Source: Glycomyces albidus
GTDB lineage: Bacteria; Actinomycetota; Actinomycetes; Mycobacteriales; Micromonosporaceae
DNA length: 64,000 bases
NCBI RefSeq assembly: GCF_009451885.1
Contig: NZ_WIAO01000030.1
Location: 1-64,000 of the forward strand
Direction: 5' to 3'
The position numbers and the translations under genes are program-made. How positions within the stretch are numbered: position 1 is the first letter of the stretch; each line of letters opens with the position of its first letter. Below are positions 1 through 64,000 of this stretch, in pieces. The notes beneath the pieces are model-generated. The model was not told the DNA's origin. It saw nothing but the letters and a program-made list of their open reading frames with translations, and made no database searches.

Positions 1-69
1 GTGACCGGCCTCGAACAGCGACACCGCAGCAGCACGCTCCTGCTCGGTCAACGAACTATACGGATGCAA
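1..69 (-). CDS. IS3-family transposase OrfA, N-terminal fragment
   Basis: The minus-strand frame reads MHPYSSLTEQERAAAVSLFE from a TTG at 69-67 and stays open to the window edge. The pattern Y-S-S-L-T-E-Q-E-R followed by A-V-x-L-F-E-A-G is what the first helix of the HTH in actinobacterial IS3 OrfA proteins looks like. OrfA would bind the IS ends and be fused by frameshifting to an OrfB integrase. Only 23 codons are visible, so start and identity remain tentative. Confidence 0.45.
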   Translation of the reverse strand, partial: MHPYSSLTEQERAAAVSLFEAGH

Positions 70-127
70 ACAACAACTCCCCGGAAGCGGAACCGAATTC
101 TCAGTCCAACTTCCGGGGAGCAGTTCA
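1..127 (-). mobile_element. IS3-family insertion sequence, left end (partial)
   Basis: Read on the minus strand, the terminus begins TGAACTGCTCCCCGGAAG at position 127, with the TG start typical of IS3-family ends. It leads within 60 bp into a reading frame resembling an IS3 OrfA N-terminus. An 11-bp inverted repeat, CTCCCCGGAAG (77-87) with CTTCCGGGGAG (110-120), lies just inside the end. The rest of the element is outside the window, so family and completeness are inferred. Confidence 0.55.
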
Positions 128-158
128 CGTCGGCGGTGCCCCTTCGCGCGCGGCGCCC

Positions 159-395
159 TCAGGCGGCCCTCGCCGGGACGAGGGCGCCGCGCGGCGAGAC
201 CGTGCCGCAGCCGAGGCATTCGTGCCCGCTGTCGAAGCCGGAGTCCACCATCCATCCTTCGGCTTCGGCGGCCGCGCACAGGACCGGCCAGCTGTAGTAG
301 GAGTCGTCGTGGCATTGGAAGACGCGGCCGCAGCCGTCGCAGCGCAGTTCGTACTCGATCGCGCCGTTGTTGCAGTCGTAGGTTCGTCCGCTCAT
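159..395 (-). CDS. Small cysteine-rich (zinc-ribbon-like) protein
   Basis: This 78-residue protein of unknown function has Cys at 8, 19, 22, 28, 40, 60 and 63. The CDGC and CLGC pairs are spaced like the knuckles of a zinc ribbon. There is no signal peptide or membrane segment, so it is probably cytoplasmic. A GGAG lies about seven bases before the ATG at 395, which supports the start. It follows a strong hairpin on the same strand, so it is probably transcribed separately from the glycosidase gene. No function is proposed beyond probable metal binding. Confidence 0.6.
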   Translation of the reverse strand: MSGRTYDCNNGAIEYELRCDGCGRVFQCHDDSYYSWPVLCAAAEAEGWMVDSGFDSGHECLGCGTVSPRGALVPARAA

Positions 396-412
396 CGGTC
401 GCTCCGTTCCAG

Positions 413-437
413 GGCGGCCGGGGTTCGCCCGGCCGCC
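413..437. terminator. Hairpin terminator between the GH43 gene and the small Cys-rich gene
   Basis: Perfect 10-bp stem, GGCGGCCGGG (413-422) with CCCGGCCGCC (428-437), loop GTTCG. It sits downstream of the minus-strand glycosidase. No long U tract follows, which is usual in high-GC actinomycetes. Confidence 0.6.
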
Positions 438-520
438 GGAGAAGGATCAGGGCGCTGAAGATGCCCCGAATCACAGCGGCCAAACCTTCTGCCGCGGCAT
501 CGATCCGCGGCCGGAATCGG

Positions 521-1975
521 CTATTCGAGGCGGAACGTCGCGGCGGTGCGCTCGGCGGCCGTGGCGGCCGGAAGCAGGTTGACCAGGCCGTTCTCGTGCC
601 GGAGGTAGCGGCCGGCGAAGTTGACCGACTCGAACGAGACGGCGGCCGAGTCGGCGAGGCCGGCGCGGCGGTGGAAGCTGGCGTCCTGGCGGAACTGGGT
701 CGAGCCGTCGCCGGCCTCCACCCAGAACTCGTAGTTCCGGTGCCGCAGGTAGCGGCCCGGGAAGTTCGCCGACTCCAGCGAGACCGTGCCCGAGCCCGAC
801 AGGCCCGTGACGATCCGGAACTGCGAGTCCGCCAGCATCGCCGGCGTCGCGTTCGCACGGAGCCGGAAGTCGTAGTGGTTCAAGAAGACACCGGTCGAGC
901 CGTGCGCGGCGAAGCGGTACGGGGTCGCCCCGTCGGCGACCGGGATCCCGAAGTCCGGCGTGCCGTCGGACCTCCAGTAGAACTTCTGGACCCTGGTGTG
1001 GCGGTTCGGGTCGTAGAGCGGGTCGCCGCTGATGTCGCGGTAGGGCCGGGCGTGGTAGACGATGAGGTCGCTCTGGCCGTCCTCGGAGACGGTGAACGAG
1101 CTGTGGCCGGGGCCGAACTGGCCGGTGGCGTCGCTGCTGCGCAGGACCGGTTGCGCGCTCTTCGCCCACGACGCGGGGTTGAGCAGGTTCGCGCCCTCCG
1201 AGGCGGTGAGGAGGCCGACCGCGTAGTTCGCGTCGGTGGCGCTGGCGGAGAAGGTCATGAAGATCCGGCCGTTGCGCTTGATGACGGCGGCGCCCTCGTT
1301 CACCTTGTGGCCGATGGTCTCCCACGAGTGCGTGGGCTTGCTGATGCGGACCGGCGTGCCGGTGATCGCCAGCGGGCTCGACATCGCGGCCAGGTACAGG
1401 CTGGTGCCGCTGCCGAGCTCGGGGTCGCTCTGGGCCCAGCACAGGTAGCGGGTGGAGCCGTTGGTGAACGTGGTGGCGTCCAGGGAGAACGAGTCGCGCG
1501 GGGTGGTGATCCGGCCGCGCTCGGTCCAGGTGCCGGTGAGCGGGTTGGCGCTGGCGTTCTCCAAGGCGTACATGCGGATCGCCCAGACGTCCTCGGCGCG
1601 CCCGGCGGCGAAGTACACGTACCACCGGCCGCCGATGTAGTGGAGCTCCGGCGCCCAGATGTGGGCGCTCATCGGGCCGCTGGCGTGCTTCTGCCACACC
1701 GTGACCTCTGCCGCGGTGGCGAGGCCCTGGACGGTGGTGGCGCGTCGCATGACGATGCGGTCGTAGGCCGGGACGCTCGCGGTGAAGTAGTAGTAGCCGT
1801 CGGTGTGGCGCACGATGAACGGGTCGGCGCGCTGCCGGATGAGCGGGTTGGAGTAGAGCACGCCCGGGCTCGCCGAAGCCGGGGCGGCGGCCCAGAACGG
1901 GGAGGCGGCTGCGGCGACGGCCGCCGCTCCGGCCGTCTGGAGGAGTCGGCGGCGGTTGAGGGGTGAGCTGCGCAT
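521..1975 (-). CDS. Exported GH43 glycoside hydrolase with C-terminal AbfB-type arabinose-binding domain
   Basis: The 484-residue protein opens with a Tat-type signal (NRRRLLQTAG and a long Ala stretch, about 1-36). A five-bladed GH43 domain follows (about 38-330). The expected acidic triad is visible: Asp51 in RADPFIV (base), Asp166 in FSLDATTF (pKa modulator) and Glu227 in KVNEGAAV (acid). Residues about 340-484 hold repeated S-x-N-F-x-G-R-Y-L-R-H motifs characteristic of AbfB/CBM42. It probably cuts arabinose or xylose side chains from arabinoxylan or arabinan outside the cell. A GTGGAG lies before the ATG. It is a single gene with its own promoter at 2035-2063. Confidence 0.85.
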   Translation of the reverse strand: MRSSPLNRRRLLQTAGAAAVAAAASPFWAAAPASASPGVLYSNPLIRQRADPFIVRHTDGYYYFTASVPAYDRIVMRRATTVQGLATAAEVTVWQKHASGPMSAHIWAPELHYIGGRWYVYFAAGRAEDVWAIRMYALENASANPLTGTWTERGRITTPRDSFSLDATTFTNGSTRYLCWAQSDPELGSGTSLYLAAMSSPLAITGTPVRISKPTHSWETIGHKVNEGAAVIKRNGRIFMTFSASATDANYAVGLLTASEGANLLNPASWAKSAQPVLRSSDATGQFGPGHSSFTVSEDGQSDLIVYHARPYRDISGDPLYDPNRHTRVQKFYWRSDGTPDFGIPVADGATPYRFAAHGSTGVFLNHYDFRLRANATPAMLADSQFRIVTGLSGSGTVSLESANFPGRYLRHRNYEFWVEAGDGSTQFRQDASFHRRAGLADSAAVSFESVNFAGRYLRHENGLVNLLPAATAAERTAATFRLE

Positions 1976-2034
1976 GGGAACTCCACAGGATGGGTCGAAT
2001 CGGGAAGGTACATGGCGGCCACCAGGTGATGTTC

Positions 2035-2063
2035 ACGGTAACCAAGCGATCGGACCAAGTCAA
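2035..2063 (-). promoter_or_regulatory. Predicted sigma70-type promoter of the GH43 gene
   Basis: On the minus strand TTGACT (2063-2058) is followed after 17 bases by TACCGT (2040-2035), about 60 bases before the glycosidase start. It lies in a relatively AT-rich patch within the 309-bp gap 1976-2284. I saw no convincing operator there and no other gene. Confidence 0.5.
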
Positions 2064-2284
2064 TACATCAATCCGCATGAATATCGCAGCGGCCCTCGCA
2101 GGGCCCGGTGCCGACCTCCGCCGGAGGCGCCCTCCCCCAAAGGTCGCAAGCCGGTTTCCGACTCGCGCCAGTCGTCGGGGAGGCCGCCGCGCGGACAGGA
2201 TTGGCGGTGTTCGAACGCAAGGGATCCCGCACCGACCATCGCATCCGCGGTCCGCACCGGACCGACGCACCCACTGGAGAAGCC

Positions 2285-4225
2285 ATGACCGCCCGCCACC
2301 CCATCGCCAGGGCCGCAGCCGCGCTCGCCGCGCTCGGCGTCCTCGCGACCACCGCCGCCTGCGGCCGGGACGACCCCGCGCTGCCCGAACCCGAGCCGCC
2401 GGCCGCCGCCGAGGAGTTCACGGCCGCGAACGTCGACGCCTGGCTCGACGCGACCCTCCCCGGCATGCTCGAAGGGTCCGGCGTCGCCGGAGCCGCGGTC
2501 GCCGTCGTCGGCGACGGGCAGGTCCTCACCACCCGCGGCTTCGGGTTCGCCGACACCGCGTCCCGGATCGAGGTCGACCCCGCGGCGACGCTGTTCCGCC
2601 CCGGGTCGGTGTCCAAGGTCTTCACCGCGACCGCCGTCATGCAACTCGTCGAGCAGGGCGAACTCGACCTCGACACCGACGTCGCCGCCTACCTCGACTT
2701 CGATCTCGAACGCGGCTACGACGACGACCTGACCCTGCGCCACCTGCTCAGCCACACCGCCGGGTTCGAGGAGCGCATCGCCGGCCTCATCGCCTTCGAA
2801 GGCGATGAGGTGAACCTCCGCGAAGCACTCGCGACCGACCCGCCCGAGCAGGTGTTCCGGCCCGGCACGACCCCGTCCTACTCCAACTACGGGAACGCCC
2901 TCGCCGGGTACATCGTGGAGCGGGTGAGCGGCATGCCGTTCGAGGACTACATCGACCGGCACCTGCTCGCCCCGCTGGGCATGGACTCCTCCTCGTTCCG
3001 CCAGCCCCTGTCCGAGGACCTCGCCGGCCGGCTCTCCAGCGGCTACGGCGCCGCAGACGGACCGGCCCAGCCGTTCGAGTACGTCGCCACCCCGCCCGCC
3101 GGCGCGCTGTCGGCCACCGCCGACGACATGGCGCTCTTCATGCTCGCGCAGCTCGGCGCCCACCCCGGCGGCGTCGAACTGCTCGACGCGGCGACCCGTG
3201 AGCAGATGTACTCCCCCGCGCTCGACGAGGAGAGCCTCGGCGCGTTCGCGGGAGCGCAGCGGATGACGCTCGGCTGGTTCCAGGAGGACCAGAACGGCCA
3301 CCGCGTCGTCGGGCACGGCGGCGACACCAACTGGTTCCACTCGCACCTGAACCTCTACCCCGACGACGGGGCCGGGATCTTCGTGTCCTTCAACAGCTCC
3401 GGCACCGAAGGCCACGAGACCGTCGGCCTGCGGGCCGACCTCATGCGCGAGTTCGCCGACCGCTACTTCCCCGGCGAGACCGAGACGTCGACCGTCGCCG
3501 GATCGGACGCCGAACGCATCGAGGGCACCTACTACTCCTCGCGCGGCTCGCAGTCCACCTTCCTGTCGGCGCTCGACGTCGTCAGCACCACCGAGGCCAC
3601 CGCGCTCGACGACGGGCGCCTGTACTTCGAGTCCGACCCGGGCACGCTCGAACCGGGCGTGTTCGAGCATGTCGGCGGCGACGTGTGGACGGAGGTCGGC
3701 GGCGACCGCACGATCGCGGTCCGGACCGAGGACGGCGAGGTGACCGGGATCGTCCACGACGCGGCGTTCACCCTGCTGCCCTTGGACACCGAGCGCCGGA
3801 TCGGCCTGCCGGTCCTGATCGCCGCGGTCGCGGCGCTCCTGCTCGGCCTCCTCGCGTGGCCGGCCGCGGCGGTCTACCGCCGGGTGCGGCGCCGTCCCGG
3901 TCCGGCCCGCGAGGGACGGCGGTGGCGGGCGCTCGTCCGCGTCGGCGCCGCCTGCTCGGTGCTGGCGATCGCCGGGTGGGTCGCGGTGGTCCTCATGGCG
4001 ATGGCGCTCCAGGAGCCGTCGGCCGCACTGATCCGGACCGTGCAGGCGCTCCAGCTCGTCGGCGCCCTCGGCCTGATCCCTGCGGCGGTGAGACTCGTCG
4101 GCGAGATCCGCCGCAAGGCGGGTTGGCGGGCGGTGACCGGTACGGTGATCACGTTCCTGGCCCTTTCGGCGGTCGCTGACTTCGCGATCGAGTTCCAGCT
4201 GCTCTCGCCGAACATCACCTACTGA
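2285..4225 (+). CDS. Lipoprotein serine hydrolase (beta-lactamase class C/PBP4* family) with C-terminal membrane domain
   Basis: The 646-residue protein starts at the ATG preceded by GGAG (2276). Its signal peptide ends in a lipobox (LATTAAC, Cys26). The class C serine-hydrolase fold runs from about 45 to 400, with nucleophile motif Ser107-x-x-Lys110 (GSVSK), Tyr198-Ser-Asn (PSYSN) and a C-terminal HGG (VGHGGDTNW). After a poorly conserved spacer there are about four hydrophobic helices (about 505-640). The protein is therefore tethered at both ends, with the catalytic domain outside the cell. Family members act as D-aminopeptidases, esterases or cell-wall peptidases; the substrate cannot be told. 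It ends just before the sensor kinase gene. Confidence 0.8.
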   Translation: MTARHPIARAAAALAALGVLATTAACGRDDPALPEPEPPAAAEEFTAANVDAWLDATLPGMLEGSGVAGAAVAVVGDGQVLTTRGFGFADTASRIEVDPAATLFRPGSVSKVFTATAVMQLVEQGELDLDTDVAAYLDFDLERGYDDDLTLRHLLSHTAGFEERIAGLIAFEGDEVNLREALATDPPEQVFRPGTTPSYSNYGNALAGYIVERVSGMPFEDYIDRHLLAPLGMDSSSFRQPLSEDLAGRLSSGYGAADGPAQPFEYVATPPAGALSATADDMALFMLAQLGAHPGGVELLDAATREQMYSPALDEESLGAFAGAQRMTLGWFQEDQNGHRVVGHGGDTNWFHSHLNLYPDDGAGIFVSFNSSGTEGHETVGLRADLMREFADRYFPGETETSTVAGSDAERIEGTYYSSRGSQSTFLSALDVVSTTEATALDDGRLYFESDPGTLEPGVFEHVGGDVWTEVGGDRTIAVRTEDGEVTGIVHDAAFTLLPLDTERRIGLPVLIAAVAALLLGLLAWPAAAVYRRVRRRPGPAREGRRWRALVRVGAACSVLAIAGWVAVVLMAMALQEPSAALIRTVQALQLVGALGLIPAAVRLVGEIRRKAGWRAVTGTVITFLALSAVADFAIEFQLLSPNITY

Positions 4226-4248
4226 CCGCCGCGGCGGCCGACGACAGG

Positions 4249-5781
4249 ATGGTCCACATGACTGCGCCAGCCGAGCAAGGCGCGGCCGCCCGCCGGAAGC
4301 GGACGCCGGGAGAGCGCCTCGACCGGGCGCTCTCCCGCCTGAGAACCGTGCCGCCGCTCGTTCGGGACGCCGTGTTCGCGGCGGCCGTCGCGGCGGTCAC
4401 CTCGGGCATGTACGCGGTCTTGGCCGAGCTCGCCCCGGCCGAACCGTCGCTGCAGGTCACGTCCGCCGAGGTGTGGACGATGGGGGCGCTCGCGACGGCC
4501 CAGGCCCTGCTGCTGTGCTTCAGGCGGGTGCGACCGGGCCTGTGCATGGCCGCGATCGTCGTCCTCCAGGCGGGGATCATCGCGATCGCGCCGCAGATCA
4601 TGGCCCAGGGCATCGGCCCGGCCGTCGCGGCCTACACGATCGGCAGCCTCACGACCGCGCGGTTCACGGCCGGGGCCGCCGCGGCGGCCGTCGTCCTCGA
4701 GACAGGGGCCTCCGCGGGGGCGACCTGGGGCGAGCCCGGTGCGGCGGTCACAGTGCTCAACCAGTTCGGGTCGAGCGCGCTGCTGTACGCCGCGGCGGCC
4801 TTCGTCGGGGTGTACATCGCCGCCCGGCGCCGCAACCGGGACCTCGCGCGCGAACGCTCGGAGCAGGTGCTGCGGGCCGCGCGCGAACGGGCCGAGTCCG
4901 CGATCCTCGCCGAGCGGTCCCGCATCGCCCGCGAACTCCACGACGTCGCCGCGCACCACCTGTCCGGCATGGTCATCCAGGCCGCCGCGGTCGAGCGCCT
5001 CATCGACCGCGACCCGGCCGCGGCCCGCGAAGGCGCGGCGTGGATCCGCTCGCAGGGCAAGGAGACCCTGGCCAACCTGCGCCAGGTGGTCGGCCTCCTG
5101 CGGGACCGGGGCGGGAGCGGGGACGGCAACGCGCCGGTGCCGGGACTGTCCGCTCTGGACGCACTGGTCGAGGAGTCCCGGCGGCTCGGCGACGACGTGA
5201 CCTTCGTGCGCGAGGGCGAGCCGCTGGCCCTGCCGCCGATCGCCGACATCTCGCTGTACCGGATCGCCCAGCAGGCACTGACGAACGCACGCCAGCACGC
5301 CCCCGGGGCGGCGGTGCGGCTGCGGCTGACCTACGAGCCGCACCACGTGGACCTGGAGGCCGCCAACGGCAGGCCGCAGCGGGAGCCCGCAGTGGTCGAG
5401 CACGGCGGCACCGGGCTGGTCGGGATGCGCGAGCGCGCCGACCTCGTGGGAGCCGAATTCGACGCCGGCCCCACCGGCGACGGCGGCTGGAACGTGCACC
5501 TGCGACTGCCGGTCCGAGAGGCCGACCGCGAACGCGCGGCCTTCGCCGGCCATGCGCGACCGGACGGCGGCGATGCGGCCGAGACGGCGCGGTCGGGCGA
5601 TCCCGTTGCGGCCGAACCGGGAGCGCGGCGTCGTTCGGGTGGAGGCGAGCTGCCGGCCGCTTCGGCCGCCGTCGGGGAACGATCGGGAGCGTCCGCCGCC
5701 GACGGCAGGCGGACGGATCGCGCGGCCCCCGGGTCCGAGCCGTCCGGCGACGGGTCCACGAGTGAGACGGGAGAACGATGA
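4249..5781 (+). CDS. Sensor histidine kinase, NarL/DesK type
   Basis: The protein of about 510 residues has four or five N-terminal membrane helices (about 38-192). A HisKA_3 dimerisation helix follows, with the phospho-acceptor His231 in RIARELHDVAAHHL. An HATPase_c domain carries the N box (ALTNARQHA) and a glycine box (GGTGLVGMRERADL). The last 85 or so residues are Ala/Gly/Arg-rich and look disordered. An ATG at 4258 with AGGA eight bases upstream is an equally good start. It overlaps the response regulator by four bases (ATGA), so the two are co-translated. No extracellular ligand domain is visible, so the signal is probably membrane-borne. Confidence 0.87.
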   Translation: MVHMTAPAEQGAAARRKRTPGERLDRALSRLRTVPPLVRDAVFAAAVAAVTSGMYAVLAELAPAEPSLQVTSAEVWTMGALATAQALLLCFRRVRPGLCMAAIVVLQAGIIAIAPQIMAQGIGPAVAAYTIGSLTTARFTAGAAAAAVVLETGASAGATWGEPGAAVTVLNQFGSSALLYAAAAFVGVYIAARRRNRDLARERSEQVLRAARERAESAILAERSRIARELHDVAAHHLSGMVIQAAAVERLIDRDPAAAREGAAWIRSQGKETLANLRQVVGLLRDRGGSGDGNAPVPGLSALDALVEESRRLGDDVTFVREGEPLALPPIADISLYRIAQQALTNARQHAPGAAVRLRLTYEPHHVDLEAANGRPQREPAVVEHGGTGLVGMRERADLVGAEFDAGPTGDGGWNVHLRLPVREADRERAAFAGHARPDGGDAAETARSGDPVAAEPGARRRSGGGELPAASAAVGERSGASAADGRRTDRAAPGSEPSGDGSTSETGER

Positions 5782-6428
5782 TCAAGGTGCTGCTGGTGGA
5801 CGACCAGGCCGTGGTCCGGGCGGGGTTCCGGGTGCTGCTGGAGGACGCCGGGGACATCGAAGTCGTGGCCGAGGCGTCGAACGGCCCGTCCGCGGTGACC
5901 GCCGCGAAGCAGTTCGCGCCCGACGTGATCTGCATGGACGTGCGGATGCCCGGCGGCGACGGCCTGGCCGCCACGCGGCGGATCGTGGCCGACCGCGAGG
6001 GCGACGCGCCCGCGATCCTCGTCGTGACCACGTTCGACCTCGACGAGTACGTGTTCGGCGCGCTCGAGGCGGGCGCGAGCGGGTTCATCCTCAAGGACTG
6101 CGAACCGGAGGACCTGGTCGACGCCGTTCGGAGGCTCGCCGCCGGGCAGGGGCTGGTCGACCAGGCGGTGACGCGCCGCGTCATCTCCGAGTTCGCCCGC
6201 CGGAGGCGTCGGATCAACGCCGGTGGCGGCGCGGCAGATGTGCTCACCACCCGCGAGACCGAGATCGTGCTGCTGCTGGCCCGCGGCATGTCCAACGCCG
6301 AGATCGCCGAGGAGCTGTTCGTGGAGACCAGCACGGTCAAGTCACACCTGGGGCGGGCCATGGCGAAGATCGGCGCGCGGGACCGTGTGCAGACGGTCGT
6401 GTGGGCCTACGAGAACGGCCTCGTCTAG
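5778..6428 (+). CDS. NarL/FixJ-family response regulator
   Basis: The 216-residue protein has a receiver domain (1-120) with the acidic pocket DDQ, phospho-acceptor Asp54 (CMDVRMPGGDG), Thr85 region (VVTTFD) and Lys105 (ILKDC). A LuxR-type HTH lies at about 150-213 (LTTRETEIVLLLARGMSNAE). It is the cognate partner of the kinase whose gene overlaps it. Targets are unknown; the upstream serine hydrolase, same strand and 23 bp from the kinase, is the obvious candidate. Confidence 0.9.
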   Translation: MIKVLLVDDQAVVRAGFRVLLEDAGDIEVVAEASNGPSAVTAAKQFAPDVICMDVRMPGGDGLAATRRIVADREGDAPAILVVTTFDLDEYVFGALEAGASGFILKDCEPEDLVDAVRRLAAGQGLVDQAVTRRVISEFARRRRRINAGGGAADVLTTRETEIVLLLARGMSNAEIAEELFVETSTVKSHLGRAMAKIGARDRVQTVVWAYENGLV

Positions 6429-6495
6429 ACACGAATCGTCGCTAATGCCGGTCCGGTGATGCGCGAGGCGGACTCCGAGTCGTTCGCTCGCCGGG

Positions 6496-6512
6496 CGCCG
6501 GGCGACCCGGCG
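6496..6512. terminator. Possible terminator between convergent genes
   Basis: CGCCGGG (496-502 of this kilobase) pairs with CCCGGCG after a three-base loop, in the 227-bp gap between the response regulator and the kinase-family gene. The stem is short and the region is generally GC-rich, so this is weak. I see no gene in the gap. Confidence 0.25.
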
Positions 6513-6655
6513 ACCGGTGTGCGGTGACCGGGTCGTTCGCCAGCGCGGCGAGCGGGCGAACGGGCGGAACACGGCCGGTGCCGGCTCACGATGGGGGCAT
6601 GGCCGTGGATCGGGCCGGCCGCGCTGGCTCGAGCGCGTCTGGCCCGGACCGCCTC

Positions 6656-7948
6656 CTAGACCCGCTGAACCGACTGGGCGGCGAGCGTCGCCGCGCCGAT
6701 CTCGGCGGGTCCTGCCACCGTGGTCGCCGCGGCCGGCCAGGTCGCAGTGAGCCGGTCGCGGACGCCGTCGCGGACCTGGGCGCAGCTGCGGAGGACGCTG
6801 CCGGACAAGACGATCGGTGTCACCTCGCCGGGATCCCGGACCGCGGCGACCGCCGTCGCGAGATGGTCCGCGGCCTCGTCGAGGATCGCCGCGGCGAGCG
6901 CATCCCCGGCCAGCGCGGCCTCGGTGACGAGCGGCGCGAGCCGGTCGAGACTGCGGGGCGGTCGGGCGTGAACGGCGATGACGAACGCGTCTGACGCGGA
7001 ACCGTCCTCCGCGACGGCCTCCGCATCTCGATCGAGCCTGTGCGAGCGGAGTGTGAACGCCGGCGCGAAGACGGCTGCGCCGGACACGGTTTCAGTGTGG
7101 GAGCCCGGTTCGGCCTCGGCGCGGGGGCTGCTTCGGGCGCCGGTCGCCGCGGCGGTGTCATCACCGATGCGGTGGATCGGCGCCGCGGCGATGCCTTCGG
7201 AACTCACCCCGGCTTCGACGGCGGGTGGCGCGGTCGGTTCGTGGCCGGGCGGGCGGTGGGAGGTGTCCGGGCCGGGCACTGCCGCGGGGTTCGCGGTGGC
7301 GTTCGCAGCGTTGACGTCTGCGCGCGGGCCGGCGGCGCCCGCGTCGGGTGCGTCGTGCGGTCTGGGGTCGGCGGTGCGGTCGTCGAGGACCGCCGCGAGC
7401 ACCGAGTCGGTGAGCATTGTGGACGGTAGTCCGGCCTGGAGTCGCCGGGCCGTCTCGACCGCGGCGCGGTGGCCGATCCAGTAGCCGGAGCCCAGGTCGC
7501 CGAGGAGCCAGCCGAGACCGTCGCCGACGCGGGTGATGCGGCCCGCTTCGATGCGGGCGGCGGCCGCGCCGGTGCCCGCGATGAGGACCGTGCCCTCCGG
7601 TGCGTCGGTGCCCGAGGCGAAGGCGATCTGGGCGTCGCCGACCGCGCGGACAGGGCAGGTGAGGCCGGCGGCGTTCCAGACGCGTTGGAACGCCGCCGCG
7701 GTCTCGGGCCGGCCGAAGCCGCTGACTCCGGCGAGGCCCAGGACCGCGGCGGCGATGCGGGCGGGGTCGGTACCGGCCAGGGCCGCGCGCAGGGCGCGGG
7801 CGACCTCCGCGGCGGCGAGGTCGGGCGGGACGGCCAGCGGATTGCCGCCGCCGGCGTCGCCCCGGCCGACCACGGTGCCGTCGAGGGTGGTCACGATCGC
7901 GCGGGAGGAGGTCCCGCCGACGTCCAGGCCGAGTACCAGCTTGCTCAT
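6656..7948 (-). CDS. N-acetylglucosamine-type kinase, BadF/BadG/BcrA/BcrD ATPase family
   Basis: The 430-residue protein has the ASKHA phosphate-1 motif GLDVGGTSSRA (7-17), phosphate-2 motif LIAGTGAAAA (122-131) and the GDLGSGYWIG signature (150-159) typical of GlcNAc kinases of this family. It would phosphorylate imported GlcNAc at C6. The last gene of the ngc cluster, it lies four bases from the GH16 gene. Residues about 190-318 are an Ala/Pro/Ser/Gly-rich, probably disordered insertion between the catalytic lobes; without it the length is the usual 300. The C-terminal lobe (VLSGSVLRS) is intact, so it is probably active. Another small-sugar substrate is possible. Confidence 0.78.
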   Translation of the reverse strand: MSKLVLGLDVGGTSSRAIVTTLDGTVVGRGDAGGGNPLAVPPDLAAAEVARALRAALAGTDPARIAAAVLGLAGVSGFGRPETAAAFQRVWNAAGLTCPVRAVGDAQIAFASGTDAPEGTVLIAGTGAAAARIEAGRITRVGDGLGWLLGDLGSGYWIGHRAAVETARRLQAGLPSTMLTDSVLAAVLDDRTADPRPHDAPDAGAAGPRADVNAANATANPAAVPGPDTSHRPPGHEPTAPPAVEAGVSSEGIAAAPIHRIGDDTAAATGARSSPRAEAEPGSHTETVSGAAVFAPAFTLRSHRLDRDAEAVAEDGSASDAFVIAVHARPPRSLDRLAPLVTEAALAGDALAAAILDEAADHLATAVAAVRDPGEVTPIVLSGSVLRSCAQVRDGVRDRLTATWPAAATTVAGPAEIGAATLAAQSVQRV

Positions 7949-7952
7949 GGGA

Positions 7953-9143
7953 TCAGCATGGCCCCAGGTCGGTCCATTGCGGCGTCCAGCCCGGTTCGGA
8001 GCCCAGGGTCCACCAGTTGGCGCGCCACAGGTGCTCGCTGTCGCCGGACTTGGGGCCGCTCGGGTCGCCGTTGGCGCTGCGTTCGTGGACGACCGTGTTC
8101 CCTGCGGTGTAGACGGAGCCGAAGGCCCAGTCGGGTGCGTCGGCGCAGTCGGCGCCGGTGGGCGGGTCCGTGGGGTCGTCGGTGGTCGGCGGATCGGTGG
8201 GGCATTCGCCGCCGCCGGTGCCGACGGTGTCGGTGTGGTCGACGCCGTCAGCGCGGTAGCCGGCGACGCGGGCGTTCACCTGGGCGGGGCTGAGGACCTC
8301 GCCGGCGGTGTGCATGACGTAGTCGACCTGCTGGTGGTAGACGCTGGTGCCACCGGCGTGGGCGGCGGTGTCGATGAACCAGAGGTTGAAGTTGATCGAC
8401 ATGGGCGTCTCCGGGTAGTACTTCCCGGAGTGGTCGGCGACGAGCGCGCCGTCCACGTAGTACTTGACGTGGCCGCCGGAGACGGTGAAGACGAGGTCGT
8501 GCCAGCCGGCGAAGCTCTGGCGCTGGGCGGTGTGGGTGTTGTCGGCGATCCAGGGTTCGGCCTGGTAGGTCTCCCAGGTGGTCTGGTAGAAGATGGGGCC
8601 GGTCTCGCCCCAGCCGCCGTTCGGCAGGTACTCGAAGTCGATCTCGCCGTAGTCGGGGTCGAGCGGCGCGTCGAGCGGGGTGATGGTGAAGAAGGTCTCG
8701 ACGAGGTGGTCGCCGTCAGTGCCGCTGACCGGGGTGTCGGCGAACTTGACGCGGGCGGCGTAGGTGCCTTCGTAGAACTTCTGCTGGTGGAAGAGTTCGG
8801 CGTGGCTGGTTCCGGCGCCCGTGCCGTCGGTGGCGGCGCGGAGCTGGAGCGACTTGGCGCCGTCCGTGGTGGGGAACGAGAGGTTGCTCGCGGGCCAGGC
8901 GGCGCCGGGGACGCCGGGGCCGCCGGCGTTGGTGCGGACGGTCCAGCCGCGGGCGGCGAGGTCGGGGTCGGCGGCGTTGTCGTACGCGAAGTCGTCGAAG
9001 AGGGCGCCGTCGCAGGCGGCGGGTTCGGCGGCGTCGGCGGTGCGGTCGGCGATGGTCGCGGTGACCGCTGCGGCCGCGGCGACGGCGAGGGCCGCCGCCG
9101 CGACGCCGGCGATGCGGCGCCGCGGGGTGCGGGTGGTTGACAT
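7953..9143 (-). CDS. Secreted GH16 endoglycosidase with C-terminal CBM5/12-like chitin-binding module
   Basis: The 396-residue protein has an N-terminal signal (RRRIAGVAAAALAVAAAAAV, about 8-39). A GH16 jelly-roll follows (about 44-300) with the catalytic E-x-D-x-E signature EIDFE (nucleophile Glu167, acid/base Glu171). After a Thr/Pro/Asp linker, residues about 348-396 read like a CBM5/12 module: W-A-F-G-S-V-Y-T-A-G-N-T-V, then LWRANWW and WTPQW. GH16 enzymes cut beta-1,3/1,4-glucans or galactans, and a few transfer onto chitin. Its place in the ngc cluster suggests a GlcNAc-containing polymer, which is inference. It lies 27 bp after ngcG. Confidence 0.8.
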   Translation of the reverse strand: MSTTRTPRRRIAGVAAAALAVAAAAAVTATIADRTADAAEPAACDGALFDDFAYDNAADPDLAARGWTVRTNAGGPGVPGAAWPASNLSFPTTDGAKSLQLRAATDGTGAGTSHAELFHQQKFYEGTYAARVKFADTPVSGTDGDHLVETFFTITPLDAPLDPDYGEIDFEYLPNGGWGETGPIFYQTTWETYQAEPWIADNTHTAQRQSFAGWHDLVFTVSGGHVKYYVDGALVADHSGKYYPETPMSINFNLWFIDTAAHAGGTSVYHQQVDYVMHTAGEVLSPAQVNARVAGYRADGVDHTDTVGTGGGECPTDPPTTDDPTDPPTGADCADAPDWAFGSVYTAGNTVVHERSANGDPSGPKSGDSEHLWRANWWTLGSEPGWTPQWTDLGPC

Positions 9144-9170
9144 GGTGAGCTCCCTTTCCGGTTGGGCTCG

Positions 9171-9998
9171 TTATCGGACCGCGCCGGCGGTGAGGCCGGC
9201 GCGGATCTGCCGTTGGAACAGGACGTAGGCCAGCAGGACCGGGAGGATCGCGATGATCAGTCCGGCGAAGAGGCCGGAGAAGTCGCTCCGGTAGCCCTGG
9301 CTGACGGCGAGTGCGGCGAGGCCCTGGGCGAGGACGTAGCGGTCGGGGTCGGGGTTGAGGACGAGGGGCAGCAGGTACTGGTTCCACAGTCCGAGGAAGT
9401 TGAAGATGCCGACGCTGACCATGCCGGGGCGGGCCATGGGCAGCATGACGCGGAAGAAGACGCCGGCGTGGGAGCAGCCGTCGATGAACGCGGCCTCTGC
9501 GGTGGCCGCGGGGAGCGAGCGGAAGAAGGCGTGGAGGAAGAACACGGTGAACGGCAGCGCGTAGGCGGCGTACACGAGGATGAGCCCGTGGTAGGTGCCG
9601 AGCATGCCGAGCTGGTCGACGACGAAGAACAGCGGGACGAGGGCGAGGAAGACCGGGAAGAGCATTCCGGCGACGAGCAGGTGGTAGACGAGGCGGTTGC
9701 CGGGGAAGTCGTAGCGGGCGAGGCAGTAGGCGCAGACGGCGCCGAGGAGCATGACGAGGGCGAGCGCGCCGCCGACGACGATGAGGGTGTTGAGCAGGTA
9801 GCGGCCGATGCCGGCTTCCCGCCAGGCGCGGATCCAGTTGTCCCATTGAGGTTCGGCGGGGAGGCTCCAGGGGCTGGCGAAGATCTCGGCGTCGGTCTTG
9901 AGCGACGAGACGACGGCCCAGGCGAGCGGGAGCGTGACGAGTGCGGCCCAGGCGGCGAGGACGAGGTGGAGGGCGCCGTCGGCGATGCGGGTCCTCAT
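9171..9998 (-). CDS. ngcG: Sugar ABC transporter permease NgcG (MalG type)
   Basis: The 275-residue inner-membrane protein has six predicted helices and the MalG-type EAA loop EAAFIDGCSH, which docks the ATPase. With NgcF it forms the channel of the GlcNAc/diacetylchitobiose importer known from Streptomyces. Its start overlaps the ngcF stop by four bases (ATGA). The assignment rests mainly on the adjacent NgcE. No ATPase gene is present, as in Streptomyces, where a shared ATPase (MsiK) serves several sugar importers. Confidence 0.85.
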   Translation of the reverse strand: MRTRIADGALHLVLAAWAALVTLPLAWAVVSSLKTDAEIFASPWSLPAEPQWDNWIRAWREAGIGRYLLNTLIVVGGALALVMLLGAVCAYCLARYDFPGNRLVYHLLVAGMLFPVFLALVPLFFVVDQLGMLGTYHGLILVYAAYALPFTVFFLHAFFRSLPAATAEAAFIDGCSHAGVFFRVMLPMARPGMVSVGIFNFLGLWNQYLLPLVLNPDPDRYVLAQGLAALAVSQGYRSDFSGLFAGLIIAILPVLLAYVLFQRQIRAGLTAGAVR

Positions 9999-10900
9999 GC
10001 GAGTTCCACCCGCTCTCGCTTGGTGGCGCGCAGGGCCAGCGCGGTGAGCGTGAGGGTGATGAAGAAGAGGGTGACGCCCATGGCGGAGGCGTAGCCGAAC
10101 TCGCCGTAGGTGAATGCGGCGCGGTACAGGGTGAGGCCGATGACCTCGGTGGCGTTGTCGGGGCCGCCGGGGCCGACGGTCATGATCTGGACGAGGGCGA
10201 ATCCGTCGAGGGCGAGGATGCCGAGGTAGACGTAGGCGACCTGGACGCTGTCCCATACGAGCGGGAGGGTGATGCGGCGGAAGACGGTGAGGTTCCCGGC
10301 GCCGTCGAGGACGGCGGCCTCGACGATGTCGGCGGGCACGGATTCCATTGCGGCGGTGAAGAGGACGACGTAGAAGCCGACGGCGGACCAGACCATCACG
10401 GCCGTGACCGCGGGGAGGGCGGTGGCGGGGTCGGCGAGCCAGGACCGCTGGAGGGCGTCGAGTCCGACCGCGTCGAGGAGGCCGTTGAGGAGTCCGTTGC
10501 CCGGGGTGTAGACGAACTGGAAGAGGACGCCGAGGATCGCCACGGACAGGAGCTGCGGGAAGAAGTAGACGATCCGGTAGAGGCCTGAGCCGCGCACGCC
10601 GCGCCGGCGCCGTCCGCCGAGGGTGAGGCAGGCGGCGAAGAAGAGGGCTAGAGCGATCGTGGCGGTGGGGACGGCCAGGAGCAGGAATGCGTTGTTGCGC
10701 AGGGCGGCGAGGAAGAGCGGGTCGCCCCAGAGGTCGGTGAAGTTGGCGAGGCCGACGAGGCGGGCTTCGGCGGAGAGGCCGTCCCAGTCGGTGAGGGCGA
10801 GGTAGAACGCCTGGGCGTAGGGCGATACGACGAACACGCCGTAGAGCAGCAGGGGCGGTGCGAGCGCCCCGATCAGGAACCGGTACTTGCCGTGTCGCAT
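9995..10900 (-). CDS. ngcF: Sugar ABC transporter permease NgcF (MalF type)
   Basis: The 301-residue protein has six predicted membrane segments and the EAA loop EAAVLDGAGN in the last third, marking a BPD_transp_1 permease. It is paired with NgcG by a four-base overlap and lies 21 bp after the binding-protein gene. It should form half of the channel importing GlcNAc or chitobiose. The sequence alone would only say carbohydrate permease; the specificity comes from NgcE. Confidence 0.85.
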   Translation of the reverse strand: MRHGKYRFLIGALAPPLLLYGVFVVSPYAQAFYLALTDWDGLSAEARLVGLANFTDLWGDPLFLAALRNNAFLLLAVPTATIALALFFAACLTLGGRRRRGVRGSGLYRIVYFFPQLLSVAILGVLFQFVYTPGNGLLNGLLDAVGLDALQRSWLADPATALPAVTAVMVWSAVGFYVVLFTAAMESVPADIVEAAVLDGAGNLTVFRRITLPLVWDSVQVAYVYLGILALDGFALVQIMTVGPGGPDNATEVIGLTLYRAAFTYGEFGYASAMGVTLFFITLTLTALALRATKRERVELA

Positions 10901-10921
10901 GGCTCGCCTCCCCCGTGGTGC

Positions 10922-12319
10922 TCAGCGCTCGTGCTTGGCGATGGAGTCGTCGGCGGCGACGGCGTCGGCGGCCGCCTGGATGCGGTCGGCCCACTGCTCG
11001 GGGTCGGCGCGCCCGGCCAGGAGTTCGCCGGTGGCGGTGTCGACTTCGACGGCGAGTTCGGGGTACCAGGTGCGGTACTTGTATCCGAAGACGTCGTCGC
11101 CGGCGGTCTCGAGCGCGGCGGCGACGGAGGCGAGGCCGGGGGCGAGGTCGAGGCCGTCGGTGGCGCCGCGGACGACGGGCATGGCCTTGGCGGATTCGGC
11201 GAAGCCGCGGGCGACCTCGCCCGAGAACAGGCATCGGAGGTATTCGAGGCCGCCGCGCGGGTTCCGGGCCTGGGCGGGGACGAGGAAGGACTCGCTGCTG
11301 GCGCCTTGCACGGCGCCGTTCGGGAGGGCGTCGGCGGCGGTGAGGGCGGGGACGGCGGCCATGGCCATGTCGAAGCCCTCGGGGGTGACGTCCTGCTGCT
11401 CGCCTTCGATCCAGGACCCGCAGGGGATGAACGCGGCTCGGCCGCTGCACCAGGCGTTCTGGGCCTCGGTGTGCGAGAGTCCTTCGGAGCCTTCGAGGAA
11501 GTGCCCGCCGGCGGCGAGGCGGTGGATCGCATCCGCGGCGGCGAGGACGGCCTCGTGCCGCCAGGCGTCGGGTTCGAGGTTGTCGATGGCGTGGACGAGT
11601 TCGATGCCGCCCGCTTTGGCGGCGAGGGACTGGAGCGGGTCCATCATGTACTCGGGGTACTTGCCCTGCCAGGTCCAGGGGGCGATGCCGGCGCCTTTGA
11701 TGTCCTCGCAGAGGGCGAGCATGTCGTCCCAGGTGGCGGGCACGCTCCAGCCGTGCCGGTCGAAGAGGGAGCGGGAGTACCACAGGCCCCAGACCACGTA
11801 GGAGTAGTTGAGGTAGCGGACGGTCCCGTCGAGGGTGCCGTCCTCGACGACGCCGGGGAGCAGGAGGTCCCGGACCGGGACGGCGGGGTCGTCGAGGCTG
11901 GGCGCGTCGAGGAGGTCGGCGAGGTCGGTGAGCTGCCCGGCGGCGGCGAGCGCGGCGATGTCGAGGCGCCCGGCGCCGGAGTTGTCGACGACGTCCGGGG
12001 GTTCGCCGGACACGAAGCGGGGCTGGAGGACCTCGCCGACCTTCTGGAGCCCTTCGTGGGTGACCGTGGCGTCGGGGTGGCGCTCTTCGTAGAGGGTGAC
12101 GGCGTGCCGGGTGTACTCCTCGCCGTAGCCGCCGTTGAAGATGACGACCTCGAGGTCGGCGCCGTCGGGGACGCCGAGCGGGTTGTCGTCGGTGACGGCG
12201 CCGGTCGCCTGCGGGGCGGGGTCGTCGCCGCCGGCGGTGACGCAGCCGGACAGGACGGCCGCCGCACCGGCCATTGTGGAGGCTCGCAGGAGCGAGCGGC
12301 GGGAGGGATGCGCGTACAT
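10922..12319 (-). CDS. ngcE: GlcNAc/diacetylchitobiose-binding lipoprotein NgcE
   Basis: The 465-residue solute-binding protein has a twin-arginine-like lipoprotein signal (RRSLLRAS ... LSGC, Cys26). It closely follows the Streptomyces NgcE pattern throughout: VIFNGGYGEEYTRHAV, PPDVVDNSGAG, GIAPWTWQGKYPEYM, AIDNLEPDAW, LSHTEAQNAWCSGRAAF and a YKYRTWYPEL segment. It captures GlcNAc or (GlcNAc)2 outside the membrane and delivers them to NgcFG. It is the first transport gene of the operon, 24 bp after the SIS gene. This is the anchor for naming the whole locus. Confidence 0.92.
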   Translation of the reverse strand: MYAHPSRRSLLRASTMAGAAAVLSGCVTAGGDDPAPQATGAVTDDNPLGVPDGADLEVVIFNGGYGEEYTRHAVTLYEERHPDATVTHEGLQKVGEVLQPRFVSGEPPDVVDNSGAGRLDIAALAAAGQLTDLADLLDAPSLDDPAVPVRDLLLPGVVEDGTLDGTVRYLNYSYVVWGLWYSRSLFDRHGWSVPATWDDMLALCEDIKGAGIAPWTWQGKYPEYMMDPLQSLAAKAGGIELVHAIDNLEPDAWRHEAVLAAADAIHRLAAGGHFLEGSEGLSHTEAQNAWCSGRAAFIPCGSWIEGEQQDVTPEGFDMAMAAVPALTAADALPNGAVQGASSESFLVPAQARNPRGGLEYLRCLFSGEVARGFAESAKAMPVVRGATDGLDLAPGLASVAAALETAGDDVFGYKYRTWYPELAVEVDTATGELLAGRADPEQWADRIQAAADAVAADDSIAKHER

Positions 12320-12343
12320 GAGGGGGCCTTTCGGGAGGTTTGT

Positions 12344-13111
12344 TCAGGCAGTGCGCCGGATGCGCCCGGCGTACCGGGCCTCCAGGCTGAGGTTGTGCTC
12401 GTCGCCGCCGGGGATGTTGGCGGACAGGTAGACCGGAGGGGTGTGCCCGGCGTCGATGAGGCGCTGCACGGCCTCGCCGACGACCATCTGCGCGAGCACG
12501 GCCGCGGTCACGGACGAGACCGCCCCGACCGCGCCGCCGCCGGGCAGCGGCATCGCGGCGTCGCCGTAGGGGGCGCCGTTGTCGAGGACGACGTCGGCGA
12601 TCTCGCTCAGGCGCCGGCCCGACGGGTGTCGGGAGGCGGTCTTGGCGCTGTGCTCGGCCGAGGTGAAGGCGATCAGCGGGTGGCCGCGCTCCTTGACCTG
12701 GAGCGCGAGTTCGACGACGACGCCGTTGATGCCGGAGTTCGAGGCGATCGCGAACACGTCGGCCGGCTCGGTCGCCACGGTCGCCAGGAGCCGGTGCGCG
12801 ACTTCGGGCTTGCGCTCCAGGAACGGGTCTTCGAGCGTCTCCGTCGGAAGGCCGCCGACGAGCACGAGGTCGCGCAGGGCGATCTTGTTGGAGGGCACGA
12901 GGCCGCCGGCGCGCCCTGCCAGCTCCATCGCGAGCGCCTCGGAGTGCCCGGACCCGAACGCCTGAAGGACGCCGCCGGCCGCGATCGAGTCGGCGATGAG
13001 CCGCGCGGCCTCGCCGACGGCCTCGGCCTGCTCCTCCCCGACGCGCCGGATCGCCGCGCTGACGAGGTCGAGATAGGCCCGGCCGGTGACGCGGGCGGTC
13101 TGGTCGGTCAC
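12344..13111 (-). CDS. SIS-domain sugar-phosphate protein (UPF0309-like)
   Basis: The 255-residue protein starts at a GTG preceded by AGGAGGACCA and overlapping the regulator stop by four bases. Signatures of a sugar-isomerase fold are GSGHSEALAMELAGRAGG (about 53-70), ASNSGINGVVVE and AFTSAEHSAK, which match uncharacterised UPF0309-type SIS proteins. It should bind a phosphorylated amino sugar. Roles as isomerase, lyase or sensor cannot be separated. Placed between the regulator and the importer, it may act on GlcNAc-6-P or a related phosphate made by the kinase at the far end of the cluster. Confidence 0.8.
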   Translation of the reverse strand: MTDQTARVTGRAYLDLVSAAIRRVGEEQAEAVGEAARLIADSIAAGGVLQAFGSGHSEALAMELAGRAGGLVPSNKIALRDLVLVGGLPTETLEDPFLERKPEVAHRLLATVATEPADVFAIASNSGINGVVVELALQVKERGHPLIAFTSAEHSAKTASRHPSGRRLSEIADVVLDNGAPYGDAAMPLPGGGAVGAVSSVTAAVLAQMVVGEAVQRLIDAGHTPPVYLSANIPGGDEHNLSLEARYAGRIRRTA

Positions 13112-14031
13112 TGGTCCTCCTGGGATCGGTTTCGGCGGTTGCGGTTCGGTTCGTCGGCGAAGCGGTGAGCGCGGACGGCCCGCGCGGTGACCTCGAACGC
13201 CTCGGTGGTGCGCTCGTAGGTGCGCTGCGCGACCGCCACGTAGATGAGGTCGAGCACCAGGAGCTGCGAGTGCAGCGCCGAGAGCGCGGCGAGGCGGAAC
13301 GTCGTCTCGTGAACGGCGGTCGTGAGTACCACGTCGGCGGCCTGCGCCATCGGCGAGCGCTCGAACGAGGTCACGGCCACGGTCAGCGCGCCCTGCTCGC
13401 GCGCTTCGGCGAGGACCTCGACGACCTCGCGGGTCCGGCCGCTGTGCGAGAGCCCGATCGCGACGTCGCCGGGCCGCAGCAGCGCCGCGTTCGTGAGCGC
13501 GGTGTGCGCGTCGGGCCGGAACCAGCAGGGCACGCGGATGCGCTCGAGGCGGAACGCGAGCTCGCGTGCAGCCGTGCCGCTGCTGCCCAAGCCGACGAGT
13601 TCGACGCGTCCGGCCTCGGCCACCGCCTGGGCGACCCGGTCGATCCGTTCGAGGTCGAGCCGCGCCGCGGTCTCCTGGATCGCCCGCGAGTCGGCGCCGG
13701 CCACGATGTCGAGCACCCGGTCCAGCGGGTCTTCGGGCTCGATCTCGCGGTCGATGTCGGTCTCCCACCGCGCCTGCTCGGCCCGCCCGCCTTCGGCGGC
13801 GAGCGCGACGCGCAGCGCCGCGTACCCGGAGAACCCGAGCACCCGGCAGAACCGCGTCACCGTCGCCGTCGAGGTGCCCGCGCGCTCGGCGAGATCGGCG
13901 ATGGACGCCCGCGTCGCCGCGTCCGGGTCCTCCAGGATCTGCATTGCAACCCGTTGCAGCGCATCGGGAAGCGTCGCCAACTCCGTCCGGAGCCGACCGA
14001 CCACCCCCAGGTTCCGCACCGTCATCGCCAC
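13108..14031 (-). CDS. RpiR/MurR-family transcriptional regulator of the ngc locus
   Basis: The 307-residue protein has an N-terminal HTH_6 domain (about 15-85; IADLAERAGTSTATVTRFCR) and a C-terminal SIS domain (about 130-260; VGLGSSGTAAREL, IGLSHSGRTREVV) that would sense a sugar phosphate. The GTG start has AAAGGA seven bases upstream; an ATG six bases further in is the alternative. It heads the operon, so it probably controls its own promoter and the ngc genes. Whether it represses or activates cannot be read; most family members release DNA or change conformation on binding amino-sugar phosphates. Confidence 0.85.
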   Translation of the reverse strand: MAMTVRNLGVVGRLRTELATLPDALQRVAMQILEDPDAATRASIADLAERAGTSTATVTRFCRVLGFSGYAALRVALAAEGGRAEQARWETDIDREIEPEDPLDRVLDIVAGADSRAIQETAARLDLERIDRVAQAVAEAGRVELVGLGSSGTAARELAFRLERIRVPCWFRPDAHTALTNAALLRPGDVAIGLSHSGRTREVVEVLAEAREQGALTVAVTSFERSPMAQAADVVLTTAVHETTFRLAALSALHSQLLVLDLIYVAVAQRTYERTTEAFEVTARAVRAHRFADEPNRNRRNRSQEDQ

Positions 14032-14041
14032 CGAGAATTCC

Positions 14042-14118
14042 TTTCATCAAACGTTCCTTATGAAGAAAATTACGATGAACTGAGCCGCAAGTCAACGCCT
14101 AGGGAGAATAAATTTCAT
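14042..14118. promoter_or_regulatory. ngc operon promoter with repeated TTTCAT/ATGAA half-sites
   Basis: An AT-rich island in the 194-bp gap upstream of the RpiR gene. On the minus strand TTGACT (14095-14090) and TAATTT (14072-14067) are 17 bases apart, giving a TSS near 14060. Half-sites surround it: TTTCAT at 14042-14047, ATGAAG at 14060-14065, GATGAA at 14074-14079 and TTTCAT at 14113-14118. They form imperfect inverted pairs, as expected for an RpiR dimer or tetramer. Confidence 0.55.
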
Positions 14119-14225
14119 CGACGGTCCTCGAAGTCCCGTACTGTGGGTCGCCGCGCGGACCGGCCGCTGCGCCCGGTCCGTCTATGCTGGACACACCCCT
14201 TGTCGGCGCGAGACAGGAGCCCGTC

Positions 14226-15182
14226 ATGCGAGCCGTCATCCAAGAGCGCTACGGAACACCCGACCTCGTCGAACTGGGCGAGCTGCCCGAACCCGTCCCC
14301 GCCGACGGCGAGGTGCTCATCAAGGTCCGGGCCGCGTCCCTCAACGGATCGGACCGCGAGAACCTCGCCGGCAGCCCCTTCTACGCGCGCCTCGGCGGGC
14401 TGCGGCGCCCCCGGAAGCCGGTGCCCGGGTCCGATGTGGCCGGCGTGGTCGCGGCGGTCGGCGCGGCCGTGACCGAGTTCGCGCCCGGCGACGAGGTGTT
14501 CGGCGAGCTGGCCGGATACCGCGGGGGCCTGGCCGAGTACGTCGCCACGCCGCCGAACCTGCTCGCCCGCAAGCCGCCGGGTCTGTCCTTCGTCGACGCC
14601 GCGGCGCTCCCGCAGGCGGGCTGCATCGCGCTCCGGGCGACCAAGGGCGTCAAGGACGGCGATGCGGTCCTGGTCAACGGCGCCGGCGGCGCCGGGGGCG
14701 CGCTCGTCGTCGGACTCGCCAAGCACTTCGGCGCCGAGGTGACGGCCGTCGACCGCGCCGACAAGGCCGACTACCTGCGGCAGATCGGCGCCGACGAGGC
14801 GATCGACTTCGAAGCGGAGGACTGGGCCGAGCGCCGCGGCCGCTACGACCGGATCATCGACCTGATCGCCCACCGCTCGCCGTACCGCGTGCAGCGGGCG
14901 CTGCGTCCCGGCGGCGCCTACCTCATGGTCGGCGGCCGCACACGGATCCTGCTGGCGACGCTCATCGCGGGGCCGACCGCCGGTTGGCGCGCCGGGAAGC
15001 GGGTCAGGGTCCTGGCCGTGCCGCAGTCGCGCGCCCATCTGGAGGAGGTGACCGCGCTGGTGCTCGACGGCGCCGCCGCGCCGGTCGTCGACCGGGTCTA
15101 CCCGCTGGCCGAGGCGCCGGCGGCGTTCGCGCGGATCGCGGCCGGCGACAATCGGGGGAAGGTCGTCGTCGAGGTTCCGTGA
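14226..15182 (+). CDS. Zinc-independent NAD(P)H:quinone oxidoreductase (MDR family)
   Basis: The 318-residue protein starts at the ATG with AGGAG nearby. It has a GroES-like N-domain (about 25-110; SDVAGVVAAVG) and a Rossmann domain with the nucleotide motif NGAGGAGGA (about 155-165) in place of the usual AxGGVG. The zinc ligands of alcohol dehydrogenases are missing, as in the quinone oxidoreductase branch (TRX NAD(P)H-dependent). It probably reduces quinones or enones in the cytosol. It is divergent from the ngc operon and followed by the lipid kinase gene; no functional link to either is evident. Confidence 0.8.
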   Translation: MRAVIQERYGTPDLVELGELPEPVPADGEVLIKVRAASLNGSDRENLAGSPFYARLGGLRRPRKPVPGSDVAGVVAAVGAAVTEFAPGDEVFGELAGYRGGLAEYVATPPNLLARKPPGLSFVDAAALPQAGCIALRATKGVKDGDAVLVNGAGGAGGALVVGLAKHFGAEVTAVDRADKADYLRQIGADEAIDFEAEDWAERRGRYDRIIDLIAHRSPYRVQRALRPGGAYLMVGGRTRILLATLIAGPTAGWRAGKRVRVLAVPQSRAHLEEVTALVLDGAAAPVVDRVYPLAEAPAAFARIAAGDNRGKVVVEVP

Positions 15183-15231
15183 GACCGCTAGGCTGGGGGG
15201 CGCTGAACCCGATGGGGGGCAAGGAGAGGTG

Positions 15232-16161
15232 ATGGCGGACGACCGGATCGCGATCGTGTGGAACCCGGCGAAGACCGCACGCGACGACCTCAGGAAGGCG
15301 CTGCCGCCCACCGACGCGGCGCTCTCGTGGCACGAGACGAGCCCCGACGACCCCGGCCGCAGCGCCGCCGACGCGGCCCTCGATGCGGGCGCCGAGGCGG
15401 TCGTCGCGGTCGGCGGGGACGGGACCGTCCGCGCCGTCGCCGAGCGGCTCGCCGAGCGCGGGGCCAGGGCCGAGCTCGGGATCGTCCCGCAGGGCACCGG
15501 CAACCTCCTCGCCAGGAATCTCGGCATCCCCTTGAACAACCCCGCGAACGCGCTCGAGCGGGCCTTCCATGGCGAGTCGCGGCCGATCGACCTCGGCTGG
15601 GTCGAGGCCGAGATCGACGGCGAACCGGTCCGCTGCGCGTTCGCCGTCATGGCCGGCTTCGGGATCGACGCGCACATGATCGCCGAGACCGACGAGGACC
15701 TCAAGAGCCGGGTCGGCTGGCTGGCCTATGTGGAGTCGCTGGGGCGGGCCGTGAACGCCACGCAGGTGGTCGACATCGGTCTCGCCGTCGACGGCGGCGA
15801 GGCCGTGCGCACCGCCGGGCACACGCTCCTGGTCGGCAACTGCGGGACGCTCCAGGGCGGCATCCGCCTGCTCCCCGACGCCGATCCGGCGGACGGCGAG
15901 CTCGACCTGCTGCTGCTCAGCGCCGACGGCATCGGCCAGTGGCTCGACACGCTCCGGTCGTTCGTGTGGGACAACGGGGTCCGGCGCCTCCTCACCGGCC
16001 GGGACCGCGCCGCCAGCGCCGACACCGCCGAACACGCGCGGGCGCGGCGGGTGGAGGTCGAGCTGTCGCAGCCGCTGGTGCTGGAGATCGACGGCGACGA
16101 CCTCGGCGAGACTTCGGCGTTCACGGCCGAGGTCCGGCCGGGCGCGGTCCGCGTCCGCTAG
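15232..16161 (+). CDS. Diacylglycerol kinase-family lipid kinase (YegS/DagK-like)
   Basis: The protein of about 309 residues has the DAGK catalytic motif VGGDGTVRAV near residue 60 and the second signature IVPQGTGNLLARNL near 85. The C-terminal beta-sandwich ends in VLEIDGDDLGE. It would phosphorylate a lipid alcohol at the inner face of the membrane. The ATG at 15232 has AAGGAG five bases upstream; the GTG one codon earlier is an alternative. Its stop overlaps the convergent LacI gene stop by four bases. It might share a transcript with the oxidoreductase 49 bp upstream. Confidence 0.85.
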   Translation: MADDRIAIVWNPAKTARDDLRKALPPTDAALSWHETSPDDPGRSAADAALDAGAEAVVAVGGDGTVRAVAERLAERGARAELGIVPQGTGNLLARNLGIPLNNPANALERAFHGESRPIDLGWVEAEIDGEPVRCAFAVMAGFGIDAHMIAETDEDLKSRVGWLAYVESLGRAVNATQVVDIGLAVDGGEAVRTAGHTLLVGNCGTLQGGIRLLPDADPADGELDLLLLSADGIGQWLDTLRSFVWDNGVRRLLTGRDRAASADTAEHARARRVEVELSQPLVLEIDGDDLGETSAFTAEVRPGAVRVR

Positions 16162-17207
16162 CGGCCGGGCGCGGCGACCGAGGCGCGGGAGACGAACTCG
16201 GTCGGGAGGTTCAGCTCGGCACCGCCGGCGTCGCCCCCGATCGCGCCGATGAGCTTCGCGACGGCCCGCTCGCCCATGTCGCCCCAGGAGCACCGGACGG
16301 TGGAGAGCGCCGGCGCGGACAGGTCGGCGCCGAAGATGTCGTCGAAGCCGATGAGACTGAGGTCCCGCGGCACCGCCACGCCGTGCTCCAGGCACGCGCC
16401 GAGCAGGCCGAGCGCGACGAGGTCGTTGTAGGCGAGCACGGCGGTGACGTCGGCGGCCATCACGGCGGCGAACGCCTCGGTGCCGCCCTCGCGGGTCGGC
16501 GCGGAGGACTGGATCTCCACGATGGACATGCCGCGGTCCACCGCGAGGTCGTGCGCGGTCACCCAGCGCATCCCGTTCATCCAGGACGCCTCGGGGCCGG
16601 CGAGGTAGGCGATGCGGCGGTGGCCGAGCCCGTGGAGCAGGTCGACCGCCTCGACCATGCCCGGCTGCACGTCCGGGGCGACCGAGGGCACGCCCGGGAC
16701 CGGCCGGTTGACCGCGACGAGCGGCTTCACGGCGGCCAGCTCCTGGATCTGGGCGTCCTCGAGGCGCGAGGCCACCAGGAGCAGTCCGTCGACGGCGATC
16801 TGGAGGCGCTCGGCCGTCGAGCGCTCGAGCTCGGCGGACTCCTGCGAGTCGGCGAAGATGAGCATGGTGTCGTGCTCGCGGGCGATCCGCTCGGCGCCGC
16901 GCACCAGGTCGAAGTAGACCGGGTTGGTGAGGTCGGAGACGAGCAGGCCGAGCGTCCCGGTCTTGCCCGTCGGGAGCGCGCGGGCCATCGGATTGGTGCG
17001 GTAGCCCAGGTCGGCGGCGGCCTCGCGGATGCGCTGCTCGGTGCTGGCGCTGACGCGGCCGGGCTGGTTCAGCGCCCGGGACACCGTGGAGGGGTTGACG
17101 CCCGTGATCCGGGCGATGTCGTAGATGGTCGCGGGAACCTTGCCTTTCGGCGCCGGACGGCCTTTGTCACCCACGCCTCCCCCTTCGGATCGTCGATCGC
17201 CTCGCAT
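16158..17207 (-). CDS. LacI-family transcriptional regulator
   Basis: The HTH (about 28-50; TIYDIARITGVNPSTVSRAL) is followed by the hinge helix (NPMARAL) and a periplasmic-binding-protein-like sensor domain (about 85-345; TLGLLVSDLTNPVYF, LIGFDDIFGADL). The ATG at 17207 gives 349 residues but lacks a good ribosome site. A GTG at 17174 with GGGGGAGG close upstream is an alternative start, just before the HTH. A TATGAT -10 lies at 17241-17236. The ligand is presumably a sugar, and the target is unknown; the divergent serine hydrolase gene is the only neighbour sharing its promoter region. Confidence 0.85.
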   Translation of the reverse strand: MRGDRRSEGGGVGDKGRPAPKGKVPATIYDIARITGVNPSTVSRALNQPGRVSASTEQRIREAAADLGYRTNPMARALPTGKTGTLGLLVSDLTNPVYFDLVRGAERIAREHDTMLIFADSQESAELERSTAERLQIAVDGLLLVASRLEDAQIQELAAVKPLVAVNRPVPGVPSVAPDVQPGMVEAVDLLHGLGHRRIAYLAGPEASWMNGMRWVTAHDLAVDRGMSIVEIQSSAPTREGGTEAFAAVMAADVTAVLAYNDLVALGLLGACLEHGVAVPRDLSLIGFDDIFGADLSAPALSTVRCSWGDMGERAVAKLIGAIGGDAGGAELNLPTEFVSRASVAAPGR

Positions 17208-17336
17208 GGGTGTGGATCACCGTCCGGGCAAGCTGATCATAGGAGTTTATTTCACGTTCACTGCCCGTCGGGTCGCGCACACCCGCTCAGACGATACTCA
17301 GTTGCCCCCGCCCTCCGCACCCCCGAGACTGTGGAC

Positions 17337-18395
17337 ATGCAGACCAGTGAACTCGGCGACGCCCTCGACCGCGAACTCGACCGGCTCGCGGCCGAACGCG
17401 ACTTCTCCGGCTCGGTCCTCATCACGCGGGCCGGACGGACGGTCTACGAGGCGCACCGCGGCCTCGCCGACCGCGCCTGGGGCGCACCGATCGGCGACCG
17501 CACCCGGTTCGCGCTCGGATCGGTCACCAAGATCTTCACCGCCGTCGCCGTCCTCGACCTCGTCGCCGAGGGGCGCCTGGCGCTCGACACCGCCGTCGCA
17601 TCGGTCCTGCCGCCCGAGCGGCGGCCGAGCACGCTCCGGGACGACGTGACCGTCCGGCACCTGCTGACGCACACCTCCGGCATCGCCGACTACTTCGAGG
17701 AGGAGACCGCCACCGACGCGTGGGTCGAGGAGTTCGCGGCCCTGTGGCGGGACCTCCCGGTCTACCGCGTCGTCGAACCGGTCCACTACCTCCCGCTGTT
17801 CGCGTCCCTCGCGCCCTACCGCGCACCGGGCGAGCGGTTCCAGTACTCCAACGCGGGGTTCATCCTGCTGGGCCTGGTCGTCGAGGACGTCGCCGGCACC
17901 GACTACGCCACCGCGGTCGGCGACCGGGTCTTCTCCCCCGCCGGCATGGACCGGAGCGGGCTCTTCGCCGCCGACCAGGTCCGGCCCGACGTCGCGACCG
18001 GATACCTGCGGCCCTCCGCGCCCGGCGAGCCGTGGCGCACCAACGTGTTCGCCACGCCCTCGGTCGGCGCACCGGACGGCGGCGCGTTCTCCTCCGCCCG
18101 CGACCTCGACCGCTTCCTGACCGCTTACGCGGCAGGGGAACTCGTCAAGCCCGACCTCCTGGAGCAGGCGCTGCGCCCGCACGTGCACGTCGGCAGGTCC
18201 ACCTCGATGGGGCTCGGGGTCTTCCTGTTCGGCGAGGGCGAGCGGCGCGCGTACGGCGCCGAAGGCGCCGATCCCGGCGCCGAGGCGCTCATCCGGCGCT
18301 ATCCCGGGCTCGACGTGAACACCGTCGTCCTCAGCAACGTCAACGGCTCGGCGTGGACGGTGGACGAGGCCGTCCGAGCGGCCGTCAAGCGCTGA
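17337..18395 (+). CDS. Serine hydrolase, beta-lactamase class C family
   Basis: The 352-residue protein has the nucleophile motif Ser62-Val-Thr-Lys65 (LGSVTKIF), a YSN motif (FQYSNAGF) and a final VNGSAW region in place of the usual HGG. There is no signal peptide, so it should be cytoplasmic, unlike the lipoprotein paralogue at 2285. Such proteins are esterases, amidases or D-amino-acid peptidases. The ATG has little ribosome-site support. It is divergent from the LacI gene and converges on the DUF4291 gene. Confidence 0.8.
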   Translation: MQTSELGDALDRELDRLAAERDFSGSVLITRAGRTVYEAHRGLADRAWGAPIGDRTRFALGSVTKIFTAVAVLDLVAEGRLALDTAVASVLPPERRPSTLRDDVTVRHLLTHTSGIADYFEEETATDAWVEEFAALWRDLPVYRVVEPVHYLPLFASLAPYRAPGERFQYSNAGFILLGLVVEDVAGTDYATAVGDRVFSPAGMDRSGLFAADQVRPDVATGYLRPSAPGEPWRTNVFATPSVGAPDGGAFSSARDLDRFLTAYAAGELVKPDLLEQALRPHVHVGRSTSMGLGVFLFGEGERRAYGAEGADPGAEALIRRYPGLDVNTVVLSNVNGSAWTVDEAVRAAVKR

Positions 18396-18420
18396 CCCGG
18401 CCGCGCCCGGTCTCGGCGCG

Positions 18421-18981
18421 TCACGGGCTGATGCGCCGCGCCAGTTCAGGATCGAGCGGGTAGACCCGCTCGGGCGGCAGCATCCGCTGCGCCCGCGCGG
18501 CGCCGCCGCCGCGGACCAGCTCGGCGGCCTTGCGGACCTGCGGCGTGAGATCGGTCAGCCCGACCACCCACTCCTCGGCGAAGGTGCGGATCAGGTGCCG
18601 GCCGACGCCGACCTGGATGCTGTAGTGGTTGAGCGCCGCGCCGCGGACCGAGCGCTCGGGGTCCCATTGGACGTGCACGGCCGCCGCCGCGAGCGCCGCC
18701 GGGTCGCCGGTGGTGGGCACCGCGTGCGCGAGGGCCGCCTCCCAGCCCTCGCGGGTGATCCGCACGGCGAGGATCCGCTCCTGCCCGGGCTTGCGGGCCC
18801 AGTTGCTGCGGTGCATGAGCCACAGGAACGACGGCTTGATCCACGTCATCCGGTTGAACGAGAACGGCGCGGTGAACCGTCCGGCCCGCAGCGCCGCGTC
18901 GGCGATCGCGGGCGGGAACGCCTGGTACATCACGACGGTGCGGGCGTCGAAGTCGGCGCGGACCTCGTACTGGGACGGCAT
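18421..18981 (-). CDS. DUF4291 domain-containing protein
   Basis: The 186-residue cytoplasmic protein covers the whole DUF4291 pattern: [16 protein letters not shown] near the start, then [20 protein letters not shown] and a conserved QWDPER. The family is widespread in bacteria and fungi but has no established biochemical role. The ATG at 18981 lacks a clear ribosome site and follows no neighbour closely, so the start is uncertain by some codons. The convergent serine hydrolase ends 25 bp away. Confidence 0.78.
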
Positions 18982-19137
18982 GCACCGCAGCGTGCCACCG
19001 AACCGTCCGCGCCGCAAACCCGTTTCCGCCAGGCGTTGTGCGGCGGTTGTGCGCGCCGTGTTCCCCGCAGATGCCGTCACTGTGCGCGATGACGCGAGTA
19101 TCGATCCGTAGGTTCCACACCTCAAGGAGGAATGCCA

Positions 19138-19533
19138 GTGAAACCCTTCGCCAGAAGGCTCGCAGGGCTCGCGGCCGGCGCCGCGTTCGCTCTCGCCGCC
19201 GTCGGATTCTCTGCCACCCAGGCCGGCGCCGAGCCGGCCGGGGCGACCGCCGACATCGGCGCCCAGAGCAACTGCAACCACGCCTGGTCGATCCTGGACG
19301 GCCGGCTCGGCTCGACCACCGGGAACGGCGTCAACATCCGCACCGGGCCCCACAACACCAACCCGGCGTGCACCATCGTCGGCCAGGCCCAGGCGTCGCA
19401 CACGCTCCAGTACGACTGCTGGGTCTCGGGCACCGGCGGCACCTGGTCGCACGTGTACGACTACAACACCGGAGTCCAGGGCTGGATCAAGGACAGCCTG
19501 CTCGTCGGCAACGGGGCGAACGTCCACTGCTGA
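19138..19533 (+). CDS. Exported small SH3-like protein
   Basis: The GTG at 19138 lies seven bases after AAGGAGG; the ATG at 19132 directly abuts the ribosome site and is less likely. The product is about 131 residues. A signal peptide ends near AGA-EPAG (about 32), and a bacterial SH3-like fold follows with [20 protein letters not shown] and a final [10 protein letters not shown]. Four Cys could form disulfides. Such domains bind cell-wall peptides or act as protease-resistant secreted modules. It is a single gene closed by the hairpin at 19560-19588. Confidence 0.75.
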
Positions 19534-19559
19534 TCTGACCGCTGGATTCAGTGCGCTCC

Positions 19560-19588
19560 GCGCCCGGGCCTCGTCGAGGCCCGGGCGC
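19560..19588. terminator. Bidirectional hairpin terminator
   Basis: A perfect 13-bp stem, GCGCCCGGGCCTC with GAGGCCCGGGCGC around a GTC loop, between the convergent SH3-like gene and the SARP gene. Confidence 0.8.
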
Positions 19589-19596
19589 CTCCCCGT

Positions 19597-20364
19597 TCAG
19601 AGGCTCGGGAACCGACTGTCGGCGAACGGCTGCTCGTCGCGCAATATGGACACATAGAGGCGCTGGAGCGCCTGTCCGGGCTCGATGCCGAGTTCCTCGT
19701 TCAACCGCAGCCGGTGGATCTCGTACGCCTTCAGCGCCTCGGCCGCCCTGCCGCTCAGTTGGAGTGCGGACATGTACAGGTACAGCAATTGCTGCCGGTA
19801 CGGTTTCGAGGCGACGAGTTCGGAGAGTTCGCCGATGATCACGTCGGACCGCCCGAGACGCAGTTGCCAGGACGCGCGCGATTCGATCGCGATGTAGCGC
19901 GATTCCTCGAGCCGGTGCGAAGACGCTTCGAAGACCTTTCCGGTGAGGCCCATCAGGGCCGGTCCGGTCCACACCGCGAGTGCGTCGTCCATGGTCCGCA
20001 CGGCCCCTTCGAGATCTGCGGCATCGGCCTGCGCCCTGGCCCGCTGCGACAGGGCCGTGAAGGCGCAGCAGTCGCAGTGCACCTGGTCGGAGGGGATCCG
20101 GTAGCCCTGCGCCACAGTCTGAATCGGATCGTGTCCGTGTCCCTTGAGTACCCTGCGAAGCGAGGCGACGCGATTGCGGACCTGCCGCCGCGCGGTCGAC
20201 GGGGGCGAGTCGTCCCACAGCGCCTCCACGATGCGCTCGACCGAGACGGCCGTTCCGTCTCCGAGCAGCAGCAGGGCCAGGATCTTCGGATACGTCAGTC
20301 CGCGGATCTCCACCGGTTCGCCTTGATGCCGCGCCTCAAAGGGACCTAGCAACCGAAACTCCAC
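19597..20364 (-). CDS. SARP-family transcriptional regulator (minimal, OmpR-type HTH plus BTAD)
   Basis: The 255-residue protein has an OmpR-like winged helix (about 1-95; FRLLGPFEARHQGEPVEI, YPKILALLLLG) and a bacterial transcriptional activation domain (about 100-245; LRLNEELGIEPGQALQRLY). It is a short pathway-type SARP without an ATPase domain. SARPs usually activate secondary metabolite genes through direct heptameric repeats, but no biosynthetic cluster lies next to it here. The GTG start has GGGAG upstream. Its target is unknown. Confidence 0.85.
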   Translation of the reverse strand: MEFRLLGPFEARHQGEPVEIRGLTYPKILALLLLGDGTAVSVERIVEALWDDSPPSTARRQVRNRVASLRRVLKGHGHDPIQTVAQGYRIPSDQVHCDCCAFTALSQRARAQADAADLEGAVRTMDDALAVWTGPALMGLTGKVFEASSHRLEESRYIAIESRASWQLRLGRSDVIIGELSELVASKPYRQQLLYLYMSALQLSGRAAEALKAYEIHRLRLNEELGIEPGQALQRLYVSILRDEQPFADSRFPSL

Positions 20365-20574
20365 CCATGCTCCCAGTGTGGCTCAGATTGGATATTCCCT
20401 GGCTCTGCGTACGAATTCTAAGCGAACCGGAAGATCATTTCTGTCCTCGAATCCGCGTAATTCATTGCATTGGAGCGCAACGGTTCCGGGGGTTGTCAGT
20501 GGGTCTCGAGGGACGCCCGGGAGGTGGGACCGGGGCACTCGGTCTTGCGCTCCCGGAGGCGCCGGTGCTACGTT

Positions 20575-20603
20575 GGAAACGTTTCCGTCATGGAATCGTT
20601 TCC
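20575..20603. promoter_or_regulatory. Two LacI-type operators upstream of the sugar cluster
   Basis: GGAAACGTTTCC (20575-20586, perfect 12-bp palindrome) and GGAATCGTTTCC (20592-20603) are spaced 17 bp centre to centre, 70 bp before the LacI gene. They match the GAAACGTTTC core used by LacI/CcpA-type repressors. Expected function: autoregulation of 20673-24746. Confidence 0.8.
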
Positions 20604-20672
20604 ATAGCTCCGCTTTCGTGAAGGCGGAGGCACCTGCAACGGCAGACCCGCAACGACAGAGAGGTGGGACAG

Positions 20673-21668
20673 GTGGCCACGATCAAAGACGTCGCGGCGC
20701 GGGCCGGAGTCGCCGTCGGCACGGCATCCCGGGTCCTGAGCGGCAGCCCCCAGACGTCCCCGGACTCGCGCCGCCGCGTGCTCGCGGCCGCGGCCGAACT
20801 CGGCTACATCGCGAACGGCCCGGCCCGCTCCCTGCGCCGCGCCCGCACCGACGTGCTCGGGCTGCTCGTCTCCGACATCCGCAGCCCGTTCTTCTCCGAA
20901 CTCGCCCACGCGGCCGAGCAGGAGGCGCGCGCCCACGGCTACACCGTGATCCTCGCGAACGCCAACGAGGACGCAGCGCAGGCCGACGCCGTGCTCGACG
21001 TCTTCGCGGCGCAGCGCATCGACGGGCTCCTGCTGTCCCCGCAGGGCCCCAAGACGCCCCGCCTCGAGGCGCTGATCGCCGCGAACCTGCCGATCGTCCT
21101 GCTCAACCGGTCGATCGACGGCGTGGACGCGCCCCTCTACGGCACGGACAACGCCGGCGGCGTCGCCCAGGCCCTCGCCTGGCTCCAGCGGCGCGGGCAC
21201 CGCGACGTCGCCTTCATCGGCGGCCCGGAGAGCTTCTCCACCGGCGCCGAGCGCCACGACGCGTACCTGGCCGGGCGCGAAGCGCACGGCATCAGCACCG
21301 ATGACGCGCTCATCGACGCCGGCGACTTCCTCGCCGACGGCGCCGAAGCGGCGATGCGCCGCATTCTCGACCGCGGTGTCACGCCCACGGCCGTGTTCGG
21401 CGCCAACGGCCAGACGACCCTCGGCGCCATGCGGGCCGTGCGCGAGCGCCTCGGCGCCGAAGCGGCCTCGCGCATCGAGTTCGTCTCCTTCGACGACGTC
21501 GAATGGTTCGCGTTCATGTCTCCGCCCGTGAGCGCCGTCCGCAACGACGCCACGGGCATCGGCCGCGCCGGCGTCCGCGGCCTCCTCAGCCTCATCGGCG
21601 GCGGCACCGCCGCCTCCGAGCGCATCCCGACGACGTTCGTCGACCGCTCCGAAGGCGCGGCGGCATGA
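20673..21668 (+). CDS. LacI-family repressor of the adjacent sugar cluster
   Basis: The GTG start is placed seven bases after GAGAGG (331 residues; a GTG three codons upstream is possible). The HTH begins at once (VATIKDVAARAGVAVGTASR), then the hinge (GPARSL) and a ribose-type sensor domain (VLGLLVSDIRSPFFSELA, GVDAPLYGTDNAGGVAQA). It heads an operon with a PfkB kinase, an RpiB-type isomerase and an MHS transporter, overlapping the kinase gene by four bases. Two palindromic operators lie upstream. It likely represses until a pentose or related sugar is present. Confidence 0.88.
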   Translation: MATIKDVAARAGVAVGTASRVLSGSPQTSPDSRRRVLAAAAELGYIANGPARSLRRARTDVLGLLVSDIRSPFFSELAHAAEQEARAHGYTVILANANEDAAQADAVLDVFAAQRIDGLLLSPQGPKTPRLEALIAANLPIVLLNRSIDGVDAPLYGTDNAGGVAQALAWLQRRGHRDVAFIGGPESFSTGAERHDAYLAGREAHGISTDDALIDAGDFLADGAEAAMRRILDRGVTPTAVFGANGQTTLGAMRAVRERLGAEAASRIEFVSFDDVEWFAFMSPPVSAVRNDATGIGRAGVRGLLSLIGGGTAASERIPTTFVDRSEGAAA

Positions 21669-22948
21669 GCGCCAGGGCATCCGGGCCCGCTGGTCGCGGC
21701 ACGCCGCCGCACCGCGCGGCGACGCCGCCCGCGCCGGCCGGCCCCGGCCCGGACCGGCGTGTACCGGCGGCGGTCGACGCCGGGAGCCGATCGAGCGCTC
21801 CTTCGACCGGTACTGAAACCCGCCCAGGTGGCCGCCGGGCCGCTCGCGTCCTCGTCGTCGGCAGCGTCAACATCGACGACGCCGTGCGGGTCCCGCGCTT
21901 CCCCGGTCCCGGCGAGACGTTGAGCGCCCGCTCGGCGGACACCGCGCTCGGCGGCAAGGGCGCGAACCAGGCCGTCGCCGCCGCCCGCGCCGGGGCGGAC
22001 GTGCGCATGGTCGGCGCGGTCGGGACGCGGGACGGCGGCGCGATGCTCGCCGCACTCGACGCCGACGGCATCGACACCGGCGGTGTCGCCCGCCTGGACG
22101 GGACGCCGTCAGGGCGCGCCTTCGTGTTCATCGACGACGCGGCCGAGAACTCGATCGTCGTCCTGCCCGGAGCCAACCACGCGATTCCCGAAGCGGCCGT
22201 GAGGGAAGCGTGCCTCGCGCTGCGTCCCGGCGACGTGGTCCTGCTCCAGAACGAGATCCCGGCCGCGACGTCGCGGCTCGCCGCGGCACTGGCCCGCGAA
22301 GCGGGCGCGGCGGTCGTCTGGAATGCGGCCCCCGCACCTGAGACGGCCGAGGAGCTGGTGCCCGGGCACGACCTCCTCCTGGTCAACGAGCACGAGCTGA
22401 TGCAGGTCGCCAGGCTGCACGGCGTCACCGCCGCTGCCCGATCCGCCGCGGGAACCGACGCGCTGCTGCACGGCGTCGCCCGAGCGACGGGCGCCGACGT
22501 CATCTGCACCCTCGGTGCCGCGGGCGCGGCCTACCGGGTCGGCGGCGAGACCGGCCTCGCGCCGGCGCGCCGGGTCGAGGCCGTCGACACCACGGCGGCC
22601 GGGGACACCTTCGCCGGGTACTTCGCCGCACTCGCCGGTCTGCCGCTGCGCGAGCGGCTCCGGCGCGCCCTGGACGCCGCCTCGCTCGCGGTCACCAGGC
22701 CCGGAGCCTCGCCGTCGATCCCCGCGAAGGCCGAGGTCGAATCCCTCTCCGCGGGCCCGGATTCCGCGGCGTCCTCCGGTACCGCCAGGGCCGCGACTGA
22801 TGCGCTCGCCGAGCGCGCCGGCGCCGCCGGGCCGCACCCCGCGCAGGCCGGCGCCGAACCACCCGACCGGCGCGCGGCCGCTCCGCCGACCGTCGGCAGC
22901 GCCCTTCCGCCGCAACCGAACCCGACCGAAAGGAACACCGCCCGATGA
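21665..22948 (+). CDS. PfkB-family sugar kinase (ribokinase-like) with disordered termini
   Basis: The 427-residue protein has ribokinase motifs: NIDDAVRVPRFP (69-80), GGKGANQAVAAARAGA (97-111) and the anion-hole signature DTTAAGDTFAGYF (308-320, catalytic Asp314; Ala replaces the usual Gly at the second position of GAGD). It should phosphorylate a sugar hydroxyl, probably ribose or a similar pentose, for the isomerase that follows. Residues 1-58 and about 352-427 are Ala/Pro/Gly-rich and not part of the fold; usual family length is near 300. ATGA overlaps join it to both neighbours. Confidence 0.85.
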   Translation: MSARASGPAGRGTPPHRAATPPAPAGPGPDRRVPAAVDAGSRSSAPSTGTETRPGGRRAARVLVVGSVNIDDAVRVPRFPGPGETLSARSADTALGGKGANQAVAAARAGADVRMVGAVGTRDGGAMLAALDADGIDTGGVARLDGTPSGRAFVFIDDAAENSIVVLPGANHAIPEAAVREACLALRPGDVVLLQNEIPAATSRLAAALAREAGAAVVWNAAPAPETAEELVPGHDLLLVNEHELMQVARLHGVTAAARSAAGTDALLHGVARATGADVICTLGAAGAAYRVGGETGLAPARRVEAVDTTAAGDTFAGYFAALAGLPLRERLRRALDAASLAVTRPGASPSIPAKAEVESLSAGPDSAASSGTARAATDALAERAGAAGPHPAQAGAEPPDRRAAAPPTVGSALPPQPNPTERNTAR

Positions 22949-23382
22949 GGATCGCGCTCGGAGCCGACCACGCCGGCTTCCCCATGAAGGACACCGTCCG
23001 CCAGGTCATCGAAGGCCTGGGGCACGAGGTCCTCGACTGCGGGACCGACGGCACCGACCCCGTCGACTTCCCCGACATCACGCAGGCCACCTGCGGTCCG
23101 GTCCTCGACGGGCGCGCCGACCGCGCGATCCTCGTGTGCGGCACCGGCCAAGGCGCGGTCATGGCCGCCAACAAGCTCCCCGGCATCCGCTGCGGACTCG
23201 CCCACGAGCCGTACTCCGCGCACCAGGCCGTCGAGCACGACGACGCGAACGCCATCGCCATGGGCGCCTGGCTCGTCCCGCACGCGCTCGTCCCCGACAT
23301 CGTGCGCGAGTTCCTCGACGCCGTGTTCGACGACGACGAGGACACCCGCCGCCGAGTCGCCAAGCTCAACGCCCTCGACTGA
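22945..23382 (+). CDS. RpiB/LacA/LacB-family sugar-phosphate isomerase
   Basis: The 145-residue protein has the RpiB phosphate-binding start ALGADHAGFPMKD and the catalytic Cys65 in VCGTGQGAVMAANK. RpiB proteins interconvert ribose-5-P and ribulose-5-P, while LacAB and tetrose-phosphate isomerases share the fold. The usual CGTGIG is CGTGQG here, which places it outside the best-known RpiB group, so the substrate is open. Start is the ATG overlapping the kinase stop, with AAAGGAAC upstream. Confidence 0.82.
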   Translation: MRIALGADHAGFPMKDTVRQVIEGLGHEVLDCGTDGTDPVDFPDITQATCGPVLDGRADRAILVCGTGQGAVMAANKLPGIRCGLAHEPYSAHQAVEHDDANAIAMGAWLVPHALVPDIVREFLDAVFDDDEDTRRRVAKLNALD

Positions 23383-23422
23383 CCCGGAACCGTCCACTCT
23401 CAACCGATCAAAGGAGATCCCC

Positions 23423-24746
23423 GTGTCCCAGACGGCAACCGCCCCCATACGCAGCCCCCTCGGTTCGAAGGACCGCGTCAAGACCGCCATCGCCGCGGCC
23501 GCCGGCACGAGCGTCGAGAACTACGACTTCATCGCCTACGGCACGGCCGCCGCACTCTACTTCGGCACCGTCTTCTTCCCCTCCGACGACCCGCTCACGA
23601 GCACGCTCCTCGCGTTCGCGACCCTCGCCGTCGGATTCGTCATGCGCCCGCTCGGCGGCGCGATCGGCGGCTACCTCGGCGACCGCTACGGCCGCAAGCC
23701 GGTCCTCGTCGGCGCCATGATCGTCATGGGCGCCGCGACCTTCGCCATCGGCCTCATGCCGACGTACGCGCAGATCGGCGCCGCCGCGCCGATCATCCTC
23801 ACCGTGGTCCGCATGATCCAGGGCCTCGCGTTCGGCGCCGAATGGGGCGGCGCGATCACCATGGCGTACGAGCACGCACCATGGCACCGCCGCGGCATGT
23901 TCGCCGCGATCCCGCAGTCGGGCAACCCGCTCGGCATCGCGCTCGCCAGCGGCATGTTCGCCTGGAGCGCGACACTCGAAGGCGACTGGCAGTGGCGCAC
24001 GCCGTTCCTGTTCAGCGCCGTGCTCGTCATCGTCGCGCTGATCGTGCGCTCGCGCCTGTCCGAGTCCCCGGAGTTCCAGGAGGCGCAGGCGACCGGGAAG
24101 ACCGAGAAGAACCCGTTCCTCGCGACGCTGCGCGACGACTGGCGCGGCATCCTGCGCGTCATCGCCCTGCGCGTGGTCGAGTCCTTCGCGTACTACTCGA
24201 CGGCCACCTACCTGCTGAACTACATCTCAGAGCGGGACCCGGAGCTGCGGCCGGTCGCGCTCGGCGCGATCACGGCCGCGAGCATCACGGCGATCGCGGT
24301 GACGTTCCTGGCCGGCAGCCTCACCGACCGGATCGGCAGGCGCCCTGTGTACATCGCCGGGTGCATCGCGGCGGCGCTGTTCGCGTTCCCCATGTACCTG
24401 CTGACGAACGACGGTGAACCGGTGCTCGTCGTGACGGTGTTCATCATCGGCATCGGCGTCATCCACGCCTCCCTCACGGGCGCGCAGGGGTCGCTCCTCA
24501 CCGAGCAGTTCCGCACCGCGACCCGCACCTCCGGCGCCTCGCTCGGCTACCAGGTCGCGGCGGCCCTGGGCGGCTTCGCGCCGCTCCTGGCGGCCGCGCT
24601 CGTGGGCCGGTTCGGCTGGCCCGGCGCGTCGGTGCTGTACCTCGCCGCGGCGCTGGTGGGTCTGGTCGGCATCCTGCTGACCAGGGAGACCTGGGGCCGG
24701 GACGAGCGCGCCCGGGTGAACGCGCTCGTCGAGGCCGCCCGGTTAG
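23423..24746 (+). CDS. MHS-type major facilitator transporter; reading frame lacks its expected stop
   Basis: The GTG start follows AAAGGAGAT. About 440 residues show the metabolite:H+ symporter pattern: GTSVENYDFIAYGTAAALYF, LGDRYGRKP (loop 2-3), FGAEWGGAI, and twelve helices ending VGLVGILLTRETWGRDER. It probably imports the sugar or acid handled by the kinase and isomerase. In this sequence the frame passes the normal end without a stop and runs on to 25582 through a terminator hairpin and antisense to the VOC gene. A TAG in the +1 frame at 24744-24746 marks the likely true end, so a frameshift or base error near 24700-24743 is suspected. Confidence 0.75.
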
Positions 24747-24760
24747 GGCGATCGGTCGAC

Positions 24761-24786
24761 GGGGCGGAGCCGTGCGGCTCCGCCCC
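24761..24786. terminator. Bidirectional terminator between MHS transporter and VOC gene
   Basis: A perfect 11-bp stem, GGGGCGGAGCC with GGCTCCGCCCC around a GTGC loop. It begins 14 bp after the likely transporter end and finishes one base before the convergent VOC stop. Confidence 0.85.
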
Positions 24787-24787
24787 C

Positions 24788-25522
24788 TCACTGCTTCGCG
24801 ATCCAGGCTTCGAGTCCGTCGGCGAGGCTCGCCTCCTCGGCGACCCGCCGCCGCTCGTCCTCGTCCAGTCCGGGCAGGAGCGCTTCGAGTCCGGCCTTGA
24901 GGTCGGGGATGCGCTCGCGTTCACCGAGGGCCACGGCGAGTTCGATGAGGACGGCGTGCGCGGTCGCGCGGTCGACCGCGGCCGCGTCGCCGTGGCGGCG
25001 CAGCGCGGAGGTGACGGTCCGGAACGCGGCCTTGTCGTCGTTCTTGAACTCGCGGAAGATGCGGGCGTTGTCGAGGGCCCGCTGGAGCGGCGGCAGCGAC
25101 CTGTCACCGCCGTACTCGAGTTCCATGGGCTCGTCGCGCTGGACGAACAGGATGCTGTTCCCGTTGGGGTCCATGAGGGTGAAGCGGGAGGCGCCGGGCC
25201 GGTACCTGGTGATGCGCGGCAGGCCCTTGGCGAGGACCTTCCCGTGCGCCGCGCGCATCGCCGCGGTGAAGTGGGCGTGGTAGGCGGCGACGTCGTCGAC
25301 GAAGACCAGGCAGCCGCCCGCGTCCTCGTTCGCCGGGTCGGTGCCCTTGGGCGTCTTGCCGTAGTGCAGCGCGAAGCCGCTCAGCTCGAACACCAGGTAG
25401 AGGTAGGGCCGGTACTGCTCGTAGGTCACCGCGAACCCCAGGGACTTGAAGAAGGCGGTGGTCTCCTCGCCGGAAGCGCAGGGAAGCAGGGGGACGGTGG
25501 TCTCGTTCGGGGTCATGCTCAT
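24788..25522 (-). CDS. VOC (glyoxalase/bleomycin-resistance) family protein with helical C-terminal extension
   Basis: The 244-residue protein carries one VOC module (about 8-130; LPCASGEETTAFFKSLGF at the start, FTLMDPNGNSILFVQ at the end). About 100 charged helical residues follow (LERERIPDLKAG-like heptads, DEDERRRVAEEAS), which are absent from standard single-domain VOC proteins. The glyoxalase metal ligands are not clear, so an enzymatic role is unproven; binding or resistance roles are alternatives. The ATG is preceded by AAGGAGA (25531). It converges on the transporter and shares its terminator. Confidence 0.75.
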   Translation of the reverse strand: MSMTPNETTVPLLPCASGEETTAFFKSLGFAVTYEQYRPYLYLVFELSGFALHYGKTPKGTDPANEDAGGCLVFVDDVAAYHAHFTAAMRAAHGKVLAKGLPRITRYRPGASRFTLMDPNGNSILFVQRDEPMELEYGGDRSLPPLQRALDNARIFREFKNDDKAAFRTVTSALRRHGDAAAVDRATAHAVLIELAVALGERERIPDLKAGLEALLPGLDEDERRRVAEEASLADGLEAWIAKQ

Positions 25523-25590
25523 GCGGTCTCCTTCTCGGGTGTCCCGGGAAGGCTAGACGAGATTTCGGCGCACCGCCTATGAAACAGTTT

Positions 25591-26532
25591 CTATTGCAGC
25601 CCAAGGTGAAAGCGCATCGTGGTGCCGTCCGGCCCGGTGTGGGTCCGCAGCAGGTCCACGACATGGTTGACCAGCAGGAGGCCGCCGCCCTGCGAGTAGT
25701 CGTCGACCGGGCGGCGCCCGACGAGCGGGTCGGTGATGTGCCCGGCGTCGCTGACCTCGCAGACGAGCAGGTCGCCGTCGGTCCAGATCCGGAGCAGGGC
25801 CGAGCCGCCGCCGTAGCGGACGCTGTTGGTGACCAGCTCGGTCACGGCGATCTCGAGGTCGACGAGCCGGTTCGCGGAGAGCCCGGCGTTGCGGCCGTAG
25901 GAGGCGGTGAACCAGCGGGCGTTGTCGATCGAGTCGCGGTCCACGCCGCGTTCGACGGCGTGCTTCGGCGGGGGCGGGAGCGGGCGGTTGTAGGTCTCGA
26001 TGATCCGCTCGGGGTCGTAGTGGGCGCTGTCGCGGCGGCCCTTGCCGTCGATCAGGACCGGGTGCGTGGCGAGGGAGTCGGCGATCGCGCGGTCGTCGAG
26101 GGCGTCGACGTCGTAGGGGCACAGGATGGCGACGTCGCGGCCGGCGAAGGCGAGGTTGATGAGCGCCTCGTGCTGGGCGCACGCGGGGTATTCGATGTCG
26201 CTGCGGGTGCCCCAGATCGGCTCGCCGATGATGCTGACGCGCCGGTCGGGGTGCCGGTCGGCGAAGTCGCGGAGCACGCCGGGGATGATGCGCCCGGGGT
26301 TGGCGCCCTCCTTGGTCATGTCGAGCATGAGGACGCGTTCACCGGAGGCGCCCAGGGCGTCGCGGAGGAGTTCGAGGTTGGGTCCGGGCACCGAGACGGC
26401 TACCGGCTCGTCGGCCGCGAGCGCCGCCTCGATGAACGGCACGGTGCCGGCGAGGTATTCGGCGGGCCCGGAGTAGTACAGCGCAGGGTGGTAGAACGGT
26501 TCGTCCCCTGCATTTCCAGTCCCTGCTCCCAA
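25591..26532 (-). CDS. MEDS-domain anti-sigma regulatory protein (RsbA-like), paralogue 1
   Basis: Start is a TTG with GGAGGAG seven bases upstream, and a TATACT -10 lies at 26576-26571. The 313-residue product has a MEDS sensor domain (about 12-165; HPALYYSGPAEYLAGTVPF, NPGRIIPGVLRDF, IIGEPIWG, EYPACAQHEALINLAF). An RsbW-type HATPase domain follows (about 200-313; DLEIAVTELVTNSVRYGG with Glu and Asn of the N box, then VSDAGHITDP and GGGLLLVNHVVD). It likely binds and inhibits the divergent sigma factor, tuned by a ligand of the MEDS domain. The paralogue at 27914 shares the architecture. Confidence 0.82.
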   Translation of the reverse strand: MGAGTGNAGDEPFYHPALYYSGPAEYLAGTVPFIEAALAADEPVAVSVPGPNLELLRDALGASGERVLMLDMTKEGANPGRIIPGVLRDFADRHPDRRVSIIGEPIWGTRSDIEYPACAQHEALINLAFAGRDVAILCPYDVDALDDRAIADSLATHPVLIDGKGRRDSAHYDPERIIETYNRPLPPPPKHAVERGVDRDSIDNARWFTASYGRNAGLSANRLVDLEIAVTELVTNSVRYGGGSALLRIWTDGDLLVCEVSDAGHITDPLVGRRPVDDYSQGGGLLLVNHVVDLLRTHTGPDGTTMRFHLGLQ

Positions 26533-26687
26533 GCCTGGTCTCCTCCGAAGCGTCCGAGATTGGTCGCACAAGTATAAGAGGGCCCGCAAAGGCGTTTGCA
26601 GGTGTCCCGTGGCACATGGGCGACTCGGACTCAATAGTGCCACAGACTGATTACTCTAAATCACCGTCCTCTCGTCCGGAAAAGTAT

Positions 26688-26703
26688 TGTGATGTGCATC
26701 ACA
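26688..26703. promoter_or_regulatory. CRP/GlxR-type binding site
   Basis: TGTGATGTGCATCACA is a perfect 16-bp palindrome matching TGTGA-N6-TCACA. It lies in the 348-bp gap between the divergent anti-sigma and sigma genes, centred about 76 bp upstream of the predicted sigma gene TSS. No other gene is seen in the gap. Confidence 0.75.
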
Positions 26704-26736
26704 AACGGGTTTATTAAATAGGTTACCACCTGGTAG

Positions 26737-26765
26737 GTGACATTCGCGGTGACTGCTCTTATGAT
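26737..26765 (+). promoter_or_regulatory. Predicted promoter of the sigma factor gene
   Basis: GTGACA (26737-26742), 17-base spacer, TATGAT (26760-26765). The TSS would be near 26772, giving a leader of about 110 bases. No SigB-type GTTT/GGGTA promoter was convincing here. Confidence 0.55.
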
Positions 26766-26880
26766 GTTGGAAACGGCATTGGAGGACACCCCCGTCCTCA
26801 GCGCCACTGGAGCAAATAGACGGACAACCGCATGGCGTCTGCGCCCCGGTCCCACAGCGAAACGGGAGGACGACGATCTC

Positions 26881-27681
26881 ATGACCGACACGACACAAGA
26901 ACAGCGCAAGACCAAGTCCGACGACTACGGACATCTCGAACCGCTGTTCGAGGAGCTCGAGCGACTCGAACTGGACGACCCTAGGCGGTCGGAGGTCAGG
27001 GACCAGCTCGTCACGGGTTACCTGCCGCTCGCGGAGCACATCGCCCGGCGGTACTCCGGCAAGGGCATCGCCAAGGACGACCTCGTCCAGGTGGCCTCCG
27101 TCGGCCTGATCCACGCCGTCGACCGCTTCGACCCGAGCAAGGGCTCGGACTTCCTCTCCTTCGCCGTCCCCACCGTCATGGGCGAGGTACGGCGACACTT
27201 CCGCGACACCACCTGGCCGATGCGGGTCCCCCGCCGCCTTCAGGAGCTGCGCCTCTCCCTCAACAACGCTGGCGCGGACCTCGCGCAGGAACTCGGCCGG
27301 CCCCCGACGGAGGCCGAACTCGCCGACCACCTCGGCATCACCGAGCGCGAGGTCGTCGAAGGACTCGAGGCGCGGCAGGCGTACCGGCCGGTCTCACTCG
27401 ACGAGACCCCGTTCGACGACGACGGCCGGCTGCCGCTGGCCGAGACGATGGGCAGCGAGGACAGCGCGCTCGAACTGGTCGAGAACCACGAGTCGCTCGC
27501 CCCGCTCATCCAGGAGCTCCCCCAGCGCGAGCGCAAGATCCTGGCGCTGCGCTACTTCGGCGACATGACCCAGACGCAGATCGCCGAAGAGGTCGGCATC
27601 TCGCAGATGCACGTGTCCCGGCTGCTCAGCCGGACGCTGAACGAACTCAGGGAAGAACTCGCCGATTCCATGGACGGCTAG
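26881..27681 (+). CDS. RNA polymerase sigma factor of the SigB/SigF/SigG group
   Basis: The 266-residue protein has regions 2 (LVQVASVGLIHAVDRFDPSKG, FAVPTVMGEVRRHFRD), 3 (RRLQELRLSL, ELGRPPTEAELADHLG) and 4 (LPQRERKILALRYFGDMTQT then QIAEEVGISQMHVSRLL), typical of the stress/sporulation sigma group controlled by partner switching. It has a GGGAGG about 11 bases before the ATG. It is flanked by two candidate anti-sigma proteins with RsbW-like domains and a STAS protein. It should redirect RNA polymerase to stress or development promoters when released. Confidence 0.92.
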   Translation: MTDTTQEQRKTKSDDYGHLEPLFEELERLELDDPRRSEVRDQLVTGYLPLAEHIARRYSGKGIAKDDLVQVASVGLIHAVDRFDPSKGSDFLSFAVPTVMGEVRRHFRDTTWPMRVPRRLQELRLSLNNAGADLAQELGRPPTEAELADHLGITEREVVEGLEARQAYRPVSLDETPFDDDGRLPLAETMGSEDSALELVENHESLAPLIQELPQRERKILALRYFGDMTQTQIAEEVGISQMHVSRLLSRTLNELREELADSMDG

Positions 27682-27747
27682 CGGGCTGAGGGCGGTGCGG
27701 GCCGGAACCGTCATTCGGGCCTGTTCTGCTCGAACCGAGGATCCTCC

Positions 27748-27774
27748 GGGCCGGAAACGATGCGTTTCCGGCCC
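27748..27774. terminator. Hairpin terminator, copy 1
   Basis: A perfect 12-bp stem, GGGCCGGAAACG with CGTTTCCGGCCC around ATG. It lies 66 bp after the sigma gene stop and would serve the sigma transcript and the convergent MEDS gene. Confidence 0.8.
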
Positions 27775-27867
27775 GTTCGGTGTGCGCTGAACGCCAGGCG
27801 CCCGGGAGCCGCAGGTCGAACCGGGGCGTGGTCCCGCGGGGGCCGGTGTGGACGATGAACGGCTTCA

Positions 27868-27894
27868 GGGCCGGAAACGATGCGTTTCCGGCCC
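27868..27894. terminator. Hairpin terminator, copy 2
   Basis: Identical hairpin to that at 27748-27774, 19 bp beyond the stop of the MEDS paralogue 2 gene on the minus strand. Confidence 0.8.
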
Positions 27895-27913
27895 GTTCGG
27901 TGTGCGCTGAACG

Positions 27914-28876
27914 CTAGGCGCCCGGAAGGCGCAGGTAGAACCGGACCGTGGTCCCGCGGGGGCTGGTGTGGACCAGGAGCAGGTCGACGATCTGGTTCAC
28001 GAGCACGAGCCCGCGGCCGTGGAACTGGTTGTCGTCGGTGGGCATGCGGCCCGCGAGCGGGTCGGTGATGTGGCCGGAGTCGCTGACCTCGCAGACGAGC
28101 TGCGACGGTTCGGTCCAGATCCGGAAGGTGCCGACGCCGCCGCCGTGCCAGATGCTGTTGGTCAGCAGCTCGGTGATCACGATCTCCAGGTCGACGAGCT
28201 GCGTGCTCGACATGCCGAGGGCGCGGCCGTATGAGGTGACGAACCAGCGCGCGTTGTCGAGCGTGTAGCGGTCGGCGGTGCGCTCGATGGCATGCTTCGG
28301 CGCGGGCGCGAGCGGCCGGTTGTACTGGTCGAGGATGCGGTCGGGGTCGTACTGGTCGCTCGGGTGGCGGCCGGTGCGGTCGATGAGCACCGGGTGGGTG
28401 GCCCGCGCGTCGGCGATGGCCTGCCGGCTCAGCCCCTCGGTGTCGTAGGGGCACAGCTTGGTGACGGGTCGGCCGTTGAAGGCGAGGTTGAGCAGGGCCT
28501 CGTGCTGGACGCACGCCGGGTACTCGATCTCGCTGCGGCCGGGCCAGATGGGCTCGCCGATGATGCGGATGCGGTGGCTGCCCTTGTGCGCGTCGACGAA
28601 GGAGCGCAGGACGCCGGGGATGATGCGGCCCGGGTTCGCGCCGGCGTCGGTCATGTCGATGAGCATGACCCGCTCGGCGTCGCGGCCGAGCGCACTGCGC
28701 AGGGACTCGAGGTTGTGCTTGGGGACGGCGGCGGCGACGGGTTCGTCGGCGCTGAGCGCCGCCTCGATGAACGGGACGGTGCCCTCCAGGTACTCGTCGC
28801 GCCCGGAGTAGAAGAGCGCCGGGTGCTCGAACCCCTCTTGCACCTCTGCGTGCTGTCGGGCGGTCGCTGCTGTCAT
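27914..28876 (-). CDS. MEDS-domain anti-sigma regulatory protein (RsbA-like), paralogue 2
   Basis: The 320-residue protein has a MEDS domain (about 16-170; HPALFYSGRDEYLEGTVPF, NPGRIIPGVLRSF, EYPACVQHEALLNLAF) and an HATPase (about 205-320; DLEIVITELLTNSIWHGG, VSDSGHITDP, GRGLVLVNQIVD). It shares long blocks with paralogue 1 at 25591, so the pair arose by duplication. A GAGGGTGAG lies before the ATG, and the ATG overlaps the STAS gene stop by four bases, so the two are co-translated. It probably inhibits the convergent sigma factor or a relative, with the STAS protein as antagonist. Confidence 0.85.
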   Translation of the reverse strand: MTAATARQHAEVQEGFEHPALFYSGRDEYLEGTVPFIEAALSADEPVAAAVPKHNLESLRSALGRDAERVMLIDMTDAGANPGRIIPGVLRSFVDAHKGSHRIRIIGEPIWPGRSEIEYPACVQHEALLNLAFNGRPVTKLCPYDTEGLSRQAIADARATHPVLIDRTGRHPSDQYDPDRILDQYNRPLAPAPKHAIERTADRYTLDNARWFVTSYGRALGMSSTQLVDLEIVITELLTNSIWHGGGVGTFRIWTEPSQLVCEVSDSGHITDPLAGRMPTDDNQFHGRGLVLVNQIVDLLLVHTSPRGTTVRFYLRLPGA

Positions 28877-29286
28877 CGCTCACCCTCGATCGATATGGCG
28901 CCCCTGGAATCGGGCCACAGAACCCGCATGACGCGCTGGAGGCCGGGCGGGGCGTCGTGTACGACGATCCGCCGTCCTCGGCTCAGGTTGTCCGCGATGT
29001 TCACGAGCAAGGTGACTCCTCGAACGTCGATGAAACGGAGTTCGCTGAGATGGACATGGGTCTCGGCCGCCAGGCCGGTCGCCCGCCGCAACGCTTGTTC
29101 CCAATCGTCGTGGCCGTTCAAATCTATCTCACCCGACACGGCGATGCCGTCCCTGTGACATTCGCAGTCGTCGATCTGCAATGGCCAGACGACTTCGGTT
29201 TCGGCGTCCGGCGAAGTGGTAACCGGTGACGGGTTGGACGGGCAGGACTTGCCGACCGCGGGTTCTGCCGTCACGACACCTCCCAA
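28873..29286 (-). CDS. STAS-domain protein, putative anti-sigma factor antagonist without the usual Ser
   Basis: The 137-residue protein has a STAS fold at about 40-135 (IAVSGEIDLNGHDDWEQAL, VHLSELRFIDVRGVTLLV). In RsbV/SpoIIAA the motif is D-S-S/T-G with a phosphorylated Ser; here it reads Asp-Val-Arg-Gly, so the standard switch residue is missing. It is co-translated with MEDS paralogue 2. It could bind that protein constitutively or respond to ligand instead of phosphorylation. The N-terminal 40 residues are unstructured. Confidence 0.8.
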   Translation of the reverse strand: MGGVVTAEPAVGKSCPSNPSPVTTSPDAETEVVWPLQIDDCECHRDGIAVSGEIDLNGHDDWEQALRRATGLAAETHVHLSELRFIDVRGVTLLVNIADNLSRGRRIVVHDAPPGLQRVMRVLWPDSRGAISIEGER

Positions 29287-29418
29287 TGGGTCACGAGTTC
29301 TCCGGCCGATGTTCTGACGAGGTTGCGCTGCCGAATGCTATCACCGGGGCTTGCGAGCCCCTTCGGCGTCGCCGCACCTCCCATCGGCCGGGAGGACCTT
29401 CTCGGGTCGGAGTGCCGG

Positions 29419-29565
29419 TCAACTCCTCCGCCGGGTCCGTCCGCCGCGCCGGGCCTCCTTCTCGGCCCGCTTCTTCTCGGAGTGGTGCTCGAGTGCGTAC
29501 TCCAGTACCGCCTTGGCGACGGCCAGCCCGACGGTCCACGCCAGGCTTCTGATGATCACCATCAT
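29419..29565 (-). CDS. Small single-pass membrane protein (48 residues)
   Basis: The ATG at 29565 has GGAGGA eight bases upstream. The product starts MMVIIRSLAWTVGLAVAKAV (a hydrophobic segment with a moderately polar end) and continues into a strongly basic, charged tail (HHSEKKRAEKEARRGGRTRR). This looks like a membrane anchor with a cytosolic basic helix. It lies 132 bp beyond the STAS gene start on the same strand, so it could be transcribed ahead of the STAS-MEDS pair. No family is recognised. Confidence 0.6.
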   Translation of the reverse strand: MMVIIRSLAWTVGLAVAKAVLEYALEHHSEKKRAEKEARRGGRTRRRS

Positions 29566-29803
29566 GGCGAAATCCTCCGATCACCGCATGTCCGGCTAGA
29601 GCATTCCCGATGCCGAAGCGCGTCAAACTCGACGTGATGCGGTCGGCCGGCGGTGCCGCGAGGGCGCCGCCGTGCCTGACTCGGCCGGGTGATGAACGAG
29701 GTGCGCCCGGACCGCGGGCGGGCGGCCAGTCGGCAGAGGCCCGGCCGCCGGTTCAGGGGTTCTCGGGCCGCTCGCGGATAGGAGGGCGACGTGCGCGGCC
29801 GCG

Positions 29804-30550
29804 CTAGCCGGCCGCGGCGACGGCGGCCGCGACGCCGTCGAGGAGCAGTTCCAGGCCGAAGCGGAAGTCCTCGCCGCCGGTGTCCTCCCCGGTGTCCTCG
29901 AGGAGACCGGAGCCGAAGAGCGCGGCCGCGTCGGGGAAGCGCTCGGGGTCGACCAGGCGGGCCATCGCGCGGCCGTACTCGCGCTCGGCGGCGGCCTGGT
30001 CGAGTCCGGTCCCCTTGCGGCCTTCGGCGAGCGACTGCGCGAGCTGCGCGGCGCTCGTCACGTGGCCGCTGACGACCATGAGCGCGCCGACCTTGGCGCC
30101 CCAGTCGAGGCCGGTGAGCCGGAGCGAGCGCAGACCGGCGTCGAACCAGTCGATCCCGTTGGGGCCGTTGGGCGGCCCCGAGAGCGGAACCTGCACGAGC
30201 CACGGATGCCGTTCGAAGACGCGCATCTGCTCGGTCGCCCACAGCCGGAGGCGCTCCCGCCACGGGCCGGTGCCGGCGAGTGCGTCCGGGACGGGCCCCT
30301 GGGCCGCGTCCCGCATGAGGTCGAGCAGTTCGTCCTTGGATCCGACGTGGCGGTAGAGGGACATCTTGGTCACGCCGAGGGACTCGGCGATGCGCGGGAG
30401 GGTGACGGCCGCGATGCCCTCGCGGTCGGCCAAGCCGACCGCGGCGTCCACGACGCGTCCCACGTCGAGCTTGGCCGGGCGGCCGAGCTTCGAATCGGGT
30501 GCGATGCGCCACAGCCGCGCCAGCTCGGGCGGCACGCGGTCCTGGTCCAT
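29804..30550 (-). CDS. TetR-family repressor (TetR_C type)
   Basis: The 248-residue protein has an N-terminal HTH (about 45-70; ITLPRIAES-like segment VTLPRIAESLGVTKMSLYRH) and the larger C-terminal ligand domain of the TetR_C group (about 90-245). It has an unusually basic N-terminal lead (LARLWRIAPDSKLGRPAKLD). It is divergent from the DUF418 membrane protein gene, and repeated operator-like sequences lie between them, so it probably represses both. The inducer is unknown. Confidence 0.85.
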   Translation of the reverse strand: MDQDRVPPELARLWRIAPDSKLGRPAKLDVGRVVDAAVGLADREGIAAVTLPRIAESLGVTKMSLYRHVGSKDELLDLMRDAAQGPVPDALAGTGPWRERLRLWATEQMRVFERHPWLVQVPLSGPPNGPNGIDWFDAGLRSLRLTGLDWGAKVGALMVVSGHVTSAAQLAQSLAEGRKGTGLDQAAAEREYGRAMARLVDPERFPDAAALFGSGLLEDTGEDTGGEDFRFGLELLLDGVAAAVAAAG

Positions 30551-30607
30551 GACCTGTCATTCCTCCGTTTCGTGCATCCCTGGGATGCGGGCCCATCATC
30601 GCACACC

Positions 30608-30645
30608 CATATAGTATCTCCCATATAGTATCCTGAAGACACTAT
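30608..30645. promoter_or_regulatory. TetR operator region between divergent genes
   Basis: CATATAGTATC occurs twice, at 30608-30618 and 30622-30632, 14 bp apart. An inverted pair ATAGTATC (30625-30632) with GACACTAT (30638-30645) overlaps the second. It is a marked AT-rich patch in GC-rich DNA and probably also contains the -10 elements. Confidence 0.65.
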
Positions 30646-30672
30646 CTTGATCCGCTCGAACGAAGGAACGAC

Positions 30673-31905
30673 ATGACCACCCCGACCGCCACCGCGCCGC
30701 CCGCCCGGCCCGGCACCGCCCGCGGCCCCGTCCGCCCCGGCGAGCGCGCCCTCGCCCCCGACCTCGCTCGCGGCGCGATGCTCCTGCTCATCGCCCTCGC
30801 CAACGCCGCCGGGTACTTCCTCGCCGGCGCTCCCGGCGTCGCGCCCGACGCCCAAGGCGCCGAGCGCGTCTACAACTTCCTCATGGTCGAACTCGTGCAC
30901 GCCCGGGCGTTCCCGCTGTTCGCGATCCTCTTCGGCTACGGCCTGGTGCAGCTCTCGCGCCGCCAGGAGCAGTCCGGCGCCTCGCCCCGGCAGGTGCGGA
31001 ACGTGCTGCTGCGCAGGGGCGCCGCGCTGTTCGCCCTCGGCGCGGTGCACGGAGTGCTGCTCTACTCGGGCGACTTCCTCGGGGCGTACGGCCTCATCTG
31101 CGTCCTGTTCACACTGCTGCTGCTCCAGCGGTCCGAGCGCGTCCACCGCTTCGCGCCCTGGTACGTCGCCGTCGGCGGGGTCTACGTGCTCGCGCTCGGG
31201 GTGATCGCCGCGATCGGCCTGGCCGGCGGCGGCAGCGGCGCCGCGATCTCGGTGTCCCCGTTCCCCTCTGCCGAGGCCGGCACCTATCTCGACTCGCTCG
31301 CCGAGCGGGCGGCCGAATGGCCCGTCCACACGGCGACGATCCTGCCGATGATCCTCATGGTGTGGGTCGGCGCCTGGGCCGCGCGGCACCGCATCCTCGA
31401 AGCCCCGCACGAGCACCTGACCCTGCTCCGCGCCACCGCGATCGGCGGATTCACCGTCGCGGTCGCCGGCGGGCTCCCGATGGCCCTGCTGAGCGCCGGG
31501 GCGATCGGCGTCGACGCCGACACCGCGGCCTCGGTCCGGTTGCTCTACGAGACCTCCGGGTTCTTCGGCGGCCTCGGTTACGCGGCCGTGTTCGGCCTGC
31601 TCGCGTACGCCTTCAGCCGCCGGCGCGCCAACGGCCCCGTGGTCACGGCCATCGCGGCACTTGGGCAGCGCTCGCTGACCGGTTACCTCTTCCAGTCGGT
31701 GGCGTGGCTGGCGCTCGCGGCGCCGTTCGCGCTGGCGCTGCCGGAGCGTTCGGACAGCCCGCTGCTCGTCTCGGGGGTGTGCGCGGTCCTGGTCTGGGCG
31801 CTCACCGTCGTCGCCGCGGACATCATGCGGCGCCTGCGGTACCGCGGTCCGGCCGAGCTGCTGCTGCGCCGGCTCGTTTACGCCCGCAAGGCAGGCGAGC
31901 GCTGA
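30673..31905 (+). CDS. DUF418 membrane protein
   Basis: The 410-residue protein has about nine predicted helices. It starts with a DUF-typical segment (ALAPDLARGAMLLLIALANA) and ends in the DUF418 domain (LGQRSLTGYLFQSVAWLALA, ending RRLRYRGPAELLLRRLVY). DUF418 proteins are related to acyltransferase-like YeiB membrane proteins, but their substrate is not established. Controlled, by inference, by the divergent TetR gene. A 12-bp-stem hairpin at 31923 closes the transcript. Confidence 0.82.
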   Translation: MTTPTATAPPARPGTARGPVRPGERALAPDLARGAMLLLIALANAAGYFLAGAPGVAPDAQGAERVYNFLMVELVHARAFPLFAILFGYGLVQLSRRQEQSGASPRQVRNVLLRRGAALFALGAVHGVLLYSGDFLGAYGLICVLFTLLLLQRSERVHRFAPWYVAVGGVYVLALGVIAAIGLAGGGSGAAISVSPFPSAEAGTYLDSLAERAAEWPVHTATILPMILMVWVGAWAARHRILEAPHEHLTLLRATAIGGFTVAVAGGLPMALLSAGAIGVDADTAASVRLLYETSGFFGGLGYAAVFGLLAYAFSRRRANGPVVTAIAALGQRSLTGYLFQSVAWLALAAPFALALPERSDSPLLVSGVCAVLVWALTVVAADIMRRLRYRGPAELLLRRLVYARKAGER

Positions 31906-31922
31906 CGCCGTCCTCCGGTCCC

Positions 31923-31950
31923 GAGGCCCGCCGGGCGACCGGCGGGCCTC
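31923..31950 (+). terminator. Terminator of the DUF418 gene
   Basis: A perfect 12-bp stem, GAGGCCCGCCGG with CCGGCGGGCCTC around GCGA, followed by ACTTT. Confidence 0.8.
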
Positions 31951-32049
31951 ACTTTCGTCAGGTGGACTTCGGTCGTTCGACAGATGCGGCCCCAGTCGGT
32001 CCGTCCGTAGCGTTGCCGGTGGAAACAGCACCAGGCATCGGAGGCCGAA

Positions 32050-33225
32050 ATGAACACCGCACGCGCATGGATCCGCGACCACGCCCTGCCGCTAGGGGAC
32101 CGGGGACCCGTCATCGAGGCCGCGAAGGCCGCCTCGGTGGTGGCCGTCGGAGAGAACACCCGCGAGTCCGCCGAGATCGACCGGCACCGCGTCGACCTCG
32201 TCAAGGCGCTGGTCGAGCAGGCCGGATACCGGATCGTCGTGATCCCCGACAGCGCCAACGTCGCCGAACGCATGGACGAGTACGTCCTCGGCAAACGCTC
32301 GGACCTGCGCGAAGTCGTCATGTCCGGCTGGCTGCCGAACCGGACCGAGGCGACGGCCGGGCTGCTCGAATGGGCCCGGTCGTTCAACGAGCGCAACGCC
32401 GGCGCGCCGGTCCGCGTGATCGGCAACGGCCCCTGGCAGACCGAGCCAGAGGACTACGACCGGGTGCTCGCATCCGCCCAACAGGCCGATCCCGCCTCGG
32501 CGGCGGCGATCCGCGAGCGTTACGACGTCATCCGCACCGCGCACGACGTCAACGAGCACATCCAGGTCCACCAGGGCACGCATCCGGGCCGCCCGTTCGC
32601 CGAACTCGCCGGTGAAGCCCTCGACCTGGTGCGGGTCCTGGCGCTGGAGCCCGGCGTCGTCGAGCTGGCCGAGCGGATCCTCGGCTTCCATGCGAACTCG
32701 GTCGCCGCGAAGCCCGACTTCGGGGAGGTCTCGAGGAGCATCGCGGAACGGATCATCGCCGCGCACGAGGAGACCGGGGAGAAGCTCGTCTACTTCGACG
32801 GGTTCGCACTGACCGGGGTCCTCTCCGGCGCCGAGGTGGCGGTGAACCCCGGCCGGCCCTTCGCGACCGCGGGGCGGCTCCTGCGGGACCGGTTCGGCGA
32901 CGGGTACGTCTCCGTGCTCCTGGCGTTCGGGCACGGGACCATCCGCGGCGGACTGGAGATCCCGGAACCGGCGCAGGGCCATGTCGAACGGGCCTTTCTC
33001 GACAGCGGCGCCGACGAGGTCCTTGTGCCGCTCAGGGGCAGCGGCGACGGCGACTGGCCGAGCCGCGCGACCAGACTGCGGATCATCGCCGGGGTCTACG
33101 ACCCGTCCGAGGACGAACGCCACGGCATCGACCTCCCGTCACTGCGGGATGCGGCGGACTTCGTGGGCTTCGTCCGCACCATCACCCAGACCCCACCGCT
33201 CGAGGAGGCCGCCGGCACTGCATAG
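32050..33225 (+). CDS. Erythromycin esterase-family protein with altered active-site motif
   Basis: The 391-residue protein has the overall pattern of the Ere superfamily: VVAVGENTRESAEIDRHR near the start, ERMDEYVLGK, then a helical middle and a C-terminal FGHGTIRGG block. In active esterases the first motif reads G-E-x-x-H-G-x-x-E, where the His is catalytic; here Arg stands in that place (GENTRESAE). It may be catalytically inactive or use another chemistry, so drug resistance should not be assumed. The ATG follows GGAGGCCGAA. Confidence 0.75.
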   Translation: MNTARAWIRDHALPLGDRGPVIEAAKAASVVAVGENTRESAEIDRHRVDLVKALVEQAGYRIVVIPDSANVAERMDEYVLGKRSDLREVVMSGWLPNRTEATAGLLEWARSFNERNAGAPVRVIGNGPWQTEPEDYDRVLASAQQADPASAAAIRERYDVIRTAHDVNEHIQVHQGTHPGRPFAELAGEALDLVRVLALEPGVVELAERILGFHANSVAAKPDFGEVSRSIAERIIAAHEETGEKLVYFDGFALTGVLSGAEVAVNPGRPFATAGRLLRDRFGDGYVSVLLAFGHGTIRGGLEIPEPAQGHVERAFLDSGADEVLVPLRGSGDGDWPSRATRLRIIAGVYDPSEDERHGIDLPSLRDAADFVGFVRTITQTPPLEEAAGTA

Positions 33226-33500
33226 CGGCAGCGGGCGGCCGCGCGGTGTTCGGCCGAGCCGGCATCACCGAGCGCCGAGACTGGCTGCGGCGCATAAAGC
33301 TCGGCATCGGCACCGCCGCGGGTGCTGCTCTCACCTCCTCGCGCCGAACACTCAATGTCGCTGCGGTACAAAGGAACTGATCGCGGCACGCGATGACAGA
33401 GGCGCTTGCGGCTGGAGTGGCATCGATCGTGTCGGGTTGCGGGGCGGTTGACCGATGGCTCGAGCCGCCGGTGGCGTCGGCCGCCCGGCGGTCCGCTCGC

Positions 33501-34208
33501 TCAGCGGACCGGGACCTCCAGGACGGTGGCGGCGACGCCGTCCTCATCGACCAGCCGCTCCTCGAGGGTGGGACCGGCGATCGCGAGGCCCTGGCGCCCA
33601 AGGAACGCGAGGAGCTCGGTTCCCGCGCGGACGAGATCGAGTTCCGGAGGGACGACCGTCCGGACCACTCTCCGAGCGGGCAGCGTGAGCGTCTCGCCGC
33701 CGGACCGTACGGGAACGGCGGCGGTGAATCCGCCGGCGGGGTGTCCGGTCAGCCAGGTGAGCAGGGCCTCCGGTTCCTCGCCGCACAGGGCGGCCAGTTC
33801 AGACGGGTGGCCGACGCGGACCCTGCGGATCCGCCACCGCCGCTCCCCCACCGCGGTCTCCTGCGGCAGGATCGCGGCTCCCGCCGCGAGACGGTCTTCG
33901 GCGGCGGCGAGCGCGGCGGTCTTGTCGGCGATGTCCCGTCGCAGGGCGTCGACCGCCTCGGCGAGCACGCCGTGCAGCTCGTCGTCGGAGGCGTCCACGA
34001 CGTCGGCGATCTGCCGCAGCGACAGGCCGAGCCGCTGCAGTCCGCGGATGCGCTCGAGCCGCACGAGTTCGGCCGAGCCGTACCAGCGGTAACCGGTCTC
34101 GCGGCCCACTGCGGCCGGGACGAGCAGGCCGATCCGGTCGTAGTAGCGCAGGGTCCGCTCGGACACCCCGGCCATGCGCGCCAACTGCCCGATGCGCCAC
34201 ACGATCAT
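33501..34208 (-). CDS. MerR-family regulator with effector-binding (GyrI-like) domain
   Basis: The 235-residue protein has a winged HTH (1-75; WRIGQLARMAGVSERTLRYY, GLLVPAAVGRETGYRWYG), a coiled coil (about 80-115) and a C-terminal GyrI-like small-molecule domain (about 120-235). This is a BmrR-type arrangement, usually sensing lipophilic drugs. GGGAGGTGC precedes the ATG. It faces a MerR-type promoter that drives the neighbouring membrane protein, and by analogy activates it by untwisting the long spacer. The 275-bp gap on its other side (33226-33500) shows no gene I can defend. Confidence 0.88.
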   Translation of the reverse strand: MIVWRIGQLARMAGVSERTLRYYDRIGLLVPAAVGRETGYRWYGSAELVRLERIRGLQRLGLSLRQIADVVDASDDELHGVLAEAVDALRRDIADKTAALAAAEDRLAAGAAILPQETAVGERRWRIRRVRVGHPSELAALCGEEPEALLTWLTGHPAGGFTAAVPVRSGGETLTLPARRVVRTVVPPELDLVRAGTELLAFLGRQGLAIAGPTLEERLVDEDGVAATVLEVPVR

Positions 34209-34220
34209 GCACCTCCCGGC

Positions 34221-34252
34221 TTGACCTTCTCCCTGCGTCAGGGTTCTAGCGT
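34221..34252 (+). promoter_or_regulatory. MerR-type promoter with long spacer and central dyad
   Basis: TTGACC (34221-34226) and TAGCGT (34247-34252) are 20 bases apart (19 if CTAGCG is read as the -10). The spacer is centred on the dyad CCCTGCGTCAGGG (34231-34243). The ATG of the plus-strand gene follows eight bases later, so the mRNA should be leaderless. Confidence 0.75.
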
Positions 34253-34260
34253 CGCAGGCT

Positions 34261-34980
34261 ATGACCACAGTGCACCACGTACCCCGCCCGGTCGGCGCGC
34301 TCCTCGCGGCCGCGATCGCGCTCATGATCGCCAGTGCCGCGATCGCCGTCCCTTCCGGCCTGACCCTCAACCCCGCCGACACGGCCGCGACGCTCGAAGC
34401 GGTCGACGCCCGGACCGGACTCCACCTCCTCGAGCTGGCACTGGACGCCCTGGGGTGGCTGGCGCTCACGGTCGCCGGACTCTCGTTGGCCGCCAACGCT
34501 GTGGAACACCAGTCGGCCGCGCTCGTCCCGGCCGGGCTCCTCGCGCTCGCCGGGGCGGCCGGGATGCTCCACGACGCAGGCAATCTCGCCGTCACCCAGC
34601 TCGCGGCGAACCGACATGAGGCAGCGGCGGCCGCGGTCCTGCTGACGGCTAAGTGGACGGTGAACCTCGCCGGTCTCCTGTGGTGCGCCGCAACGGTGAC
34701 CGCGGCGCTCGTGCCACCGCTCGCCCGGCCCGTCGGGCGCGGCATGGCCGAACCGTCAACGCTCCGCCGCACCGGCCTGGCAGCCGCCGCCTCCGGCCTG
34801 ATCGCGGTGGCCCTCCCCTGGACCACCGGCACCAGCGGGCCCGGGCCGGTCATCGAACAACTCGGGTATGCCCTGCACCTTCCGGTCATGGCCTGGTGGG
34901 CGGCCATCGCCTGGCGGATCCTCCGCCGCGCCCCCGCCGGGACTCGGTCGATCGGCGGCGCGGCCGCTCGCGAGCGCTGA
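34261..34980 (+). CDS. MerR-controlled integral membrane protein of unknown function
   Basis: The 239-residue protein has about six predicted helices (ALLAAAIALMIASAAIAV, ALDALGWLALTVAGLSL, VPAGLLALAGAAGML and others). No transporter signature is recognised. The start is fixed by a leaderless promoter. Because its promoter has the geometry MerR activators need and the divergent gene encodes a BmrR-like protein, it is probably the regulator's target and may respond to drugs or membrane stress. Confidence 0.72.
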   Translation: MTTVHHVPRPVGALLAAAIALMIASAAIAVPSGLTLNPADTAATLEAVDARTGLHLLELALDALGWLALTVAGLSLAANAVEHQSAALVPAGLLALAGAAGMLHDAGNLAVTQLAANRHEAAAAAVLLTAKWTVNLAGLLWCAATVTAALVPPLARPVGRGMAEPSTLRRTGLAAAASGLIAVALPWTTGTSGPGPVIEQLGYALHLPVMAWWAAIAWRILRRAPAGTRSIGGAAARER

Positions 34981-35188
34981 CATCACCAGAGCCGCATACG
35001 CTTCGGGCTCCCGCCACCACCCCGCAGCACCGCTGGGGCCCGGGACTGCGGCGATCCTCGTGTCAGGAAAGGCCGCCGAGAGCCGGGACTGCAACCCCAG
35101 ACCGGTCACCGCCGAGTTCGGCGTGAACGCGAGGTGCAGGCTCGGGCCCAGGCGACCAGGAGGACGGCCGCCCGGTGCGTGTCCATGG

Positions 35189-35734
35189 CTACCAGCGGAT
35201 GTGGATCGGGGTCTCGGGCGGGCCTTCGGCGAGGATCCGGCGGGTGAGGTCGGGGAGACCGCGGGGGAGGATCCTCGCCGGGGCGGCGTCCATGGCGTCG
35301 GGGTCGAGCCAGGCGTGGCCGGCGGGCGAGGCGTGGGCGGGCGACGTGAAGTCGAGGTCGGCGGCGGTGGCCCGGACGAGGAAGAACGTGTCGTCGGCGG
35401 CCACGAAGGCGCCGGTGTCGATGCGCTGCTGGAGGCTGTAGCAGGTGGCGACCGGGGCGCCGAGGTCCTCCGCGGCGATTCGGAGGCCGAGCTCTTCGAG
35501 CAGTTCGCGGGCGCCCGCTTCGGCCGGGGTCTCGCCGGGCTCGACGCCGCCGCCGGGCGTGTAGAAGTAGCGGTCGCCGACGTCGCGGATCGTCGCCTCC
35601 CGGTGGAAGAGCAGGACGCGGTCGTCGCGGTCGAGGACGAGGGCGCGAGCGGTTCGGCGGCGGATCGCCTTGGGGCCGGGGTCGTCCGGTTCGGGGCGGG
35701 CCGCAGTGGATCGCGGCGCTTCTGCGATGGTCAT
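35189..35734 (-). CDS. NUDIX hydrolase
   Basis: The 181-residue protein contains a full Nudix box, GX5EX7REUXEEXGU, visible as GGVEPGETPAEAGA then RELLEELG (near 70-90), which binds Mg2+ and the diphosphate. It would hydrolyse a nucleoside diphosphate linked to another moiety. The substrate cannot be told from sequence. No strong ribosome site helps choose between ATGs at 35734 and 35755. It is divergent from the ABC1 kinase gene; in the 208-bp gap to the membrane protein I see no firm gene. Confidence 0.82.
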   Translation of the reverse strand: MTIAEAPRSTAARPEPDDPGPKAIRRRTARALVLDRDDRVLLFHREATIRDVGDRYFYTPGGGVEPGETPAEAGARELLEELGLRIAAEDLGAPVATCYSLQQRIDTGAFVAADDTFFLVRATAADLDFTSPAHASPAGHAWLDPDAMDAAPARILPRGLPDLTRRILAEGPPETPIHIRW

Positions 35735-35893
35735 GGGACTCAGCGTAAACGCCATGTCCGACATGCGCTTGTTCGAACCGCGCGTCCGATTGCGGCGGCG
35801 GCCGCGCGACACGCTGCTCGCGGCGGCCGCGAAGGCACCCTTCGGCTAGCCTGTGCTGTCGAGCGCGTCCCCTCCGGAGAAAGGCCGATCCGC

Positions 35894-37858
35894 ATGACCG
35901 AGCTGCTCTTGTCGGTGTTCGGCATCGCCGTGAACACCGCGGCCGTCGCGTACGTGGCGACGAGGCTGCTGGACGTGCGGTACACGGTGTGGCGGCTGAT
36001 CGTGGTGAGCGTCTGCGGCTACGGCCTGATGCAGTACGGGCTGCTGCCGTCCCTGTTGGAGCCGTTCCGGTACCGCGAGCCCACATCGGAGGAGATGCCC
36101 GGGGCGTTCGCCCTGTGGGCGCTGGTCTTCGTGACCGCGCCGGTGATCGCGATGATCATGCTGGTGGTCTGGGAGGCGGTGATCCCGACCGGGGCGGTGC
36201 CGCCGGTCCGGACCTGGTTCAAGGGGCTGCGCACGAGGCTGCGCCGCACGCGCCGGTACCTCCAGATCCTCGCGATCGCCGGCCGGCACGGCCTCATCGG
36301 GCTGCTGCGCGGGCGCCGCCAGGCGGCGCAGGACGCCGAGATGGCGCGGGCGCTGCGCCTGGCCTTGGACGATGCCGGGGTCACGTTCGTGAAGCTCGGG
36401 CAGATCCTCTCGACGCGCCGCGACCTGCTCCCCGCCGTGTACATCGCGGAGCTGTCGAAGCTCCAGGACCAGGCGGCGCCGGTCCCGGGGACGAGCGCGG
36501 TGCGGCTGGTCGAGGCCGCTGCCGGCGCCCCGGTCGGCGAGGTGTTCGCCCGGTTCGACCCCGAACCGGTCGCGGCCGCGTCGATCGCGCAGGTCCACAC
36601 CGCCGTGCTGCACGGCGGCGAGGCCGTCGTCGTCAAGGTCCGGCGGCCCGGCGCCGCGCAGGCCGTCGAGCGCGACCTCGACATCATCCGGCGCCTGGCC
36701 CGCAGCCTGGACCGGCACACCTCTTGGGGCCGTTCGATGGACGTCCTCGGGCTCGCCGACGGGTTCGCCGAGGCGCTGCGGGAGGAGGTCGACTTCACTG
36801 TGGAGGCCCGCAACCTCGCCCAGGTCGCGGCCGCGCACGACCGCCGCCGGGCCGAGGTCCGGGTTCCCCGGCCGTATGCGGACCTGTCCGACGAGCAGGT
36901 GCTGGTCATGGAGCGGCTGCAGGGCGTCCCGCTCGCGTCGGCCCGGCTCGGCGACCGCGGGCTCGACGGGCGCGACCTGGCCGCGGCGCTGCTGCGGGAG
37001 ATGTTCGACGAGATCATGGTCGACGGCATCTTCCACGCCGACCCGCACCCGGGGAACCTCATGCTCCTCGACGACGACCGGATCGGCCTCATCGACTACG
37101 GGTCGGTCGGGCGGCTCGACCGGGAGCTCCGCGGCTCCTTCGAGGCGATCCTCCAGGCGGTCGACCGCCAGGACGGGCCGTCGCTCGCCGATGCGCTCGT
37201 CAGCGTCTCCACCCGCCCCGACGAGCTCGACCAGACCGGATTCGAACGGGCGCTCGGCTCGTTCATGGCCCGCCACCTCGTCCCCGGGGCGGCCCCGGGC
37301 ATCCGGATGTTCACCGAGCTGTTCCGCATCATCGCGAAATACCGCATCGTGATCCCGCCCGAGCTCGCGGCCGTGTTCCGGACCCTCGCGACCTTGGAGG
37401 GGTGCCTGACCGCGATCGATCCGGGCTTCGACCTCATCGCCGAGGCCCGGAGCATCGGCCAGCGCTACGCCGAGCGGCGGCTGCGCCCCGCCGCCGTGCA
37501 GGACCTGGTCGTCGAGGAGCTCCACGACCTCCTGCCGGTGCTGCGCAAGCTCCCGCGCCGGTTCGACCGGCTGCTGGCCTCGGTCGAGTCGGGTCAGCTC
37601 TCGGTGAACTTCCGGCTCTTCGCGAAGTCGGAGGACCGGCGGACGGTGACCGCCTGGCTGCACCAGACGCTCCTGACGGTCCTCGCGGCCGCGGCGGGCG
37701 TGATGGCGGTGATGCTGCTGGGCACCGACAGCGGGCCCGCCCTCAACGCCGATTTCACGCTCTACCAGTTCTTCGGCCTGTCGCTGCTGCTCATCGCCTC
37801 GGTGATGGCGCTGCGCGTGCTGGCCGACATCTTCACGAAGCGGTCGCGGCAGGAGTGA
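35894..37858 (+). CDS. ABC1/UbiB-family atypical kinase with N- and C-terminal membrane segments
   Basis: The 654-residue protein has N-terminal membrane segments (about 5-110). The ABC1 kinase domain follows with the diagnostic KxGQ motif (FVKLGQILSTR), AAASIAQVH (Ala-rich loop), catalytic HADPHPGN and metal-binding DYG (LIDYGSVG). Two C-terminal helices follow (about 595-645). UbiB-type kinases support quinone or lipid metabolism at membranes. The length, about 100 residues more than E. coli UbiB, reflects the N-terminal membrane part. GGAGAAAGG lies before the ATG. Confidence 0.88.
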   Translation: MTELLLSVFGIAVNTAAVAYVATRLLDVRYTVWRLIVVSVCGYGLMQYGLLPSLLEPFRYREPTSEEMPGAFALWALVFVTAPVIAMIMLVVWEAVIPTGAVPPVRTWFKGLRTRLRRTRRYLQILAIAGRHGLIGLLRGRRQAAQDAEMARALRLALDDAGVTFVKLGQILSTRRDLLPAVYIAELSKLQDQAAPVPGTSAVRLVEAAAGAPVGEVFARFDPEPVAAASIAQVHTAVLHGGEAVVVKVRRPGAAQAVERDLDIIRRLARSLDRHTSWGRSMDVLGLADGFAEALREEVDFTVEARNLAQVAAAHDRRRAEVRVPRPYADLSDEQVLVMERLQGVPLASARLGDRGLDGRDLAAALLREMFDEIMVDGIFHADPHPGNLMLLDDDRIGLIDYGSVGRLDRELRGSFEAILQAVDRQDGPSLADALVSVSTRPDELDQTGFERALGSFMARHLVPGAAPGIRMFTELFRIIAKYRIVIPPELAAVFRTLATLEGCLTAIDPGFDLIAEARSIGQRYAERRLRPAAVQDLVVEELHDLLPVLRKLPRRFDRLLASVESGQLSVNFRLFAKSEDRRTVTAWLHQTLLTVLAAAAGVMAVMLLGTDSGPALNADFTLYQFFGLSLLLIASVMALRVLADIFTKRSRQE

Positions 37859-37886
37859 CCGGCGGCCCCTCGGGAGGGGCCGCCGG
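37859..37886. terminator. Bidirectional terminator after the ABC1 kinase gene
   Basis: An 11-bp perfect stem, CCGGCGGCCCC with GGGGCCGCCGG around TCGGGA, starting one base after the kinase stop and 24 bp from the convergent SRPBCC stop. Confidence 0.8.
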
Positions 37887-37910
37887 AACGCCGACCGGGG
37901 CCGGCGGGCC

Positions 37911-38354
37911 CTAGTCCCAGTCGTCGACGTGGACGTCGTTCGGGTGCGGTTCCCCCTTGCCGGTCTCCACGTACCGCTTGAGGCTCATGAGGAACGAGGC
38001 CCACTTGGTGGAGCAGTGGTGCATGAACTCGATCGGTTCGCGCCAGCCCTCGTGCTTGAACAGGACGATCGCCCAGTCCCCTTCCTGGCGGAGGTCCCAG
38101 TGGATGCGGGTGCCGATCCACTCGGGAGTCCCGCCCACGACCTCCCAGAGGACGCGGCTGCCCGGTTCGGACTCCTCGACCTTCATGTCGAAGCCGCCGC
38201 GCTCGAAGCGGAACGCGATCTCCTCCCCCGGTCCGGTGCCGCCGGTGGTGTCCTCGGTCCACCAGGCCCTGAGGCCGTCCAGGGTGGCGAGCGCCTGGTA
38301 CGCCTCCGCTGCGGTGGCGTTCTCGATGCCGATGCGGTGCAGGATGTCGACCAT
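37911..38354 (-). CDS. SRPBCC (AHSA1-type) protein
   Basis: The 147-residue protein has the START-like pattern: IENATAAEAYQALATLDGLR then WWTEDTTGG, and a C-terminal helix ending LKRYVETGKG. Such cytoplasmic proteins bind hydrophobic ligands or act with ArsR-type regulators in an operon. It is third in a three-gene unit, 15 bp after the ArsR gene. Related to the first gene of the unit, which also encodes this fold. No ligand is predicted. Confidence 0.82.
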   Translation of the reverse strand: MVDILHRIGIENATAAEAYQALATLDGLRAWWTEDTTGGTGPGEEIAFRFERGGFDMKVEESEPGSRVLWEVVGGTPEWIGTRIHWDLRQEGDWAIVLFKHEGWREPIEFMHHCSTKWASFLMSLKRYVETGKGEPHPNDVHVDDWD

Positions 38355-38369
38355 TGCCTTGCTCCTTCG

Positions 38370-38738
38370 CTACTCGTTCTTCTCGTCGGTGCGTCTGGTG
38401 TTCTCGTCGTTGGTGCGCTGGATGGACTCGGCGATGCGCTTGATGCGGTCCATGCGCGAGTCCCATGCCGAGCCGACGGCGTTGAGCTGCCTGACGGCGC
38501 GGGCGAGCTGCTCGTCGTCGACGCGGTAGCGGCGTTCGCGGCCCGCGGTGCTCGCGTGCACGAGCCCGACCCGGTCGAGGACGGCGAGGTGCTTGGCGAC
38601 GGCCTGGCGGGTGACCGGCAGGCGTTCGCTCAGGCTCGTCGCGGTGCCGTCGCCGTCGGCCAGGAGGAGGTCGATCATGCGGCGGCGGGTCGGGTCGCCG
38701 ACCGCCGACCAGAGGTCGTCGTCGACCAGCGTGCTCAT
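38370..38738 (-). CDS. ArsR-family regulator
   Basis: The 122-residue winged-helix protein reads DPTRRRMIDLLLADGDGTAT, SERLPVTRQAVAKHLAVLD and RERRYRVDDEQL. No Cys is present, so it is not a metal sensor of the classic type. It is overlapped by four bases with the SRPBCC gene before it, an arrangement common in actinobacteria, where ArsR and AHSA1 genes are co-transcribed. It probably binds the two inverted repeats at 39211 and 39256 and represses its own operon. Confidence 0.88.
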   Translation of the reverse strand: MSTLVDDDLWSAVGDPTRRRMIDLLLADGDGTATSLSERLPVTRQAVAKHLAVLDRVGLVHASTAGRERRYRVDDEQLARAVRQLNAVGSAWDSRMDRIKRIAESIQRTNDENTRRTDEKNE

Positions 38739-39196
38739 TGCGCGGCCTTGGCGGCGTACGCCGGGAGCCGCGACAGGAAGAAGTCCCATCCGGCGACGTG
38801 CTCGGCGTAGTTCTGGGCGACCACGGCCTCGCTCCAGCCGCGCTCGCGGAAGCCGGTCTCGGTCATGCGCAGGACCGTGCCGGCGCCTTCGGGCTCGAGC
38901 TCGAACGTGACCAGGAACGAGTTCCCGGGTGCGGCGTCCTCGCCTTCGGCGTGGGTCCAGCGGAAGGCGAACATCCGCGGGGGCTCGGCGTCGACGACCG
39001 TGAACTGCTCCCAGGCGACGCGGCCGCCGTCCTGGTGGAAGCCGATCCGGCCCGATTCGCCGGGGATCGGCGCGTACTCGGCCTCGTCGGGCCACCACGC
39101 TTTGAGGTGCTCGGGGCTGCTGACCACCTCGAAGACCACTTCGGGGGCGGCCTCGATGCGGATCTCCCGTTCGATCGCGCCGTATTCCGTGTCCAT
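38735..39196 (-). CDS. SRPBCC (AHSA1-type) protein, first gene of ArsR operon
   Basis: The 153-residue START-like protein has IEAAPEVVFEVVSSPEHLKA then WWPDEAEYAP and a final helix AEHVAGWDFFLSRLPAY. AAAGGAG lies before the ATG, which supports this start over an in-frame upstream ATG. It is translationally coupled to the ArsR gene. Probably a ligand-binding cytoplasmic protein. Two ArsR-type operators flank its promoter region. Confidence 0.85.
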   Translation of the reverse strand: MDTEYGAIEREIRIEAAPEVVFEVVSSPEHLKAWWPDEAEYAPIPGESGRIGFHQDGGRVAWEQFTVVDAEPPRMFAFRWTHAEGEDAAPGNSFLVTFELEPEGAGTVLRMTETGFRERGWSEAVVAQNYAEHVAGWDFFLSRLPAYAAKAAQ

Positions 39197-39210
39197 GTCC
39201 CACTCCTTTC

Positions 39211-39270
39211 GCAACCTTTGGTTGCTTGTAAACGTAGCAGGTTCCGGATCAACGCGCAACCTTTTGTTGC
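39211..39270. promoter_or_regulatory. Pair of ArsR-type operators
   Basis: GCAACCTTTGGTTGC (39211-39225) is a perfect odd palindrome, and GCAACCTTTTGTTGC (39256-39270) matches it with one change. They are 45 bp apart, about four helical turns, so bound dimers would face the same side. Both lie between the SRPBCC start and the divergent kinase-like gene. Confidence 0.78.
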
Positions 39271-39297
39271 ATGAACTCGGCACGGTAAGAAGGACGG

Positions 39298-39834
39298 ATG
39301 CGCGCAAATGAAACCCCCGCAAGGCAGATCATCGCCTTCACCGGACTTCCGGGGACCGGAAAATCGACGCTCGCCGAGCGGCTCGCCCGGACCATCCGGA
39401 CGCCCGCGTTCGCCGGCGACTGGATGCTCGGCGCGCTGACGCCCTACCGGATCCTCGGCGGCCTGGAGCGCGAGGCCTTCATCTCGCTGCACAACAACAT
39501 CCTGGAGACGCTCGTCGTCCGCCAGCTCCTGCTCGACCAGTCGGCCATCACCGACTGCGTCCTGGACGACGAGACCGCGCGCAAATGGGCGGGCATCGCC
39601 GACGAGCACGGGGCGAGCCTGCGTGTCGTCGAATGCGTCTGCAGCGACATCGACCTGCACAAGTCGCGCGTCGACGGGCGGGTGCGCGGCATCCCGGGGT
39701 GGCACGAGATCGACTGGCAGCACGTCGAGAACATGCGCGTCGAGTTCCCGCAGCTCACGGTCGAGCGCCTGCAGGTCGACGCCGTCGAGCCGGTCGACGC
39801 CAATCTCAGGGCCGTGCTCGACTACCTCGGCTGA
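39298..39834 (+). CDS. P-loop kinase-like protein
   Basis: The 178-residue protein carries a Walker A motif, GLPGTGKSTLAERLA (16-30), and a LID-like Arg-rich segment (HKSRVDGRVRG). This resembles small AAA_33-type kinases such as shikimate or gluconate kinase-like proteins, but no substrate motif is clear. AAGGACGG precedes the ATG. The gene begins 28 bp past the second ArsR operator, so the regulator may also act on it. Confidence 0.75.
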   Translation: MRANETPARQIIAFTGLPGTGKSTLAERLARTIRTPAFAGDWMLGALTPYRILGGLEREAFISLHNNILETLVVRQLLLDQSAITDCVLDDETARKWAGIADEHGASLRVVECVCSDIDLHKSRVDGRVRGIPGWHEIDWQHVENMRVEFPQLTVERLQVDAVEPVDANLRAVLDYLG

Positions 39835-39854
39835 CGGTCACTCTCGGCCGACGG

Positions 39855-40400
39855 TCACTTCCGAGGGTGGTCGGCGGTGCACCAGACTTCCGCGTCGGCG
39901 ATGAACGCGCTCGACATCGGCTCGGTCGGATCCACCCGGGGCGCGCCCGCCAGGGGCGTGCCGCCGACCTCGATCACTCCTTCGCGGCACGGGATCCACA
40001 CGGTGGAGAGGAGGTGCGGGACGCCGCCGAGGTCGTAGTCGTCCCTGCGGGTCAGGTAGCGCTCGATGGGGTCGGCGACCGTGACCGAGACGTCGGCGCC
40101 GGCGGCCTGGAAGCCGATGTCGAGGTCGAGGTCGAACGTGACCGGGGCGGGGGTGAACTCCGGTTCCGTCCACGGGATGGCGCCTTCGAGGCGCAGGTGC
40201 CGGTTGAACTCGTCGCCGAGCCACATCCCCAGGTCGCGGTCGGGCCCGATGATCCTGACCCGCCCGGGGACGGCGAGCACCAGCGCGTGCCCGCTGCCGC
40301 AGACGGACCAGTCCACCCGCCAGACGGAGGCGTAGGCGATCGGGCGGCCGTCGTCGAACAGGGTCACGCATGGGTTGGCGCCCATGAGAAGCAGGGTCAT
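39855..40400 (-). CDS. Hypothetical protein
   Basis: The 181-residue protein is not recognised. It is acidic, beta-rich in appearance (WRVDWSVCGSGHALVLAVPG), with no signal peptide, membrane helix or known motif. Asp-rich DLDLDIG occurs mid-sequence, and WCTADHPRK ends it. The start, an ATG at 40400, lacks a clear ribosome site. It converges on the P-loop gene 20 bp away. Codon use matches neighbours, so it is probably real. Confidence 0.55.
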   Translation of the reverse strand: MTLLLMGANPCVTLFDDGRPIAYASVWRVDWSVCGSGHALVLAVPGRVRIIGPDRDLGMWLGDEFNRHLRLEGAIPWTEPEFTPAPVTFDLDLDIGFQAAGADVSVTVADPIERYLTRRDDYDLGGVPHLLSTVWIPCREGVIEVGGTPLAGAPRVDPTEPMSSAFIADAEVWCTADHPRK

Positions 40401-40463
40401 GCAAGGACTGTAGATCGAGCGTGGCGGGAGCGCGGTGTCGGTCCGCTTCAGTAGGGTGGCGCT

Positions 40464-41318
40464 GTGGCGAATGAATCGATGCGGCAGAACTGGGCCGAAA
40501 GCGCGGCCGGCTGGGTGGCGAACGAGGCGGTCTTCGACGCCGTGTTCACGCCCGTGACGGGTGCGATCCTCGAATCGGCGCGGCCGGAGAAAGGCTTGCG
40601 GGTGCTCGACGTCGGCTGCGGAACCGGGACGCTCCTGGCGAAGAGCACGGCCGCGGGGGCCGAGGCGGTCGGCGTGGACATCTCCGAGGGCATGGCCGCC
40701 GCCGCGCGCGAGCGCGTCCCCGAGGCCACGGTCCTGGTGGCCGACGCGCAGACCGCCGACCTGCTGCGCGAGGCGCCCGGGTCACCGTTCGACCGCGTCG
40801 TCTCGCGGTTCGGCGTCATGTTCTTCGAGGACTCGCAGGCCGCGTTCGCGAACCTGCGCCGCGCGACGGCCCCGGGCGCCCGGATGGTCTTCGCCTGCTG
40901 GCGGAGCCTCGATGAGAACCCGATGTTCAGCCTCGGATCCGCTCGCCTGGCCGAACGGCTCGACCCGAAGCCCGAGTCCCCCGCCGAAGGGGAGCCCGGC
41001 CCGGTCGCGTTCGCGGACTCCGGCCGGCTCGGCTCGCTGCTCGAGGGCGCCGGGTGGGGCGAGGTCCGGATCGACCCGCTCGACTTCACGTGCGACTACG
41101 GCTTCAACGGCACCGACGGCGTCGAGGAGCGGCTCGGGCAGATCCTCAGCGGCGGCGTCGGCCGCCTCGCCCAGGAGCAGCTCCGCCCCCGCGTCGGCGC
41201 CGACGAGTGGGAGTCCCTGCTGGACGAGGTCCGCGAGGAGCTGCGCCGCAACCGGGTCGACGGCGCCCTGCGCTTCCCCGGCGCGGTCTGGATCGTGAAC
41301 GCGGTCAATCCCGCCTGA
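40464..41318 (+). CDS. Class I SAM-dependent methyltransferase
   Basis: The 284-residue protein has motif I VLDVGCGTGTLL (48-59), motif II VGVDIS and motif IV-like DRVVSRFGVMFF. It belongs to the Methyltransf_11/25 group that methylates small molecules. The GTG start is supported by TAGGGT six bases upstream (40452-40457), suggesting a leaderless mRNA. No neighbour indicates the substrate. Confidence 0.82.
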   Translation: MANESMRQNWAESAAGWVANEAVFDAVFTPVTGAILESARPEKGLRVLDVGCGTGTLLAKSTAAGAEAVGVDISEGMAAAARERVPEATVLVADAQTADLLREAPGSPFDRVVSRFGVMFFEDSQAAFANLRRATAPGARMVFACWRSLDENPMFSLGSARLAERLDPKPESPAEGEPGPVAFADSGRLGSLLEGAGWGEVRIDPLDFTCDYGFNGTDGVEERLGQILSGGVGRLAQEQLRPRVGADEWESLLDEVREELRRNRVDGALRFPGAVWIVNAVNPA

Positions 41319-41357
41319 GCCGCGGCGGCCCCGCGGGGTCGTCCGCGGGCGGCGGAA

Positions 41358-41382
41358 CGCCCCCGACTCGGGATCGGGGGCG
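41358..41382. terminator. Terminator between methyltransferase and VOC gene
   Basis: A perfect 9-bp stem, CGCCCCCGA with TCGGGGGCG around a seven-base loop, between convergent genes. Confidence 0.7.
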
Positions 41383-41399
41383 GTTCGGGTCGCACCCGG

Positions 41400-41810
41400 C
41401 TACTCCGGGTCGGCGGGCATCGCCGACGGGTCGTAGGACATGAGCTCCCAGCTGTGGCCGTCCAGGTCGTCCACGGCTCGGCTGTAGAGCCAGCCCATGT
41501 CCTGCGCGGGCCGGGGCTCGGTACCGCCGGCGGCCACGGCCGCCTCGACCAGCCGGTTGACGTCCTCTTTGGACTCCGCGGCGAGGGCGTTGATCGCCTC
41601 GACGGGGCCGGAGGCGATCTCGCGCTTCGTGAAGTTCGCGAACTGCTCGTGGGTCATGAGCTGGACGGCGATCGTCTCGCCGAGGACGACCTGCGCCGAG
41701 GTCTCGTCGGTGAACTGCGGGTTGAGCGTGCCGCCGAGCGCCAGGTAGAACGCCTTGCTCGCTTCCAGGTCGGCGACGGGAAGGTTGATGTAGATCTGGG
41801 TGAAGGCCAT
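41400..41810 (-). CDS. VOC-family protein (PhnB/glyoxalase-like)
   Basis: The 136-residue protein has the VOC pattern with INLPVADLEASKAFYLALGG at the start and HSWELMSYDPSAMP at the end. The typical first-module YINLPV...FY pair and closing W-E-L are seen in PhnB-like proteins of unclear function. GAGGAG lies before the ATG. It follows an AraC-type gene 50 bp upstream on the same strand and may be its target. Confidence 0.82.
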   Translation of the reverse strand: MAFTQIYINLPVADLEASKAFYLALGGTLNPQFTDETSAQVVLGETIAVQLMTHEQFANFTKREIASGPVEAINALAAESKEDVNRLVEAAVAAGGTEPRPAQDMGWLYSRAVDDLDGHSWELMSYDPSAMPADPE

Positions 41811-41860
41811 CGGAGCGTCTCCTCGGTTCGTCCGGCCGGTCGTTCCGGCCTGATACGAAT

Positions 41861-42625
41861 CTACGGCCGCACCTCGGCATCGGTCTTGTACAGAAGCGAC
41901 AGCACCTCGCCGGGCGCCGGCCGCTGGAGCTGCGTGGCCTTGCGGCCCACGAAGCGGGCCATGGAGCGGGCGAGATGGGGCTGGTCGTGGTAGCCGACGA
42001 GGTGCACGACGTCGGCGGCGGCCGTGCCCTGGCGCAGCAGCATCGCGGCCTGCCGGGCCCGCTCGATCTGCCGGATCGCCCCCTGCGTCAGGCCCGTCGC
42101 GGCGGCGACGCGGCGCTGCACGGACCGGGGCGTGACCAGCAGCGGCGTGTCGCCGGCGAGGACGTCGGCGACGAGCGGGTCCCGCACGAGCAGCCCCGCG
42201 CGGACGAGGCGGTCGACGAAGGTCTCCGCGTTCTCGTAGCCGGGGATCTCCCACTCGTCGCCTTCGAGGACGAACGTCCGCGACGTCGCGTGCGGGCTCA
42301 TGACGCTGGTGTCGACGAGGCCGGCGACGGGGAGGTTCCGCAGGTAGGCGCCGTGCCGGAAGACGACGCCGATCGCGGCGTCCATCGCGCCGCCGATGGG
42401 CACGACGGTCGGGCGGGTCTCGGGCCCGCGCACCGACACGTTCGTGACCCCGTCCTCGGTCCAGGCGATGAGCTCCCAGTTCGAGTTCGCCACGGACACC
42501 ATCCGCTCGGGCGGGGGCGTACCGGGGGCGCCGTCCTCGGTCACCTGGTAGACGCGCTCGACGTAGGGGGAGTCGGACGGCCGGTGGTCGAGGCCGGGAA
42601 CGTCATCGGGCAGGTCGTGGGCCAC
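41861..42625 (-). CDS. AraC-family transcriptional regulator
   Basis: The 254-residue protein has an N-terminal sensor domain and a C-terminal pair of HTHs: LTPRSVQRRVAAATG-like (VTPRSVQRRVAAATGLTQGA) and the second at VVHLVGYHDQPHLARSMARF. Its GTG start is seven bases after TACGAT (42638-42633), so the mRNA is probably leaderless. The neighbouring VOC protein is a plausible target. Ligand unknown. Confidence 0.85.
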   Translation of the reverse strand: MAHDLPDDVPGLDHRPSDSPYVERVYQVTEDGAPGTPPPERMVSVANSNWELIAWTEDGVTNVSVRGPETRPTVVPIGGAMDAAIGVVFRHGAYLRNLPVAGLVDTSVMSPHATSRTFVLEGDEWEIPGYENAETFVDRLVRAGLLVRDPLVADVLAGDTPLLVTPRSVQRRVAAATGLTQGAIRQIERARQAAMLLRQGTAAADVVHLVGYHDQPHLARSMARFVGRKATQLQRPAPGEVLSLLYKTDAEVRP

Positions 42626-42649
42626 GCCACCGATCGTACCGGCGCCGGG

Positions 42650-43180
42650 TCAGGAGGCGTCCTCGGTGATGCGGGTGGCCGCGGTCCAGTCGAGCAGCCA
42701 CTGCGGGACCTCGAGCGAGGCGGGGAAGCCGCCGGCGAGCCGCTCGAGCTCGTCGTGGTCGACCGATCCGCCGCCGCGCTTGAGGAAGCGGGTGCGCACG
42801 TACGCCTGGGCGTACACGGTGGTCCCGGCGCGGAACGTCTGCTCGATGTAGCCCCACCGCTCGTCGAATCCGACGACCCGGGTGTGGACCTCGAAGCGCT
42901 GACCCGGCTGGAGGGACCTGCGGTAGGTGATGGTCTGGCCGGCGACGACCGGGTACCAGCCCTGCCGGCGCATCCTTCCGAGGAAGCCCGACCGGAGCAT
43001 CAGGTCGAGTCGGCCGACGTCCATGATCGTGAGGTACTTGCCGTTGGTCATGTGCCCGAGCGGGTCGAGGTCGGTCGGCACCACCCGGAACGGGGTCACG
43101 GCCGTGTCCCACAGTCCGATCGGCCCGCGCCGCCGCGAGCGCAGCCACAGCCCCAGCAGTCGGAAGTACAGGTTCATCAA
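42650..43180 (-). CDS. Acyl-CoA thioesterase family protein (hot-dog fold, 4HBT)
   Basis: The 176-residue protein shows the FcbC/4HBT pattern (VVPTDLDPLGHMTNGKYLTI, with Asp-Leu-Asp and HMTNG forming the usual active-site region) and YRRSLQPGQRFEVHTRVVGF. It would hydrolyse an acyl-CoA thioester in the cytosol. The first 25 residues include a basic, hydrophobic lead that is not typical of export. It lies 25 bp before the AraC gene, possibly in one unit. Confidence 0.83.
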   Translation of the reverse strand: MMNLYFRLLGLWLRSRRRGPIGLWDTAVTPFRVVPTDLDPLGHMTNGKYLTIMDVGRLDLMLRSGFLGRMRRQGWYPVVAGQTITYRRSLQPGQRFEVHTRVVGFDERWGYIEQTFRAGTTVYAQAYVRTRFLKRGGGSVDHDELERLAGGFPASLEVPQWLLDWTAATRITEDAS

Positions 43181-43257
43181 CTCACCACCGGACGTCGAAG
43201 CACATCAAGTTACCCGACAGTAGCAAGTCGCGGCGCGGTCCGGCAGCCGCATCGCGG

Positions 43258-43578
43258 CTATCGCAGCGGCTCGCGACCGGGGCCGGGCCAGATCGACAGG
43301 GCCCACGCCTGGAGGCGCCGCCAGTCGTCGGGATGCGCCCATTTGGGCTTGGCGTCGATCGCCTCGTACGCCCGGCGGTGGTGCCGCCAGACGTAGACCC
43401 GCTCGTCGGTCGCCACGACGGCGTCGCCGGGATGGAGGTCGATGAGCTTCTGGGTGAAGAGGCGCTCGCGCCAGGTCACGGGGACGAGGCAGATCCCGGC
43501 GGTGTTGACGATCAGGTGCTTGACGCCGAAGCGCGTCAACGTGTACACGAGGATGCCGGGGAACGCGGTGAAGGGCAC
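43258..43578 (-). CDS. Hypothetical membrane-associated protein, start uncertain
   Basis: The only standard start in the frame is a GTG at 43578, giving 106 residues. However, the frame is open upstream to 43794 and encodes a convincing hydrophobic hairpin ahead of it (LLGGIVFVPTLPFLALVALG) with no ATG, GTG or TTG. The downstream part (LTRFGVKHLIVNTAGI, then VPVTWRERLFTQKLIDLHPG) looks like a compact PH-like domain after the membrane part. Either an unusual start codon is used or the 5' end was altered. No family is recognised. The gap to 43877 otherwise shows nothing. Confidence 0.5.
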   Translation of the reverse strand: MPFTAFPGILVYTLTRFGVKHLIVNTAGICLVPVTWRERLFTQKLIDLHPGDAVVATDERVYVWRHHRRAYEAIDAKPKWAHPDDWRRLQAWALSIWPGPGREPLR

Positions 43579-43877
43579 GGCGACGAGCAGCGCCGGAAGG
43601 TCGCCGAGCGCGACGAGTGCGAGGAACGGCAGCGTCGGGACGAAGACGATACCGCCGAGCAGGTTCGCGGTCCTCGGCGCGAACCGTACGGTGACGGTCT
43701 GGGCCCACGGCGGCGCGGTCGCGGTGGTTCGGTGCGGTGCGATTCGCCGATGATATGCGGACTCTGCGACGTGCGCGGTCCTCGCGAGCGCCCTTCACGT
43801 CGCCGTCCCGGCCTCGCCATCGCGACCGCGTCGCCGACCACCGGGAAACCGCCACCGGCTCCACAAGGCAGTCTGCC

Positions 43878-45347
43878 TCAGCTCACGCTTGCGCCCCACG
43901 TCGTCGACTCGCCCGCCGGGGCGATGCGCTGCGGGACGTTCCACGGGTTGTCGTCGCGCAGCGGCGCCGGGAGGACGTCCTCGGGGGCGTTCTGGTAGGC
44001 GACGGCGCGGACGAAGCGGGCGATCGCGGCCGTGCCGACGCTCGTGCCGCCGGAGGTCGTCGCGGGCCAGGGGCCGCCGTGCCGCATCGCGGGCGTGACC
44101 GCTACGCCGGTGGGCCAGCCGTCGAAGAGGACGCGGCCGGCGCGTCGCGCGGCGGCTCGGACGAGCCGGGTCACGTCGTCGCCGTCGGTCCGGTGGACCG
44201 CGACCGTGAGCTCGCCTTCGAACAGCGACTCGAGGAGGTCGGCGTAATCGGTGCCGGCGGGCGACTCGACGAGGATCGTGACGGGGCCGAAGCACTCGCC
44301 GAGGAGCGCGTCCGGGTGCGGGCGGAAGTCGTCGAGGGCGACGGCGGCGATCGTCGGCGTCACCCAGCCCTGGCCGTCGTCGTCGAAGCGGACCGATCCC
44401 GGCGCGACGAGGCGGACGCCCTCGACCGAGAGGATCGCCTCGCGCCCGTGGCGGTAGCCGGCGGCGATGCGCGGGTCGAGCATGCGGTGCTCCTCCATCG
44501 CGGCGGCGCCCGCGATCGCCGCGTCGAGACCGTGGTCGGCGGGGAGGAACACGAGGCCGGGCTTGGTGCAGAGCTGCCCGGCCGAGCCGCCGACGCTCGC
44601 GGCGAGGCCCGCGGCGAACTCGGGGCCCCGCGCGGCGATCGCGGCGGACGTGGCGAAGACGGGGTTGACGCTGCCGAGTTCGCCGTAGAACGGGATCGGC
44701 GCCGGGCGGGCGGCGGCGATGTCCGCCAGCAGGCGGCCGACGCGCAGCGAGCCGGTGAACGACGCGGCCTTCACTAGCGGGTGCTTGAGCATCGCGACCC
44801 CCTCGTCCTGGCCCTCGATCAGTTGCAGTGTGCCCGTAGGGAGCCCGGCGCCCTCGAGTGCGGCGGCGCCGATCTCGGCGGTGCGTGCGGCGAGGCGCGG
44901 GTGGCCCGGGTGGGCCTTCACGATGACGGGGTTGCCCGCGGCCAGCGCCGAGGCGGTGTCGCCGCCCGCGACGGAGAACGCGAACGGGAAGTTGCCCGCG
45001 GCGAAGTTGAGGACGGGCCCGATGGGCTCGTTGCCGCTGCGCACGTCGGGCCGGGGGCCGAGCGCGAAGTCGGGGTCGGCGCGGTCGATCCGCACGTCGA
45101 GGTAGGCGCCGTCGACGACGGTGTCGGCGAAGAGCCGCAGCTGGACGGCGGTGCGCTTGAGTTCGCCGCGCAGCCGTGCCTCGGTGAGGCCGGTCTCGTC
45201 CATCGCGATCGCCACCAGGTCGTCGGCGTGCTCGAGGAGAGCGTCGGCGAGGGCGACGAGCGCCTTGGCGCGCACGGCGGGAGCGAGGTCGGCGAGTGCG
45301 GGCGCGGCGGCGTCCGCGGTCTCGGCGACGGCGTCGATCTGGTCCAT
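43878..45347 (-). CDS. Alpha-ketoglutarate semialdehyde dehydrogenase (aldehyde dehydrogenase superfamily)
   Basis: The 489-residue protein has the catalytic Glu223 (PFYGELGSVNPVF) and nucleophile Cys260 (SAGQLCTKPGL). The pattern follows the KGSADH group (FAAGNFPFAFSVAGGDTASA). AGGAGAGC precedes the ATG. It is the last enzyme of the hydroxyproline operon, eight bases after the epimerase, oxidising 2,5-dioxovalerate to alpha-ketoglutarate with NAD(P)+. No insertion is present here, unlike the dehydrogenase subunits. Confidence 0.87.
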   Translation of the reverse strand: MDQIDAVAETADAAAPALADLAPAVRAKALVALADALLEHADDLVAIAMDETGLTEARLRGELKRTAVQLRLFADTVVDGAYLDVRIDRADPDFALGPRPDVRSGNEPIGPVLNFAAGNFPFAFSVAGGDTASALAAGNPVIVKAHPGHPRLAARTAEIGAAALEGAGLPTGTLQLIEGQDEGVAMLKHPLVKAASFTGSLRVGRLLADIAAARPAPIPFYGELGSVNPVFATSAAIAARGPEFAAGLAASVGGSAGQLCTKPGLVFLPADHGLDAAIAGAAAMEEHRMLDPRIAAGYRHGREAILSVEGVRLVAPGSVRFDDDGQGWVTPTIAAVALDDFRPHPDALLGECFGPVTILVESPAGTDYADLLESLFEGELTVAVHRTDGDDVTRLVRAAARRAGRVLFDGWPTGVAVTPAMRHGGPWPATTSGGTSVGTAAIARFVRAVAYQNAPEDVLPAPLRDDNPWNVPQRIAPAGESTTWGASVS

Positions 45348-45355
45348 CTGCTCTC

Positions 45356-46357
45356 CTAGAACTGGAATCCGGTCGGGAACGGGTCGGTCGGGTCGAGCGT
45401 GTACTGGGCGGTGCCGGTGATCCAGGCGCGGCCGGTGACGGTGGGGACGACCGCGGGCCGGTCCCCCACGGACGTCTCGGCGATGAGGCGCCCGATGAAG
45501 CGGGAGCCGATGAACGACTCGTTGACGAAGTCGGTGTCGAGGGCGAGCTCGCCGCGGGCCCACAGTTCGGCCATGCGGGCCGAGGTGCCGGTGCCGCAAG
45601 GGGACCGGTCGAACCATCCTGGGTGGATCGCCATGGCGTGCCGCGAGTGCGCGGCGGTCGAGCCCGGGGCGATGAACTCGACGTGGTGGCAGTGGTCGAG
45701 GCCGGCGATGTGGGGGTGCACGGGCGGGGCGGTCGCGTTGATCGCGTCCATGACGGCCAGTCCGGCGGCGAGGATCTCCTGCTGCCGCGAGCGGTCGAAC
45801 GGCAGGCCGACGTCGTCGAGGTTCACCATGGCGTAGAAGTTGCCGCCGAAGGCCATCGAGTAGGGCACGGTGCCGAGGCCGGGGACCTCGACGCTCGTGT
45901 CGAGGGCCTCCACATAGCTCGGGACGTTCTCGATGGTCACCGACTCGGCGCGGCCGTCGCGCACCGCGACGCGGGCCGTGACGGGTCCGGCGGGCGTGTC
46001 GAGGCGGATCTCGGTGACGGGCTCGACGACGTCGACCATGCCGGTCTCGACCAGGACGGTGGCCACGCCGATCGTGCCGTGCCCGCACATCGGCAGGCAC
46101 CCGGACACCTCGATGTAGACGACGCCCCAGTCGCAGTCGGGGCGGGTCGGCGGCTGGAGGATCGCGCCGCTCATGGCCGCGTGGCCGCGCGGCTCGTTCA
46201 TCAGGAACAGCCGCAGGTCGTCGAGGTGGGCGATGAAGTGGAGGCGCTTGTCGTTCATGGTCGCGCCGGGGATGACGCCGACGCCGCCGGTGACGACACG
46301 GGTCGGCATGCCCTCGGTGTGCGAGTCGACGGCGCTGATGAGCCGGTTCGTTCTCAT
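45356..46357 (-). CDS. 4-hydroxyproline 2-epimerase (proline racemase family)
   Basis: The 333-residue protein has both catalytic Cys of the family, Cys91 (LPMCGHGTIG) and Cys254 (SPCGTGTSA), so it is a two-base epimerase and not the dehydratase type, in which one Cys becomes Thr/Ser. It converts trans-4-hydroxy-L-proline to cis-4-hydroxy-D-proline, the first step of the pathway. True proline racemase is a formal alternative, but the neighbours decide for hydroxyproline. Confidence 0.9.
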   Translation of the reverse strand: MRTNRLISAVDSHTEGMPTRVVTGGVGVIPGATMNDKRLHFIAHLDDLRLFLMNEPRGHAAMSGAILQPPTRPDCDWGVVYIEVSGCLPMCGHGTIGVATVLVETGMVDVVEPVTEIRLDTPAGPVTARVAVRDGRAESVTIENVPSYVEALDTSVEVPGLGTVPYSMAFGGNFYAMVNLDDVGLPFDRSRQQEILAAGLAVMDAINATAPPVHPHIAGLDHCHHVEFIAPGSTAAHSRHAMAIHPGWFDRSPCGTGTSARMAELWARGELALDTDFVNESFIGSRFIGRLIAETSVGDRPAVVPTVTGRAWITGTAQYTLDPTDPFPTGFQF

Positions 46358-46411
46358 GTTCGTCCTTCCGCTTGGCGCCCTGTACGGCCGCGACCGTACA
46401 GGGCGGGGGCG

Positions 46412-47464
46412 CTACCGGGCGGCCGCGAAGTCCAGGGCGCGGCGGGTGTCGCGGACGACCTGGTCCCGCTGGGCCTCGGAGAGGGGGCCGCGCGGCGGGC
46501 GGGTGGGGCCGCCGTAGCTGTGGCCGGCGATGTCCATCGAGAGCTTGATGGCCTGGACGAACTCGGTCTTGGAGTCCCAGCGGAACACCGGGACGAGGCC
46601 GCTGTAGAGGTGGCGCGCCTCCTCGATGCGGCCTTCCTGCACCAGGTCGTAGATCTCGACGGCTTCGCGCGGGAACGCGTTCGGGTAGCCGGCGAACCAG
46701 CCGGTGGCGCCGACGACGAGCGATTCGAACAGGAGGTCGTCGGCACCGGCGATCACGTCGATGCCGCAGCGCTCCTTGATCTCCAGGACGCGGCGGACGT
46801 CGGTGGAGAACTCCTTGATCGCGACGACGTTCTCGAGCTCGTAGAGTTCGGCGACGAGGTCGGGCACGAGATCCACTTTGGTGTCGATCGGGTTGTTGTA
46901 CATCATGATCGGGAGCCCGACCTCGTTCACGCGGCGGTAGTGCTCGACGACCTCGCCGCGGTTGGCGCGGTAGAGGGTGGGCGGCAGGAGGAGCACGCCG
47001 TCGGCGCCGTCCTCCTTGGCGTACTCGGCCCACTGGACGGCCTGGTGCCAGCCCACACCGTGGACGCCCGCGACGACGAGACCGCGGTCGCCGACGGTCT
47101 CGACGGCGACCTGCACGACCCGGCGGCGCTCCTCGTCGGTGAGCGAGGAGTACTCGCCGAGCGACCCGTTCGGGCCGACACCCCTGCACCCGTTGCGGAT
47201 CAGGAAGTCGCAGTGCTCGGCGAACCGGTCGTAGTCGACCGCGAGGCCGCCGGGCGCCTTCGGGTCCTCCTTGAACGCCAGGGTCGTGGCGACGATGACG
47301 CCGCCGAGGTCGAAGTGGCCGCGGCCGGAGGCGGCGCGATCGGAGGCGGCAGCCGGGGCGGCAGCACGTTCCGCGGAGGCGCGGTCGGAGCCGTCGCGCT
47401 CCGGAGAGGTGCGCTCACTGGTCGCGCGCTCACTCGCCGCGCGGTCGAAGTGCTCGTCAGACAT
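46412..47464 (-). CDS. Dihydrodipicolinate synthase-family enzyme, likely 1-pyrroline-4-hydroxy-2-carboxylate deaminase
   Basis: The 350-residue TIM-barrel protein has Schiff-base Lys217 (VVAIKEFS) and Tyr189 (IMMYNNP) of the DapA superfamily. In this operon it would deaminate the cyclic imine to alpha-ketoglutarate semialdehyde. Residues 1-48 are a Ser/Arg/Ala/Glu-rich lead (repeats of S-E-R and D-R-A-S) not found in other family members. GGAAGG precedes the ATG, and the start overlaps the FAD-subunit stop by eight bases. Confidence 0.85.
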   Translation of the reverse strand: MSDEHFDRAASERATSERTSPERDGSDRASAERAAAPAAASDRAASGRGHFDLGGVIVATTLAFKEDPKAPGGLAVDYDRFAEHCDFLIRNGCRGVGPNGSLGEYSSLTDEERRRVVQVAVETVGDRGLVVAGVHGVGWHQAVQWAEYAKEDGADGVLLLPPTLYRANRGEVVEHYRRVNEVGLPIMMYNNPIDTKVDLVPDLVAELYELENVVAIKEFSTDVRRVLEIKERCGIDVIAGADDLLFESLVVGATGWFAGYPNAFPREAVEIYDLVQEGRIEEARHLYSGLVPVFRWDSKTEFVQAIKLSMDIAGHSYGGPTRPPRGPLSEAQRDQVVRDTRRALDFAAAR

Positions 47465-49148
47465 GGGTGTCCTTCCAAGTGGTGGCGAGCCCGGCGAGGT
47501 CGCCGAGTCGGATGGGCGCGGCCAGGGGCCGCCGGTCGGTGGTGTCCTCGGCACGGGCGCTGCCCGCTCCGGTGAGGTCTTCTACGGTGCGCCCGCACAT
47601 GCGGGCCTGGCAGATGCCGAGGCCCGCCCGCGTCGTGAGCTTCAGGGAGCGCAGCGAGGTCTGCCGTGTCGCCGCGGCCGCGTCGCGGAGGGGCCCGTAG
47701 GCGACCTCCTCGCAACGGCAGACGACGGTGTCGTCGCGAAGCCATGCCGTCCATCCCGGACGGATGCCGTGGGCGGCGTCGATGCGGCGGGCGAAGTCGG
47801 CGGTGGCGTCGCGGCGGCGCAGGTCGGCCCGGGAGGCGGGGCTCCCGGCGGCGCTGCGCCCGGCGATGCGGCCTTCGGCCAGCGCGGCGTCGACGCCGCC
47901 GATGCCGGTGATCTCCCCTGCGGCGTAGACGTTCGCGACGCTGGTGCGCTGGCGGTCGTCGACGGTGACGAACCGGTCCGGGCCGATCTCGCAGCCGGCG
48001 GCGATGGACAGCTCCAGGCGCGGCGTGAAGCCGTGGGAGACGCAGGCGGCGTCGGCGGTGACGGTCCGCTCGGTGCCCGGGACCGGTGTCCAGTCGGCGT
48101 CGAGGCGGGCGATGACGACCTCTTCGACACGGCCGTCGCCGCGGGCTTCGACCACGGCGCGGCCGAGGCGGTAGGGCACACGCCCGGCCAGGTGGTGAGC
48201 GGCGTATCCCGCGAGTTCGGCGCCTTTGTGCGCGGCGGCGAGCAGCCGCCACGGCCGGGGCAGCCACCCCTTCGCGAGCGCGGCGGGCCGAGCGGCCTCG
48301 AAGACGCCGAGTACGTCTGCGCCTGCGGCCGTGAGGGACTGGGCGACGGGCAGCAGGAACGGCCCGGCCCCGGCGACGACGACTCGGCGCCCGACGGCGA
48401 TCCGCTCGCCCTTCGCGAGCGCTTGAGCCGCACCGGCGGTGAAGACACCGGGCAGGTGCCAGCCGGGGAACGGCAGGGTGCGGTCGTGGGCACCGGTCGC
48501 GAGGACGATCGCGTCGGCGGTGAAGGTGCGCGCCTCACGGCCGCCCGCGTCCGCGGGTCCGATGAGGGCATGGACGGCGACGGCGGTCCCCGCGTCGGTG
48601 TTGGATCCGGGGCCGCCAGGGTCTCCGTCACCGGCCGAGCCTCGTTCGAGGCGACCGATGAGGGTCCGGTCCGCGGTCCGCGACCGGCTCGTTTCCGCGG
48701 CCTGGTCTGGGTGTTCGGCTGTGCCATGAACCGATGTGCCACTACCGGACGTGCTGCGGACCGATGTGTCACAGACCGATTGGCGGTCACGATGATCGGA
48801 ATCGAGGCCGGGACTGTCGCCTGACGCGGAGGCACTGTCCCTGCCGAGCTGAGCACGGTAGCCGGTGGTCTCGGGAGCGCCGCCGGTCTCGATCGCCCAG
48901 ACCTGGGCTTCGGTGACGACCTCGATCGCATCGTCGGCGAGCCGCGCCTGGAGTCGTTCGAAGGCGGCCCAGCCGTGGTGAAGCCGGGCCTCGCGGCGGC
49001 TGGGGCGTTCGGGCGGCAGGTGGCGCCAGTACTGGCCGCCGAGGCCGTCGCCGGAGTCGAGGACGGTGACGCGGGCCCCGGCGTCACGAGCGGCGACGGC
49101 GGCGGCGAGCCCGGCGGGTCCGGCACCGATCACGAGGACGTGCTTCAT
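47457..49148 (-). CDS. D-hydroxyproline dehydrogenase, FAD/NAD-binding alpha subunit
   Basis: The 563-residue protein has an N-terminal dinucleotide motif VLVIGAGPAGLAAA (4-17), the second at VAGAGPFLLP, and a C-terminal BFD-like [2Fe-2S] domain (VCRCEEVAYGPL ... QARMCG). This is the pattern of alpha subunits of heterotrimeric opine/hydroxyproline dehydrogenases. Residues about 100-195 are a low-complexity, Ser/Gly/Asp-rich insertion inside the first FAD-binding lobe. Its start overlaps the gamma-subunit stop by four bases. Confidence 0.85.
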   Translation of the reverse strand: MKHVLVIGAGPAGLAAAVAARDAGARVTVLDSGDGLGGQYWRHLPPERPSRREARLHHGWAAFERLQARLADDAIEVVTEAQVWAIETGGAPETTGYRAQLGRDSASASGDSPGLDSDHRDRQSVCDTSVRSTSGSGTSVHGTAEHPDQAAETSRSRTADRTLIGRLERGSAGDGDPGGPGSNTDAGTAVAVHALIGPADAGGREARTFTADAIVLATGAHDRTLPFPGWHLPGVFTAGAAQALAKGERIAVGRRVVVAGAGPFLLPVAQSLTAAGADVLGVFEAARPAALAKGWLPRPWRLLAAAHKGAELAGYAAHHLAGRVPYRLGRAVVEARGDGRVEEVVIARLDADWTPVPGTERTVTADAACVSHGFTPRLELSIAAGCEIGPDRFVTVDDRQRTSVANVYAAGEITGIGGVDAALAEGRIAGRSAAGSPASRADLRRRDATADFARRIDAAHGIRPGWTAWLRDDTVVCRCEEVAYGPLRDAAAATRQTSLRSLKLTTRAGLGICQARMCGRTVEDLTGAGSARAEDTTDRRPLAAPIRLGDLAGLATTWKDTHV

Positions 49149-49615
49149 GGCGACTCCGTCCGCGGCGCGTCGACCCGGGCCGCGCCCATTTCCCCGCGGC
49201 AGCGGCCCGCCGCGGGCCCATCAACCCCGGTCCCGACCGCTTCCCCACAGCGGCACCCCGCCGCGGACGCATCGGGCTCGGCCGCGACCGCTTCCTCGCG
49301 GCAGCGGTCCCCCGCGGGCTCGTCGTTCTGGGTCTCGATGACATCGCCTTCCTTGGCGCGGCGCATGCACAGGCGCACGTCGGATTCGCCATTCACAGTC
49401 GCGATGCAGTCGAAGCACACGCCGATGCCGCAGAACACGCCGCGGCGGCGGCCCGCGACCGTGGTGCGCCACTCGGTCCGGCCGTGCGCGAGGAGGATTC
49501 CGGCGATCGACTGGCCTTGCAGCCCTTCGATTCGCGTCCCGTTCACGGTGATGTGCAGCGGGGTCGGCGGCTCGGGCCGGATCGGGTCCGTCCGCCAGGG
49601 CACGATGCCGCTCAT
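49145..49615 (-). CDS. D-hydroxyproline dehydrogenase, [2Fe-2S] gamma subunit with repetitive tail
   Basis: The 156-residue protein has a small ferredoxin-like core (about 18-95) with four cluster ligands, Cys62, Cys67, Cys70 and Cys83 (GVFCGIGVCFDC, LCMRRA). The start overlaps the beta-subunit stop (ATGA). Usual length is near 100. The last 55 residues are three imperfect repeats of the type AG-x-CR-x-E-A-V, carrying four further Cys. The tail is unlikely to be part of the electron path. Confidence 0.85.
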   Translation of the reverse strand: MSGIVPWRTDPIRPEPPTPLHITVNGTRIEGLQGQSIAGILLAHGRTEWRTTVAGRRRGVFCGIGVCFDCIATVNGESDVRLCMRRAKEGDVIETQNDEPAGDRCREEAVAAEPDASAAGCRCGEAVGTGVDGPAAGRCRGEMGAARVDAPRTESP

Positions 49616-51057
49616 GCGGTGCCTCCCGTCCGGGCTTCGCTCGGCGGCTCGGGTTCGGGCCGAGACGCGGGCCGTCCGGTCCCGGGCGGCCGCGCCGACG
49701 GCTCGCTCCCCTGCCGCGCCTGCGCTGGCAGCGCGGTGCTCCTCGCCAAATGGGTCGCCAGGGACGGCCGTGAAGGCAGGAAGGGGGTCGGATCGAGCGG
49801 CGGCTCGGTGCCGGTGAGCTGGGCGCACAGCAGGTCGCCGGTCACGCCGGCGAGGCCGATGCCGGCGCCCTCGTGGCCGGTCGCGTACCAGAGGCCGGGG
49901 TGGCGGTGGTCCTCGCCGATGACCGGGAGGTGGTCGGGCACGTATGGGCGGAAGCCGCCGTAGGCGCGGATCACGGGGGTGCCTTCCAGGAACGGGAACA
50001 GGCGCAGCGCCCGCTGTGCGATCTGGGCGAGCACCTCGACGCGCAGCCGGTCGTCGAAGCCGATCTGCTGGCGGCTGGATCCGATGAGGACGGTCCCACC
50101 GGGAGTGGACTCCACGACGCTCGAGGTCTGGAGGTCGGCGTCGGACGACTGGGTCGCACCGAAGTAGTCGCCGTCGTAGACCTTGTGGAAGACGCGCTGG
50201 GTCATGCGGGCGGTCACGAGCACCATGCCGCGGCGGGGCCGGACGGGCAGGTCGGCGCCGACGACGCCGGCCACCGCGCCCGACCAGGGCCCGGCGGCGA
50301 CCACGACCGCCGCCGTGCCGATGGTCGCCGAAGTCGTGTGGACGGCGGTGATCCGACCGCCGCGGCGCTCGACGCCGACGACCTCGTGGTTCGCAAGGAC
50401 CTGCACCCCGGCTCGGCGTGCGGAGGCGAGGAGCGCCTCGGTCGCGACGACCGGTTGGAGCTGCGCGTCCTGCGGGTAATGGACGGCCGCGGTCACCGCC
50501 GGGTTCAGGTGGGGCTCGAGGGCGAGCGCTTCGGCCGCCGTCAGGTGTTCCACCTCGACCCCGGCCGCCGCCTGGCCGCGCGCGAACGCGCGCAGGGGCT
50601 CGGCCCCCTCCTCGGTGGTCGCGACGACGATGCCGCCCTTGCGGTCGTACTCGATGTCGGGGAACGCGCCGGACACAAGGTCGCCGAAGGATGCAGTGCC
50701 GCCGCGGGCCCCGGCGTGTCCGCACGCGAAGCCTTCGGGCACTTGGACGCCACCGCCACTCGCGCCCCGCGTCCGGGAGGCGCGGTCACCCGCCGCACTG
50801 TGCCGGGCGGGACCGCCGAGTTCGTCGGCGAGTGCCGCAGCGAGTCGCGGCCAATGCTCGGAGGCGAGCAGCGCCAGGTCGAGTTCGGGGCCGGGGGCCT
50901 TGTCGGAGACCAGGAGGTTGCCTTCGCCGCGGGCGCTGGTCGCACTCGCGGGGGCGCCGCGGTCGACGACGATGACGCTCAGCCCGGCGCGGGCGAGCGC
51001 GCGTGCGCACGCGGCGCCGATGATCCCCGCGCCGATGACGACCACGTCTGCGTTCAC
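49612..51057 (-). CDS. D-hydroxyproline dehydrogenase, DAO-type FAD beta subunit
   Basis: The 481-residue protein has VVVIGAGIIGAACARALARA (5-24), the DAO-family FAD site, with GYRPY-like substrate region (AYGGFRPYVPDHLPVIG) and GHEGAGIGLA at the end. It oxidises cis-4-hydroxy-D-proline to 1-pyrroline-4-hydroxy-2-carboxylate and passes electrons through the [2Fe-2S] protein. Residues about 83-132 are a Gly/Ala/Arg-rich insertion, and about 430-481 a Pro/Arg/Ser-rich tail, both beyond the family core. It is the first of the three subunit genes. Confidence 0.85.
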   Translation of the reverse strand: MNADVVVIGAGIIGAACARALARAGLSVIVVDRGAPASATSARGEGNLLVSDKAPGPELDLALLASEHWPRLAAALADELGGPARHSAAGDRASRTRGASGGGVQVPEGFACGHAGARGGTASFGDLVSGAFPDIEYDRKGGIVVATTEEGAEPLRAFARGQAAAGVEVEHLTAAEALALEPHLNPAVTAAVHYPQDAQLQPVVATEALLASARRAGVQVLANHEVVGVERRGGRITAVHTTSATIGTAAVVVAAGPWSGAVAGVVGADLPVRPRRGMVLVTARMTQRVFHKVYDGDYFGATQSSDADLQTSSVVESTPGGTVLIGSSRQQIGFDDRLRVEVLAQIAQRALRLFPFLEGTPVIRAYGGFRPYVPDHLPVIGEDHRHPGLWYATGHEGAGIGLAGVTGDLLCAQLTGTEPPLDPTPFLPSRPSLATHLARSTALPAQARQGSEPSARPPGTGRPASRPEPEPPSEARTGGTA

Positions 51058-51156
51058 ATTCCCTCCTTCGCTCTGGTCCGGCCGGACCGCCGGGTCCGCC
51101 GGTCCGATCAGTGCGGTGCGGGCGCCGGGTGCCGGCGTACCGGGGTCAGGTGTCGG

Positions 51157-52452
51157 TCATCGCCGTTCTCCTCCTCGGTCCCGGACCAGGTCGCGCAGGC
51201 GGGTGAGGACCCGGCCCGATCCGATGCCGTCGTGTTCGAATTCGTTGGTCACCCATGCCTGGGAGTTGCCGACCCCTTTGAGGGTGTCGAGCTGCAGTCC
51301 GGCGTCGACGAACATGTCGTCGAAGTAGACGGCGGCCGCGACCGGGACCTCGTTGGCGGCCAGGCGCTCCGCGTCGAGGATCGGGCTCCATTCACGGCGT
51401 TCGGCGAGGGCGTGGACGGCGGGCGCGAAGCCGCGCAGCAGCCGGACCTCCTCGAACATCCACGGGAAGGCCATCTCGCCGGTGAACGGGAGCGGGCGCC
51501 GGTCCTCGCCGAACTCCGGGCGGCGGTCACGTTCGCGCTGGGCCGCCCAGGCGGTGGGGCCGTTGGGGCCGTCGCCGTAGATGGACTCCTGGAGGGTCCA
51601 GAACAGCGGGTTCGCGGCGGAGGAGGTGCGGGCGAGGACGTCGGCGAGGAAGCCCTCGGAGAGGCGGTCGCCGGTGATGAAGGCGTGCTCGACCAGCCAG
51701 TGCATGCGCTCGAAGCCGGGTTTCATGCCGAAGTCGATGCCGAGGGTCTGGAAGCGGCGGACGGTGAGGACGTCGCCGTCGGGCAGGTGCACGGGTCCGG
51801 CCGCGAGCCGGTCGGCGATCGCGGCGACGCGGTCGGCGTCCTGGGGGTAGCGCCGGTAGTACTCGGCGGTCTTGGCCGCGACGCGGTCGAAGGTGCGCCG
51901 GTAGACCTCGTCGGCGCTCATCGGGTTGCCGGGGACGCCGCCGCAGACGTAGGCGGCGCTGAGCGCTTCGGGGGCGTGCGAGAGGTAGGCGAGGGTGAGC
52001 CAGCCGCCGTAGCTCTGCGCGAGCGTCGTCCACTTCTGGCCTTTGTAGACGGTGGCGCGGACGTGCTCGAGGTCGCGGACGATCGAGTCGGCGCGGAAGC
52101 ACGCGAGGTAGTCCGCGCCGGCCTCGGCGTCGCCGGTCGCGGCCACGGTCTGCGCGTCGATCGGGGTGCTGCGGCCGGTGCCGCGCTGGTCGACCAGGAC
52201 GACCCGGTAGTGCTCGAGGGCCTCCTCGATCCAGCCGTCGGCCTTAAGCGGGCGCGGGTTGGCGCCGCCGGGGCCGCCTTGCAGGTAGGTCAGCAGCGGC
52301 AGGTCGTCGCCGCGGCGGTCGGGGTCGACGAGTTCGCGCACGAACACCTCGATGTCGCCGCGGGCGGGGTCGCTCCAGTCCAGCGGGACGCGCACGGTGC
52401 GTTCGCCGACCCGCATGCCGGGCATCGAGTACTCGATCGTGGCCTCGTTCAT
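51157..52452 (-). CDS. Proline iminopeptidase (S33 alpha/beta hydrolase)
   Basis: The 431-residue protein has the S33 features: oxyanion HGG-like QGGPGG (58-63), DQRGTGRST and nucleophile Ser147 (AQSYGGWL) with the family's large cap domain. There is no signal peptide. It would release N-terminal Pro, and in this operon plausibly Hyp, from imported peptides. AGGAG precedes the ATG. It is the first gene of the hydroxyproline operon, 99 bp before the dehydrogenase. Confidence 0.87.
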   Translation of the reverse strand: MNEATIEYSMPGMRVGERTVRVPLDWSDPARGDIEVFVRELVDPDRRGDDLPLLTYLQGGPGGANPRPLKADGWIEEALEHYRVVLVDQRGTGRSTPIDAQTVAATGDAEAGADYLACFRADSIVRDLEHVRATVYKGQKWTTLAQSYGGWLTLAYLSHAPEALSAAYVCGGVPGNPMSADEVYRRTFDRVAAKTAEYYRRYPQDADRVAAIADRLAAGPVHLPDGDVLTVRRFQTLGIDFGMKPGFERMHWLVEHAFITGDRLSEGFLADVLARTSSAANPLFWTLQESIYGDGPNGPTAWAAQRERDRRPEFGEDRRPLPFTGEMAFPWMFEEVRLLRGFAPAVHALAERREWSPILDAERLAANEVPVAAAVYFDDMFVDAGLQLDTLKGVGNSQAWVTNEFEHDGIGSGRVLTRLRDLVRDRGGERR

Positions 52453-52603
52453 CGCGCGGTCTCCTGTCGTTCTCGGCGGGCCCGCTCGTTGCGGCGCCTC
52501 GCGGCGTCCCATTCTGGCCGAGGGCGCGCGACCGCGGCGAGGAGCTTGCGCGTGCACGGGTCCTGCGGGTTCCCGAAGTCTCGCCGAAGCACTGGGGGTG
52601 CGT

Positions 52604-52632
52604 TCACAGTAATATATCACATATTACTGTGA
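52604..52632. promoter_or_regulatory. Long perfect inverted repeat upstream of the hydroxyproline operon
   Basis: TCACAGTAATAT (52604-52615) and ATATTACTGTGA (52621-52632), perfect 12-bp arms with a five-base spacer, 152 bp upstream of the first gene. A TATATT on the minus strand (52618-52613) could be a -10. The rest of the 318-bp gap (52453-52770) shows nothing else. It has the size and symmetry of a GntR-type operator, but no such gene is nearby. Confidence 0.7.
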
Positions 52633-52770
52633 CAGGGGCCTGAGATTCGGCGGGCGAAACGGCCAGCGACCGGCGCCGACGTCCGTGAGCGATGAATTCG
52701 GCGTCTCCGGGCCGTCATAGTGGAAGAGACGGCCGTGAAGAGCGCCGGACCTGTTGAGAGGACTGCTTCC

Positions 52771-54174
52771 GTGACGACCGAAACGCCCCCGCACTCCCCG
52801 TCGCCGGGGCGGACCGTCCCCGGGAACGGCTTCCGGACCTTCCTCCACGTCCTGGTGAACACCGCGGTCGCGAACGTGACGACCAGCTTCCTGTGGTTCG
52901 CGCTGACGTTCTGGATCTACGTCGAGACGCGCAACGTGATCGCCACCGGCGTCATCGGCGCGTCGTACATGCTCTTCCTGTCGCTGTTCGGCATGTTCTT
53001 CGGGACGCTCGTCGACCGGTTCCGCAAGAAGGCCGTCATGGTGTGGGCCACGGTCGCGGCGCTCGGGGTATTCGTGCTCGACGCGGCGTTCTTCTTCGCG
53101 GTCGGCGAGGAGCGGATCCGCGACCTCAGCGCGCCCTGGTTCTGGATCTTCGCCGTGGTCATGCTCGCCGGAGCGGTCGTGGAGCAGCTCCGGAGCATCG
53201 CGCTGTCGACCACGGTCACGCTGCTGGTCCCCCAAGAGCGCCACGCCAACGCCAATGGGATGGTCGGCACCGTCCAAGGCGTCGCGATGCTGGTGACGAG
53301 CGTGCTCAGCGGCCTCTCGGTCGGATTCCTCGGCATGGGGTGGACGCTCGTGATCGGCGTGGCCGCCCTCGCGCTGACGCTCCTGCACCTCGTGCCGCTG
53401 CGCATCCCCGAGGAGCGGGCCGAGCGGACCGGCCCGGTCGAGGCGTGGGTCGACGTCCGCGGCGGCTGGCTCGCCGTGCGCGCCGTCCCCGGCCTGCTCG
53501 CACTGGTGCTGTTCACCTCGCTCAACAACCTGTTCGGCGGCGTCGCCATGGCCGTCATGGACCCGTACGGCATCGACATGTTCGGCGTCGAGGGCTGGGG
53601 CTTCTGGTTCGCCGTCGCCTCGACCGGGTTCATCGCCGGCGGCGCGGTCGTCGCCAAGAAGGGCGTCGGGAAGAACCCGATCCGCACGATCCTCATCGTC
53701 GTGATCGTCCTCGGCGCGGCGGGCGCGGTCTCCACCATCCGCGAGTGGGCCTGGCTCTACATCGCCGGCGTGTGGCTGTTCATGGCGCTGATCCCGGCGG
53801 CCGAAGCCGCCGAGCAGACCGTCATCCAGCGGGTCGTGCCCTACGAGAAGCAGGGCCGCGTGTTCGGTTTCGCGATGACGTTCGAGGCCGCCGCCGCGCC
53901 GATCACCGCACTCGTCATCGCGCCGCTCGCCGAACTGCTGGTCATCCCGTACATGAGGACCGATGCCGGTCAGCGGCAATGGGAGTGGCTGCTCGGCACC
54001 GGCGAGAGCCGCGGCATCGCCCTGCTGCTGCTCCTCGGCGGCGTCTGCACCGCGGCGCTCGCCTGCGCCGCCCTCCTCGCCCCGCAGTACCGCCGGCTCA
54101 GCGAGCGCTACCGCGCCGCGGCGGCCGAGGAGACCGGGGCCGGCACCGAGACCCGCGAGCACGCCGCGGTCTGA
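52771..54174 (+). CDS. Major facilitator superfamily transporter (MFS_3/efflux-like)
   Basis: The 467-residue protein has about 11-12 helices and the loop 2-3 motif GTLVDRFRKKAVMVWA, typical of MFS_3 or TetV-like efflux proteins. The GTG at 52771 follows GAGAGGA at some distance; the GTG at 52720 is an alternative with no ribosome site. It is divergent from the hydroxyproline operon, but as an exporter it is an unlikely partner. Drug or metabolite efflux is inference. Confidence 0.82.
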   Translation: MTTETPPHSPSPGRTVPGNGFRTFLHVLVNTAVANVTTSFLWFALTFWIYVETRNVIATGVIGASYMLFLSLFGMFFGTLVDRFRKKAVMVWATVAALGVFVLDAAFFFAVGEERIRDLSAPWFWIFAVVMLAGAVVEQLRSIALSTTVTLLVPQERHANANGMVGTVQGVAMLVTSVLSGLSVGFLGMGWTLVIGVAALALTLLHLVPLRIPEERAERTGPVEAWVDVRGGWLAVRAVPGLLALVLFTSLNNLFGGVAMAVMDPYGIDMFGVEGWGFWFAVASTGFIAGGAVVAKKGVGKNPIRTILIVVIVLGAAGAVSTIREWAWLYIAGVWLFMALIPAAEAAEQTVIQRVVPYEKQGRVFGFAMTFEAAAAPITALVIAPLAELLVIPYMRTDAGQRQWEWLLGTGESRGIALLLLLGGVCTAALACAALLAPQYRRLSERYRAAAAEETGAGTETREHAAV

Positions 54175-54194
54175 GACACCGAGACCCCCTGCGG

Positions 54195-54225
54195 GCCTGT
54201 CCTGTGACCAGGGCAGGCTCTGCCC
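54195..54225. terminator. Terminator between MFS and MerR-HEAT genes
   Basis: GCCTGTCCTG pairs with CAGGGCAGGC (one wobble), and GGGCAG-GCT-CTGCCC offers an alternative stem, both between convergent genes. Confidence 0.55.
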
Positions 54226-54247
54226 GTCTCCGCCGCGGCCGCCGGAG

Positions 54248-55267
54248 TCAGTCCTCGACCATGCCGTCGACTATGCCGTCGATCGTGCCCTCGACCATGC
54301 GCTCGAGGGCCGCGGCGGTGCGGGCGACGGTCGGGTCCTCGTCGCGGGCCGCGCGGCGCAGCAGGTCCAGGGCCGCGGCGGGCGGCAGTTCGGGGAGGGC
54401 CTGGACCAGGCGCAACCGGGCCGCCGGGTCGTCGGCGGCGAGCTCGTCGGCGAGGGCGCTCGCGATGCGGTCCGACCGCTCGGGGTCGCGGGCGAGCGAG
54501 CCCAGGACTTCGGCCGCGTCGACGTCGTTCACGCCCTCGACGATCATGGCGACGAGGACCGGCACCGCCTCGGGCCGGCCGCGGGAGCCCAGCGCCAGGG
54601 CGGCGTGCCGCCGGACGGTCGCGTCCGGGTCCCCGAGGGCGGCGGCGAGGGCCGCCTCGCCGTCCGGGATCTCGGCCAGCGCCATGGCCGCCCGGCGGCG
54701 GACGGCGACGTCGTCCGAGTCCAGCCCGGCCGCGAGGCTCGCGGCGGCGTCGTGGTCGGCCCGGGCGAGCGCCCACCGCAGGGCCCCGGCGACGTTCAGG
54801 TCGGACTCGGACAGGAGCGCCTCGGCGAGCGCCGGCGCGGGCACCTCGGCCGCCGGGGCGAGCACGGCCTGCTGGCGCCGGGCGGCGTCGGGCGAGCCGA
54901 GCCCGTGGAGGAGTTCCACGATGCGCAGGACCGCTTCCCATCCGGCGGGCTCGGAGGAGTCGACCGCTTTGAGCCGTTTGAGGAGTTCGCGCTCGCGGTC
55001 GAGGCGGCGCTCGGTCTCCCGGATGAGGTCGCCGATGAGCGCGGACGGCGCGAAGTCCGGGTCGTCGAGGACGCGGCCGATCTGGCGCAGTGACAGTCCG
55101 AGGGTGCGCAGGCTCTCGACGTGGAAGATCCGGCGGATGTCCTCGCCGGAGTACTCCCGGTAGCCGCCCACGGTGCGGCCGGTGGGCCGCACGAGTCCGA
55201 GCGAGTCGTAGTGCCTGAGCATCCTGGTGCTGACGCCGGACCGGCGCGCGACCTCACCGATGAGCAT
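54248..55267 (-). CDS. MerR-family regulator with C-terminal HEAT repeats
   Basis: The 339-residue protein has a MerR winged helix (1-70; MLIGEVARRSGVSTRMLRHY, YREYSGEDIRRIFHVESLRT). A coiled coil follows (about 80-115) and about six HEAT-like repeats (about 130-330; RRRAAMALAEIPDGEAALAA, RRHAALALGSRGRPEAVPVL). Its C-terminal part replaces the usual small-molecule domain. GGAAGG precedes the ATG, and it overlaps the HEAT gene before it by 14 bases. The repeats probably bind protein partners or sense them. Confidence 0.83.
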   Translation of the reverse strand: MLIGEVARRSGVSTRMLRHYDSLGLVRPTGRTVGGYREYSGEDIRRIFHVESLRTLGLSLRQIGRVLDDPDFAPSALIGDLIRETERRLDRERELLKRLKAVDSSEPAGWEAVLRIVELLHGLGSPDAARRQQAVLAPAAEVPAPALAEALLSESDLNVAGALRWALARADHDAAASLAAGLDSDDVAVRRRAAMALAEIPDGEAALAAALGDPDATVRRHAALALGSRGRPEAVPVLVAMIVEGVNDVDAAEVLGSLARDPERSDRIASALADELAADDPAARLRLVQALPELPPAAALDLLRRAARDEDPTVARTAAALERMVEGTIDGIVDGMVED

Positions 55268-55928
55268 CGGGTTCCTTCCCGCCGAGTGCGAACGCGCGCC
55301 TGGCGGCGTCCAGGTTGAGTTCGAAGGCGGCGTCGGGGTCGCGCAGGAGCCGCTCGGTGGCGGCGGCGTGGGCGGCGGCGACGGGGTCGTCGCCCTCCAT
55401 CGCGGCCCTGAGCACCGGTTCGACGGGCTCGCCGAGGGCGATGAGCGCCCGGCTGAGGCTGACCTGCACTTCCCGGTCGCCGCGCCCGAACTGGGTCGCG
55501 AGCGCGGCGGCCAGGTCCCGTTCCGCCTCCTCGGGCACGAGCACGACGGCGGCGCGCCAGGCGGCCCGGGCGACCTCGTCATCGGGGTCGCGCAGGAGCT
55601 CCGGCGTGATCGCGGTCCAGGTGCTCGGCTCGCCGATCTTCGACAGCGTGTGCAGCGCCTGGCTCCGGGCCTGGTCGTTCGCCGATTCGAGTTCGTCGAG
55701 CAGCTTCGGCACGGTCGTCTCGGCGGGGAACCGCGTCAGCGCCCACGTGAGCATGTCCCGGACGTAGAAGTCCGGTTCGACCCCGCACCGCGCGATGAGC
55801 GCGTCGACCAGGGCGAGGTCGGCCTCGGTCCCGGCCGCCATCGCGGCCTTGAGCCGCACCGACGACTCCCGCGCGCCGAGCGCCCCGACCAGACCGGTGA
55901 CCTGCGATTCCATTCGTGCCCTGTTCAT
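55254..55928 (-). CDS. HEAT-repeat protein
   Basis: The 224-residue all-helical protein has repeats such as YVRDMLTWALTRFPAETTVP and EVQVSLSRALIALGEPVEPV. Start is the ATG with GGAGGTG nine bases upstream. It is co-transcribed with the MerR-HEAT regulator, whose repeats resemble it, so the two may have arisen by fusion of a duplicated copy to a MerR domain. No enzyme motif is present. Probably a scaffold or partner protein of the regulator. Confidence 0.8.
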   Translation of the reverse strand: MNRARMESQVTGLVGALGARESSVRLKAAMAAGTEADLALVDALIARCGVEPDFYVRDMLTWALTRFPAETTVPKLLDELESANDQARSQALHTLSKIGEPSTWTAITPELLRDPDDEVARAAWRAAVVLVPEEAERDLAAALATQFGRGDREVQVSLSRALIALGEPVEPVLRAAMEGDDPVAAAHAAATERLLRDPDAAFELNLDAARRAFALGGKEPDAHR

Positions 55929-55959
55929 GTGAAGCACCTCCGACACCCAAGGAAACACC

Positions 55960-55980
55960 TTGTCACCGTGTCAATGTCAA
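55960..55980 (-). promoter_or_regulatory. MerR-type operator/promoter upstream of the HEAT-MerR pair
   Basis: On the minus strand TTGACA (55980-55975) is followed by the near-perfect dyad TTGACACGGTGACAA (55974-55960). The spacing to the start fits autoregulation by the MerR protein. The -10 is poor, as expected for an activator-dependent promoter. The rest of the 211-bp gap shows no gene. Confidence 0.55.
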
Positions 55981-56139
55981 GCGTTCGCCGGATCGGGTCC
56001 GCGCCGCCGCTTCGCGGGCAGTTCGTGTCGGGGCGCCCGGCCCCGGAGATCGGGTGCGCCGGCACGACGTCGGCGGGAAGCGGCGTGGAGGTGCGACGGC
56101 TCGGGCGGGCCGGTGGAGCCGTCGCTTCCCCGGCCGCGG

Positions 56140-57012
56140 TCAGCGGGCCAGGAGCGAGCGGAGCGCGCCGGTGATCTCGCCGGGGGCCTCCTCGGCCATG
56201 AAGTGGCCGGCGGCGGTGAGGCGGTGGTCGAGGTCGCCGGCCCAGGCGCCCCAGACGGCGGCGGCGTCGTAGCCGAGGGCCGCGCCCCAGTCCTGCTGGA
56301 CGACGGTGACCGGCATGGTCAGCTTCGCGCCGGCGGCGCGGTCGGCCCGGTCGTGGTCGGCGTCGACGCCGGCCGAGGCGCGGTAGTCGGCGACGATCGA
56401 GGGGACCGCGGCGGCGGAGGCGCGCAGGTACTCGGCCCGGACGGGGGCGGGGATCGCGGCCGGGTCGCGGGTCCACACGTCGAGGAAGTGGCCGAAGAAC
56501 GCGTCGGCCGAGGCGGCGATCATCCGCTCGGGGAGGCCGGGCGGCTGGGCCATGAGGTAGAGGTGGAAGGCGACGGCGGCGTCGGCGCCGTGCAGGACGT
56601 CCCACATGTCCGAGGTGGGCACGACGTCGAGGATCGCCAGGCGGGAGACGGTGTCGGGGTGGTCGAGGCCGGCGCGGAAGGCGACGAGGGCGCCGCGGTC
56701 GTGGCCGGCGAGCGCGAACCGGTCGTGGCCGAGTGCGCGGGCGAGGGCGACGACGTCGGCGGCCATCGTGCGTTTGCTGTAGGTGTCGGGGCCGGTTTCG
56801 GCGGGCTTGTCGCTGGCGCCGTAGCCGCGAAGGTCGGGGCAGATGACGGTGTGGTCGGCGGAGAGGTCAGCGGCGACGTGGCGCCACATGAGGTGGGTCT
56901 GCGGGAATCCGTGCAGGAGCACGATCGGGCTGCCGGTGCCGCCGACGGCCGCGTTGAGCGACACGCCGTCGGCGACGGGGACGCGGTGGTACTCGAATCC
57001 GGGAATGGTCAT
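56140..57012 (-). CDS. Alpha/beta hydrolase, haloacid/fluoroacetate dehalogenase-like
   Basis: The 290-residue protein has the oxyanion motif LLHGFPQTH, a GHDRGA nucleophile elbow (Asp nucleophile) and a C-terminal GHFMAEE with the catalytic His. An Asp elbow fits dehalogenases and epoxide hydrolases; the WRHVAADLSA and DLRGYGASDKP region is closest to fluoroacetate dehalogenase-like enzymes. AAGGAG precedes the ATG. It is a single gene, divergent from the BTAD regulator; that regulator may control it. Confidence 0.83.
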   Translation of the reverse strand: MTIPGFEYHRVPVADGVSLNAAVGGTGSPIVLLHGFPQTHLMWRHVAADLSADHTVICPDLRGYGASDKPAETGPDTYSKRTMAADVVALARALGHDRFALAGHDRGALVAFRAGLDHPDTVSRLAILDVVPTSDMWDVLHGADAAVAFHLYLMAQPPGLPERMIAASADAFFGHFLDVWTRDPAAIPAPVRAEYLRASAAAVPSIVADYRASAGVDADHDRADRAAGAKLTMPVTVVQQDWGAALGYDAAAVWGAWAGDLDHRLTAAGHFMAEEAPGEITGALRSLLAR

Positions 57013-57105
57013 GGTGTTCTCCTTCGTGTGCGGTGCATCGAGCGTCTCCGGCGCCGATGAGCGTTCGATGAGCGGTACGTTGGCGGCGGGAAGGCGGGAG
57101 GCGCG

Positions 57106-59049
57106 GTGCAGGTCGGATTCGGGGTGCTCGGGCCGGTGGCCGCGTGGGACGGCGAGGGCCGGGCCCTGGCGTTGAAGGGGGCGCGGCACCGGTCGGTGCT
57201 GGCGCGGCTCATCGCGGCGCGCGGCCGCACGGTCTCGGTGGACCGGCTGGTCGAGGACGTGTGGGAGGTGCCGCCGGAGGGGGCGGTGGGTGCGGTGCGG
57301 ACGTTCGTGGCCGCGCTGCGCCGGGCGATCGAGCCGGACCGGGCGCCGCGGAGTCCGGCGCGGGTCCTGGTGACGGACGGGCGCGGGTACGCGCTGCGGG
57401 CGGCGCCGGACGCGGTGGACGCGTGGCGGTTCGAGGCCGCGGTGGCCGGGTCCGCCGGGGCGGCGCCGCGTGCGGTGTTCGATGCGCTCGATGCGGCGCT
57501 GGGCTGGTGGCGGGGCGGCGCGTACGCGGACTTGGACGAGCGGCCGTGGGTGCTGGCCGAGCGGCGGCGGCTGGAGGAGCTGCGGCTCGACGCGGTGGAG
57601 CGCCGGGCCGGGGCGCTGGTGGCGCTCGGCCGGCCCGGGGAGGCGGTCGCGGGCCTGGACGGGCATGTGCGGGCGCATCCGTGGCGGGAGGAGGCGTGGC
57701 GGCTGCTGGCGGTGGCGCTCCAGCGCGGCGGGCGGCAGGCGGAGGCGCTGGCGGTGGTGCGCCGCGGCGGTGCCGTGCTGCGTGATCAGCTCGGGCTCGA
57801 TCCTGGTGCGCGCCTTCGGGATCTGGAGTTGGAGCTGCTGCGCGGGGAGGAGGCCGGCAGGGATCGGCACGAGACGGTGTGGGTGCGGGCGGCGGCGTCG
57901 TTGGGAGGGTCGGCGGGTGCGGGGGCGGTGCTCGATTCGACCGTGGGCCTGCTGCGGACGCTGGCGGTGACGGGCCCGGGCGGGCTGGAGGCGGCCGGGG
58001 CGCAGCGGTTGGAGGCGATCGAGGCCGCGGAGGAGCTGGGCGACCCGGCGTTGACCGCGCGGGTGATCGGCGCGTACGACGTCCCCGCGGTGTGGACGCG
58101 TTCGGACGATCCGGCGCGGGCGGCGCGGATCGTCGCGGCCGCGGAGCGGACACTGGCCGCGCTCGGGGATTCGGCGTCGGCGGTGACGCGGGCGCGGCTG
58201 CTGGCGGCGGTCGCGGTGGAGTCGCGCGGGACCGGCGGCGCGCGGGCGCGGGCGGCGGCGCTGGAGGCGGAGCGGATCGCCCGCGGGCTGGGTGACCCGG
58301 CGCTGCTGGCGTTCGCGCTCAACGGGGTGTTCATGCAGTCGTGCCACCGGGCCGGGTTGGCGCCGGAGCGGGATGCGATCGGCGCCGAGCTGGTCGATCT
58401 CGCGGGCCGCAATGATCTGGCGTCGTACGAGGTGCTGGGCCGCCTGGTCAGGATGCAGGCGAGGGGCGCGCTCGGGGACTTCGCCGGTGCCGACGAGCAC
58501 GCCGCCGCGGCCGAGGCGCTGGCCGACCGCCACGAGCGGCCGCTGGCGCGGGTGTTCACCTCCTGGTACGCGGCGATGCGGGCCACCGCGCTCGGCGGCC
58601 GGGCCGAGGCGGAGCGGGCCTACGGGTTCGCGGCCGAGCGGCTCGCCGGGGCCGGGATGCCCGGGGTCGAGCGGGGCCTGGAGCCGCTGGCGCTGCTGTG
58701 CGCGAACATCCACTATGGTGAGCCGTTCGAGGCGGTGCATGGGGCCGACTGGGGTCCGTACCGGCCGTGGGTCGAGCCGCTGCTGGCATTGGCGCGCGAT
58801 GACCGGGACGGGGCCGCAGCGGCGCTCGCGCGGACGCCCGAGCCGCCGCCGGACCTCATGTTCGAGGCACTGTGGACGCTGACCGCGCGGGCGGGGATCG
58901 CCTTGCGGGACCGGTCGGTGCTGGAGCGGGCGCTGGCCGCGCTCACGCCGGCCGCGGCCGAACTGGCCGGGGCCGGATCGGGCATGCTGACGGCCGGACC
59001 GGTGGCGCGGCACCTCGCCGACATGGGAGCGGTGATCAGCGCCACATGA
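57106..59049 (+). CDS. BTAD-type transcriptional regulator with long C-terminal TPR-like domain
   Basis: The 647-residue protein has an OmpR-like winged helix (1-95; RSVLARLIAARGRTVSVDRL), a BTAD (about 100-250; QLGLDPGARLRDLELELL) and a 390-residue all-helical Ala-rich C-terminus of TPR type with no Walker motif. The GTG start has GGGAGGCGC upstream. It is divergent from the dehalogenase-like hydrolase by 93 bp, so that gene is the most obvious target. No secondary-metabolite cluster is near. Confidence 0.84.
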   Translation: MQVGFGVLGPVAAWDGEGRALALKGARHRSVLARLIAARGRTVSVDRLVEDVWEVPPEGAVGAVRTFVAALRRAIEPDRAPRSPARVLVTDGRGYALRAAPDAVDAWRFEAAVAGSAGAAPRAVFDALDAALGWWRGGAYADLDERPWVLAERRRLEELRLDAVERRAGALVALGRPGEAVAGLDGHVRAHPWREEAWRLLAVALQRGGRQAEALAVVRRGGAVLRDQLGLDPGARLRDLELELLRGEEAGRDRHETVWVRAAASLGGSAGAGAVLDSTVGLLRTLAVTGPGGLEAAGAQRLEAIEAAEELGDPALTARVIGAYDVPAVWTRSDDPARAARIVAAAERTLAALGDSASAVTRARLLAAVAVESRGTGGARARAAALEAERIARGLGDPALLAFALNGVFMQSCHRAGLAPERDAIGAELVDLAGRNDLASYEVLGRLVRMQARGALGDFAGADEHAAAAEALADRHERPLARVFTSWYAAMRATALGGRAEAERAYGFAAERLAGAGMPGVERGLEPLALLCANIHYGEPFEAVHGADWGPYRPWVEPLLALARDDRDGAAAALARTPEPPPDLMFEALWTLTARAGIALRDRSVLERALAALTPAAAELAGAGSGMLTAGPVARHLADMGAVISAT

Positions 59050-59159
59050 CCAGGTCAGGCCAGGAAAGCCACCACAGTGGATCGACTCGGCCGCGAAACA
59101 TACCCGCGAGTAACACTTCGGCCGATCCGGCAGAAGCCGCACGCATAATGCGAGATCTA

Positions 59160-59189
59160 TTGAATCCCTTCGTTTCCAGGCAATAGACT
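59160..59189 (+). promoter_or_regulatory. Leaderless promoter of the Hsp70-PASTA gene
   Basis: TTGAAT (59160-59165), 18-base spacer, TAGACT (59184-59189), seven bases before the ATG at 59197, so the transcript should begin at the start codon. Confidence 0.65.
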
Positions 59190-59196
59190 CCGGTTC

Positions 59197-60702
59197 ATGC
59201 AATCCTCACCCCGCACGGTCGCCGTCGGCGTCGACCTCGGCTCGGCGACCACGACAGTGTCGACCCGCCGCGACGGCGGGTCTGAGCCACCGGACGTGCG
59301 CCAGAGCGCCACCGCCCTCTCGGACGGCACCGGTACGCGCCACTCGGACGAGCCGGCCCTCATCGGGCTCGCCGTGCCGGCCACCTGGAGCCCGACCCGG
59401 CGCCGCGCCCACGCCGAAGCGGCCGCGAACGCCGGCTTCGACGCGTCGTTCCTGGTGTCCGAGCCCGAGGCCGCCGCCCGGCACTTCGCCGCGGTGCAGG
59501 GGCACCGGCTCGACCCGGGCGCGCCGCTGGTCGTCTGCAATCTCGGCGCCGGCTCGTGCCACGTGGCGGTGGTCCGCCGGGAAGGCGAGCGGTACCAGAT
59601 CGAGGCGGCGACGACCGCCGACGACATCGGCGGGCGCGCGTTCGACCGGCTCCTGCTCGGCCACCTGTCCGAGCGGCTGCGCCGCACGGACGCCGAATAC
59701 CTTGCGCGCGTGCAGAACCCGGGCGAGACCGCGCTGTGCGCGGGCGCGCTCGACGCGGTGCGGCGCGCTCGCGAGCGCCTGTCCGAGCACCATTCCGCGA
59801 CGGTCGCGCTCCCCGGGCTCGACCGCGAACTGCGCCTGACCCGCGAGGACGCCGACCACTGCCTGACTCCGGCGGTCCTGCGGACCGTGAGCCTCATCGA
59901 GGACGCGATGCGGGAGGCGGGGGTCGAGACCGGCCAGGTCGCGGCGCTGCTGCTGGTCGGCGGGGCGAGCCGCACGCCGCTCGTCGCCGACGTGCTGCGG
60001 CACCACTTCGGGGTCGAGCTCGTCCGGCCCGACCTGCCGGACCTGGTGATCGCCGAGGGCGCGGCGCTCGCGGGCCTCGCGCGGATCGGCGGCGACGGCC
60101 GGTCGGCGACCCCGGCGGCGGTCGGGCTCGCCCGGATGCGCACCAGCCCTGAAGTGCTCGTGACGATCCTGGTCGTCGTCATCGCCGTCCTGTCGTTCGC
60201 CGGCGTCGCCCTCCTCAACCGCGGCGGCCCGGAGGTCCAGGGCCTCGACGCCGCCACCGAGACGCCGACGCTGCCCGGCGGGACCGGCGCCTCCGAAGCC
60301 GCCGAGCCGAGCGGTGAAGGGACCCGGGAGGAGTCGGGGGGCGAGCCGGCCCCGGCGGACTCGTCGGACCCGGAGGCGGCCGAGGACGCCACGGCCGCGG
60401 CGGAGTCCGATGCGCCACTGAACGAGTCGCCGTCGAGCCTCGACCCCACGACCGGAGCGGCGAGCCCGGTCGGCCAGGCCGACGCGACCGTGCCGGACGT
60501 CGTGGGCGAATCCCTCGCGGACGCCGAGCGGATCCTCGCGGAAGCCGGATTCACCGCCGTCGCGTCCGAAGGCGTGCGCCGCACCGGCAACGGGAGCGAC
60601 CACTGCGACGTCACCGCGCAGTCCCCTGAGAGCGGCACCGAGCAGTCCCCCGACGACACGGTGACCCTCACCTACACGTACGTCGGCACCGACAACTGCT
60701 GA
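59197..60702 (+). CDS. Membrane-anchored Hsp70-like ATPase with extracellular PASTA domain
   Basis: The 501-residue protein has an Hsp70/actin-like core (about 8-300): phosphate 1 GVDLGSATTTVS, phosphate 2 CNLGAGSCHVAVV (Asn where Hsp70 has Asp, and no Thr-Phe-Asp) and adenosine motif LLLVGGASRTPLV. The N-lobe is about 50 residues shorter than in DnaK, and no substrate-binding domain follows. A membrane helix at 318-341 (LVTILVVVIAVLSFAGVALL) leads to a Glu/Ala/Ser-rich linker and one PASTA domain (about 430-497; VPDVVGESLADAERILAEAG). It is likely a sensor or scaffold, not a chaperone. Confidence 0.85.
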   Translation: MQSSPRTVAVGVDLGSATTTVSTRRDGGSEPPDVRQSATALSDGTGTRHSDEPALIGLAVPATWSPTRRRAHAEAAANAGFDASFLVSEPEAAARHFAAVQGHRLDPGAPLVVCNLGAGSCHVAVVRREGERYQIEAATTADDIGGRAFDRLLLGHLSERLRRTDAEYLARVQNPGETALCAGALDAVRRARERLSEHHSATVALPGLDRELRLTREDADHCLTPAVLRTVSLIEDAMREAGVETGQVAALLLVGGASRTPLVADVLRHHFGVELVRPDLPDLVIAEGAALAGLARIGGDGRSATPAAVGLARMRTSPEVLVTILVVVIAVLSFAGVALLNRGGPEVQGLDAATETPTLPGGTGASEAAEPSGEGTREESGGEPAPADSSDPEAAEDATAAAESDAPLNESPSSLDPTTGAASPVGQADATVPDVVGESLADAERILAEAGFTAVASEGVRRTGNGSDHCDVTAQSPESGTEQSPDDTVTLTYTYVGTDNC

Positions 60703-60769
60703 CCGACTGCTGACGCCGGTGCGCCCGCGGGCGCGGTGCGACGGCACGGCGACGCCGCCCGGTCCCCGG

Positions 60770-60785
60770 CCCCGCGAAAGCGGGG
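60770..60785. terminator. Terminator between Hsp70-PASTA gene and secreted protein gene
   Basis: CCCCGC with GCGGGG around a GAAA loop, between convergent genes; short but stable. Confidence 0.5.
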
Positions 60786-60817
60786 AGCCGGCGTCCGGGC
60801 GGCGCGCGTTCGGGCGG

Positions 60818-61303
60818 CTACTTGCCGCTCCACCACCAGAGCTGGGTCATCTGCTCCACGTAGTACTGGACGATGTACCCGCCCGCCACGGCGTGGTCGC
60901 CCTCTTCGACCCAGTTGAAGTTGCAGTGGACCCAGGTGCCGTAGCCCTTGTTGTTCGCGCACCAGCGGTGGGCGACGCCGTTCTCGGAGTAGACGATGGC
61001 CGCCGCGCCGTAGCCGTCGGCGTCGCCGTCCCTGACGTAGACGTGGTCGCCGCTGTAGTCGACGCAGACCTGCGTCTTCCCATAGGTGGCGCTCGTCGTC
61101 ATGCACTCCCCCTGCGGGAGTCCGACCTGCGCGCCGAACGCGCAGATGACCCGGTCGAGCTCGCAGTCCGCGTAGAACTGGGGCTCGGCCATGGCCGGCG
61201 ACGGCATGGCGAACACGGCGACCAGGGCGGCCGCGAAGAGCGTCGCGACCCGGGCGGCGGCGCGGTCGAGCCTGCGCCGCAGCCGATCAGTGAGTGCCTG
61301 CAC
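60818..61303 (-). CDS. Exported protein of unknown function
   Basis: The GTG at 61303 follows AGGAAGGGGAATCCC, giving 161 residues. A signal peptide ends near AMA-EPQF (about 35). The mature part is rich in Trp/Tyr/Asn and has paired Cys (CELDRVICAFG, GECMTT, VCVDYS, RWCANNKGYGTWVHCNFNW), suggesting a disulfide-bonded secreted fold. No known domain. It lies 17 bp after the next secreted gene and may be transcribed with it. Confidence 0.72.
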   Translation of the reverse strand: MQALTDRLRRRLDRAAARVATLFAAALVAVFAMPSPAMAEPQFYADCELDRVICAFGAQVGLPQGECMTTSATYGKTQVCVDYSGDHVYVRDGDADGYGAAAIVYSENGVAHRWCANNKGYGTWVHCNFNWVEEGDHAVAGGYIVQYYVEQMTQLWWWSGK

Positions 61304-61320
61304 GGGATTCCCCTTCCTGT

Positions 61321-62088
61321 TCACACGCATGAGTGCATGGTGGAGAACGCCGCCGCCTCGGCCTGGGCGGCGGTGTCCGGCTGCGCGTCCTCCAGGGCGC
61401 TGACGATCGCCGCGGCGCCCTCGCCCGCGAGGAGCTCTTCGACGCCCTGGTCGGGCATCTCCTCCGCCGCTGCGGCGAACGCGCCGGCGTCCGCCACGGC
61501 CCCTTCGGATTCGCCGTTGCCGAGGATGCCGTCGTCGAAGGGGATCTCCGAGCCCTCGCCGAGGCCGCGCCACTGCGCCGGGAGGAAGTCGCCGTCGTCG
61601 GTGCAGACGGCCGCTTCCCAGCGGATGGCCATGACGTACTCGTGGCCGAGCTCGACGCGGGGGAAGCCGTGCAGCGCCATCGGGACGGCGTTCTCGGTGT
61701 CGCCTTCGGAGAAGTGCCAGCCGAGGGCCGAGTAGTTCCAGGTCGCGGGGGCCGCCTTCGGGGCGCCCTCCCGCGACCACAGCACCTCCTCGATCGAGAG
61801 CGTCACCGTGCGGCCGATGATGCCCTCGCCGCGTTCGAGTTCCTCCGCGTCCGGCGAGATGACCTGCTCGGACACGGCCTCGACCACGACGACGTGGTCG
61901 GCGTAGGTGACCCAGTCACTCGCCGTGATGCTCGGCAGGTAGTCGGCGCCGTGGCCCATCAGCATCTCGGGCTGGGACGCCGCCGGCTCCTCGGTCGCGG
62001 GAGCGGCGAGGGCCGCGACGGCGATACCGGTGACCGAGGCGGTCGCGATGACGGCGGCCGCCGCTGCGATACGGGTGCGTGTGCGCAT
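61321..62088 (-). CDS. Exported protein of unknown function
   Basis: The 255-residue protein has an N-terminal signal (RIAAAAAVIATASVTGIAVA). The mature part is beta-rich at first (VTLSIEEVLWSREG, HEYVMAIRWEAAVC) and ends in an Ala-rich helical tail. No catalytic motif or known family is recognised. It is second of three exported-protein genes on one strand, nine bases after the metzincin gene, so the two are probably co-expressed. Confidence 0.72.
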   Translation of the reverse strand: MRTRTRIAAAAAVIATASVTGIAVAALAAPATEEPAASQPEMLMGHGADYLPSITASDWVTYADHVVVVEAVSEQVISPDAEELERGEGIIGRTVTLSIEEVLWSREGAPKAAPATWNYSALGWHFSEGDTENAVPMALHGFPRVELGHEYVMAIRWEAAVCTDDGDFLPAQWRGLGEGSEIPFDDGILGNGESEGAVADAGAFAAAAEEMPDQGVEELLAGEGAAAIVSALEDAQPDTAAQAEAAAFSTMHSCV

Positions 62089-62097
62089 GGTTCCTCC

Positions 62098-62754
62098 TCA
62101 GTAGGTGCCGTTGATGTTGTCGATGTTGTTGTCCTGGAGGCCCTCGCCGTCGCTGACGGGGGTCTCCATGCACCCGAGGCGCTCGTCGGTCCGGCTCGTC
62201 AGCGGCGACGCCTGGTCGCCGTGGGTCAGACCTACGGCATGGCCCGTCTCGTGGCAGATGAGCCCCTGGGCGTAGTGGCCGCCGCCGAGGATGCGGATGT
62301 ACTGCTGGTCGCAGCGCAGGTGGTCGGCGGCGTCGTTGCAGAAGGTGACGCCGCTGGAGCCCGAGGGGACGCCGATCCCGCTCTCCTCGTAGACGATGTC
62401 GGTCTCGGCGCTGCCGGAGAACGAGGGCGTGGAGTCGAGGCTGACCGAGAGGTCGGTCGGCTCGAACGTGTTCTCCATGGTGTAGGTGACGCGGTTGCGG
62501 TCCACGGTCTCGAGCATGTTGGTGCCGCCGCTGTCCATGTAGTACGTCAAGGTGGCGTTGTCGGTCTGGCAGGAGAGGTACCCGTTGGGGCTGCTGCCCT
62601 CGTCCACGCAGGCCAGGTTCGCGTACGGCGTGGGGTACATGTTGTCGGTGAACGCCGCCCAGGCGACGCCCGCCGTGACCGCGACCGTCGTGAAGGCGAC
62701 CACGGACAGGCATATCGCCCTGAGGCTCAACCGCTTCGCTGAGGATTTCGACAT
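62098..62754 (-). CDS. Secreted metzincin-type zinc metalloprotease
   Basis: The 218-residue protein has a signal peptide (about 1-33, ending AWA-AFTD). It contains the extended zinc motif HETGHAVGLTH (His168, Glu169, His172, His178) and Met196 (GCMETP) in Met-turn position. The C-terminal part ends DNNIDNINGTY. Catalytic domain size fits a matrixin-like or snapalysin-like enzyme. Substrate unknown. It is the first gene of three exported proteins. Confidence 0.82.
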   Translation of the reverse strand: MSKSSAKRLSLRAICLSVVAFTTVAVTAGVAWAAFTDNMYPTPYANLACVDEGSSPNGYLSCQTDNATLTYYMDSGGTNMLETVDRNRVTYTMENTFEPTDLSVSLDSTPSFSGSAETDIVYEESGIGVPSGSSGVTFCNDAADHLRCDQQYIRILGGGHYAQGLICHETGHAVGLTHGDQASPLTSRTDERLGCMETPVSDGEGLQDNNIDNINGTY

Positions 62755-62906
62755 AGGGGTCTTCCCTTCCGGCCGATCAGTGTGGGGGATGCGGCCTCGG
62801 CCAGCGTAGGGAGCGGGCCGTACAAGGGGCGCATACGAAGCGCATACGCCGCGGCGTCACGCGGGCGAATCCCGTGGTCGCGGACGGTACTGCCCACAGT
62901 GCACCG

Positions 62907-62935
62907 TTGGCCTCCCTGTCCATTCCTGTTAACCT
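62907..62935 (+). promoter_or_regulatory. Leaderless promoter of the SARP/NB-ARC gene
   Basis: TTGGCC (62907-62912), 17-base spacer, TAACCT (62930-62935), seven bases before the ATG at 62943. Confidence 0.6.
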
Positions 62936-62942
62936 GTGCGCC

Positions 62943-64000
62943 ATGCGCTTCAGGGTGCTGGGCCCGCTTCAGGCGGAGTCGGACGGGCGCCGGCTGCGGC
63001 TCGGCGGTCCGCGCCAGCGCGCGGTCCTCGCGGCACTGCTCAGCAGCCCCGGCAAGGCGCTCAGCCGCTCCCGCCTGATCGAACTGGTCTGGGACGAGCC
63101 GACCCCGTCCGCCGAGGCCAACCTGCGCTCCTTCATCTGGAAGCTGCGCAACGTCCTGGCCGAAGCCGGCGACGACGGCCCGCGCATCCTGCACGACCAG
63201 GGGTTCCGGCTCCGGGTCGAGCCCGGGGAGCTCGACCTGTGGGACTTCGACCACCGGGTGGAGCTGGCCCGCCGGGCCCGCGGCGAGGGCCGCACCGCCG
63301 ACGCCGCCGCGGCCTTCGGGCGCGCGCTCGAGCTGGTGCGCGGCGAGCCGTTCCAGGACATCGAAGCGGGGAGCCGGTTCGACTGGGTGCGGGCCGCGCT
63401 CCAAGAGCGCCTCGACCAGGTCGCCGAGGAGCACATCGACCTGAGCATGGACCTCGGAGCCCACGCCGGCCTGGTGGCCGAGCTGCGCGACCGGCTCGCG
63501 CGCCAGCCCCTGCGGGAGCACCTCGCCGCGCAGCTCATGCTCGCGCTCGCGCGGTCGGGCAGGCGCGGCGAGGCGCTGGCGGTCTACCGTCAGACGCGGT
63601 CGGTCCTGGTCGAGGCGCTGGGCGCCGAGCCGGACCGCGAACTCCAGGAGGTCCACCACCGGGTCCTGAACGGCCGCATCGGTTCCGTTGCCGCCTCCCC
63701 CGCCCGCCCGGCGCCGCCCGCCGCACCGGTCGACCTGCTGCCGTTCGACCTGCGCGTCTTCGCCGGGAGGGAACGGGAACTGAAGCTGCTCTCGACCATC
63801 GCGGATGCGGAGTCGGCGCGGATCGCCGTGGTCTCCGGGAGCGCGGGCATGGGCAAGACCGCCGTCGCGGTCCACTGGGCGCACCGGGCCGCGGCCGACT
63901 TCCCGGACGGGCGCCTCTACGCCGACCTGCGGGGCTTCGGCCCCGACGAGAGCGCCGCGGATCCCGGGGAGGTGCTGCGCTCGTTCATCGAGGCGCTCGG
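62943..64000 (+). CDS. AfsR-like SARP regulator with NB-ARC ATPase domain (5' part)
   Basis: The gene is open from the ATG at 62943 to the window edge (352 codons). It has an OmpR-type winged helix (about 1-95; QRAVLAALLSSPGKALSRSR), BTAD (about 100-250; EALGAEPDRELQEVHHRVL) and the beginning of an NB-ARC ATPase with Walker A VVSGSAGMGKTAVAVHWAHR (about 297-316). The rest is outside. AfsR-type proteins integrate signals to activate secondary metabolism. It is divergent from the metzincin gene by 188 bp, so control of the three secreted-protein genes is a reasonable guess. Confidence 0.85.
   Translation, partial: MRFRVLGPLQAESDGRRLRLGGPRQRAVLAALLSSPGKALSRSRLIELVWDEPTPSAEANLRSFIWKLRNVLAEAGDDGPRILHDQGFRLRVEPGELDLWDFDHRVELARRARGEGRTADAAAAFGRALELVRGEPFQDIEAGSRFDWVRAALQERLDQVAEEHIDLSMDLGAHAGLVAELRDRLARQPLREHLAAQLMLALARSGRRGEALAVYRQTRSVLVEALGAEPDRELQEVHHRVLNGRIGSVAASPARPAPPAAPVDLLPFDLRVFAGRERELKLLSTIADAESARIAVVSGSAGMGKTAVAVHWAHRAAADFPDGRLYADLRGFGPDESAADPGEVLRSFIEAL

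Follow-up and report, generated by a model that had tools for sequence, protein, structure and literature searches.

Two RsbA-family MEDS-HATPase proteins and a STAS protein around one stress-type sigma factor in Glycomyces albidus

Glycomyces are soil bacteria. In the stretch of Glycomyces albidus DNA analysed here (64,000 nucleotides, hereafter the window), a sigma factor gene lies between two genes for MEDS-HATPase proteins, MEDS1 and MEDS2, the latter preceded by a STAS gene (Table 1). The first-pass annotation had described these four genes, and all of them are indeed open, present and placed as it had proposed, with MEDS1 divergent from the sigma gene and MEDS2 convergent on it. The STAS stop codon overlaps the MEDS2 start in the sequence ATGA, in agreement with the co-translation that had been claimed. 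MEDS1 probably starts at TTG 26532 rather than in a longer frame, and the STAS protein may start at GTG 29274, behind GGAGG, rather than at TTG 29286.

Table 1. Genes and DNA elements of the locus, in window coordinates
Feature	Coordinates	Strand	Description
MEDS1	25591..26532	-	MEDS-HATPase protein of the RsbA family (313 aa); TTG start preceded by GGAGGAG
CRP-type site	26688..26703		TGTGATGTGCATCACA, perfect palindrome in the spacer from which MEDS1 and sigma diverge
Promoter	26737..26765	+	Housekeeping-type, GTGACA-17-TATGAT, before the sigma gene
Sigma gene	26881..27681	+	SigB/SigF/SigG-family sigma factor, 266 aa
Tandem duplication	27745..27978		114 nt (91%), MEDS2 3' end, between the convergent sigma and MEDS2 genes
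MEDS2	27914..28876	-	MEDS-HATPase protein of the RsbA family (320 aa); all ATP boxes complete
STAS gene	28873..29286	-	137 aa (start TTG 29286) or 133 aa (start GTG 29274)

The sigma factor contains sigma-70 regions 2, 3 and 4 (Pfam) and scores 294.5 bits against the SigBFG family TIGR02980 (NCBIfam, cut-off 234.35), which places it in the SigB/SigF/SigG group and bears out its description as stress-type; its score against the SigF family PRK07122 (NF005514) is 350.8 bits, below the cut-off of 372. Its dN/dS ranges from 0.11 to 0.18 against five orthologues. In each of the four genes, pairwise comparisons with the orthologues tested give dN/dS values under 0.5, a sign of purifying selection. 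Three further sigma paralogues are encoded in the genome (75, 72 and 60% identity), and no MEDS match was found in the stretches fetched around them.

Both flanking proteins carry the domains attributed to them, a MEDS domain (107.2 and 110.2 bits; Pfam cut-off 29.8) followed by HATPase_c_2 (51.9 and 56.6 bits; cut-off 27.4), and both belong to the RsbA_anti_sig family (NCBIfam NF041045, cut-off 210), with 380.7 bits for MEDS1 and 379.7 bits for MEDS2. A recent tandem duplication is ruled out as their origin despite 65% identity, since they fall into separate clades (95/77 and 100/97), the former uniting the seven MEDS1 sequences. The N-box Glu and Asn and the Gly-rich boxes of RsbW/SpoIIAB kinases are complete in MEDS2 and present with an altered last box in MEDS1. 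Overall, the kinase Glu is conserved in 101/101 and the Asn in 98/101 MEDS sequences (115 less 14 named duplicates; 115/115 and 112/115 with these), and all seven MEDS1 orthologues have both. The last ATP box of the window's MEDS1 reads GGGL at a place where 92 of the 101 sequences have Arg; this Arg is replaced in every MEDS1 orthologue (Gly in five, His in two), and the N-box His is absent from four of the seven. Both residues are found in the six MEDS2 proteins of the four-gene sets. Given this departure from the ATP-box consensus, MEDS1 may lack activity as a kinase or as an anti-sigma factor.

The AlphaFold2 model of MEDS2 has a mean pLDDT of 90.4, and its HATPase part resembles SpoIIAB (Z 17.3) and RsbW (Z 16.1). 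In a second look at the best 1000 Foldseek matches, the MEDS part was matched by RecA, KaiC and Elongator chains at Z 11.6–13.0; such a shared RecA/KaiC-like fold does not reveal function. None of 115 MEDS sequences contains a Walker A motif, and the residues that are invariant in the MEDS domain of 43 aligned proteins include H18, E108, W111, R114, C122, H125, C142 and H161. When a solved MEDS-HATPase structure was sought by sequence, MEDS2 alone retrieved none and a profile reached HATPase relatives only.

The CRP-type palindrome is the sole match in the window with at most one mismatch (0.29 expected; at least one match in 22 of 100 shuffles), and the genome contains seven perfect sites of this type, compared with none for the reversed-pattern control. 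A TGTGA half-site is present in 7/7 loci where MEDS1 adjoins the sigma gene. The promoter scan is unconvincing by itself, with one match in 4 kb against a mean of 0.3 in shuffles. The pattern GTGACA-17-TAnnnT, however, recurs in all seven MEDS1 loci, with the TGTGA half-site 49 nt before it each time, and is absent from the two loci tested that lack MEDS1; when the spacer was shuffled 2000 times by mononucleotides, the pattern appeared in 10 of the results. SigF-type promoters (GnnT-N13-18-GGGTA) were also considered: none precedes the sigma or STAS gene in the window's genome, where the conserved element is of the housekeeping type, and the scan gave two matches, one in G. arizonensis (minus strand) and one in G. 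algeriensis. On the other side of the sigma gene, the tandem duplication includes the MEDS2 hairpin (GGGCCGGAAAC..GTTTCCGGCCC), and a 19-bit match at 27650-27913 marks a MEDS remnant.

The STAS protein scores 50.9 bits against STAS_2 (Pfam, cut-off 29.2) and its model matches the structures of SpoIIAA, RsbV and RsfB, indicating the fold of RsbV/SpoIIAA antagonists; against TIGR00377 (ant_ant_sig) it reaches 28.1 bits, below the cut-off of 53.45. At the place of the D-[ST]-x-G phosphorylation site it has D87-V88-R89-G90, and a profile alignment pairs this D-V with the D-S of RsbV. The acceptor position is Val in all six STAS proteins of the four-gene sets. Among 54 STAS frames situated just upstream of a MEDS gene it is Val in 44, Met in 4, Thr in 4, Cys in 1 and Ser in 1, so that Ser or Thr occurs in 5/54, compared with 18 Ser and 7 Thr in the other 31 STAS frames fetched. 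In G106 and in Glycomyces sp. TRM65418 (contig C33), a STAS gene divergent from a sigma-MEDS pair likewise has Ser, as do all three other STAS_2 matches above cut-off in the window's genome. Moreover, the seven SpoIIE-type phosphatase matches of this genome all lie on other contigs, and the window's own contig (C24) has no SpoIIE match that could represent a linked PP2C/SpoIIE phosphatase. The compact partner-switching module that had been suggested, if read as self-contained, is thus not supported as it was put. Given that Val replaces Ser, and that Ser or Thr is rare upstream of MEDS while the kinase Glu is kept in all 101 sequences, the local STAS probably does not work as the usual phospho-switch, although it could be phosphorylated at another residue.

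Five of the 22 genomes of the genus have the whole four-gene set on a single contig, and in a sixth it is spread over contigs; five species and this split assembly share the same order. This recurrence, together with the low dN/dS values, indicates that the arrangement is more than chance. Two relatives, G. arizonensis and G085, have the sigma, MEDS2 and STAS genes without the MEDS1 arm; their sigma factors are 75% and 73% identical to that of the window, compared with 75% for the paralogue on contig C12, and the sigma tree, which is poorly resolved, leaves their orthology unsettled. In one relative, G105, MEDS1 and the sigma gene (89% identical) stand alone beside the same right flank; MEDS2-STAS is missing from that place and the genome has a single MEDS match. 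Other orders of sigma, MEDS and STAS genes were observed in G106, TRM65418 (C33) and G102. No MEDS match was found in 8/22 genomes, yet SigB/F/G-family sigma factors occur in 22/22, indicating that close sigma paralogues manage without MEDS control.

Outside Glycomyces, we inspected 70 loci (all within the top 80 of 335 matches; 61 with both 6-kb flanks complete). In 41 of them a STAS gene immediately precedes MEDS, and none has a second MEDS above 60 bits, in line with the annotation's view that a two-sensor layout is unusual. One locus, L091, has a 21-bit MEDS fragment as an exception to the lone-MEDS pattern. A MEDS-type match at E <= 1e-80 was found in 33 of 394 genomes of the class, at 39 places in all; with five candidates scored per genome, only the window's genome showed two lying close together. 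Of 101 genomes sampled from the GTDB family to which the window belongs, 85 have a MEDS-HATPase match at E <= 0.001; this survey covered the best matches listed, and weaker MEDS pairs are possible in both surveys.

On balance, with belief only just exceeding doubt, we favour an RsbA-type anti-sigma system in which two sensor arms act on one stress sigma factor, the local STAS does not switch, and the phospho-switch is provided in trans. Each MEDS-HATPase would be a cytoplasmic anti-sigma factor that holds sigma through its SpoIIAB-like C-terminal domain, while the N-terminal MEDS domain, of RecA/KaiC-like fold without a P-loop, would sense a small ligand and tune this hold; the two related sensors probably keep sigma inactive. 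MEDS2 with its co-translated STAS would be the older arm, and the divergent MEDS1 an addition within one Glycomyces lineage. Since it is not switchable at the usual site, the most that the local STAS would do is bind MEDS2 constantly and so set a threshold. Switching would instead depend on phosphorylatable STAS proteins coded elsewhere (e.g., the bldG-like one) and on SpoIIE-type phosphatases, in the way that RsbV (SCO7325) serves RsbA in Streptomyces coelicolor. The sigma gene would be transcribed from the housekeeping-type promoter under the CRP-type site. Family membership, the resemblance of the HATPase domain to SpoIIAB and RsbW, purifying selection on all four genes and the occurrence of either arm alone beside a SigB/F/G-family sigma gene in relatives favour this view; the altered MEDS1 ATP box, the G. 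arizonensis and G085 sigma factors being no closer than the C12 paralogue, the MEDS-free genomes of the genus and the naming of RsbB beside RsbA in PMC9739823 count against it.

MEDS1 might instead be a decoy rather than an anti-sigma factor, pairing with MEDS2, stripping it from sigma and so raising sigma activity. Its lost ATP-box residues, kept in MEDS2, fit this idea, and Mycobacterium smegmatis offers a precedent: according to PMC7693655, RsbW3 did not bind SigF but bound RsbW1, and its overexpression raised SigF output, the heterodimer being the authors' assumption. The same paper gives RsbW3 194 aa with a 30-aa N-terminal extension, which is too short for a MEDS domain, and a pure MEDS2 decoy leaves unexplained why G105 retains MEDS1 without MEDS2; we consider a decoy unlikely. 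Another scheme, which we regard as quite improbable, is a coincidence detector: heterodimers of MEDS1 and MEDS2 would sit on a single sigma factor and read two different ligands, one through the P-loop-less MEDS domain of each half, with the unphosphorylatable STAS as an always-on competitor, so that ligand and not phosphorylation switches the partners.

It is also doubtful that the MEDS ligand alone decides whether MEDS2 grips sigma or the unphosphorylatable STAS, with no STAS from outside. The frequent placement of a STAS gene before MEDS despite the rarity of its phospho-site speaks for this, as do the many invariant MEDS residues, but the strict conservation of the kinase Glu would then be needless, and RsbA alone is said to act on SigB in the S. 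coelicolor operon (PMC8346170). The conserved Glu and Asn, the ATGA overlap and the Ser of the divergent STAS proteins in G106 and TRM65418 would suit the original model unchanged, in which MEDS2 phosphorylates its co-translated STAS, here at a non-standard residue; the Val acceptor of all six STAS proteins and the scarcity of Ser/Thr upstream of MEDS make this very unlikely. That both MEDS genes are chance neighbours which regulate other sigma paralogues or other targets is highly improbable: the three paralogues without a nearby MEDS match leave room for it, but linkage of MEDS to SigB/F/G-family sigma genes recurs in several arrangements, including the shared order.

MEDS-HATPase proteins are widespread in this part of the actinomycetes, and in the literature searched we found no paper joining MEDS with anti-sigma factors. 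Since the STAS encoded just before MEDS seldom has a phospho-site, a linked STAS should not be presumed to be the switch. The Glycomyces quartet and its one-arm relatives form a natural comparison for two sensors sharing one sigma factor.

The closest known system is rsbB-rsbA-sigB of S. coelicolor (SCO0598-SCO0600), where a STAS gene likewise lies upstream of an anti-sigma gene adjoining a SigB-family sigma gene; in three Streptomyces loci (L071, L085 and L090, the L085 sigma match being split across two frames), a Val-type STAS, MEDS-HATPase and sigma gene stand in one same-strand row. S. coelicolor RsbB reportedly lacks a phosphorylatable Ser (Lee et al., 2004). To judge by the order of the genes and by the family's name in NCBIfam, its RsbA is probably a MEDS protein. 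The Glycomyces locus differs in its second MEDS-HATPase gene divergent from sigma, in the convergence of sigma and MEDS2, and in the CRP-type site. According to PMC8346170, RsbA alone of this operon acts in SigB regulation and the antagonist RsbV is the unlinked SCO7325, while PMC9739823 has RsbB together with RsbA thought to control SigB. As for RsbV-RsbW-SigB of Bacillus subtilis and SpoIIAA-SpoIIAB-SigF, the HATPase domain and STAS fold match solved RsbW, SpoIIAB, RsbV and SpoIIAA, whereas in Glycomyces the kinase is fused to a MEDS sensor and doubled, the STAS lacks the acceptor Ser, and the window's contig has no SpoIIE match. M. smegmatis RsbW1 and RsbW3 are likewise anti-sigma paralogues for one sigma factor, SigF, with a proposed heterodimer (PMC7693655). 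To equate RsbW3 (MSMEG_1787) with the MEDS type would be wrong; both proteins are too short for MEDS domains, unlike the Glycomyces pair, and there the sigma-binding paralogue and the booster were separated by experiment. Two features are apparently new here: a second sensor whose ATP box is altered, and the fixed spacing of a CRP-type half-site to a housekeeping-type promoter before the sigma gene. The locus as a whole appears to be a known stress switch in a lineage-specific form.

All four genes proposed here in the first-pass annotation are real, each being an open reading frame at its proposed place. Its two MEDS-HATPase paralogues, MEDS1 and MEDS2, share 65% identity across 305 columns and belong to the RsbA family of anti-sigma proteins, well above cut-off, with Pfam and NCBIfam in agreement; the same two databases identify the stress-type sigma factor as SigB/F/G type and the fourth product as a STAS_2 protein. 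The proposed co-translation of MEDS2 and STAS is consistent with their overlap, which is such as translational coupling would predict. A tandem duplication of 114 nt (91%), taking in the MEDS2 3' end and its hairpin, has left a small piece of MEDS sequence in the gap where sigma and MEDS2 converge.

Features of the window and of related loci
Feature	Coordinates	Strand	Remarks
MEDS1	25591-26532	minus	open; plausible ribosome site before start
sigma	26881-27681	plus	open; plausible ribosome site before start
MEDS2	27914-28876	minus	open; start inside STAS stop (ATGA)
STAS	28873-29286 or 29274	minus	open; plausible ribosome site before GTG start
Tandem duplication	27745-27978
Further MEDS-HATPase gene, contig C3 of the same genome	L006 5445-7318
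Further MEDS-HATPase gene, contig C3 of the same genome	L005 7900-8883
STAS-HATPase locus, contig C38 of the same genome	L161 5530-6401
Frame in MEDS2-STAS place, genome G105	L141 7319-8449

In the RsbV and SpoIIAA switch, the phosphorylated Ser follows Asp in D-S-x-G. The window's STAS has D-V-R-G instead; in a profile of 27 relatives its D-V aligns with D-S of RsbV and with the D-A that the SpoIIAA sequence has in 1tid/1til. V88 begins a helix at that place in the predicted model, whose mean pLDDT is 86.2. Outside Glycomyces, 41 of 70 loci have a STAS directly before MEDS. In 54 STAS frames so placed, Glycomyces loci included (same strand, MEDS frame end at most 1400 nt from STAS frame end, eight named duplicates of Glycomyces loci left out), the acceptor residue is Val in 44, Met in 4, Thr in 4, Cys in 1 and Ser in 1; one of the Val rows, L124, is without the Asp and perhaps not a genuine gene. 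The Ser row is on contig C1 of Glycomyces sp. TRM65418, and the four Thr rows are from Nocardia and Amycolatopsis; these rows, like the two Ser-bearing STAS genes divergent from sigma-MEDS pairs, speak against a strict rule. The 31 other STAS frames fetched, three of them from the window's own genome, have Ser in 18, Thr in 7, Ala in 2 and Val, Gly, Asp and Cys in one each. The rows of both sets are related (many from Streptomyces) and so are not independent draws.

The most likely working, towards which we lean slightly, is that MEDS1 and MEDS2 would each hold sigma in the RsbA manner while genes elsewhere in the genome would provide the phospho-switch. We look elsewhere because the three other STAS_2 proteins above cut-off all have Ser (a fourth match falls below it), one of them lies in a bldG-like setting, and seven SpoIIE matches exist. 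At that one (L161), a STAS with intact D-S-T-G is followed by a HATPase gene, among putative helicase-like and proton-pyrophosphatase-like frames, a setting which we take to be bldG-like from Streptomyces gene order; its STAS is a candidate antagonist. A hidden phospho-site on the window's own STAS is distinctly improbable. A phosphorylation-free ligand switch is unlikely. The catalytic Glu is kept in all 101 MEDS rows (14 named duplicates left out) and Asn in 98; the three others are diverged copies from the window's genome and terrestris.

MEDS1 might instead be a decoy, as PMC7693655 proposes for RsbW3, a role which we rate just as unlikely as the ligand switch. The last ATP box of MEDS1 reads GGGL in five rows and GHGL in two, whereas quartet MEDS2 (that of MEDS1-sigma-MEDS2-STAS sets) has GRGL in 6/6, Arg occupying this position in 92 of 101 MEDS rows; the N-box His is Tyr in 4/7 MEDS1. 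Because their ATP boxes differ, sequence comparison suggests unequal duties for MEDS1 and MEDS2. That MEDS genes neighbour sigma by chance is the least probable alternative: G106 and TRM65418 (contig C33) each have sigma and MEDS running in the same direction with a divergent STAS, which has Ser in both; G102 has STAS paired with MEDS and divergent from a sigma match that is weaker; and togetherness in several arrangements argues for a working relation.

The C-terminal domain of the MEDS2 model (mean pLDDT 90.4) resembles SpoIIAB (Z 17.3, 126 residues, 2.4 A). The N-terminal one resembles chains of RecA, Elongator and KaiC (Z 11.6-13.0 over 154-163 residues). A Walker A motif was found in none of 115 MEDS rows, which fits the label 'iKaiC' given to MEDS in a table of PMC5847659. 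The reference list of that paper includes a 2005 title in which MEDS is predicted to sense simple hydrocarbon derivatives. Both additional MEDS-HATPase genes, on contig C3, show decay of their ATP boxes and lack the N-box Asn; one of them is followed, some 360 nt downstream and on its own strand, by a shortened sigma-like gene of 181 aa.

Within the genus, sigma was matched in 22/22 genomes and MEDS in 14/22, and the quartet occurs in the same orientation on a single contig in five: the window's genome, terrestris, sambucus, TRM65418 and algeriensis. The top ten named-genome matches were nine Glycomyces contigs, led by G. terrestris (86%), and one unclassified actinomycete MAG, and the window is taken to be Glycomyces on this ground. 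The artemisiae quartet is broken across contig ends; sigma pieces lie at four of them (C5, C11, C14, C18; L139, L140), as if two near-identical sigma copies had broken the assembly. Either arm, MEDS1 or MEDS2 with STAS, is able to occur without the other: arizonensis and G085 have sigma with MEDS2 and STAS and no MEDS1, and G105 has sigma (89% identical to the window's) with MEDS1 only. A MAG contig carries MEDS2 and breaks off within a sigma stub. Another frame, secreted-protein-like by eye, takes the MEDS2-STAS place in G105, whose right flank matches the window's (putative TetR, DUF418 and esterase types). Sambucus shares all of this trio and terrestris its first two members; none is in the TRM65418 and algeriensis stretches, so there the quartet sits elsewhere or its flanks have changed.

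The MEDS1-sigma spacer has 55.5% G+C, compared with 72.6% for the window, and holds a perfect TGTGAN6TCACA palindrome, of which there are seven genome-wide (control pattern, none). In all seven loci with MEDS1 beside sigma, artemisiae included, a TGTGA half-site stands exactly 49 nt before GTGACA, and TAnnnT comes after a further 17 nt; two of the seven have a perfect right half-site, TCACA. Neither the half-site nor the promoter-like pair was present in the two loci tested that lack MEDS1. We infer that sigma probably has a housekeeping-type promoter under CRP-family control.

In a tree of 45 MEDS rows, the seven MEDS1 form one clade (support 95/77) and the six quartet MEDS2 another (100/97). 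As the latter nests with MEDS2-type genes from species without MEDS1, the tree suggests that sigma had MEDS2-STAS beside it first and that MEDS1, an old paralogue, was recruited afterwards. Alternatively, MEDS1 may have been lost in other lineages, since the arizonensis and G085 sigmas show no more identity to the window's (75 and 73%) than does the C12 paralogue from the window's own genome (75%), and the sigma tree is poorly resolved. As these two sigma genes may not be orthologues of the window's, our confidence in the most likely working given above is slightly lower. Pairwise comparison with the window's genes gives a dN/dS of 0.11-0.18 for sigma, 0.31-0.40 for MEDS1, 0.23-0.37 for MEDS2 and 0.35-0.46 for STAS.

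Literature searches on MEDS with anti-sigma, RsbA and Glycomyces returned no report of this arrangement, and none on the MEDS domain together with anti-sigma, in a corpus that mostly does not cover subscription journals; what they returned was an RNA study (Glycomyces with anti-sigma), work on archaeal kinases (PF14417) and papers on RsbA and anti-sigma factors that do not mention MEDS. New beyond the first-pass annotation are the frequent lack of a phospho-site in MEDS-linked STAS, the existence of loci with one arm only, and the footprint in the spacer. The set belongs, as a variant, to a known kind of system: in S. coelicolor, PMC8346170 has only RsbA of the rsbB-rsbA-sigB operon acting in SigB regulation, with the unlinked SCO7325 as antagonist, and PMC9739823 describes RsbA as an anti-sigma factor kinase and counts RsbB also among the proteins thought to control SigB.
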